In this document: in pieces, positions 1-40,964 of the stretch
How the letters are laid out: each line of letters starts with the position of its first letter
How positions within the stretch are numbered: position 1 is the first letter of the stretch
NCBI GenBank assembly: GCA_018667575.1
Contig: JABIUA010000003.1
Span: 1-40,964, forward strand
Length of the DNA: 40,964 nt
DNA from: Methanobacteriota archaeon
GTDB lineage: Archaea > Thermoplasmatota > Poseidoniia > Poseidoniales > Poseidoniaceae
Direction of reading: 5' to 3'
Position numbers and translations under genes: made by a program
The notes under the pieces: generated by a model
Databases searched by the model: none
The model's input: the letters and a program-made list of their open reading frames with translations, nothing else
Told to the model about the DNA's origin: nothing

Positions 1-496
1 CTGAAATTCTATTTCGAATATGCTGATGTAAAGAGATTATTGCATCTCTTTGTGCATCCATCTCCTCAAGGATATTGCTTAATTCAGCAAGGTGAGAAAC
101 TCCTTCTCCCACAGAGATCTTCTTCCTTCCACTGACAGTCTCAGCAACCTTCAAACTATTTTCTGGAAGAGTTTTTGAGAGCCTCATAGGGCCACCTAGT
201 GGTAGTTTTCGTTGTTCACAGTGAAACAAGTCCGGCCCCAAATCGATTCGTAAGGAAATTGATTTTTGAACAGAATAAATGGTTCTTGGTGGGCCACCTT
301 TGTTACTTGGAACCTTCATTTTAGCGACAAAGTCTCCCTTTTCTAATTCTTTTAGATGTTTCATAATTGCTTGTTGACTAACTCCAATCAAATCTGCTAA
401 TTGCATTGGATAGTGAGGTTCTCTAACAAGCCTCTCTAAAATTTGCCTACGCACCTTGTTTTGGAGAATAGATAATGCAAGGTCAACATCAACCAT
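1..496 (-). CDS. ArsR-like winged-helix transcriptional regulator (C-terminus cut by window start)
   Basis: Own translation of the minus strand from ATG at 496: MVDVDLALSILQNKVRRQILERLVREPHYPMQLADLIGVSQQAIMKHLKELEKGDFVAKMKVPSNKGGPPRTIYSV...; wHTH pattern followed by a coiled-coil-like tail; no stop before position 1, so absent from the ORF track. Confidence 0.8.
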   Translation of the reverse strand, partial: MVDVDLALSILQNKVRRQILERLVREPHYPMQLADLIGVSQQAIMKHLKELEKGDFVAKMKVPSNKGGPPRTIYSVQKSISLRIDLGPDLFHCEQRKLPLGGPMRLSKTLPENSLKVAETVSGRKKISVGEGVSHLAELSNILEEMDAQRDAIISLHQHIRNRIS

Positions 497-550
497 ACTG
501 CTCAACCTAAGGTTACCTAGAGGGCACACCCTTTTGAATGCGTCGAAACA

Positions 551-1129
551 TCAGAAAAGGATACCTCTAAAGATAGAGTAACTCAAAAGACCCATTCCGA
601 TTAGTAATAATGGCGTTGTTATTCCGCTTTTCAATGTCGCTTCATACTCCCAATCTACAGAGAATTGTTGTAGAGATTGACTATCATCTCCTCCGGCCAC
701 AAAGCGATATTCTCCCGGTTCAGGAGTCCACTGAATCTCTCCGTTAGATGAGTCTCCTCCCTCGATTAGAGTGACAGAGTTTTTTGTACATTTGTAATAA
801 TCATTTTTTAGTTCACAGTTTTCGACTTGATCGGCTTCTGCAATTCCAATCCATACTCCCTCCTTAGCCCATGAAATATCTACAATAACATCTGCAGCAA
901 TAGCCTCAGCAGGAATCTCTAAGATTTCAACTGACATGCCCCAGTAACAAGTTACTTCTTCATCTCCAGGCAATAGCGTTCCTTCATCGGTTATTTCACA
1001 CGGGGGGAGCATAGTTTCAACACTATCAGATTCTGCTAGTTCGTTATTTATTCCAACTATTGAAACAATCAAAAGTATGGAACCTATGATTCCAGCAGCG
1101 ATACGAAAATATTTTTCCATATTAATCAC
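551..1129 (-). CDS. Hypothetical membrane protein, N- and C-terminal TM segments flanking an extracytoplasmic beta-rich domain
   Basis: 192-aa ORF; hydrophobic segments at both ends; GEYRFVAGGDD-type segment. Confidence 0.7.
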   Translation of the reverse strand: MINMEKYFRIAAGIIGSILLIVSIVGINNELAESDSVETMLPPCEITDEGTLLPGDEEVTCYWGMSVEILEIPAEAIAADVIVDISWAKEGVWIGIAEADQVENCELKNDYYKCTKNSVTLIEGGDSSNGEIQWTPEPGEYRFVAGGDDSQSLQQFSVDWEYEATLKSGITTPLLLIGMGLLSYSIFRGILF

Positions 1130-2167
1130 TCATAGTTCATCCCAATCTTTCCAAGCACCTGCTTTAGATTGGCTATCCTTTGACTTAGTTGATTTACTTA
1201 TATCGGCATGATTAACCATTTGTTTCGAATCTTTTGAGGAGAATTGCTCATCATCTCCTGAATCCCAGAAGGCTATATCCTTAGAATTACTAGTTTCTGT
1301 TGGATTTGTTTTATCCATTTGTTGTTGATTAAAGTCAGCAAATGGGTCACTCACTCGCTTCTGTGCTTCATCTACATCGCCTTTCATCAGAGCAAATACT
1401 TGGTCAGTCGTGAGTAGGGTGCCGTTTTCGACACTTTCACGCCCATCGACGAAGTCTTCCGATTTCGATATACCAGTATCAGCAAATGGATTTTCTATCG
1501 CTTGAACATTGTTAGTTTGCTCCATTTTCTTAACCGTTTCAGGAGTTAAGTCGGTAAGAGGCATTATCATTCCGTCATAGTTAATCATCATAACTTTTGA
1601 TTTATTCCTGTTAGAAATGTAAAGGATTAGAGCGATAGGAAGTGCGATTAAACCAAAGCAACATAGTCCTCCTCCAGCGATAAGTCCAATCTCTCCGAAG
1701 ATATTCCACTGTGCTTCATCGACGTCTACCAACCAAATAGTAACATCTTCACAACCATTTTGTTCAGAACAATCCATAGTCAATACATATTCGCCTTCTT
1801 CACTAACTTTCCAGCCTTCTATGATAGCATACTCTTCACCACTTGTATCCATAGGTTGCCAGTCAGTTGCACATGAAGTTGATTCTAGTGATTCACTGGC
1901 AGGTGACGAGCCTTGCATCTTAGTCAATGATAGATTTCCATAGCCACTATCTGAAATACCAACAGCAACGTGACATCCAGAATCCAACTCTCCAATCTCG
2001 CTATTATCTCCAGTAACAATAATTTCACTTACATTTCTTGGACTAAACACATTATCAATCGAGTTACCTTGACTAAAAAGTACTACAGAGCCAACAAAAA
2101 TGCAAACTAAACCGAAAATAGCAACGCGCAGAGACCAAGGATTCGCCTGTCCCGAAGCCTTCGCCAT
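1130..2167 (-). CDS. Hypothetical membrane protein with extracytoplasmic domain and long acidic cytoplasmic tail
   Basis: ORF 1130..2191; ATG at 2167 (MAKASGQANPWSL) is a plausible start; two TM segments. Confidence 0.65.
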   Translation of the reverse strand: MAKASGQANPWSLRVAIFGLVCIFVGSVVLFSQGNSIDNVFSPRNVSEIIVTGDNSEIGELDSGCHVAVGISDSGYGNLSLTKMQGSSPASESLESTSCATDWQPMDTSGEEYAIIEGWKVSEEGEYVLTMDCSEQNGCEDVTIWLVDVDEAQWNIFGEIGLIAGGGLCCFGLIALPIALILYISNRNKSKVMMINYDGMIMPLTDLTPETVKKMEQTNNVQAIENPFADTGISKSEDFVDGRESVENGTLLTTDQVFALMKGDVDEAQKRVSDPFADFNQQQMDKTNPTETSNSKDIAFWDSGDDEQFSSKDSKQMVNHADISKSTKSKDSQSKAGAWKDWDEL

Positions 2168-2212
2168 GATAATTCGTGTCCATCTTCCCAAATCAATCCT
2201 TGCACGGTATCG

Positions 2213-3313
2213 TCATGCAAGTCCTAATTCTGCTAACTTTTCTGGAAGGTAAGTTTCGGTTACGAAATCTAGACCATATTTAGCAAGAGATTGCTGTTCA
2301 GCCTTCTTACCTAATTCTAACATCATATTAATTTGGTCTTGCCACCAACTATCAGCAAATCTAGGGTCTGAAAGTTCAGCATTTAGCGCTTCAACATCTT
2401 TCTTTGATAGGTCATCACTTGGAAGGTCATAGGCTACAATATCATCGGCTGTTATTCCAAGGTAAGTTGCACTTGGAGTTGCTAAGTATTCTGAAATATG
2501 GGCGGTTTTAATTGCACCATAAGCAATTGAAGCAAATATTCTGAAAGACCACGGGTCACCGTCGAGGAATACAACAACAGGTAAATCCCATTCTTCGCTC
2601 ATACGCTTAATTATTCGTCGAGTGGACCTTGCAGGCTGACCCTTAAGATGTAGTAAACCGCATCTATATTCTTCATCAAATCCATTTTCTATCAATCTGT
2701 CAAACATTCCACCAGTCTCGATGGCCATAATGAAGTCAATATCGTTCTCTAACAACTCGATTTTCTCAGATTCTACGTTATATGGAACACCGTATCCAGA
2801 GTCTCCAACATCATCTCTAGCATTGATTCGCATCCACTCACCACGGCGATTTCTTTCACGAAGGGTTAGGTTTCCAATCATCCTAGCACCGTCTTCTTCA
2901 GGACGTAATTTGAAATCTTCACGAAGACATTTTGTAACAATTTCTAAATCTTCTGCTAAATTATTAGATTCGTTTTGACTTCCAAATTTACCAAGTCCCC
3001 AAGACTCAGAGATATAGTACATTTCTCTTAGAGTGGAGGATTTCCCAGCATCAATCATTTCTTCAATGAACTCAACGACATACAATGCTCTAAGCAATTG
3101 TTTTGCAGAACCTAGACTTGTTGCATCTCGAATAGACCTTTTTTTACCATATTTGTAAACTCCTAATTTCGCATCAAATCCAATATTATTTTTTGTCCTA
3201 ACAGGCAGTGTCATTGTAGGGGGTTCTCCGCCTACGATTTTGTCATACATTTCCTTTACAACTGAGTGCATAGCTTTTTTTGTTTCTTCCGATGAAAATC
3301 TTTGAACCATCAT
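2213..3313 (-). CDS. top6A: DNA topoisomerase VI subunit A (Spo11-like)
   Basis: Toprim-type [27 protein letters not shown] and YLGITADDI motifs; adjacent to subunit B. Confidence 0.95.
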
Positions 3314-5418
3314 AATTCACCTCCAAAAAGAGTACTCTGTCCACTTGGGGGCGGAACTTTTGGTTCTCCTAGAGATGCAATAATTTCGTCTAAGTCAATT
3401 TCAGGTGATTCCGAGTCAGCCGTGGAGTCATCACTTGATTCAACTTGCTCACCACTTTCAAGGTTCATTTCTATCATGATATTTTCCTGATTCCTTATTT
3501 CTTCGAGATATTTTTCATCCATCTTCATGGCACCAATGACTTCTTGAGAGCCGCGATAGAAGATATCAGTTTCCACCCAATCTCCTTTTTCTAGGCCACT
3601 GAGACTGTAGGAGATGACAATTCGTTCACCAGGTTCCAAAGTTTGTAATTTCCATGCCCAAACTCCCATTGCTTCTTTTCTTCCACCAGTGTCATTGTCA
3701 ACTAATTTTGCACCAGATTTTTCAGGCCAATTTGCCAAAATTGTGTATGCTCTTGAACGTGAAGTGTAATTGTATAATGTGATAGAGACATCAGTTTGCT
3801 TGGTTTCTTTATTCCATACAGTACTAGTTTCTCCAATTACTGCAGACATAATCCTAGTTATCGATCCAGAAAGGTCCGGTATTGGCTTATCTAGAATCTC
3901 TGCAGACTTTGCAGCAATCGCAGGTAAAATATCATTTATTAGTTCGAACTTTTCTTGAGTCTTCGCCATCTTCTTCTTCTTCTCGAGGTGCTTTCTAAGG
4001 CCACGACCCATTTCTAGCATTGCCTTTCTCGCTTCTTCAATGACTTCTTCATTTTCAGCCAATGCCTCTTTCGCTTCAGATGTAAATTGAACATTCGTAC
4101 TAGCTAAGTGTACTAGAATTGCAGCAGGTCCCTTCGGTACTCCTTTAGCACCGGGTTGGTCCAATCCGTATTGCCGCCAATCTACACTTTCAATAGCCTT
4201 GGTCAAAAGGCAACCACCTTGTTGGTACATTAGAGGAACTCGATTTGCAAATCTGAGAACTTCTACAGCCTTATCAGCAGGCATGTTCCCTCCAAAGATT
4301 AGTCCAACTTCTATTTGGTAAGGATTACCTTGAGAAACGTTTGGTGCTCTTGTCATGGTGGATATAAATCTTGAATCAATAGTTTTTGATAGACCTTTTT
4401 TGATAAGCATTTCTTCAATTGGCGAGAGACAATTTGTTGGGGGATTTAACATCTTGACAGGCTTTCCATTGAACATTTTTTCTCCTTGGAATGCCTCGAG
4501 TAAAGCACGAATATGGTCTGGTTTCATCTGTTTTGGCTTTACACCGACATCGAGTTCAGCAGCAGCGCATAATTCCTTAGCAGCTCTGTTGGAAACTCCA
4601 GAGAAATTCATTCGAAGAAAAACCGATAATCTAGAGTCAGTTGACTCGCTGAGCATACGTTGAAGTTGGCCAAGTTCAATTCCATGAGGGTGAGGCTTTA
4701 TCGATTCTACTTTGGTTGGTAATCTTTCAGTGACTCTAGGCCAATGATGGATTTCACCTTCAGGGTCTATGAAATTAATTTCAGCATGAGGATTAACAAT
4801 GCTTGTCATTCTAAGGTATTGCCAAACACTCTGTCGGCCTTTTTGGTATTTAGCCTTTAATTGGGTTGTAACTTCTAGACCATGTTGCTTCATAGTTCCA
4901 TCTTTAAGTTCCCAAAGTTCTCGACCTTGGTTACTCTTAACGGCCTTATTTTTTCTAGTATCCAGTCCAATATCTACGACAGCAGCAGTTGATTCTGTAG
5001 AAATTTTAGAACGTACATGAGTTGGTTTGCCGGTGGTTAATTGGCTATACATTACAACTCCAGTAATTCCTATTCCTTGTTGACCTCTAGATTGCCTAAT
5101 AGCATGAAATCTAGATCCGAATAATAACTGTCCAAACACCTTTTCAATACTCTTTTGCGGGATTCCAGGGCCATTATCTTCGACTTTTAATTCAATGATA
5201 TCTTTCTTTAAATCGAGTTTTTTGATTTGGATATTAATTTCTGGTAGTATACGAGCCTCTTCACAAGCATCGAGCGCATTATCCACGGCTTCCTTGACAG
5301 CAGTAATCAAAGACCTTGATAGGGAATCAAACCCAAGAAAATGTTTATTTTTCTCAAAAAATTCAGATATTGCGACTTGTTTTTGATTGGATGCGAGTTT
5401 TTGTGCTATACCAGCCAT
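3310..5418 (-). CDS. top6B: DNA topoisomerase VI subunit B (GHKL ATPase)
   Basis: EAVDNALDACEEA, VEDNGPGIP and GQQGIGITG GHKL motifs; start placed at MAGIAQKLASNQKQ (5418) rather than ORF start 5526; 4-bp overlap with top6A. Confidence 0.95.
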   Translation of the reverse strand: MAGIAQKLASNQKQVAISEFFEKNKHFLGFDSLSRSLITAVKEAVDNALDACEEARILPEINIQIKKLDLKKDIIELKVEDNGPGIPQKSIEKVFGQLLFGSRFHAIRQSRGQQGIGITGVVMYSQLTTGKPTHVRSKISTESTAAVVDIGLDTRKNKAVKSNQGRELWELKDGTMKQHGLEVTTQLKAKYQKGRQSVWQYLRMTSIVNPHAEINFIDPEGEIHHWPRVTERLPTKVESIKPHPHGIELGQLQRMLSESTDSRLSVFLRMNFSGVSNRAAKELCAAAELDVGVKPKQMKPDHIRALLEAFQGEKMFNGKPVKMLNPPTNCLSPIEEMLIKKGLSKTIDSRFISTMTRAPNVSQGNPYQIEVGLIFGGNMPADKAVEVLRFANRVPLMYQQGGCLLTKAIESVDWRQYGLDQPGAKGVPKGPAAILVHLASTNVQFTSEAKEALAENEEVIEEARKAMLEMGRGLRKHLEKKKKMAKTQEKFELINDILPAIAAKSAEILDKPIPDLSGSITRIMSAVIGETSTVWNKETKQTDVSITLYNYTSRSRAYTILANWPEKSGAKLVDNDTGGRKEAMGVWAWKLQTLEPGERIVISYSLSGLEKGDWVETDIFYRGSQEVIGAMKMDEKYLEEIRNQENIMIEMNLESGEQVESSDDSTADSESPEIDLDEIIASLGEPKVPPPSGQSTLFGGEL

Positions 5419-5547
5419 ACTTAGACCTCCACATCTGGTCCTCCTTCGTCCCAATGACGTCGGGCCAGTAGTGATATTGTTACTCGCATCTCGACGGTTT
5501 TTAATCCTAATACTATCGTTAATCAATCAACGCCCATTTCTGGACCT

Positions 5548-6240
5548 CTATTCATTTTCGAATGAGGCGATATTTTTAGAAATTTTATGACTTCTGATTA
5601 CTAACCAAATTGTTAGTATAAATGAGATGATTAGACTAATTGTATAACTTGGACCTTTTTCTTTAGTTTCGATTACTCCTGCAATTATCCTTGTTTGTGA
5701 ACCCCACCAGACATACATTATCGATGGTACAATCATAGCCAAGTTACCAATTAGATAATGCTTTAACTTTATTTCAGTAGCCCCAAAAGCGTAATTCAAC
5801 AATCCATATGGAATTATTAAGCTAACTCGAGTCAACGCTACAGTCTTCCATTTATCAGTGATTATGGCATTCTCAAGTCCCATTAATTTTGGATTTTGTT
5901 TTAATAATTTTTGAGCGAAAGGATTGAGCCACTTTTTTGCTAATAGGAATGGAATTATTGCGGCTATCATCGAACCAAGCCAGGCAACAAATACTCCGAG
6001 GGAGAAACCAAATAGAATTCCTGATAGATATTTATGGAAACTAGCAGGTATAACTAAAACTCCAAAAACGATGTATAGGAGGATGAATACAGTAATTCCC
6101 TTAATTCCCGAATCTGTAAACCAAGACATTTGTTCAATTATTTGAGATAATAGAATTTGAGTAATACTCATTGAAAGAATAATTCCACCAATGACAATCA
6201 ATATGCCAGATGATGCAATCTTCATCTTCATTGAAATCAA
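5548..6240 (-). CDS. TVP38/TMEM64 (SNARE-associated/DedA-like) family membrane protein
   Basis: Multi-TM protein with the family-like stretch VPASFHKYLSGILFGFSLGVFVAWLGSMIAAIIPFLLAKKWL. Confidence 0.75.
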   Translation of the reverse strand: MISMKMKIASSGILIVIGGIILSMSITQILLSQIIEQMSWFTDSGIKGITVFILLYIVFGVLVIPASFHKYLSGILFGFSLGVFVAWLGSMIAAIIPFLLAKKWLNPFAQKLLKQNPKLMGLENAIITDKWKTVALTRVSLIIPYGLLNYAFGATEIKLKHYLIGNLAMIVPSIMYVWWGSQTRIIAGVIETKEKGPSYTISLIISFILTIWLVIRSHKISKNIASFENE

Positions 6241-8255
6241 CTAAACAGGCTTTCATTCCATGAAGTAATGACGCCTGTGAAAGCAGACGCTGCTACAGTC
6301 AGTGGACTTGCCAAGTATAGTTTCCCAGGTCCAGAACGTCCTTGGAAATTCCTGTTTATTGCCGAAACGCTAACTTGTTCTGGTGTTGTTGAAACACCTG
6401 GGCCAGCGCCGATACAAGCACCACACCCAGGGTCGATTAACTTCACACCTACTCGCTCGAATAATTCATGCCATCCTTTCTTTTCTGCTAACTCTTTGAC
6501 AGGTCCTGAACCGTATTGGATAAAGAATTCAACACCGTCATGAACCTTGAGTCCAGCATTTTCAGCCGCTTGACATACTTCAGCATAGTAAGCAACGTCA
6601 TCTTCTTTTCCAGCAGTACACGAGCCGCCATATGCAATATCGATCTTAACTTCACCAATTTCAGAGATATATGCTCCATTTGTTGGGTCGCTTGGAATTC
6701 CTTTATCAGGGTCTCCAGGGTGAGCAACCATAGGTTTGATTTGGTTGAGGTCAATCATATGAACTCCACCATCATACACTGCCTCGTCATCTGGTGAAAC
6801 ACTCATTGATCTCTGCTGTTCAATGTCTAGATTTGGCTGTGACTTTTTCATCCAATCATACAGGGAATCATCTGCTTCACAAATCCCAGTTCTTCCAGAG
6901 CATTCCGTGGCCATGTTACAAAGCGTCGCTCTTTCGTCTACAGATAAGCTTGCTAAGCCGGTTCCGCCAAATTCCATACTCCTATTCAAAGTCAATTCTT
7001 TTCTTGCATGGTCTGCAAGAATGTATAGGATTACATCTTTTGCAGTACAACCATGAGATAATGTTCCGGTCAACTCGAATCGGATTGATTCAGGAACTTT
7101 CACGAAAGTAAATCCAGCACTGATAAGATTTGCATATTCAGTGGCGCCAACTCCCCACGTCAATGCATTAGATGCTCCACCCATACAGGTATGCGAATCA
7201 GTCGCTTGAATAAAATCTCCAACTTCAATAAATTCTTCTCTAGCAACTTGGTGACAAATTCCTGGTGAAACGCCGTCTACTGCCGAGTAGTCTCTTACCA
7301 GTGTGTGCTTTTGGAAACTATTTTGTAGGTCTCTGAGAGTTTGAACCTTGTCCATAAATGGAACAAACTTTGGATTATGGTGGGCATATAGTAAATGGTC
7401 TTCAAACACAGCATACTTATCTGGATTAGGCAAACTGTAGTCTTCTCCATATTCCTGCTTTAGAAATGTATGAACCTGAGCAGTAGTAAACTCGTGAGAA
7501 TAACCGCCTTGAACCTGTGCAATCACAGGGTCATTTGGCTTTACACATTGACTGGAGTCTTGCCCGACTAGATTACGAGCAATAATTTTCTCTGCCATAT
7601 TCATTGGTCTTACGGGGGTTTCGATTGGAGGGAGTATGAGTTCTCCTTTCTGTAATGATTTAGCGAATGGAAATAGGCCACCCTTTTCAATAACCAATTT
7701 TGTAACATTATCATATCTGCTAGTAAATTCTTGCAGAGAGATTTCTTCTCCATTTTGTAATCTTTCAAGCATAGAGTAATCGCCCATCAATTGTCCAAGA
7801 TTGATATTGTTTCTTTCATGGATTGGGGCGAAAGAAGAAGCAATTACGATATTTATTCCAGCCCATCGCTCACACTGAGCGGCGGTTTCTCTACTCGAGC
7901 CAGTGCCTTTTCTTTGGCCAGAAACAATTACTTCGAAATTCCCATCTATCAATGCATTCTCTCTAAAGACCCGCAATCCATTATGTTGTAAGCCTGCATA
8001 AGCATTTTTTGCGATTTCGGAGGGGTCATGGTCAAAACAAACCCATGCCGGAGTCATGACATCTGTATTGATATCATCAAGCAGATCTTCAGGGCTAATG
8101 TCGCTCATATGAAGGTTCAGACCATCATATAATTGCTGTTTGATAAGATCTAAATCCTTAGTTAGAAATAAAACACGCTTATTTTTTGCGAGCGCAATTT
8201 TTTGGGGGGGCCAATTTTCACGCATAGCAACCATTCTTTCGCAAAATGCATCCAT
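6237..8255 (-). CDS. Aconitase/3-isopropylmalate dehydratase family protein; swivel (LeuD-like) domain N-terminal to catalytic (LeuC-like) domains
   Basis: N-terminal GQRKGTGSSRETAA swivel motif; C-terminal ATDSHTCMGGASNALTWGVGATE and DPGCGACIGAGPG Fe-S ligand motifs. Confidence 0.88.
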   Translation of the reverse strand: MDAFCERMVAMRENWPPQKIALAKNKRVLFLTKDLDLIKQQLYDGLNLHMSDISPEDLLDDINTDVMTPAWVCFDHDPSEIAKNAYAGLQHNGLRVFRENALIDGNFEVIVSGQRKGTGSSRETAAQCERWAGINIVIASSFAPIHERNNINLGQLMGDYSMLERLQNGEEISLQEFTSRYDNVTKLVIEKGGLFPFAKSLQKGELILPPIETPVRPMNMAEKIIARNLVGQDSSQCVKPNDPVIAQVQGGYSHEFTTAQVHTFLKQEYGEDYSLPNPDKYAVFEDHLLYAHHNPKFVPFMDKVQTLRDLQNSFQKHTLVRDYSAVDGVSPGICHQVAREEFIEVGDFIQATDSHTCMGGASNALTWGVGATEYANLISAGFTFVKVPESIRFELTGTLSHGCTAKDVILYILADHARKELTLNRSMEFGGTGLASLSVDERATLCNMATECSGRTGICEADDSLYDWMKKSQPNLDIEQQRSMSVSPDDEAVYDGGVHMIDLNQIKPMVAHPGDPDKGIPSDPTNGAYISEIGEVKIDIAYGGSCTAGKEDDVAYYAEVCQAAENAGLKVHDGVEFFIQYGSGPVKELAEKKGWHELFERVGVKLIDPGCGACIGAGPGVSTTPEQVSVSAINRNFQGRSGPGKLYLASPLTVAASAFTGVITSWNESLFS

Positions 8256-8376
8256 GTATAACGGTTCTTCCTTGACTTATAAGGGAATAAATCAAAATAC
8301 TATTTTATATTTGAATAATAATGATTATTTTGTAGTAATTTACTAATTTTTGTAAAAGTCACTTTTGCGTAACCTT

Positions 8377-8384
8377 CATATAAG
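8377..8384 (+). promoter_or_regulatory. Candidate TATA box for tfb
   Basis: CATATAAG about 63 nt upstream of the tfb ATG in an AT-rich divergent intergenic region. Confidence 0.35.
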
Positions 8385-8446
8385 TTCGTCTAAGGGATTA
8401 AGAGTGTTGCCCTTAATATAGGGTAATTTATGAGAGAGGGAATAAT

Positions 8447-9376
8447 ATGGATGAACAACAACAAGTAGAAGATATTGTAAAATGCAGTGACTGTGGAAGT
8501 AGAAGTTTGACACGTGATGAAACACGTGGTGAGGTCGTTTGTGACGACTGTGGATTGGTTTTAGAAGATAATGTAATTGATCAAGGCGCAGAATGGAGAG
8601 TTTTCTCACCAGAGCAAGGAGACCAAAGAGCCCGTACTGGTGCACCTATGACTGTCATGCTCCACGACAAAGGATTGTCCACCGATATCGATTGGCAAAA
8701 CAAAGACTACTCTGGAAAAACAATTAATTCTAGATATAGATCACAATTCTACAGAATGAGGAAATGGCAGAAGCGAAGCCGTGTTTCAAACGCTACAGAG
8801 AGAAATCTCGCAATGGCTCTAGCGGAATTGGATAGAATGGCAAGTCGCCTAGAATTACCAAAATCCGTTAGAGAAGCAGCGGCTGTAAACTACAAGAAAG
8901 CAGTGGACAAGCGTTTGATTCGTGGTCGTTCCATCGAAGGAGTTGCAGCAGCGTCACTTTATGCAGCATGTAGACAATGTGGTGTACCACGTACTCTTGA
9001 TGAGATTGGGCAAGCATCTCGTACAGGCAGAAAAGAAATTGGCCGTACATACAGATTCATGGTTAGAGAATTGAAGATGAAGATAATGCCAACTGGACCA
9101 GAAGATTATATCTCAAGATTCTGTTCAGGATTAGGATTAGATGCTGAAGTTGAAGCTAAGGCATATGAATTGATCAAGGCGGCTCAAGAAAAAGAGTTGA
9201 CAAGTGGAAGAGGTCCAACAGGTATCGCTGCTTCAATTATCTATATCGCTTCAGTTCTTTGTGGAAAGAGAAGAACTCAAAGAGAAGTCGCAGAAGTTGC
9301 TGGAGTTACCGAAGTAACAATCAGAAACCGATACAAAGAATTGATTCAAAACTTGAATATCGAACTAGATATTTGA
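8447..9376 (+). CDS. tfb: Transcription initiation factor IIB (TFB)
   Basis: N-terminal zinc ribbon CSDCGSRS...CDDCG, two cyclin-fold repeats, [17 protein letters not shown] and [16 protein letters not shown]. Confidence 0.97.
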
Positions 9377-9407
9377 GTAGTATCTAATATTCGTAGGTGT
9401 TTGATCT

Positions 9408-10886
9408 ATGGGAAAGAGTCGGACTAGGCTATCGCAGATTACGTTTGAGAGTGTTGCAACTCTACTCGTTGAAGCCTTGGAAAGGGGAACACAATCTTGG
9501 CCGCTTCCAAATCCTCCAATCATAGATAGCGACTTTCCTCCAATACATCCAATATCCCCCCAGGATATAATCGAACAAGGATTAGGCTTACTCCATTCGG
9601 ACAAAGGGATGTTTGACTCCAAATTGAATTCTGTTGTTGACCTGATTGTACCTCACAGGATGAACTTAACCGACGACCCATTTGAGGTACATCAAAAGTG
9701 GTTAGAAAAAAGAGTGGATACAGTATCGGAAAGAATGGTATTCTTAATCGCTACAGAATGGCTTGCGCAATCTCTAGACCCAACAGCGCCTAACACCGAT
9801 AGGTGGTGGGTAAGTCTGTGTCTAATCAATGGAATGTCTACAGTTCCTAGAGGCCAGCCAGTTCATCAAGGATATCATTTACTAGAGTCTATTGCTTTGG
9901 CTGAAAGACCAGGTACATGGCATACTCAACCGGAGGCAGGGCCACAAAATGTCGATTGGAATCCACACGCTAAGATTCCTAGAGTGACCAGCGTAGTTGC
10001 CCATGAGGAAGGAACTAAATCAGCATCATGGCTATTAGAAAGACTTGAACAAGGCAATGATGATAGACGAGAATTATTGGTTGAATGGACTAGGTTATTA
10101 TTGGAAAGACCCGCTTTGATCGAATCGCTAAAGTTGTCTGAAATACTTATGCGTAGAGCCCTAGATCCATCGGTTGAAGTTGCAGTAAAAATCACATTAT
10201 GTTTAGCCAAGTTAACAGATTACGATAGAGAGATTGGTTTAGCTCTAAGCCAAAGACTAGCCCAGAGGGAGGAAGTAGAGATTAGACGTGCAATGGCAGA
10301 CGTTTTGACTAGACTTTTCCGCCGTCTTTCAACCGATGCGTTACCATTATTCGAAAAAATGCTAGGTGATGATGACGAAGTAGTCCTTGCCGCAGCTAGT
10401 TCAACAGTTGGTGATTTGAAATTCTTCGATACAGATTTATGGGCAGATAAAATGCTAGAACTCAGTAATCATCAATTGCCTCTAGTTAGAAGAAATCTAG
10501 TTCAGGGATTAAGAGATTATATCGAAATGTTCCCAGAAGACCAGAGAAATATTTTGCCAACATTATGGCAAGATGGAGATGATGTCGTTCGAACTAGAAT
10601 GAGAGAATTACTGATTAGAATGGAAGAGGTTTCTTCAGAACATTTTTCTGGTAGAATTACTGATTTACAAGAAAAGGGTTGTTCATTAGAATCATTATGG
10701 GAACATCTCAGATTGAGACGACCTGAAAGAGCAGAAGTTTGGACTGAGTGGCTATCAAATGGCGGAGAGTTACCTGAAGTGGCAGTATCTGAACGTCATA
10801 AAAGCACTATGCAAGCGCCAAGCGAACTTCCTGACCTCAACGATGCACTTGAGACATTAGACCAAGAGTTAGGTTTCTTGGACTAA
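9408..10886 (+). CDS. HEAT-repeat-like hypothetical protein
   Basis: 492-aa alpha-helical ORF with repeated units such as LRRALDPSVEVAVKITLCLAKLTD and FEKMLGDDDEVVLAAASSTVGDL. Confidence 0.7.
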   Translation: MGKSRTRLSQITFESVATLLVEALERGTQSWPLPNPPIIDSDFPPIHPISPQDIIEQGLGLLHSDKGMFDSKLNSVVDLIVPHRMNLTDDPFEVHQKWLEKRVDTVSERMVFLIATEWLAQSLDPTAPNTDRWWVSLCLINGMSTVPRGQPVHQGYHLLESIALAERPGTWHTQPEAGPQNVDWNPHAKIPRVTSVVAHEEGTKSASWLLERLEQGNDDRRELLVEWTRLLLERPALIESLKLSEILMRRALDPSVEVAVKITLCLAKLTDYDREIGLALSQRLAQREEVEIRRAMADVLTRLFRRLSTDALPLFEKMLGDDDEVVLAAASSTVGDLKFFDTDLWADKMLELSNHQLPLVRRNLVQGLRDYIEMFPEDQRNILPTLWQDGDDVVRTRMRELLIRMEEVSSEHFSGRITDLQEKGCSLESLWEHLRLRRPERAEVWTEWLSNGGELPEVAVSERHKSTMQAPSELPDLNDALETLDQELGFLD

Positions 10887-11315
10887 TCATTCCTGCTCAA
10901 GAACTTCTTTTTCAGATAAAGGTCCATTCACAACCAACCAGACATAGGTTGCGTTCAATATAGAAAGGGAGCCCATCAACAAGAGAATCATTCCGGTAGT
11001 CTTTGGGAAATATTTATCCATTTCTAATTCATTGATTGATATGACAAAAACATAGCACATAATTCCGAATATCATTACAGGGAGCCAACTTGAACCTGGC
11101 TTTTTCCATATTTTGATTATTGGAATTACTCCCTTTTGATTAAATGTAAACCTAAACCACGAAATATACAAACAACCTATGCCAATTAATCCAATCACAC
11201 CTCTTGTGAATGAACGAGAGTCCCATGGACCTTCAGGGGCTAAGTCAAAGAAGGCTTGAACGACACAAATAATACCAGTTAAAGCGAATACTCGCCACTC
11301 GATATCCTCGCCCAT
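10887..11315 (-). CDS. Hypothetical four-TM membrane protein
   Basis: 142-aa hydrophobic ORF. Confidence 0.65.
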   Translation of the reverse strand: MGEDIEWRVFALTGIICVVQAFFDLAPEGPWDSRSFTRGVIGLIGIGCLYISWFRFTFNQKGVIPIIKIWKKPGSSWLPVMIFGIMCYVFVISINELEMDKYFPKTTGMILLLMGSLSILNATYVWLVVNGPLSEKEVLEQE

Positions 11316-11366
11316 GACACGGCATGATGGGTTATGCTTGAAAGCATGTGCCTGTTAGCACGATTC

Positions 11367-12230
11367 ATGCCGATAGTTGAGGATGCTTTGATTGTCGCCG
11401 GCGGACTTGGAACTAGAATGTACCCAGTAAGTGCATTTTCATCTAAAGAATCTCTTCCCTTGATAGATGTTCCAGTATTGATACATTTGGCTCATGAGGC
11501 TAAGGCGGCAGGAGTCAAAAGAATCCATATTATTTCATCTCCAAGCAAAGACTTTTCTCCTCTACTAAGAGACATCCAAGACTTACATTCAAACAGACCA
11601 GAACTCGATAAAAATCTGTTTTCATCATTTTCAGATGTTGAGGTTAAAGTACATCTACAGCAACAACAATTAGGCCTTGGCGATGCCATTTCTTGTGCAT
11701 TAGATGATATTAGTGGCCCATTCTTAGTTCTTTTAGGAGATAATGTGATCCTTGATAATCACGCTTCGACAAAGAATTTTATTCCATCCAATGCTAGTAA
11801 ACTACTCGTCCAATGCTTTGAAGAAAATAATCTCCCTTGTGGTACGATTTTACCGGTTAATGATGATGAAGTTTCTAATTACGGAGTTGTTCAACTTGAA
11901 GGAAATTATGTTAGAAATGTAGTAGAGAAACCTAAATTAGAAGACGCACCTTCAAATTTAGTATTATGTGGAAGATATCTTTTTACTTCCGACGCTAAAG
12001 ATTTACTCAGAAACGTATACACTGTTGAGAAGTTTGGTGAATTACAATCGATTGAATTACAAAAATACTGGATGCATGGAGTTGGATTTATTGGAGTGCA
12101 ATTAGAGGGTTTTAGTTGGTATGATTCCGGAAACCCATATTCATGGTTACAAGCCCAAGTCGACCATGCTCTTCAAAGACCGGATATTGCAGATAAATTC
12201 CGCGATTGGTTAGAATCTAGATTGAATTGA
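11367..12230 (+). CDS. Sugar-1-phosphate nucleotidyltransferase (GalU/RmlA-like)
   Basis: DALIVAGGLGTRMYPVSAFSSKESLPLIDVPVLIHL signature; start chosen at MPIVED (11367). Confidence 0.88.
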   Translation: MPIVEDALIVAGGLGTRMYPVSAFSSKESLPLIDVPVLIHLAHEAKAAGVKRIHIISSPSKDFSPLLRDIQDLHSNRPELDKNLFSSFSDVEVKVHLQQQQLGLGDAISCALDDISGPFLVLLGDNVILDNHASTKNFIPSNASKLLVQCFEENNLPCGTILPVNDDEVSNYGVVQLEGNYVRNVVEKPKLEDAPSNLVLCGRYLFTSDAKDLLRNVYTVEKFGELQSIELQKYWMHGVGFIGVQLEGFSWYDSGNPYSWLQAQVDHALQRPDIADKFRDWLESRLN

Positions 12231-12779
12231 TTACCTTTGACCAGGTTTCCAGAATGATAGTGGAATTGGCGCGATTCCTTGAGCACATCGTAAGGCTAGG
12301 TGGTCTGCCCGCTCATTCCATCGATGGCCTCTGTGTGCTTTGACATGCTCCCATTGTATATTACGGATAGAAGAAACTTCTCTCCAGAGGGTTTGAAGGG
12401 TTTGGACCAATTTGATATTGGCCTTTGCTTTCCATTTTCCAGTTGCTAGATTTCCGGCATATAGTGAATCAGTTCTAATCACTACAGAGGAGTCATCGCC
12501 TTTTACTAGAAGCCATCTCAAGGCTTCAGCAAAGCCCGATAGTTCAGCAGTATTATTCGAACCTACTTCGGCTCCCAGGTAGTTTTCACTTCCTTCGCTA
12601 GTAACAACAACCCCGGACATTTCTTCGGCAATTTCACCAGTGCCTTTGCCAAGTCCATTATCGCCTTTTACAATAACAAGTCCCCAAGCGGCAGGGGTAT
12701 CTTCGTTGACATTTTGATTTACTAAGCAGGAACCATCGACATAAAGACTGATCATTTCTGCCCGATTCAATATTCTCAC
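12231..12779 (-). CDS. rnhA: Ribonuclease HI
   Basis: LYVDGSC, NTAELSGFAEAL, TDSLYAGN, VKAHRGHRWNERADHLA active-site motifs; possible GTG start at 12779 or ATG at 12755. Confidence 0.88.
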   Translation of the reverse strand: MRILNRAEMISLYVDGSCLVNQNVNEDTPAAWGLVIVKGDNGLGKGTGEIAEEMSGVVVTSEGSENYLGAEVGSNNTAELSGFAEALRWLLVKGDDSSVVIRTDSLYAGNLATGKWKAKANIKLVQTLQTLWREVSSIRNIQWEHVKAHRGHRWNERADHLALRCAQGIAPIPLSFWKPGQR

Positions 12780-13159
12780 TCGCCAATTTCAGCCCTATAT
12801 CCGCTAGCATCCATCAGTGAAGAGAGTCCGCTAGTATCATCCAGTTTCATCTTAATAATCCAGCCATCTCCGTAAGGGCTTGTGTTCATCAACTCAGGGG
12901 AATCATCGAGATTATCATTTACAGCAGTGATTTCTCCAGCGAGAGGGGCAAAAATAGGTGAAGCGGATTTGACAGATTCAACAATTGCGAACTCATCCAT
13001 TTCACCCATTACTTGGCCAACATCTGGTAATTCGATATATACGATGTCGGTTAATGCATGTTGAGCATGGTCTGTAATTCCGATGGTAATTTCATCACCA
13101 TCAACTTTAATCCATTCGTGTTCTTTAGTATAGTACAAGTCTTCTGGAATCTCACTCAT
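12776..13159 (-). CDS. gcvH: Glycine cleavage system H protein
   Basis: YYTKEHEWIKVDGDEITIGITDHAQHALTDIVYIELPDVG and VESVKSAS lipoylation-site motif. Confidence 0.95.
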   Translation of the reverse strand: MSEIPEDLYYTKEHEWIKVDGDEITIGITDHAQHALTDIVYIELPDVGQVMGEMDEFAIVESVKSASPIFAPLAGEITAVNDNLDDSPELMNTSPYGDGWIIKMKLDDTSGLSSLMDASGYRAEIGE

Positions 13160-13225
13160 AATAGCATCTCCTAAATATTCCCAATGTTAGGTCATTGATG
13201 AATGTTCGTAATTGAGTTTAACAAA

Positions 13226-13570
13226 TTATTCTTGTTCTGAACTTATTTCCATTTCCAAAACTTGGGTTTCTAATTCAGCCCAAGCATTACCGACAGCTGA
13301 ATCATTCTCTATTTCTTGCATCTCGTTTTGTATTCTCTCGGCCATCTGACCTTCATCTTCATCAGGGAAGTAGGATTTTAGATAATTGTGATTTTGTTTC
13401 AGTAATCTAGCAGATACTAAACAAATTAGAGAGAACAACAAGAATATATGGCCGAATCCAAGTACAGAAATCTCCATTCTACCTTGTATTAATCCAAACC
13501 CACATGCTAGAATTAAACCAAAACCAGTCCCATAAAGTAGACGTGATGCGGCTTTGGCTGGTTCGTCCAT
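13226..13570 (-). CDS. Hypothetical small membrane protein
   Basis: 114-aa ORF, two TM segments, acidic C-terminal tail. Confidence 0.6.
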   Translation of the reverse strand: MDEPAKAASRLLYGTGFGLILACGFGLIQGRMEISVLGFGHIFLLFSLICLVSARLLKQNHNYLKSYFPDEDEGQMAERIQNEMQEIENDSAVGNAWAELETQVLEMEISSEQE

Positions 13571-13571
13571 A

Positions 13572-13586
13572 ATAGGTCCAACCTAT
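13572..13586. repeat. Perfect 6-3-6 inverted repeat ATAGGT-CCA-ACCTAT immediately upstream of the 13570 start codon
   Basis: Read directly: aataggtccaacctatac. Confidence 0.7.
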
Positions 13587-13610
13587 ACTAGTGCATGAAA
13601 CCAACGCAAA

Positions 13611-14201
13611 TCAGTAGGTTTCTCTCATTAATTTATGAATCTTGTATGGAAGTAGCGCTCTATTTACAGGAGTCACTTCCAAAATTCTACCATCATCTCT
13701 TCTTCGAATATCTTGTAAAAGTGGGTGTCGACTTTTCTTGTGTAGTGTTAGTAGCGTTGGCTTGTCCACTTGCAAAGCACTTCTAACACAGTTTACGAAA
13801 TTTTCACTTTCAACAGAAAATTTGCCGATTTCGTCTATTACTAGAACTTCACACTCTTCTTTAGCATAGTTAATCGCTGGAATAGCAACTTCTTCTAGAG
13901 CCTTAAGGTCTAGGCCATATCCTAGTACTCTCAAACGTGAGTCAAAGGTTTTGTGAGCTATTACACCTTCTTCCTCAGTGATAATGTTAATCACTTTGTA
14001 TCCTAGCCTTTCGCCATTTTCCAGAATAGGTTCAGTTCGCAAACCGCCAACAATTGGCTTTCCAGAAGGATTTCCTCTAATGTTGATTTCTCGTGTGCGC
14101 TCGTCAACCAACATTTCGAGAACTTTTTCCATCACGGCCGATTTACCGCTTCTTGGTAAACCAGTTATGCCTATCTTTGGATGTATTCCCATATTAATCA
14201 A
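13611..14201 (-). CDS. THEP1-family nucleoside triphosphatase
   Basis: GITGLPRSGKSAVMEKV Walker A; GGLRTEPI, VLVIDEIGKFSVES; NTPase_1 pattern. Confidence 0.88.
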   Translation of the reverse strand: MINMGIHPKIGITGLPRSGKSAVMEKVLEMLVDERTREINIRGNPSGKPIVGGLRTEPILENGERLGYKVINIITEEEGVIAHKTFDSRLRVLGYGLDLKALEEVAIPAINYAKEECEVLVIDEIGKFSVESENFVNCVRSALQVDKPTLLTLHKKSRHPLLQDIRRRDDGRILEVTPVNRALLPYKIHKLMRETY

Positions 14202-14346
14202 CCTTGACTACGCAGTAGCCAGTGGCTTATCAGTAATAAACAATGTTGTTGACAATTTCCATAACCAGATTTTCCAAAAAGTTCACAGAAAGACCGGAAA
14301 AAGACTGAAAACCAACATCATTTGCCGGAATAAGGCATTGTACAAA

Positions 14347-14778
14347 TTAAAGTGAAAGAATTGATTCACATTCATTATACAAATTCAATGTATGTTCTAC
14401 CCACTCAAATAGTTTAGACATTGTTTCTTTTTCCACTCCAGCCTTTTTAGCAATCGCAGATAATATCCGTAATTCTTTCTTGTCATATTCACCGTCAACC
14501 GCAGATAGTAGCGCGCCGTCTCTCAGCGCGAGTTTTAACGCAGTTTCAGATAGAACACTGACGGTTTTATCAAATTCAGGAGGATTATTCAACATATTTC
14601 GTATATCCACTCTCATTTCAGGATGTAGCATACATGAGCCCATCAGTGATTCAATCATCATTAATTCTTCTTGAACTAATTCGCCATCTATTGAGGCTAT
14701 TATGACCATCAATTCTGCATGGGCCTTTCGCTCTTCTAAATTCAATTGATTTAGCGAACTGGGAAACAATGGTTTCAC
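14347..14778 (-). CDS. TerB-like domain protein (copy 1)
   Basis: AELMVIIASIDGELVQEEL...ALRDGALLSAVDGEYDKKELRILSAIAKKAGV; acidic TerB-like helices. Confidence 0.72.
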   Translation of the reverse strand: MKPLFPSSLNQLNLEERKAHAELMVIIASIDGELVQEELMMIESLMGSCMLHPEMRVDIRNMLNNPPEFDKTVSVLSETALKLALRDGALLSAVDGEYDKKELRILSAIAKKAGVEKETMSKLFEWVEHTLNLYNECESILSL

Positions 14779-15206
14779 TCCGCAAGGTCATTTAGCAAAT
14801 CATAACCGCTTTGCATCCATGAATAACCTTCTACAGTCCAATTTAGTAGTCTTTCAAGAGAATCCTCTGATAGACCTAGGTGGGCGATAATTTCTTTCAA
14901 AACTTCACGCTCGTCATCGTCTACTTCACCATCAGCAGCAGCCATCAGTACAGCATCACGTAGCGCTAATCGACCGGCTTCATCACTTAGTCCAGCAAGA
15001 CATTCGTCTAGTGAAGGTGGAGATTTCAGTGCCTCTCTAATCATCGACCGTTGATTTGGCGATAAAAGGGCGGTTCCAAGACGTTGTTCAAACATAGCCA
15101 TTTCATCTACAGTCAATTCATTGTCAACTCTGGCCATAAACGCTAGAAGGCGAGCATAAGAAAAACGCTCTTCGCGAGATAACTTGTGGATAGTGTCGGG
15201 CAACAT
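14775..15206 (-). CDS. TerB-like domain protein (copy 2)
   Basis: ARLLAFMARVDNELTVDEM...ALRDAVLMAAADGEVDDDEREVLKEIIAHLGL; ORF extends to 15293 (TTG), ATG at 15206 preferred; 4-bp overlap with copy 1. Confidence 0.75.
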   Translation of the reverse strand: MLPDTIHKLSREERFSYARLLAFMARVDNELTVDEMAMFEQRLGTALLSPNQRSMIREALKSPPSLDECLAGLSDEAGRLALRDAVLMAAADGEVDDDEREVLKEIIAHLGLSEDSLERLLNWTVEGYSWMQSGYDLLNDLAE

Positions 15207-15296
15207 GAATCGAGCGTACAGTTCATCACCAATGAACTTCACGCTATTTTTGATAATTAAATAGCGATATTTGGAGTAATAATTCCAAGCCAAGAA

Positions 15297-15722
15297 TTAT
15301 TCTTCTTCATCGGTATATCCAAACACAAACCATCTCATTGCAGCCCATGTGAATATTCCCCATACACACATATTAATCAGGAATATCAATCTAATAGGTA
15401 AATCAGAAATCACCAACAATGAATCATAACTTAGAGTTGAGAGCACTAAACCAAAGGAATAGACAGACATTGCCCGAAGCAAAGTTTGCTTGATATCTCT
15501 TCTACCATCAAATGTAAACCATCTATGTACAAAATGAGCAATTGTACTAGAAAAAACCCAAGACATAGTCCAGATAAACGTCTCTCCAATAAGATCAATT
15601 AATGGAGTAACTCTGAAAATTTCCCAAGAAATCCAGAAAATTAGAGTGTTGACGCCACCTGCTGTAGCAAATCTTTGAATTGTACCCCGAGGAAACGCTT
15701 CTTTGATTTTTTTATTTTTCAA
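15297..15722 (-). CDS. GtrA-like flippase family protein
   Basis: RFATAGGVNTLIFWISWEIF ... FSSTIAHFVHRWFTF ... MRWFVF; small four-TM protein. Confidence 0.8.
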   Translation of the reverse strand: MKNKKIKEAFPRGTIQRFATAGGVNTLIFWISWEIFRVTPLIDLIGETFIWTMSWVFSSTIAHFVHRWFTFDGRRDIKQTLLRAMSVYSFGLVLSTLSYDSLLVISDLPIRLIFLINMCVWGIFTWAAMRWFVFGYTDEEE

Positions 15723-15739
15723 GAATAAGCCACCCTATT

Positions 15740-16564
15740 TTAGTCATCTAATGCGACAATATCGCTTGGTTTACCAGTTAGGATATTTCTTAGCGCTGAG
15801 TTATCCTTTTGAATCGCATCAAGAATTTCATATTTACAACCCAATTGCTCTGCTAAAACTCCTAGAGCCATGAAATCTTTAGGTAAGCACTTACCACCAA
15901 AACCACGCTTTAACCCATGAAGTGGTTCAAGATGGGAATCACCAATTGTTTGAGTCTGTGGCATAGTAATAATTTCTCTAATCTTGTTCCAATCTCCACC
16001 AAGATGTTGGCATATGTCATACATTTGGTTAGCGAAAATAACCTTCATTGCATTAAATGAATTCTTGGTATATTTCACTAATTCAGCTTCAGTAGGGGTG
16101 ACTTGAAATAGATTGTCAGTTTTTATTACCCCCGCTTCTTTGTGTTGTTGAAATACTCTATCTGCGACCTCTTTGTGATGCGTTCCACAAACCAATAGGT
16201 CCTGATTAGCAAAGTCTTCTAAACTCCTTCTTTCCACTAAAAACTCTGGAGAATGTGCAATTTTCAAGTGTGAATATTTTTCATGAAATTTTTGCGTAGT
16301 CCCTGGTATCACAGTACTTTTGATTACGGCTGTAAAGCCATCAGGCAGAGAATCTAATATTTCTTCAACAATTTTCGTATCACAAGCCCCAGTTTCAGGA
16401 TGCGGAGGCGTTGGTACTGCTATGTAAGCAAAATCCACATTGTCGATAACTATCGAGATATCAGTACCTCTTGACGGGTCGTGAATAAATAATTCATGGT
16501 GGTCTGCAAAACAATGTTCGATAGCTCCACCGACCATTCCAGCGCCGATAATTCCCACTTTCAT
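15740..16564 (-). CDS. Short UDP-glucose/GDP-mannose 6-dehydrogenase family protein
   Basis: [19 protein letters not shown] Rossmann motif, [26 protein letters not shown] catalytic Cys motif. Confidence 0.88.
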
Positions 16565-16643
16565 ATTTTGAGGCAAGAAGGCATGATGTATGGTGATTTC
16601 TATTATTCAATAAGCGGGTTTGGGTTTAGTTTACCTTCTTAAT

Positions 16644-17309
16644 TCAATCATCATCAGAATATAATTCCTTTACTGCTCCATCTTTGGCATTACGTTCGAA
16701 CCATTCTGTTTTAACTAAATCTCCAAGTTTATCAACACCAGCTTCGATTAAATCTTTATCTTTTGATTCAGATTCAATCCATCTTTTTCCAGAAATCTCG
16801 GCATATTTTTCATTTGCCTCTTGTATCAAAGACTCTCCTACAGTTATTTCTTCTAAAATATCATCATAATCCTTATTTTTCATTGCATCAATACGCTGAT
16901 TGTCTTTGTTCAATGATTTTGAAAACACTCCACTAGTAGGTCCTTTATCGTCGAAACCTCTTGAACGACGATGTTTCTTGTTGGTGAAAGCAGCCTCTAT
17001 TTTTTCGAATTCTCCTTTTTTGTATAGCGCTATTGTATTCTGGAATTCTGCAAAATCACGCTCTAAGTCGATTTCAAACTTTTTTGCGAAGTCTCTCACT
17101 TCGATATTCTTTTTATTCTGAATCAATGTATAATTTAGGCCAAGAAGTACCATCAGTGCGAGTATGGTTATGATTCTAAAATTCAATTCTATGAAGTAGA
17201 AAAGAGCGAGTAAACTACAACCGATAATTAGGATACTAGTAATCAATAACGTCATGTTAAGGCGGTATATTCGATTGATGAATCGATCATATTCCGAACT
17301 ATAATCCAT
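16644..17309 (-). CDS. Hypothetical membrane protein (two N-terminal TM, coiled-coil C-terminus)
   Basis: 221-aa ORF with paired hydrophobic segments. Confidence 0.65.
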   Translation of the reverse strand: MDYSSEYDRFINRIYRLNMTLLITSILIIGCSLLALFYFIELNFRIITILALMVLLGLNYTLIQNKKNIEVRDFAKKFEIDLERDFAEFQNTIALYKKGEFEKIEAAFTNKKHRRSRGFDDKGPTSGVFSKSLNKDNQRIDAMKNKDYDDILEEITVGESLIQEANEKYAEISGKRWIESESKDKDLIEAGVDKLGDLVKTEWFERNAKDGAVKELYSDDD

Positions 17310-17313
17310 ATTC

Positions 17314-17631
17314 TCAGCCTTTATTGATTATTGAATTTAGAGTTACTTCGAGATCTTCCTTGTGTAAACTTTCTTCATTCCATCGTAGTGATTTAATTGC
17401 AGTAATTTCGCTAGCCTTAATCGAATTGCTCATTCTATCAAAAGCAAACTGTATCAGTAATCCCATCAAAAGCAAGGCTGCTAGACCGAAATGCCAAGAA
17501 GTGAAATACCCAATAAGAACTGATACTATTATGGCCTGTACAATTGCAAAGATTCCGCGGAATAACATTCTTTTCTTTGATTTGATAGTATCTAGTAATC
17601 GTTGAGCGGCTTGTTTGCGAGTCATCGTCAT
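17314..17631 (-). CDS. Hypothetical membrane protein (two TM)
   Basis: 105-aa ORF directly upstream of and co-oriented with the 16644..17309 gene. Confidence 0.6.
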   Translation of the reverse strand: MTMTRKQAAQRLLDTIKSKKRMLFRGIFAIVQAIIVSVLIGYFTSWHFGLAALLLMGLLIQFAFDRMSNSIKASEITAIKSLRWNEESLHKEDLEVTLNSIINKG

Positions 17632-17660
17632 AACAAATCCTCAGCATAGTGTAGAAAAAT

Positions 17661-18266
17661 TCAAATTAAAATGAAACAATCATCATCGATTTCAACGATT
17701 GAACCATTCATCAGCAAGTGTTCTAGTGCTTCATCTATCTCTTCGTATGACACTCCTCTTGAATCCATCTCAGAGACAATTTTTCCTAGTGTGGCAACCG
17801 GTTCTCCTTTTGCAATTTCTGACTCGATAGTCATCAATAGTAATTGACAAGCAACAGCCAAGAGCGGGTCGTCTCCTTGACTATCTGGTAGTAATTCAAG
17901 GAAGGTGTTTACAGGATGAGATTCGGATAGACCAGACTCTTCACTATCTACTGCTCTAGCGCCAAGCCCTAGCATGGATTTGTCATAATCTAGGTCGAAG
18001 CAGTCAAACAAATTTCGTTGTCCAGAATCGATCAGTTCTGCAGTACTGGGGTTGAGTCTTTTCGCTATATCTTCCAATCGTTTTAATCGTTGTTCAGATA
18101 TCTTCTTTTCACGAGCGATGTCAGAAGAAATCAATTCCATTGCCATTGTAGCTTGTTGTTTTAACCAAGCCTCTAAGGTCCACATTGGGTCTAAGCCACT
18201 CATTACTCCACAGAGCCTTTGAATCTCCTCGGGCATTGAATCGATATGAAGTGGCTCATCTCTCAT
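17661..18266 (-). CDS. Hypothetical protein
   Basis: 201-aa ORF with C-terminal helix-turn-helix-like segment (SYEEIDEALEHLLMNGSIVEIDDDCFIL). Confidence 0.65.
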   Translation of the reverse strand: MRDEPLHIDSMPEEIQRLCGVMSGLDPMWTLEAWLKQQATMAMELISSDIAREKKISEQRLKRLEDIAKRLNPSTAELIDSGQRNLFDCFDLDYDKSMLGLGARAVDSEESGLSESHPVNTFLELLPDSQGDDPLLAVACQLLLMTIESEIAKGEPVATLGKIVSEMDSRGVSYEEIDEALEHLLMNGSIVEIDDDCFILI

Positions 18267-18357
18267 ACATATGTTTGATTGGTGACAGCCTATGAAGACT
18301 CGGTTTGTATTAAGTCAAAAAAGAGTTTTATCAAGGTTTAGAAATTAGTTTTTCAAA

Positions 18358-18984
18358 TCAACTTTGAGTTCTATTTTTCCATTCTTGTTCAAACTGGGCC
18401 CACATCTCTTGTTCGAGTTGTACACGTATTTGAGCTTCCATTTGGGGTTGTAATTCAATAATCAATTGTTCTTGAATTTCATATGCCATTGTTTGCCTTA
18501 CATGAGCCTCTGTGGCACGTATTAATTCTTCCCGTTCCCGTTCAAGCAACTCAGGAGAACTGCCGTTATTTTCATTTTTATTTCTATTTATTTCTGCTTG
18601 TACTACGCGCTCGATTTCACTCATCAACCTCTTGACAACAGCTAATTCCCATTCCTCTCTAGCGCTCGGCGTCAACATACGCGATGCTTCATTTTTCAAA
18701 GTCTGAACAATACGAGCCCGAACCGGGTTTCCAATCTCAAAGTCATGTGCTCCCGAGACAAAGCCAACTAGAGCATCTAACCACTCCTCTTCCTCAAGTT
18801 CATGGCCACAACCAGGGCAGGATATTTCAAAGGAATCAACTGCGAGTAGATTTTCTTCTATGATGGCTTCTTTCTTACCAGCTCTACGTTGTGGGGCTGG
18901 AGTTTCATCTAAATCAAATGAAATACTGGTGCCAAAAGTGCCTTTTTTTGGGTTTATTTCAGGTTCACGGACCATCTTCTTCAT
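18358..18984 (-). CDS. Hypothetical protein with CPGCG knuckle and Gln/Glu-rich helical C-terminus
   Basis: 208-aa ORF; SCPGCGHELEEEEW; long amphipathic helix. Confidence 0.65.
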   Translation of the reverse strand: MKKMVREPEINPKKGTFGTSISFDLDETPAPQRRAGKKEAIIEENLLAVDSFEISCPGCGHELEEEEWLDALVGFVSGAHDFEIGNPVRARIVQTLKNEASRMLTPSAREEWELAVVKRLMSEIERVVQAEINRNKNENNGSSPELLEREREELIRATEAHVRQTMAYEIQEQLIIELQPQMEAQIRVQLEQEMWAQFEQEWKNRTQS

Positions 18985-19007
18985 ATCTCACCTATTTTGG
19001 TGAGATA
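18984..19007. repeat. Perfect 9-bp inverted repeat TATCTCACC-(6)-GGTGAGATA overlapping SD and start codon of the 18984 gene
   Basis: Read directly: tatctcacctattttggtgagata; first base is part of the CAT (ATG) start. Confidence 0.85.
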
Positions 19008-19051
19008 AAAGTTTTACGCCGACAATAATTATTTTTTCACTTTTAGATAAT

Positions 19052-19804
19052 TTAACTAGACAATTCAACAAGTGATTGATTAATGTGTTTTAGTGTAAGA
19101 CGTAAATTATTATCATTGTCAAACGGTAACTGTAAAACTTCTTCTGGATCTTCAAACATCGAGACTAGGTTTTTCGCTACACGTGTAATCTCATCAACAA
19201 TAGTGATGCTTCCCATCTTTGCAGACCTTGAAAGCGGATTAAGGTCTACAACAATTACAGTTTTACCCATTGCAACTAATGCTTCGCATCTGTCTCCATC
19301 TTCTAAGGGAACCAGAATTACATCGCTTAGGAAAATTCCATTGTGACAACATTTGGCTCTAGGTCCTTCAAGCCCAGGTATTCGTGCATCAGGTGAAGCT
19401 CCGAGAATCTCCACATTCAAACCAAATTTTTGTTTGACCTCTTCGAGATGATTCAGCAATACTGACATCCTTTCTGGGGTTCGATAAAAAATATTAACTT
19501 CTATTGGACAATCAAGAAGAGAGGCAAGTTTCATCAACTCTTCTCCAGCAAGTGCGGTTGTATTACCATTGACACTTATCACTGGATTATTAGCTATCTT
19601 TAACCGGTACAGGGCATGCTTTGTTGCAGTCATTGCGGTTTCGATAGTCTTCTCTCCAATCAGATAGTCGTAAGCTTCTCCTCTTCCATGTGCGATTAGC
19701 GCGCTTTCAGCCAACATTCCCTTTTGTGCAGCACTTTCCAAAAGATGCCTTTTCAGTAAGGAATCATATCTTGGATGGCTCGGGTCAGCGGCGAAATCTT
19801 CCAT
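19052..19804 (-). CDS. 4-phosphopantoate-beta-alanine ligase (archaeal phosphopantothenate synthetase)
   Basis: HPRYDSLLKRHLLESAAQKGMLAESALIAHGRGEAYDYLIGEKT and NGNTTALAGEE; archaeal PPS family pattern. Confidence 0.9.
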   Translation of the reverse strand: MEDFAADPSHPRYDSLLKRHLLESAAQKGMLAESALIAHGRGEAYDYLIGEKTIETAMTATKHALYRLKIANNPVISVNGNTTALAGEELMKLASLLDCPIEVNIFYRTPERMSVLLNHLEEVKQKFGLNVEILGASPDARIPGLEGPRAKCCHNGIFLSDVILVPLEDGDRCEALVAMGKTVIVVDLNPLSRSAKMGSITIVDEITRVAKNLVSMFEDPEEVLQLPFDNDNNLRLTLKHINQSLVELSS

Positions 19805-19818
19805 ATTTATTCACCCGG

Positions 19819-20754
19819 CTAATTTAGTAGCATAGAGAGGTCTAGAGGGGCAACCCCTCGATTTAGGGCACTTGTTGAAAGAACATCTAGTCCACATTCA
19901 TACCAATCGGTAAGGCTCTCAAAGATAATCCCTCCACTGGCTTCAAGAATTACACTTTCCCTTAACCCCATATCTACTATTTGAGAGGCCACATCGTTAC
20001 TTCTTTCAGGGCCAAAATTATCTAACATTATGACTAGTTTTGGTTTATCTTCAATTTCTAGTTGATTCCAAATTGCAGCAGCAGTAATTGCTTCTTTTTC
20101 TTCTCGAACTTCAATTTCCAGAAATGCTCCAATCTCGGAGAGTTCAATATTTTGTAGATAGTTGGCGATTCTGGAACTATGGTCATCTAATTCAGGCATC
20201 ATAGTGGCAAGGTCATTTTCCTTTATCATTTTAGCATCGTATTTGTTTAATCGGTGAGTAAACCCTCCACCCATATGAACGGCCCACTTATCCAATAGGC
20301 CCCATACAGTTTTTCTTGTACAGGCAATTTGCCCTTTAGCCAATGAAGTCCAACGTTTTGTTTCTGTAGCGATCCCTGAAAGTTGCCCTAAAATATTGAG
20401 GATACTTCTTTCAACTCCTAATAATGTCTCTCTATCGCCATTTAATTCCGCGATTTCTTCACCTAATGATACCTTTTTTCCGTCGGTTGCAAACCAAGAG
20501 ATTTGAATCGATGGAGCCCAAATTTGAATGAGATGGTCCACCATTGATGTACCAATTATCAAACCATCACCTTTTGCGATAATTTTTGCACTAGTCTTGT
20601 CGCTACCACCCATGAAAGGCATTTCAATACCATCATCAACCAGTATTGTACTAATCCATCTGTCCATGCTGGACAATAACATTCGGCTCGGGCCTTCCTC
20701 AGCGGTCCACAATAAGTGGCCACGGTCATGTGGCAATTGGTTACTAGCCGCCAT
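19819..20754 (-). CDS. nadC: Nicotinate-nucleotide pyrophosphorylase (carboxylating; QPRT)
   Basis: ERSILNILGQLSGIAT, ACTRKTVWGLLDKWAVHMGGGFTHR, LEASGGI motifs. Confidence 0.9.
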   Translation of the reverse strand: MAASNQLPHDRGHLLWTAEEGPSRMLLSSMDRWISTILVDDGIEMPFMGGSDKTSAKIIAKGDGLIIGTSMVDHLIQIWAPSIQISWFATDGKKVSLGEEIAELNGDRETLLGVERSILNILGQLSGIATETKRWTSLAKGQIACTRKTVWGLLDKWAVHMGGGFTHRLNKYDAKMIKENDLATMMPELDDHSSRIANYLQNIELSEIGAFLEIEVREEKEAITAAAIWNQLEIEDKPKLVIMLDNFGPERSNDVASQIVDMGLRESVILEASGGIIFESLTDWYECGLDVLSTSALNRGVAPLDLSMLLN

Positions 20755-20845
20755 GATTGATGCTAAGAGTTCTCCATCTTCAAATCCCCTATCATTGGAA
20801 ATCTCTGATTTTCTTTATATTTCACACATATTCATCATAGTATTC

Positions 20846-21895
20846 ATGCATCTAATCGGTTTGCCTATGTATGGGAAGGATATGTCAGATACACTGATTG
20901 GCGGACATATTACTCTACTTTTTACCGTTGAAAAAGATGGTCGTTTATTGAGAAATCAAGGTAGTAGGGGGGCTGGTTTCAATGTTGAGCATGGCGTAAG
21001 AGCCACAGTTTCTCAAATTAAAAATCATAATAATGGCCAAGAAATCATTCTTTCAGCCGGCTCTTCTTTGGATAAGAAAATAGATTCTAAGAATGGAAAA
21101 ATCGAGGTAAGTGTATTTGACATGCACGGTCAAGAGATGGTAGATTCAACCGCTATCTACATTGATTTGGTGGAAGAACTTAGGCATGCTAAATTGTTGA
21201 AAAATAATAATTCATATTCCATCATAGTGAACTTAGATCTCCCTACAAGCCAAGGTTTTGGTATGTCTGCAGCTGGTCTTGTAGCAGTTGCTTATGCTTT
21301 TAGAGAATTAACTGGAAAGGGTCTTGCTGGACAATATCTACGATTATGTCACCGAATAGAAAGAATGCATGGTTCTGGTTTAGGCGACGTTTTAGGAATC
21401 TCAGCAGGCGGTGTTGAAATTAGACTTCAAGCCGGAGCGCCAGGTGCTTCGGGGCGGGCATTAGGATTTGCTTGCCCACAGCAGATTCTATTGGTTTGGC
21501 AACCTTCTGAGAAACGCCACACTTCGAAGTATATCGACGATGCAGAATGGCAAAATAAAATCACCCTTGCAGGGCAAAGAGCAGTTAATAATCTCAAAAG
21601 CGAGTCATGGGGTCATTCACAATGGAATGAAATTTTGAAACAGTCTAGGATTTTTGCTCAGGAATCAGATTTACTTGATGAGCCAGAAAGAAAGCATTTG
21701 CTCAGTACGGTTAGAGACATAGTTAGAGAACTCGAATTACAAACCAAAGTCAGTATTAGGCTTTGTATGCTGGGCGTTTCATTAGCAATATTACCCAGAG
21801 AATTATCAAAACCTTTGAAGAAAGAAGAGCTAGAATTAATCTCTAAACAATTAGATTCACTCGATATAGGTTCAAAGATGACTAAGATTTCATGA
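20846..21895 (+). CDS. Pantoate kinase (GHMP superfamily)
   Basis: GGHITLLFTVEKDGRLLRNQGSRGAGFNVEHGV and PTSQGFGMSAAGLVAVA; start moved from 20528 to ATG at 20846 so it no longer overlaps nadC. Confidence 0.85.
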   Translation: MHLIGLPMYGKDMSDTLIGGHITLLFTVEKDGRLLRNQGSRGAGFNVEHGVRATVSQIKNHNNGQEIILSAGSSLDKKIDSKNGKIEVSVFDMHGQEMVDSTAIYIDLVEELRHAKLLKNNNSYSIIVNLDLPTSQGFGMSAAGLVAVAYAFRELTGKGLAGQYLRLCHRIERMHGSGLGDVLGISAGGVEIRLQAGAPGASGRALGFACPQQILLVWQPSEKRHTSKYIDDAEWQNKITLAGQRAVNNLKSESWGHSQWNEILKQSRIFAQESDLLDEPERKHLLSTVRDIVRELELQTKVSIRLCMLGVSLAILPRELSKPLKKEELELISKQLDSLDIGSKMTKIS

Positions 21896-22972
21896 AGAAT
21901 CTATGTTTAAACGAGATACATCTAGTGTGTCAGCATCCAATAATGTGCAGCCAGGAATGAATAAATTTTCACTAAATCCATGTCGATAAACGATTGCTCC
22001 ACTACCCCATTCTTCGATATAGCGATTCATTTGCTTGACCATTTTCTTACGTTGGAAATCAACATCAGCACCATAGAAGTGCTTTGCATCAATCCAAGCA
22101 ATCGGCTTTCCATTAATTTCAACATGGTCGAGTAATAATATGTCGGGAGTTCTAACTGGCCTGCCGAGTTCTTTCTTTTGCTCAGTTACCATTTCTGGCT
22201 GTTTTCTAATTCTAACCCCCTTTGATTCGAACCAATCAGACAGAATGTCCTCGAATAAATCTGCACGAATATGGGTTTCAGTTTGGTCAACATTTGAAAC
22301 TCGATCAGCTGCTTCAGCCATTTCAAATTCTTCACGTTCTCTTGTCGAAAGCTTACTTGGCGTACGCAATGATTCTTTTATTCTAGACTTAGACCATCTT
22401 TTCTCTGCTAGTATAACCCTAAAAATATTCATTGGCGGGAAATCAAATCTTTTTGACAAGTCTACTACATTCACCCCTTCATTGTATAATCTTAGTAATA
22501 CCTTTGAGCGCGATTTTAGTCTGCCATGGCCATATACTGTTTTTTGTTGTAAAAGGGCAGAGCGCAAAGATAGGACTTGGTCTAGGGTCATATTTCTATT
22601 TTTGACAATCTCTGCAATTTCATCAACACGAGCATCATCGAGCCAGCCAAATTCACCCTTACGTATTACGACTTTTGCCATCTCAGCTTCCTCTTTTAGT
22701 GGCACTGGCGAAGTTGGCCATGAGAAAGAGAACTCGCGAGGAATAATTTTCTCTTCTGGAAAGCCCATCAAAGGAGGGGTAATGGTAAAGCGTTGCAATG
22801 CCTTTTCTTCCATTTCCTGGACTATCTTTTTATTTCGCTCGATACGATTTTGTTTGGGAGTAGTTCCATATGGTCTACTTTTGGAGTGATTTCTAGGTCC
22901 CCTGTTAGAATATTTCTTCTTCTTATCATTGCCCTTGGACGGAGATTTTCCTTGGTTACTTCTCTCTGCCAC
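21890..22972 (-). CDS. TPD-motif family protein, CDIN1 (C15orf41)-like predicted nuclease
   Basis: C-terminal RTPDILLLDHVEINGKPIAWIDAKHFYGADVDFQRKKMVKQMNRYIEEWGSGAIVYRHGF; GTG start. Confidence 0.75.
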   Translation of the reverse strand: MAERSNQGKSPSKGNDKKKKYSNRGPRNHSKSRPYGTTPKQNRIERNKKIVQEMEEKALQRFTITPPLMGFPEEKIIPREFSFSWPTSPVPLKEEAEMAKVVIRKGEFGWLDDARVDEIAEIVKNRNMTLDQVLSLRSALLQQKTVYGHGRLKSRSKVLLRLYNEGVNVVDLSKRFDFPPMNIFRVILAEKRWSKSRIKESLRTPSKLSTREREEFEMAEAADRVSNVDQTETHIRADLFEDILSDWFESKGVRIRKQPEMVTEQKKELGRPVRTPDILLLDHVEINGKPIAWIDAKHFYGADVDFQRKKMVKQMNRYIEEWGSGAIVYRHGFSENLFIPGCTLLDADTLDVSRLNIDSS

Positions 22973-23014
22973 AATACGAGGTTATCGACGGCCCTCCATG
23001 AATACTACGATTGA

Positions 23015-23536
23015 TTACTCTTCTTCATGCAACTTTTGAGCAATCGGTTTCATCTTAATAATGGCATTCTCTGCTAAGTCATTCAACCATTGTTTAGCAA
23101 TTTGCTTAGCACTGTTGGCTACTTTTTTGCTAAATATTTTCGACCATTTACTAGTTTGCCACCAAGCAGCGATTTCTATTCCTCCCTCCTCTTGCGATAA
23201 GATAGTGATTTCAAGGGACAGAGATTTCAATGCATTACCACTTTTTTTACCGTTTGAGGTTTGACCAAGCCAGTTGAAACGAACCTCGGTGAATTCGGGG
23301 TCATTTCCTATACGAATTTTGGTTACTTCCCACATCTCTTCAATTAATTGCTGCCTTTCTAAACGATGTAAATCAAATCTACTTCCTTCTTTTAATTGCC
23401 CACGTTCTTCTGATAAGATACGCTGAGCAGTAGAATTCCACTGTGGCCAATTATCTAAATCCATCAAGTTAATTACTACATTACGCGATTGTTCGATACT
23501 CAGAATTTTCCGCCAAACGCCATTGGGGGATTGCAT
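23015..23536 (-). CDS. SRPBCC/START-like domain protein
   Basis: IEQSRNVVINLMDLDNWPQWNSTAQRILSEERGQLKEGSRFDLHRLERQQLIEE polyketide-cyclase/dehydrase-like pattern. Confidence 0.65.
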   Translation of the reverse strand: MQSPNGVWRKILSIEQSRNVVINLMDLDNWPQWNSTAQRILSEERGQLKEGSRFDLHRLERQQLIEEMWEVTKIRIGNDPEFTEVRFNWLGQTSNGKKSGNALKSLSLEITILSQEEGGIEIAAWWQTSKWSKIFSKKVANSAKQIAKQWLNDLAENAIIKMKPIAQKLHEEE

Positions 23537-23550
23537 AATTACACAACCAT

Positions 23551-26358
23551 TTATCCATAGATTATCGCTGGACTAAGAGGCATTGCCGAGTTAATACGTC
23601 CAGATTCATCTAAACTGTCTTCGCTTGAAATAATCACTACTTCTTCTAGTCCAAGTTCCGCTCCCAAGAAATCTTTTCTCTGTGAAAGTAGTTCTAATTC
23701 ATCCATAGAGCCTGAAATTAGTAATTTAGATTTATCATCCCACTTGAATATTTGAGGTAGCATTTTCTTGCCCCAAAATCCAAAAATTTCTCCAGAGTTT
23801 TCTAGTTCTGCTAGTTCAGAATCTTTTAATTTCGACATAAATGACTTAACATTTCCACCTTTGTTAACAAATTCGATTGCCATTACAGCAAGTTTCCTTT
23901 TCCACACTGGCGATATGGTTAGAGTAAGTTTTCTTGCAGGACCATCCAAGTGACGTTCAGCAATCGACTTGACTTTACGAGCATTTTCAAGAATATTTCT
24001 CATGACATATTCATCATCTAGTGCTGATTGTTCTTTTGTCGTAAGTTTTTCTAGAGGGGAATAAACAGTATTTGCGATAAGAGTATCATTTCCAATTCTC
24101 CTCCACCATTCTTCAGCCAAGTGAGGCGTCGATATCGAAAGGAGATGCGACCATACGGAGAGTAGTTGCTTTCCTAATTCGCCATTATTTCCGCCACGTC
24201 TTATGTACCAGTTCATGTCTTTGATAAGTTCATAATGGGATATTTCAACGGCCCTTCTCAAATCATAATTATCCATAGATGTTTGAAATTCCTCGACACG
24301 TTGCTTCATTCTTGCCTCTAGCCATAAGTCAATTTTACTCTCTTTGTCGCCCCAAGAAAGAATCTGATTTGGAATTGTTAAAAGTTGTAACATTACCCTA
24401 TGATTGGCTTCTAAGGCTGTGTCCGACCAGTCCATGCCAGCAGTAGGATTTGCAGCAAATAAGATGAACAATCTAACGGTATCAGCACCGAACCTTTCAA
24501 TCATATCTTCTGGTGAAACAGTATTTCCTAGGGACTTGCTCATCTTTGCAGAGCGCAATCCCAATTCTCCGTTACAATGCGGGCAAGGACTCCCCATGTG
24601 GTCGACCGAAAGGGTGATCGAACAGGTTTCACACCATGGCGCTTGCTTGTTGACCATTCCTTGACAGAGTAGTTCATTGAATGGCTCATCAATAGAATGT
24701 AGTCCGATGTCACGAAGAGCCTTGGTCCAGAATCGCGCATAGATCAGGTGCATCTGAGCATGTTCGATTCCACCACAGTAGAAATCAACATTCATCCAAT
24801 GATTGACAATATCTTTCGAGAAACATTGAGAGTTATTTTGTGCATCAGTATAACGCATAAAGTACCATGAAGAATCAACAAAAGTATCCATTGTATCAGT
24901 TTCTCTTCTTGCCATAGAGCCACATTTAGGGCATTCCACATTGACAAATTCTTCACAACCAGCCAGTGGATTTCCTTCTCCAAAAGAGACATTTCTTGGT
25001 AGTTCGACAGGTAATTGTTCTTCAGGAACAGGTATTACTCCACATTCTTTACAGTGAATAACAGGTATTGGAGTCCCCCAATACCTCTGTCGTGAAACCA
25101 ACCAAGGCCTAATTTTCCAATTGATTGTTTTATTTCCCTTTCCATCTTTTTCAAGAGCATTGATAACTGCAGCCTTGGCATCCTCTCCGTAAAGGCCATC
25201 ATATCCTTCAATAGGGGAATTTACCATCCATCCCAGGTCAGTTTCTGCCTTTTTCATTTCTCCAGATGTTTGGTCGTTCTCTTTCATTACCAATGCACGC
25301 TTAATTTTGATACCATATTTGCTTGCGAAATCGAAATCCCTTTCATCATGGGCAGGAACAGCCATTACTGCACCAGTTCCATATGATGCAATCACAAAGT
25401 TACCAGTCCAAATAGGTATTTTTTCTCCTGTCAATGGGTGAATTGCATTTTTCCCAAGCGGAGCGCCCTTTTTCTTATTCATGTTTTTGATTCTATCAAA
25501 TTCAGTCATTACAGAAACTTCATCATATAATTCTCGCCATCCGGATTCGAATTCTGTTCCTTCAGCAAATGACTTTGAGAATTCATGCTCGGGTGCTAGA
25601 GTGATGAAAGTAGCTCCAAAAAGAGTATCAGGCCTGGTTGTGAATACTTTGATTTCTTCTCCTGAACCTTCTACAGTAAACATTATTTCAGCACCTTCAG
25701 AGCGACCAATCCAATCTTTTTGCATTGCAGTAACGTTTTCAGGGAAGTCGATGTCATCTAATCCATCCACTAATTGCTGAGCATATTTTGGAGTATCAAG
25801 GAACCATTGGTTCATTTCTTTTTGAATCACAGGTCCATTACATCTCCAGCATCTTCCGGCCTTTATTTGTTCATTGGCAAGAACAGTATTACAGTGTTCA
25901 CACCAGTTTACAGGTGCAAATTCTTGGTATGCTAGTCCGTTTTCCATGAATTTGGTGAAAAACCATTGATTCCATTTGTAGTAATTAGGGTCATGGCTTT
26001 TTACCATTCTTGACCAATCATAAGAGAACCCCATTCGTTTAATTTGTCCAGTAATTGAAGCCATATTCCTTTCTGTGATGTCATAAGGATGTCCACCTTC
26101 TTTGATAGCAGCATTTTCCGCTGGCATTCCAAATGAATCAAATCCAACAGGGTACAATACATCATAACCCATCATTCTCTTATATCGGGCGACAGCATCA
26201 CCAATGGAGTAATTTCTAACATGACCCATATGCATTTTCCCTGAAGGATATGGGTACATTTCCAAACAGTAAAAAGGCGGTTTATCGTCACTTATTTTAG
26301 CTTCAAAGATTTTTGACTCAGTCCATTTTTGTTGCCAATAGACTTCATCAACGGTCAT
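23551..26358 (-). CDS. leuS: Leucyl-tRNA synthetase, bacterial-type
   Basis: MYPYPSGKMHMGHVRNYSIGDAVARYKR, DWIGRSEGAEI, TTRPDTLFGATF, SRQRYWGTPIPVIHC, KMSKSLGNTVSP; ORF open to TTG at 26382, ATG at 26358. Confidence 0.95.
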   Translation of the reverse strand: MTVDEVYWQQKWTESKIFEAKISDDKPPFYCLEMYPYPSGKMHMGHVRNYSIGDAVARYKRMMGYDVLYPVGFDSFGMPAENAAIKEGGHPYDITERNMASITGQIKRMGFSYDWSRMVKSHDPNYYKWNQWFFTKFMENGLAYQEFAPVNWCEHCNTVLANEQIKAGRCWRCNGPVIQKEMNQWFLDTPKYAQQLVDGLDDIDFPENVTAMQKDWIGRSEGAEIMFTVEGSGEEIKVFTTRPDTLFGATFITLAPEHEFSKSFAEGTEFESGWRELYDEVSVMTEFDRIKNMNKKKGAPLGKNAIHPLTGEKIPIWTGNFVIASYGTGAVMAVPAHDERDFDFASKYGIKIKRALVMKENDQTSGEMKKAETDLGWMVNSPIEGYDGLYGEDAKAAVINALEKDGKGNKTINWKIRPWLVSRQRYWGTPIPVIHCKECGVIPVPEEQLPVELPRNVSFGEGNPLAGCEEFVNVECPKCGSMARRETDTMDTFVDSSWYFMRYTDAQNNSQCFSKDIVNHWMNVDFYCGGIEHAQMHLIYARFWTKALRDIGLHSIDEPFNELLCQGMVNKQAPWCETCSITLSVDHMGSPCPHCNGELGLRSAKMSKSLGNTVSPEDMIERFGADTVRLFILFAANPTAGMDWSDTALEANHRVMLQLLTIPNQILSWGDKESKIDLWLEARMKQRVEEFQTSMDNYDLRRAVEISHYELIKDMNWYIRRGGNNGELGKQLLSVWSHLLSISTPHLAEEWWRRIGNDTLIANTVYSPLEKLTTKEQSALDDEYVMRNILENARKVKSIAERHLDGPARKLTLTISPVWKRKLAVMAIEFVNKGGNVKSFMSKLKDSELAELENSGEIFGFWGKKMLPQIFKWDDKSKLLISGSMDELELLSQRKDFLGAELGLEEVVIISSEDSLDESGRINSAMPLSPAIIYG

Positions 26359-26386
26359 ATCTTCTTCAGTCAAAGTTACCAACGCC

Positions 26387-26399
26387 TATCTCCGAGATA
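26387..26399. repeat. 13-bp palindrome TATCTC-C-GAGATA in the leuS/sugar-kinase divergent promoter
   Basis: Read directly: tatctccgagata. Confidence 0.6.
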
Positions 26400-26465
26400 A
26401 TACCGCCACGAAACACCCCCCTTTCAATGACACTCTTGATGAGGGGGTAATCATTCACATAGTAC

Positions 26466-27350
26466 ATGGCCAAGAGAATCTCTGTACGGGCTCCCGCTAG
26501 AATTGATTTAGCAGGAGGCTGGACGGATGTTCCTAATTATTGTAATCTCAAATCAGGCGAGGTTGTTAACATCGCAATCAATCATTATACTAAATGTGTA
26601 ATGGATATCGATGATGAGAGAAAAATCAGCCTCTCATATTCAACTGACATGCCAACAGGTTCTGGATTAGGAACCTCTGGTTGTATGAATGTGAGTTTGA
26701 TTAGCACAATATTAGGCTTAGATTACCAGCCAGAAGAAATCGCTGAATTGGCCTACCAATTTGAGGCTCTTCTCGGTAATAAAGGTGGTAGGCAAGACCA
26801 ATGGGCTAGCGCAGTTGGAGGAATTAGCCATCTAACATTCAAAGGGGAGAAAGTCGAACAAAGAGCATTGAACCCTTCTAGCGAATTTACTTCTTGGTTG
26901 GAAGACAGACTATTACTCTTCAATAGTAAAATTACACATGTTTCGGGCGATTTGCACAATGGCATATGGCAAAAATTCCATCAAGGGGATGAGAATATAG
27001 TTGGCGCACTTGATGAATTACGAGATGCAGGATTAGCAATGGCTAGAGCCATCGAAAATGAATCTAAAGATGGAGTCATAAATTCGTTGAAACATGTCAT
27101 GAACGGCGTAGATTCACTTGGTTTAGAATTCCATGAACCTTTCAGAGCTAACATTCAACCACATGTCTCATCAGGAGATATTGTTGCATGGAAGGCCATG
27201 GGTGCTGGTGGCGGAGGGGTAGTAGGAGTTTTATTGTCCGAAGATAGCCTTCGAAATAAAGTGATAGAAGATTTACAATCTAAAAATTGGACACATATTG
27301 AATGGAAAATAGACTCAATAGGGCTCAATAGAGAAGAAATCAATCTTTGA
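26466..27350 (+). CDS. GHMP family sugar kinase (heptose-7-phosphate/fucose kinase-like)
   Basis: VRAPARIDLAGGWTDVPNYC, PTGSGLGTSGCMNVSLI, GKGGRQDQWASAVGG-like (NKGGRQDQWASAVGG), GAGGGGVVGVLL. Confidence 0.88.
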   Translation: MAKRISVRAPARIDLAGGWTDVPNYCNLKSGEVVNIAINHYTKCVMDIDDERKISLSYSTDMPTGSGLGTSGCMNVSLISTILGLDYQPEEIAELAYQFEALLGNKGGRQDQWASAVGGISHLTFKGEKVEQRALNPSSEFTSWLEDRLLLFNSKITHVSGDLHNGIWQKFHQGDENIVGALDELRDAGLAMARAIENESKDGVINSLKHVMNGVDSLGLEFHEPFRANIQPHVSSGDIVAWKAMGAGGGGVVGVLLSEDSLRNKVIEDLQSKNWTHIEWKIDSIGLNREEINL

Positions 27351-29919
27351 AGTCAGCATCAGTTTCTAGAAGGAATAATGCTTCTTTTGTCAACTTATAC
27401 CGATTTTTAATTCCCATTTTTCTCTTCTCAACAAGACCGAATTTCTGTAGTGTTCTCAAGTGGTGAGATATGAGTTGTTGGCTCTTTTCTAATTTGATAG
27501 CAAGTTCCGCTTGAGTAGGGAATTCTCCATATTGATGTTCATTATCTAGTATACTCAGTATCTTACCTTGGAGACTGTTTGGATCAGGAGATAGTGGCGG
27601 TATTGGTAGTTCATCTGGATTCATGCCGGGATAAAGAGAATTATTCAAGGGGTAATATCTAACCAATCTGCCATCTCTTAAGCGCCAGATTAACTCCTGT
27701 TGTTCTAGTAGTCTTAAGTGATGTGTTATCTGCCCATTGCTCATACCTAATGCGGCCATTAAGGCTCTGAAATGACACCCTGGATTGGCAGTCAAATATC
27801 CCATTAGACGACCTCTTTGAAACCGTCCATCAGTTGTCTCCTGCGTCTTACCAATTAGCCCCAATAGCCAGAGACCTGCAGCAGTTGTTGGGATTCTCAA
27901 AGATTCGGTATTAATAACAAAGAGACTTAGAATCGCGAACATTGAAGTTGTTGAGACCACAACTACCGTGACCTTTGCAATTTCTTCAGGGGTGATTTCT
28001 TCAATTATTGTCGGCTCATCTTCAATTCCAACAACTTGTTCCTCAATAACAATTTTTTCTTCACTGTATACAGAATGAACTTCAATTCCTACTAACTCAA
28101 ACTGTGTCTGACAGATTTCATCAAAAGACGAACTTTCTGAAACTAAGTAATCACCCTTCCAATTATTCTGTGGTTTCCATGATGGTAATTCCTTTGCATC
28201 AACAAGTAAGTATGATCCATCATTGTTGGAAATCATCCAACAGTCATTTTGCCCTGTTCCAATATTTGTCCACTGTCCTTCAATTTGCCATTTTTGAACC
28301 TTAAAAACCTCTTTTGTATAATCATAATTATGTGTGAAAGAGTGGCTCTTAGAACCTTCACCTTCAAGAGTATGCTCCATTAACAATATTAAATCGATAG
28401 ATTCTATGTTTATCATTTGAGGGATAATGATATTGGATTCAAAGTATAAGTTCATAATTTCTCCATTATCATCAATTGGTAAGTTGAAGTAATTACCCGA
28501 TTTGTAGTCACACGAATTAAATATTGATTCTTCAAATTCTATTGAGTCATCGATGGCAGTAAGAGATATGAAAGCTAGGCATTGTTCATTTATCTTGACG
28601 ATAGAATTAGTAGGAGAAAGCATGATAGAGGAAGCAATTTCTTCATCGTTGATGACATATTCGCTTTCAAAACCGATAATTTCTTCTGAGCATCCTGGGT
28701 TTCTGTAGGATTCTGAATAATCAAACTGGTCAACAATAGTAACAGAGTACTGTGGTATCTCTAAGATTATATTGTAAGTTCCAGAATCTACATAGCAGTT
28801 ATTTTGGTCTTCTAAATACCATTCAGGCAAATCAAAAGTTAGTATTTCATCAGATTCTAGAGTATGTGAGGTTTGGAAATCCTGACATGAATTTTGTTCC
28901 GTCGTATCATAGATTAATTCCGATAAATCATTAACAATATACATCTCAAATATACAGGAATTTGAGAATGTTAGTTCTACGGGTTGTTGATTAATATTTT
29001 TCAAGTTCAGTGAATATGATAAGTATGAGATATGGTCACTTTCAATTCCAATATTTTTATTGGAAGTTATCAATATATCATCGCTTAACTGTTCGTAATC
29101 CGAAACGAATAAATCATCAGTTTGAATAACTAATTCCTTTGTTAATTCGCCACCCGAAGTCTTCACAGTGACTAAGTTTTCACCCTCAAGTAGTTCACCT
29201 CTCTCGATAAATATACCATCGAGGTAAGAATTCTCATATGCGTGCAGAATTAAGTTTCCACCATAACATGAGTTTAACATCCTTTCCAGTCCATTGAATG
29301 AGTAAATAAGTTTACAAGACTCTTGAGTAGGTAGTATAATATCCGAGTCGGTCGGATTTGATAGAGTTATACCGATTAAATGGTGTCCTTCTTTGTCATC
29401 AGAATTTCCTACAGAGGTCAAATCCAATTCGAGTTCTAGATTTGAATCAAAAGTGATACTTTGTTGGAAGTAAATATTTTGATCTACTCTTAAATTTGTT
29501 TTACTGTGGATTAGAGTTACTACATATGTCCCCGAGGGCACTAACTCTCCATTAGAATCGGTAAAATCCCATTGCCAGTTTTGGAAAATTATTGTTTCCA
29601 TAGGTTCTATTATCAGTTGCTGTTCTTGTTCACGACAATTTACTGAGTTCTCATATATACTGTTCATTTTATCATCTTTGACAATAAAATAAGTGCCACA
29701 TGAAGGGTCATTGGAGATCGATATTTGGTCTCCATAATTAGTCAATATTGGGTTTATGTCTATCACTTCACCAATTTCATACCACAATTCAAATTGATTA
29801 TCAAATTCGAGACTTAAATCCTCTAAATCAATTCCTTCTTGAGCAGTAGTATATGGGATGGCAGAGAGGATAAACAGGCCACAAACAAGACCTATCAAGA
29901 CGCGTGAAGCCTCCGCCAT
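27340..29919 (-). CDS. Membrane-anchored sensor/regulator: large secreted N-terminal region, one TM, cytoplasmic tandem winged-helix domains
   Basis: Signal peptide MAEASRVLIGLVCGLFILSAIPYTTAQ; BsuPI-like segment; TM VTVVVVSTTSMFAILSLFVI; C-terminal NPGCHFRALMAALGMSNGQITHHLRLLEQQELI and PTQAELAIKLEKSQQLISHHLRTLQKFGLVEKR. Confidence 0.85.
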   Translation of the reverse strand: MAEASRVLIGLVCGLFILSAIPYTTAQEGIDLEDLSLEFDNQFELWYEIGEVIDINPILTNYGDQISISNDPSCGTYFIVKDDKMNSIYENSVNCREQEQQLIIEPMETIIFQNWQWDFTDSNGELVPSGTYVVTLIHSKTNLRVDQNIYFQQSITFDSNLELELDLTSVGNSDDKEGHHLIGITLSNPTDSDIILPTQESCKLIYSFNGLERMLNSCYGGNLILHAYENSYLDGIFIERGELLEGENLVTVKTSGGELTKELVIQTDDLFVSDYEQLSDDILITSNKNIGIESDHISYLSYSLNLKNINQQPVELTFSNSCIFEMYIVNDLSELIYDTTEQNSCQDFQTSHTLESDEILTFDLPEWYLEDQNNCYVDSGTYNIILEIPQYSVTIVDQFDYSESYRNPGCSEEIIGFESEYVINDEEIASSIMLSPTNSIVKINEQCLAFISLTAIDDSIEFEESIFNSCDYKSGNYFNLPIDDNGEIMNLYFESNIIIPQMINIESIDLILLMEHTLEGEGSKSHSFTHNYDYTKEVFKVQKWQIEGQWTNIGTGQNDCWMISNNDGSYLLVDAKELPSWKPQNNWKGDYLVSESSSFDEICQTQFELVGIEVHSVYSEEKIVIEEQVVGIEDEPTIIEEITPEEIAKVTVVVVSTTSMFAILSLFVINTESLRIPTTAAGLWLLGLIGKTQETTDGRFQRGRLMGYLTANPGCHFRALMAALGMSNGQITHHLRLLEQQELIWRLRDGRLVRYYPLNNSLYPGMNPDELPIPPLSPDPNSLQGKILSILDNEHQYGEFPTQAELAIKLEKSQQLISHHLRTLQKFGLVEKRKMGIKNRYKLTKEALFLLETDADFKD

Positions 29920-29956
29920 GAGTGTGAGATAATGTCATCACTTGAAAGGTCAGCGG

Positions 29957-29971
29957 TACATAAATTATGTA
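29957..29971. repeat. Perfect 7-1-7 palindrome TACATAA-A-TTATGTA upstream of the membrane wHTH gene
   Basis: Read directly: tacataaattatgta; 38 nt upstream of ATG at 29919. Confidence 0.75.
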
Positions 29972-30003
29972 AAATATTAGATAAACGTACTTTATAGATA
30001 GAT

Positions 30004-33000
30004 TTAGAGTCCTAAATCTTCTAAGTTTATCATAGTTGGAATAGCAGCATCTTGTTCGGCTTTTTGTTGTAATTCATACTGTTTCCATTGTGGAGTTTCA
30101 GTTGTAATAGGTTCAATCCAACCCAGAGATTTTGCTTCCTCTAATTGACCACTTGCCACATAATGGTCAATCCAAGCCAATCGACGTTCTTCTTCTTCTG
30201 AGAAAGCCATGTCCATCATATTTTCTTCAGCCTTTACTCTCATTAGTTTCTTCTTACCAGCGGCCTTTGCGAACTGAGCCACTATGATTATAGAGAGCAA
30301 GAATACGATTACCCCCGACATAATGATTAGCGTTTGACTACCAGAAGTTGAGCCTGATTGACCCGAATCCTCCGAAGAATCATCTTGATTCGGATTTGAT
30401 TTGATGTTACAAACTACTGATCCAGTCCTACCTTCAGATACTTCAGGATCCCAGGGACAAGGGTCAATTGTATCTGACGCACCATCTCCATCAGAGTCGA
30501 TACAACCCCACTGGCCGTTGGAAGTTGTCTTCCTCGATGTGCCAGCGACATCAGGGCAATCATCTGGTTGATAAGCGCCCAAGGAGAAATTATCTCCAAA
30601 GCCATCGCCATCAATATCACTCCATTGTGATGGCTCTAATATGAAAAAGTCAGGTTTGAAGTAGCCGCTTGCATTATCTCCAAAACCATCTCCATCGGTA
30701 TCATTCCATTGTTCACTTTCTTCAGGGAAAGCATCACCGAATTGTTCTCTAAGAGTGATTATACGAGTTTGGTCTTGCTCGTCTACTATAGTATAATTTG
30801 TCCAGTAGTAATTATCTCCGTACCCATCACCATCTTGGTCAGTCCATTGATTTTCGTCATTAGGAAATACATCATCAACATCAGCCCAGCCGTCGCCATC
30901 CAAGTCAGGACAACCGAATCTATTCATCTCCAGTGACTTTCCATATTCAGTTAGACAATCATCGCCTCCTGGCCGGTCTACTTCATCACCATACCCATCG
31001 CCGTCTTGGTCAGACCATTGCAGTGGGTTTTCTGGAAAAGCGTCATCAGGGTCAACAAATCCATCACCATCAGTATCAGGGCAACCTCTAGTTGTAGGGT
31101 TTGGCGAAGAACCTGCACGAGAGGGGCACATATCGCCATTTACTGCGCCAGTTTGATTATTGTCTCCAAAACCATCACCGTCAATATCACTCCATTGAGT
31201 CGGCTCAAATTGGAACGCATCACCATTATTACCGGCCGAATTATCTCCATATCCATCGCCATCAGTATCTCTGCATTGAGTTGGGTCGTCAGGGAAAATA
31301 TCGGGATTATTTCCATTTTGGTTATCTCCGCCACAATCTAGAGAATCTCCGTCTCTATTTTCCCATTGTGTACTATCATTTGGGAAAGGGTCTCCTTGAT
31401 TTGAATACCCATCACCATCCGAGTCGAGGCATCCTAATCTATCGATCGACGAAGTACCAAATTCATTTGGACATTCATCAGGATTATTTCCAGTTAGATT
31501 CTCTCCATATCCATCTTGGTCTTTATCACACCACTGTGTTGGGTCTAATGGTAATCCGTCAGCTTGGCAATAACCGCTGGCATCAACCGCGCCCCAATTT
31601 GCAGTCGGGTCAGACCACCCATCTCCATCACTATCAATACATCCAAATCTATCATATTTTGAATCACCAAAGGTCATAATGCATCCGTCACCAACATCAC
31701 TCTGCGGATTATCTCCGTACCAGTCGCCGTCACTATCAATCCATTGAGTTCTATCCAAAGGAAACGCATCCACTTCTGTTGCCATGTTAATCAAATCTCC
31801 CGGCCACAAACTTGGTCTAATTTCAGTCCAACTCGAGTTTGCGAAATTATCGCCATATCCGTCGCCATCGGTATCATTCCATTGTGTTGGATTATTTGGG
31901 TAAGCATCTCCTCTTTGATTAAGATGGAAGAAGTTCTGGTCTTCATCAAAAAAGTAATTGTCTCCATGACCATCACCATCACTATCAATCCACTGCTCGA
32001 TATCATTAGGAGCCCAATCACCTCCATCAGACCATCCGTCACCATCCCCATCAGGGCATCCGAAGCGGTCTTGTGTTGAACTTCCAGCATCAAGCGGGCA
32101 CTCATCGGGTTGTAATGCTGGAGCAGGATTATCTCCATATCCATCGTTATCGGTATCATTCCATTGGGTTCCATCAGTAGGGAATGCATCTACAACACCG
32201 TCTCCTTGATCTGAAGTATTATACCCATCATTATCTTCATCGATATCAGCAATCCAATAGTGTATGCCTTCATCATTTCGACCATATGCAGTCACTAGTT
32301 TCATACCATCTGAACTCCAACTTAATCCATTCACTTGTCCACAGTTATTACCACCACAACCATTTGGTGAAGGGGCTCCAAAGAAATCAACTTGGGCGCC
32401 AGAATCAGTATAGAAAATTTTGACTGAGCCACCATCTCCCTGATAGTAAGAATGGCCATTTGCAACCTGTCTACTATCGGCTGAGAAATCTGCAGATAAA
32501 CAAGAAGAAGTAGTTGTTTTTTCCCATATACGATTTACTCCCGAAGAAGTGAACTCATACATGTCAAAACTAGCACTACCTCCTTCCCATCCACCGCACA
32601 TCGAAATATAATTTCCATCCGGGGACCAATCGATGTCATTTATCTGATTTGGTGGGCTAGTGACAGTGAAAACCGTAGCCCTTGATGAGACATTGACGAT
32701 GAAGAAATCTCCATTTCCAGCCACTGCAATAAGGGAGCCATCTGGGGAAAAGGTTGAGGAGTAAAAACGGTCTTCTCCGTTAGGATTAATTCCGTTACCT
32801 AGCTGCAGGCCATCGGACACTTTGATCAAAAGTACTTGTCCATTTGTACCTCCATTGCCAGACCGAGTAATAGATACCGCAACCAGGCTACTATCTGGCG
32901 AAAATTCAACATCATTGACAAATTCTCCACCTCCAACATCGACGCTTATTGAACCATGAACCGACGAAATGTTTGAAGTGTAGTAAATGTTTATTGTATC

Positions 33001-33465
33001 ATCATCAAGGCCTGCTGCAACATAGTTTCCATCCGGAGAGTATGCTACAGAAGTGACTTCTCCGTTGCCTATGGCTTGTACAGATTTCAGGTTTACAAAT
33101 GAGGTGGCATTCCAAATTCGCACCCATCCATTTTCATCACCAGTGACGATATTGACACCGTCTGATGAGAAGTCAACATCATTGTAATCTTGGCTTGAAG
33201 TAATTGAGAATTCAAGCTGAAAATTGGGATTGCTAGCAGCCCATCCATCATTGAAATCAGAGGTTCCATCGTTATCTCTATCTGGGCAACCATCCCTGTC
33301 TACCGAAGAGGTTCCATATGCGAATGGACAATCATCAGAAGAGTCAGAAACTCCATCGCCATCCGAGTCGGCAGAGACAAAAGTCGATATAGCCATCAAA
33401 AAGAATAGTCCAGCGACAAAAACGCTCGACCATCTAGATGACACTATTGGCGGTATGAAGAACAT
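30004..33465 (-). CDS. Secreted, membrane-anchored protein: WD40-like beta-propeller plus TSP type 3 Ca-binding repeats
   Basis: Signal peptide; repeats such as VTSVAYSPDGNYVAAGLDDDTINIYYT; many DSDGDGYGDN units; C-terminal TM LIIMSGVIVFLLSIIIVAQFA and short cytoplasmic tail. Confidence 0.9.
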   Translation of the reverse strand: MFFIPPIVSSRWSSVFVAGLFFLMAISTFVSADSDGDGVSDSSDDCPFAYGTSSVDRDGCPDRDNDGTSDFNDGWAASNPNFQLEFSITSSQDYNDVDFSSDGVNIVTGDENGWVRIWNATSFVNLKSVQAIGNGEVTSVAYSPDGNYVAAGLDDDTINIYYTSNISSVHGSISVDVGGGEFVNDVEFSPDSSLVAVSITRSGNGGTNGQVLLIKVSDGLQLGNGINPNGEDRFYSSTFSPDGSLIAVAGNGDFFIVNVSSRATVFTVTSPPNQINDIDWSPDGNYISMCGGWEGGSASFDMYEFTSSGVNRIWEKTTTSSCLSADFSADSRQVANGHSYYQGDGGSVKIFYTDSGAQVDFFGAPSPNGCGGNNCGQVNGLSWSSDGMKLVTAYGRNDEGIHYWIADIDEDNDGYNTSDQGDGVVDAFPTDGTQWNDTDNDGYGDNPAPALQPDECPLDAGSSTQDRFGCPDGDGDGWSDGGDWAPNDIEQWIDSDGDGHGDNYFFDEDQNFFHLNQRGDAYPNNPTQWNDTDGDGYGDNFANSSWTEIRPSLWPGDLINMATEVDAFPLDRTQWIDSDGDWYGDNPQSDVGDGCIMTFGDSKYDRFGCIDSDGDGWSDPTANWGAVDASGYCQADGLPLDPTQWCDKDQDGYGENLTGNNPDECPNEFGTSSIDRLGCLDSDGDGYSNQGDPFPNDSTQWENRDGDSLDCGGDNQNGNNPDIFPDDPTQCRDTDGDGYGDNSAGNNGDAFQFEPTQWSDIDGDGFGDNNQTGAVNGDMCPSRAGSSPNPTTRGCPDTDGDGFVDPDDAFPENPLQWSDQDGDGYGDEVDRPGGDDCLTEYGKSLEMNRFGCPDLDGDGWADVDDVFPNDENQWTDQDGDGYGDNYYWTNYTIVDEQDQTRIITLREQFGDAFPEESEQWNDTDGDGFGDNASGYFKPDFFILEPSQWSDIDGDGFGDNFSLGAYQPDDCPDVAGTSRKTTSNGQWGCIDSDGDGASDTIDPCPWDPEVSEGRTGSVVCNIKSNPNQDDSSEDSGQSGSTSGSQTLIIMSGVIVFLLSIIIVAQFAKAAGKKKLMRVKAEENMMDMAFSEEEERRLAWIDHYVASGQLEEAKSLGWIEPITTETPQWKQYELQQKAEQDAAIPTMINLEDLGL
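30450..32240. repeat. Degenerate DNA repeats encoding TSP3 Asp-rich units (coding repeat)
   Basis: Recurrent atctccatatccatcgccatc / ccattg blocks, in frame in the minus-strand ORF. Confidence 0.85.
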
Positions 33466-33550
33466 TAAAAGGTGTTATGGTTGGTTTGTGTAAACAAAAG
33501 GCAACCCCTGTAATAGCAATGGCTTAGATGTAGTAATAATTCGCATTCAT

Positions 33551-35068
33551 GTGAGCGCAGGCATCCCGAAGGTCAATATCGCGGTACAAGACCGCGTATT
33601 GCTCCACTTATTCGAAAATGATGAGCAAGCTGACCGCTACCTAGCAGAAGTGGCTTTGACCAGGCCAGGAATAGCCGAATCCTGTGCGTTACACCCTCCT
33701 AATGTAAGTAGAACAATGAGAGATTTACTGAAGAAACAATACGTGTCTGAACATACTAGAAATATTCGTGGTGAAGAAAGACGACAAAAAACATGGCAAC
33801 TCACAGATGAGGGCCGTACAGAAGCGTTGCACAAACACAAATCACTTGGTAAAAATAAGGTAGTTTTGAGGGATGAAGGTGGCGAATTACTTGAAGTCGA
33901 AGCACTAGAAGCCGCTGAAAGATTAGCGACAGACATTTCTTTGTTACAGATTTTAATGCATGCTCAACATGAAGGAGTTTTGACTTATGGTGATATTAGG
34001 TTTGGTAAGATTAAACATTCAAAACAAGAGGAGATAGCTCCCCCAGGGCGATTGACAGCATTAACAGGTGTACATTCGACCTACAATAACCAACCTCCAA
34101 ACACTAGACCAGTACACGGGCGCAAAGAGCAGATTGATGATTTGAAATCTTGGTTTTCAAGTCGTAAACCTTGCGCTGTCGTCCATGGGATTGCGGGTAT
34201 TGGTAAATCTACCTTAGTCGCTCATTGGCTCAAACAAAATCTAGAAATAAACCCTGGACTTTCAATTTGTTGGTATCCCTGTCAACCATGGGACCGAGCA
34301 TTAGGAATTGCTACCAGTTTACTTCATCGATTTGGTATAGATGAATCTCATGACCCCTACAATTTAATCGAAACTTTACCTCTACAACCAGCAGGGAAAA
34401 TCGATGTAGATAATTGGAGAAGAAGACTTACAGCATACCTAACTGATGCTGATACAATACGTGAGCGTTTCAAAGATGATTCAGGAGGACCCCCTCCTTA
34501 TTGGCTAATCATCTTAGACGATGTACATCACATAGAATCTGAAGCGAAGGATTTACTCGGAGCATTATTACAAATATCCACTAAAACTCCATTGAGATTA
34601 TTACTTATTTCTAGAACAAAGCCAACAATTTATGATAGAAGAGATGTACATACAAGAGGCATAGTCACAGAATTATCTTTGCAGGGTTTGACAAAACCTG
34701 AAATTAAAAATTGGTTGAAGAATTTTGATTCTGGTGATAAATACGAAGTTGAGCAAGTTCATGAGAAAACTGGTGGACATCCATTGGCATTGGAACTTTT
34801 CGAATTATATGGGCAAGAAACGCATGTAGATTGGCTACAATTTCTCGATGATGAAATCATTTTACGTTTGCCAGAATTAGAGCGTAAGTTATTGTTAGAA
34901 CTTGCTAAATCGGATGCTCCGTTGAATTGGAATAAATTGGCTGATTCGGTAGGCTGGAAAGGTAATCCACCCAAAGATTTGATTCAACACGGTCTATTGT
35001 TGGAATTAGAAGACGGCATGTGGTTGCACGAAGCCTTGAAAGAAAGGCTTCTGCGTGATGTGAATTAA
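33551..35068 (+). CDS. Winged-helix + STAND/AAA-type ATPase protein
   Basis: N-terminal MarR-like wHTH (CALHPPNVSRTMRDLLKKQYVSEHTRNIRGEERRQKTWQLTDEGR); Walker A GIAGIGKSTLVAHW; Walker B WLIILDDVHH; LLLISRTKPT; GTG start. Confidence 0.87.
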   Translation: MSAGIPKVNIAVQDRVLLHLFENDEQADRYLAEVALTRPGIAESCALHPPNVSRTMRDLLKKQYVSEHTRNIRGEERRQKTWQLTDEGRTEALHKHKSLGKNKVVLRDEGGELLEVEALEAAERLATDISLLQILMHAQHEGVLTYGDIRFGKIKHSKQEEIAPPGRLTALTGVHSTYNNQPPNTRPVHGRKEQIDDLKSWFSSRKPCAVVHGIAGIGKSTLVAHWLKQNLEINPGLSICWYPCQPWDRALGIATSLLHRFGIDESHDPYNLIETLPLQPAGKIDVDNWRRRLTAYLTDADTIRERFKDDSGGPPPYWLIILDDVHHIESEAKDLLGALLQISTKTPLRLLLISRTKPTIYDRRDVHTRGIVTELSLQGLTKPEIKNWLKNFDSGDKYEVEQVHEKTGGHPLALELFELYGQETHVDWLQFLDDEIILRLPELERKLLLELAKSDAPLNWNKLADSVGWKGNPPKDLIQHGLLLELEDGMWLHEALKERLLRDVN

Positions 35069-35075
35069 TCTAAGA

Positions 35076-35405
35076 TTAGAAATCATCAGCATTCATGTGG
35101 TCGTCAATCCACTTGAGTAATTGAGGCTTAGGCATTGCTCCACTTTGCTTTGAAACAATGTTTCCGTTGTGATATAGGAAAAGTGCTGGTATGCCACGGA
35201 CACCAAGTTTTGCAGCATTTGCTGGATTTGTATCCGTATCTACCTTTGCGATCAAGATTTCTCTCTCTCCAGCAACTTGCTCTAATACCGGTGCAATCGC
35301 TTTACAAGGTCCACACCAAGGTGCCCAGAAATCTACTAATACCCATTCATTATCATTAACAGAGGTTTCGAATTCTCCATCGGTTACTGCACGTACTTCT
35401 CCCAT
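35076..35405 (-). CDS. Thioredoxin
   Basis: WVLVDFWAPWCGPCKAIAPVLEQVAGE; start set at MGEVRAV (35405). Confidence 0.95.
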   Translation of the reverse strand: MGEVRAVTDGEFETSVNDNEWVLVDFWAPWCGPCKAIAPVLEQVAGEREILIAKVDTDTNPANAAKLGVRGIPALFLYHNGNIVSKQSGAMPKPQLLKWIDDHMNADDF

Positions 35406-35520
35406 GTTCTCACTAACACATCCTAATGCAGGAGTATTATGAGTCTTTGTGAGAAAAATAATACTAAAAATATACACAATACTCATGAGAAGGGATTGCT
35501 TGGGCTAATCAGGTCTGAAT

Positions 35521-36204
35521 ATGATAATCGCTCCAAGTGTACTTACTGCCGACCTTTCGAATTTAGCAGTAGCCTGTAAAGAAGCAGTTGATGCAGGACT
35601 TGAATGGCTTCATTTGGACATAATGGATGGAAATTTTGTTCCTAATTTGACCTTCGGGCCTCCGGTGATTAAGTCACTTCGCAAAGCTCTTGGTGATGGC
35701 CCAGTTTTTGATGCCCACTTGATGATATCAAATGCCGAAGAATGCTATATGGATTATATCGAAGCAGGTTGTAATCATCTTTCAGTTCACATTGAAGCCG
35801 CCACTCATCTCCATAGGTTGGTGACGGCGATTAGAGATGGTGGAGCATCAGTAGGTATCGTAATCAATCCAGCAACACCAATTGAGGGAGTTTTAGAAGT
35901 TTTATCAGAGATTGATTTAGTACTTGTAATGAGCGTTAATCCTGGTTTTGGTGGCCAATCATTCATCTCAAGTGTTGAGCGTAAAATTCGTAGATTAAAG
36001 CAAGCCATTGACGAGCAAGTATCAAACGGCGGCCGTCCAGTTCAAATTCAAATTGATGGTGGCGTTAAAGCACATAACATTGGCGAAATCGCCTCTTGGG
36101 GAGCCAGTAACTTTGTAGTTGGTTCAGGTTTATTCAATAATCGCGCAAATGTTGCAGATAATTTGGCTGAAATTATGTCTAATTACGAACAATACAATGA
36201 TTAA
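35521..36204 (+). CDS. rpe: Ribulose-phosphate 3-epimerase
   Basis: IIAPSVLTADLSNL, HLDIMDGNFVPNLTFGPPVI, VMSVNPGFGGQSFI, QIDGGV motifs. Confidence 0.95.
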   Translation: MIIAPSVLTADLSNLAVACKEAVDAGLEWLHLDIMDGNFVPNLTFGPPVIKSLRKALGDGPVFDAHLMISNAEECYMDYIEAGCNHLSVHIEAATHLHRLVTAIRDGGASVGIVINPATPIEGVLEVLSEIDLVLVMSVNPGFGGQSFISSVERKIRRLKQAIDEQVSNGGRPVQIQIDGGVKAHNIGEIASWGASNFVVGSGLFNNRANVADNLAEIMSNYEQYND

Positions 36205-36236
36205 AATCAGTTTAAAGATTATTCATAGTGATAGTT

Positions 36237-37319
36237 ATGCGAGTTCTTGTGACATCGTTGCTCTTTCCACTCCCAACAAATGTTGCACGAGGGACTTTTG
36301 TTAGCGACCATGTTGAATTGCTAAAGAGTAATGGTCACGATGTAAGGGTTGTAAATCCGTTGCCTCGAATGTTTCAGTATCAAGAATTCAGTCGTTCAAC
36401 TCACACAGGAGTCGCAAAGGCACCAAAGAGTTTCAAACACGGTGAAGTCAAAGTACTCAGTCCTCGTTTTTGGGGCCTCCCCGGTCATCCATTACCATTA
36501 CTGACTGCAAATAGTGTCAAACGTAGCTCGCGAAGAATCGAGAAATGGTTAGGCAATTGGCGCCCCGATGTGATAATTTGTCATACTCTGTGGCCTGTAG
36601 CTGAACTAGCAAATAAACTGTCTAAGCGATGGAAAATACCGTGGATTGCGGTTGTTCATGGCCATGATTTTGATGTCGGAATAAATGATAAAAACACATC
36701 CAAATCTATTAGCAAATTAGCCAGTATAGCAGACCACTTGGTCACAGTATCACAAAGATTAGATGAGATTTCACAACAGGTTAGGAGTCAAGGGCATTCT
36801 GTAATACCCTGTCATAGTGCGGTAGAAAGTGAATGGCGAAAACCAATGAAAAATATTGGCGGAAGGTGGCGTAAAGATAGTTTGAATATCCTATTTCCAT
36901 CCGACCCAAGAAGACCCGAAAAGAATCACCTTTTGGCCTTGCAAACCGGTGAAGAATTAGAAAGACGTGGATGGGTAATTGGTATGACCACATTGCGTCA
37001 GCAACCTAGAAGTATAGTCTGGGATAGAATGTTGGTTGCTGATTTGACTTTGATTACCTCCAAGCGCGAATCAGGTCCTTTAGTTGCTAGGGAATCAATA
37101 CAATGTGGAACACCGGTAGTTTCTGTTGATGTTGGAGATGTATCTGAGTATTTACCTGAATTCTGCGTATCTTCGGAGTATGATCCAATACAACTTGCAG
37201 ACACCTGTGAAGCAGCATTAAAGCATGATTGGAGTAAAGGATTTCAGATTCCTAAAAGATTTACTCCTCAGGTAGTGGCTCAACAGTGGGAGACATTGCT
37301 TGAATCCCTTGTGGAATGA
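36237..37319 (+). CDS. Glycosyltransferase, GT4-like
   Basis: MRVLVTSLLFPLPTNVARGTFVSDHVELL N-terminus; TSKRESGPLVARESIQCGTPVVSVDVGDVSEYL donor-binding motif. Confidence 0.9.
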   Translation: MRVLVTSLLFPLPTNVARGTFVSDHVELLKSNGHDVRVVNPLPRMFQYQEFSRSTHTGVAKAPKSFKHGEVKVLSPRFWGLPGHPLPLLTANSVKRSSRRIEKWLGNWRPDVIICHTLWPVAELANKLSKRWKIPWIAVVHGHDFDVGINDKNTSKSISKLASIADHLVTVSQRLDEISQQVRSQGHSVIPCHSAVESEWRKPMKNIGGRWRKDSLNILFPSDPRRPEKNHLLALQTGEELERRGWVIGMTTLRQQPRSIVWDRMLVADLTLITSKRESGPLVARESIQCGTPVVSVDVGDVSEYLPEFCVSSEYDPIQLADTCEAALKHDWSKGFQIPKRFTPQVVAQQWETLLESLVE

Positions 37320-38751
37320 AGTAGAATAATCCTAGCCCACAAACTGCAATCCATGAACCAGTGGCAAAACCATAGCAAGATACCATTGAAAGGCATATCG
37401 CTAAGGAGAACTCTTTCTTTTTCTTTAGCAATAAATCCCAGTTAGAAGAAAGATGAATCGATAAGAAAAATAGAAACGATGAGGAAATCGTTGATGCTAT
37501 TGCAGCAGCAAAGAGTCCAGCACCTTGAGAATTATTCGCCTGCCAATCGATTAGCAAGTAACCAATAATCAACGCAAATAAGACTACTAGGCCGATGAAT
37601 AAAGTAAATTTCCATGGTTTTTCTCCAGCTTGTAATGCAGTATATGTTGGAGTTGATAATAAGGTTAAACACCAACCAGCGAGTAAAACCATGAATAAAT
37701 CGACTGCAGAAGCACCAAGAGAACCATCTACGTATTGTTCTGGAAAAGCCAAGGGTAAGAGGAAGTAAACAATTCCAGCGCCAGCAAATAACCCGACTGG
37801 TAGCAGCCCAAGGCATAAGTTCAACGAATTTTCTAACGCGGATTGAAATTTTATCGCATCTGTTCTAACTCCTCCCAGTACCGGTAGCAATGCAGCGCGT
37901 AACGCCTGCGGCACTACTAACCCAGCCAGCCATGCCAGTTGAGCGACATGAAAAATCGCTGCCGCATCAACACCAAGTTCACCAGCCACAAGGAATTTTT
38001 CGATTCTAACGACATATGGTAGAACTCCAAGTGTAATAGCAAATGGAAGTGCTTGAATGAGTAATGTTTTGTTATCGCTCCATGCAGTACCTAAAGAAGA
38101 CCAATTAGAACTCTCTGAGATAGAACCTCTTGGTAGAATGCTATACGAAAGACCTACTGCAATTACTAATCCTCCAATTGCCCCGATAAGAAAAATTATT
38201 GCAAAAGCAGTAACAGAGGTACTTTCTATGGAAAAAAGAATATAGTATCCAACTACAGTTATCGCTCTTTCAATTACTTTTGACCATGCTTCTAACTTAG
38301 CCTGGCCTGCCGCTCTAAGCCCTGAGCGAGGTGCGTATGAAGCGATATGGACTAGAGCGATCGACCCACAAATAACTATCAAACCAATGTATTCTTTCCA
38401 ATTTTCAATCATCAGTGGAACTCCAATTATGGCAAAAAGAATGAATGGTATTGAGCAAATAATTTGCAGTCGGTAAACTCTTATTATCGACGACCAAATT
38501 TTACTAACATCATTGGCTCCATCTCTCGCAATTAGGGTAGGTAGTCCCAAATCAATTATCAAAAAGAATGTTGCAAAAGCATCGAGTGCAATTATGTAAA
38601 TCCCATATGATTCAGTCAGGAGAGCCTTGGTTAGGACAATTTGACCCGCTAAGGCTAGAAAAATAGCAATCAAGTCCGAGCCAATCAACCAACTCGAGTC
38701 ACGACCCATCTGAGGTTTTCGGGTTTTGGAAGAGATTACAGCCTCGCCCAT
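37261..38751 (-). CDS. Polysaccharide biosynthesis flippase (MOP/Wzx-like)
   Basis: ~12 TM segments; DLGLPTLIARDGANDVSKIWSSIIRVYRLQ. Confidence 0.82.
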   Translation of the reverse strand: MGEAVISSKTRKPQMGRDSSWLIGSDLIAIFLALAGQIVLTKALLTESYGIYIIALDAFATFFLIIDLGLPTLIARDGANDVSKIWSSIIRVYRLQIICSIPFILFAIIGVPLMIENWKEYIGLIVICGSIALVHIASYAPRSGLRAAGQAKLEAWSKVIERAITVVGYYILFSIESTSVTAFAIIFLIGAIGGLVIAVGLSYSILPRGSISESSNWSSLGTAWSDNKTLLIQALPFAITLGVLPYVVRIEKFLVAGELGVDAAAIFHVAQLAWLAGLVVPQALRAALLPVLGGVRTDAIKFQSALENSLNLCLGLLPVGLFAGAGIVYFLLPLAFPEQYVDGSLGASAVDLFMVLLAGWCLTLLSTPTYTALQAGEKPWKFTLFIGLVVLFALIIGYLLIDWQANNSQGAGLFAAAIASTISSSFLFFLSIHLSSNWDLLLKKKKEFSLAICLSMVSCYGFATGSWIAVCGLGLFYFIPQGIQAMSPTVEPLPEE

Positions 38752-38838
38752 ATTTTGTCTTTATCGGTTCTAAACTTCAACCATCCGTGTAAGCACAGAT
38801 TGAAAGCAGGGTTTCACTACGGCTCAACAGGTGCGGGT

Positions 38839-39159
38839 ATGGTAGCGGCTGAATGGGTTGAATCTGAAGTTCTCAAAGCAGTGCCTGAGGCATTGGTTGA
38901 AGTAATCGATCTGCATGGTTCAGGTGACCATTTTCATGTTCGAATTATCACTGATAGTTTTGAAGGAATGAGACCACTGCAGAGGCAAAGAATGATTCTA
39001 GCAGTTATGAAGCAACATATACCAAGCCCGATTCATGCTCTTGATTTGAAGTGCATGACTCCTAAGCAAGCAGAAACTGCAGGTGATACTGCATTTGACC
39101 CACATGGCGGAGGCCGTGGAATTCACATTAACCGAATTAACAGACAAAAAAAAGAGTGA
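38839..39159 (+). CDS. BolA family protein
   Basis: VIDLHGSGDHFHVRIITDSFEGMRPLQRQRMILAVMKQHIPSPIHALDLKCMTPKQA; start moved to MVAAEWVESEVLKAVPEA (38839). Confidence 0.9.
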   Translation: MVAAEWVESEVLKAVPEALVEVIDLHGSGDHFHVRIITDSFEGMRPLQRQRMILAVMKQHIPSPIHALDLKCMTPKQAETAGDTAFDPHGGGRGIHINRINRQKKE

Positions 39160-39164
39160 GATAA

Positions 39165-39488
39165 ATGGATTGGACAGAACAAGAAATACAAGCAATAGTA
39201 GATGAACACGCTTTGGTGTTGTTCATGAAAGGAACGCCAAATGAACCACAATGCGGTTTCTCGAATAGAGCCGCACAAGTTCTTCAACAACTTGGAGAAC
39301 CATTTGCAGCAGTCAATATTTTGACAGACCCTAGGGCGATACCTTCGGTATGTAACTGGGCAGATTTCCCTACAATGCCTCAAGTTTATGTTCACGGAGA
39401 ACTCATTGGCGGGTCTGACATTGCTCTAGAGATGCTTCAAGATGGAAGCCTCAGAGAAATGTTTGATGCTGGACGAGACTCCAATTAA
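39165..39488 (+). CDS. Monothiol glutaredoxin, CGFS type (Grx4/GrxD-like)
   Basis: VLFMKGTPNEPQCGFSNRAAQVLQQLGEPFAAVNILTD...WADFPTMPQVYVHGELIGGSDIALEMLQDGSL. Confidence 0.95.
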   Translation: MDWTEQEIQAIVDEHALVLFMKGTPNEPQCGFSNRAAQVLQQLGEPFAAVNILTDPRAIPSVCNWADFPTMPQVYVHGELIGGSDIALEMLQDGSLREMFDAGRDSN

Positions 39489-39518
39489 ACTAATTATACA
39501 ATCAAAATCGGTGATTTG

Positions 39519-40748
39519 ATGGGACAGGAATCGAGACAGCTAGTAGTCGATGGAGGACAATCGATTGTTGATTTTGATAATAAAGCATTCAAGCCAATCC
39601 CTCAAGAGGGAATCGATTTAGCAGTTAAGGCAATGAGCGCTGGAGTTATGTATCGTTACCAACCAAAGAGTAAGGAACTCTCAATCACTGCAAAACTAGA
39701 ACATAGTTTCTCAAAATATATGGGTGTAAAGCACACAATTGGCACCAACTCATGTGGTTCTGCAATGTTCATCGCACTCAACATAGTTGGTGTAAAGCCT
39801 GGCGATAAAATTCTAACCAATGCTTTCACTTTCCATGCTGTACCTTCTGTCATTCAACACGCTAGAGCAATTCCAGTTCTGGTAGAGAGTAACCGCGAGT
39901 GGGCCATGAGCGCTGAAGACCTAGACAAGAAAGCAACAGAAACCGGAGCCAAGGTCTTACTCATGTCATACATGAGAGGCCACGTTCCTGATATGGACGC
40001 AGTAATGGAAGTAGTCAAGAAGCACGATTTGATTTTCATCGAAGACTGTGCGCATGCTTACGAAACTCTATGGAACGGAAAGTATCTTGGAAAATTCGGA
40101 CAAATCGGTTGTTTCTCAACCCAATCCTCCAAGGGAATGAGCGCAGGCGAAGGTGGAATCTTCATTACCGATAATGATGAATATGCTGCTAAGGCTGCTC
40201 TTTATGCAGGCTCTTATGAGAGGCTATGGACCAAGCATTTCGACCTCGACCCTGAAATCATGGATAGATTACAAAATCAAATTCCAGGTTATTCTATGCG
40301 TATGCAAGAAGTGACTGCAGCAATGTTGACACCACAAATCGAACGTCTTCCTAAAATCAAGAAAATTCATGTCGAAAATTGGAATCTTCTTCACAGCCTA
40401 ATTCACGGCCATGATAATATCGAAATCCCAATGCCACTGCCTCAAGTAGACAGTTTCTGTGATACAATGCAATTCCATTTGACCGGACTTTCCCGCGAAA
40501 AGGCAGACCAATTCATCGATTTGATGAAGATGGAAAATGTTCCAATGCAAATATTTGGGGCTAAGCGTAATGCTAGAGATTATCGTCAATGGGAATATGT
40601 TGAAGCGCATAAGGAAGAGTTAGGGGAAACCATTGCTAACATTGAATTTGCCTGTGACCTATCTCTTCAACCACATTTGACTCAAGATAATATTCGAGTT
40701 ATGGCTCAAGTTATTGGTGAAGTACTCGCCTACATTAATGCCCAATAA
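39519..40748 (+). CDS. DegT/DnrJ/EryC1/StrS family PLP aminotransferase
   Basis: GTNSCGSAMFIALNIVGVKPGDKILTNAFTFHAVPSVIQHA; IEDCAHAYE; CFSTQSSKGMSAGEGG with PLP-Lys position. Confidence 0.92.
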   Translation: MGQESRQLVVDGGQSIVDFDNKAFKPIPQEGIDLAVKAMSAGVMYRYQPKSKELSITAKLEHSFSKYMGVKHTIGTNSCGSAMFIALNIVGVKPGDKILTNAFTFHAVPSVIQHARAIPVLVESNREWAMSAEDLDKKATETGAKVLLMSYMRGHVPDMDAVMEVVKKHDLIFIEDCAHAYETLWNGKYLGKFGQIGCFSTQSSKGMSAGEGGIFITDNDEYAAKAALYAGSYERLWTKHFDLDPEIMDRLQNQIPGYSMRMQEVTAAMLTPQIERLPKIKKIHVENWNLLHSLIHGHDNIEIPMPLPQVDSFCDTMQFHLTGLSREKADQFIDLMKMENVPMQIFGAKRNARDYRQWEYVEAHKEELGETIANIEFACDLSLQPHLTQDNIRVMAQVIGEVLAYINAQ

Positions 40749-40758
40749 ATTTAGATTT

Positions 40759-40964
40759 TCAAAATCTAAAGTAAATGAAGTCAACAGTTTCTGCTGGTCT
40801 CAACAAAAAGGTAAACGAAACCAAAGTTCCACATATCAGACCCCACACTAACGGGTTTTGTTTAGAGATCCAAATTTTAAGTCCACCCATTTTACCACTG
40901 ATCCCGTGTATTAAAATAAACAGCCCAACCAAACAAATAGGTAATAATTTAATTTCAGGCAATA
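40759..40964 (-). CDS. Membrane protein, N-terminus beyond window end
   Basis: Hydrophobic ORF with stop at 40759, open to window end. Confidence 0.5.
   Translation of the reverse strand, partial: LPEIKLLPICLVGLFILIHGISGKMGGLKIWISKQNPLVWGLICGTLVSFTFLLRPAETVDFIYFRF

Follow-up and report, generated by a model that had tools for sequence, protein, structure and literature searches.

A conserved BolA and CGFS glutaredoxin gene pair in the marine archaeal order Poseidoniales

BolA proteins are known for a KH-like fold and for regulatory roles in other organisms. Two histidines of S. meliloti YrbA, His32 and His67, bind metal and have been described as also serving the cluster in BolA-Grx heterodimers (PMC7538681). 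In archaea, orthologues of BolA (BOLA4) and Grx5, as well as the clustering of BolA and Grx genes, have already been published (PMC6558291). As far as its accessible parts go, the literature returned by our search for BolA or glutaredoxin with Poseidoniales holds no description of the pair reported here, nor of an order-wide operon, its SUF context or changes in its glutathione site. We regard the pair as an ordinary, long-inherited one, and the question of glutathione as the only part that could surprise. Through this locus, a defined Fe-S trafficking pair belongs to the core genome of an abundant order of marine archaea and is tied to the change of SUF type at the order's base, where SufE comes in and SufU goes out; the locus also offers a natural system for asking whether CGFS glutaredoxins require glutathione at all.

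The two genes and their locus

The window, by which we mean the whole stretch of 40,964 nucleotides that was analysed, contains the following features:

2216-5526, Topo VI A and B
8447-9373, TFB
33551..35068, plus strand, HTH protein with an AAA_16 ATPase domain (PF13191), a conserved neighbour in 31 loci of 16 genera
35076..35486, minus strand, thioredoxin (TIGR01068, above cut-off), a conserved neighbour
35521..36204, plus strand, ribulose-phosphate 3-epimerase (TIGR01163, above cut-off), upstream of the pair and conserved in both families
38839..39159, plus strand, BolA_H-type protein of 106 aa (PF01722, predicted structure, Foldseek, alignment)
39160..39164, plus strand, intergenic gap of 5 bp (from the sequence and the gap range in the order's loci)
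39165..39488, plus strand, CGFS monothiol glutaredoxin of Grx4/Grx5 type, 107 aa (TIGR00365, structure model, residue survey)

The sequence-only reading had described a BolA gene and a CGFS glutaredoxin gene lying 5 bp apart on the same strand in a genome with TFB and Topo VI, and the ORF coordinates and curated family models bear this out; both TFB and Topo VI lie inside the window, which makes the host archaeal. Two further genes of the window, both on the minus strand, deserve mention. One is a leucyl-tRNA synthetase (23554-26382) with a PF13603 editing domain, which we take to be associated with bacterial-type leucyl-tRNA synthetases; a transfer is possible for this gene. The other encodes a WD40-repeat protein of 1153 aa (30007-33465), here in an archaeal genome.

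By our reading of the ORFs, the BolA gene starts with the ATG at 38839 and its stop codon ends at 39159; an alternative, TTG-started ORF opens at 38755, but aligned relatives begin at the ATG instead. The product matches PF01722 (57.4 bits, cut-off 25.7, E 1.8e-15), and its AlphaFold model (pLDDT 84) has a well-predicted core, with solved BolA proteins as the nearest structures in Foldseek (E 5e-7). The HFHV segment noticed earlier is indeed kept, as residues 31-34, and both H31 (in GDHFHV) and H66 (in IHAL) are invariant among 38 aligned sequences. Since these two residues match YrbA His32 and His67 by position, we predict them to be the cluster-ligating histidines of BolA. The assignment to the BolA_H type follows from the BolA domain and fold, the histidine of the [H/C] loop and the invariant C-terminal histidine. 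From about residue 81, the protein continues into a C-terminal extension (FDPH...GIHI, residues 81-106) that is modelled with a pLDDT of about 49-61. Its pattern, F-x-P-H...G-[IV]-H-[IV], hardly varies in the order and recurs in part in genome G360, and the extension is missing from G307 and from the bacterial BolA proteins that we read.

The glutaredoxin gene starts with the ATG at 39165 and ends at 39488. Its product belongs to the monothiol CGFS glutaredoxins by its match to the curated model TIGR00365, "Grx4 family monothiol glutaredoxin" (118.6 bits, cut-off 117.1), its active site and its GLRX5-like fold. The CGFS motif, likewise retained as the earlier reading had it, occupies residues 30-33, and Cys30 to Ser33 are invariant among the 38 aligned sequences. 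The AlphaFold model has a pLDDT of 95, and its best match in the PDB is 2wul, human GLRX5 with GSH and FeS (TM 0.88, rmsd 1.1).

Distribution and origin of the pair

Our sample of the order comprised 242 genomes from 22 genera and two families, many of them incomplete; BolA was found in 217 of these and Grx4 in 224, each in all 22 genera. The seeming absences of BolA in G127 and G015 are contig ends. In every locus read in the order that holds both genes, BolA precedes Grx, usually with a gap of 5 bp (from -4 to +9), and a few genomes contribute twice to these loci. The spacing of 5 bp is consistent with co-transcription, conservation across 22 genera excludes chance, and both the linkage and the co-occurrence by which a functional Grx-BolA pair is recognised are found here. 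The co-occurrence survey that the sequence-only reading had called for thus returned an order-wide pair. The succession of HTH-ATPase, thioredoxin, epimerase, BolA and Grx is common to both families. Given this distribution and synteny, the pair is an operon that was already present in the order's ancestor and has been inherited vertically since. In most loci of family f1, the epimerase gene is separated from BolA by a glycosyltransferase and a flippase (36228-38751 in the window), whose homologues lie downstream of the pair in some other genomes.

Beyond the order, the pair is scarce. Neither gene was found in any of six genomes of the sister order, and in a phylum sample of 296 genomes, both occur outside the order only in G307 and G360, where they are adjacent, with gaps of 125 and 221 bp when the starts chosen here are used. 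In the same sample, G270 gave a weak BolA match and G285 has Grx4 alone. The earlier proposal that a complete module had been transferred into an archaeon therefore stands in part: a gain would leave the pair missing, as it is, in the sister order and in nearly the whole phylum, whereas the idea of a recent or genome-specific event does not fit a pair whose locus is syntenic between the two families. Broadly vertical descent in archaea, which had been named as the outcome that would speak against transfer, is what we see within the order; across the phylum it is not.

Because the sister order lacks the pair, one might suspect that this genome alone acquired it recently or that the assembly is contaminated, but the same locus recurs in all 22 genera and the window itself also bears TFB and Topo VI, which makes such an origin vanishingly improbable; the order-wide distribution rules out a recent or single-genome transfer. 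With the pair missing from the sister order and nearly everywhere else in the phylum, the simplest history is a single old gain before the order's last common ancestor. The alternative, that the sister order and the remaining phylum lost it, is possible but would require many separate losses. The source of the gained pair was likely bacterial.

The trees set the order together with G307 and G360 on one side and bacteria, eukaryotes and haloarchaea on the other, with support of 100/100 for Grx and a similar split at 98/95 for BolA, where the outgroups are plasmid records and PDB sequences only, leaving out chromosomal haloarchaeal BolA and Grx, and where proteins as short as these resolve deep branches poorly. 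In both trees, the sequences of G307 and G360 are nested inside the order, next to genera g17 and g22, yet for Grx a topology in which the order forms a clade of its own is not rejected either (p-AU 0.257). Their placement suggests that the pair may have moved once more as a unit.

Proposed function and the glutathione question

Our preferred reading, to which we assign a probability of about 0.72, is that the operon encodes an Fe-S carrier that was gained once, probably from bacteria, and then passed on vertically beside a SufE-type SUF system. Most likely, BolA_H and the CGFS glutaredoxin would pair up as the known heterodimer bridged by a [2Fe-2S] cluster, the presumed ligands being His31 and His66 of BolA, Cys30 of the Grx and an external thiol. 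From the SufBCD scaffold, the heterodimer would probably receive clusters to hand on, for instance to the A-type carrier; alternatively, it might buffer clusters when surface seawater exposes the cell to oxidative or low-iron stress. The pair has been inherited alongside a SUF system that works without SufU.

The gene content of the order provides the setting for such a carrier. SufB and SufD, as well as SufE, are present in 16 of the 16 order genomes tested, in which no SufU/IscU was found (0/16), and 21 of 22 tested have an A-type carrier. SufU is present in the two sister-order genomes tested and in G307 and G360; SufE is absent from all eight genomes tested outside the order. In the genome of the window, a sufCBDSE operon lies on contig C83, unlinked to the BolA-Grx pair. 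The SufB of a relative (G002) is 62.7% identical to that of Paenibacillus and 44% identical to that of the sister order, so the SUF system also differs from the sister order's. The SUF content amounts to a clean swap at the order's base: SufE is in and SufU out in 16/16 genomes, and the sister-order genomes tested show the opposite state.

The pair occurs together with a SufE-type SUF system and an A-type carrier, which speaks for cluster delivery rather than for a primary role in sensing iron or redox state or in regulation, either similar to Fra2-Grx3 or as a BolA transcription factor. Such a role would agree with the KH-like fold of BolA and its regulatory functions elsewhere (PMC10051749), with the thioredoxin gene as a conserved neighbour, and with the conserved C-terminal extension (F-x-P-H...G-[IV]-H), which could bind a partner. 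However, the extension is predicted at low confidence, and no conserved regulator partner lies alongside, save the HTH-ATPase, which has no assigned role. We therefore consider regulation as the main function unlikely.

If Cys30, His31 and His66 ligate the cluster of the preferred carrier, one ligand remains, which is normally glutathione. Neither a GCS2-type nor a GshA-type glutamate-cysteine ligase was found in the 22 order genomes tested for each, with control genomes positive in both searches, and from their gene content, these archaea seem unable to make glutathione. At the positions of GLRX5 Arg97 and Lys101, in helix 3, the glutaredoxin of the window has Ile and Cys, as do 82 of the 91 loci in our residue survey; eight have basic residues and one is partly unreadable. 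In contrast, Arg97 is retained in all 10 bacterial and haloarchaeal glutaredoxins sampled and in human GLRX5, in which the K101Q change has been reported to prevent Fe-S binding (PMC7359084). With no ligase found and both contacts mostly lost, the usual glutathione ligand may be missing.

These observations make it possible, if still doubtful, that the order has a glutathione-free variant that arose after loss of the basic glutathione contacts in helix 3, the cluster being held by CoA, free cysteine, a protein cysteine such as the conserved Cys63, or imported glutathione. Other residues of the glutathione site are nevertheless kept, namely Lys22, Cys30, T70-x-P72 (TMP) and the GGSD loops; E. 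coli GrxD likewise has no Lys at the 101 position; and uptake of glutathione could still supply the ligand. Moreover, the eight loci with R/K or R/R at the two positions belong to g12, part of g14, and g18, and the g12 and g14 genomes also lack both ligases. Loss of the residues thus does not track loss of synthesis, which weakens the notion that Arg97 and Lys101 disappeared as a simple outcome of lost glutathione synthesis. The glutaredoxins of g14 and g18 with basic residues also bear a 5-residue insertion. It is with considerable reserve, then, that we propose that the order may run a Grx4-BolA carrier without making glutathione, in which the site has been partly replaced and the last [2Fe-2S] ligand comes from an internal cysteine or a different thiol.

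Comparison with known systems

The E. coli heterocomplexes of Grx4 (GrxD) with IbaG and with BolA resemble the archaeal pair in combining a BolA_H protein with a single-domain CGFS glutaredoxin, in their folds and in their ligand positions. Nevertheless, E. coli grxD is not adjacent to a bolA gene, the archaeal BolA has a C-terminal extension that the E. coli system lacks, and E. coli makes glutathione, whereas the order's genomes tested yielded no ligase. S. meliloti YrbA and SmGrx2 are also alike, with a BolA_H protein, two metal-binding histidines and a heterodimer with the sole monothiol glutaredoxin (PMC7538681). There, a BolA gene is near grxD on pSymB, but a 243-bp ORF separates them, and SmGrx2 keeps the equivalents of Arg97 and Lys101, unlike most glutaredoxins of the order.

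Among archaea, the glutaredoxin of the haloarchaeal Natronorubrum (L098) is a monothiol protein of the same superfamily, but it differs in having a CGYS motif and in keeping Arg97; Haloferax has a GCS2-family protein. Bacterial bolA-grxD pairs, for instance in Sphingomonas and on Polaromonas pE5SP1, where the pair lies inside a suf cluster, are similar in gene order and short spacing. The Polaromonas cluster is SufU-type and includes the pair, whereas the system here is SufE-type and the pair is not linked to it.
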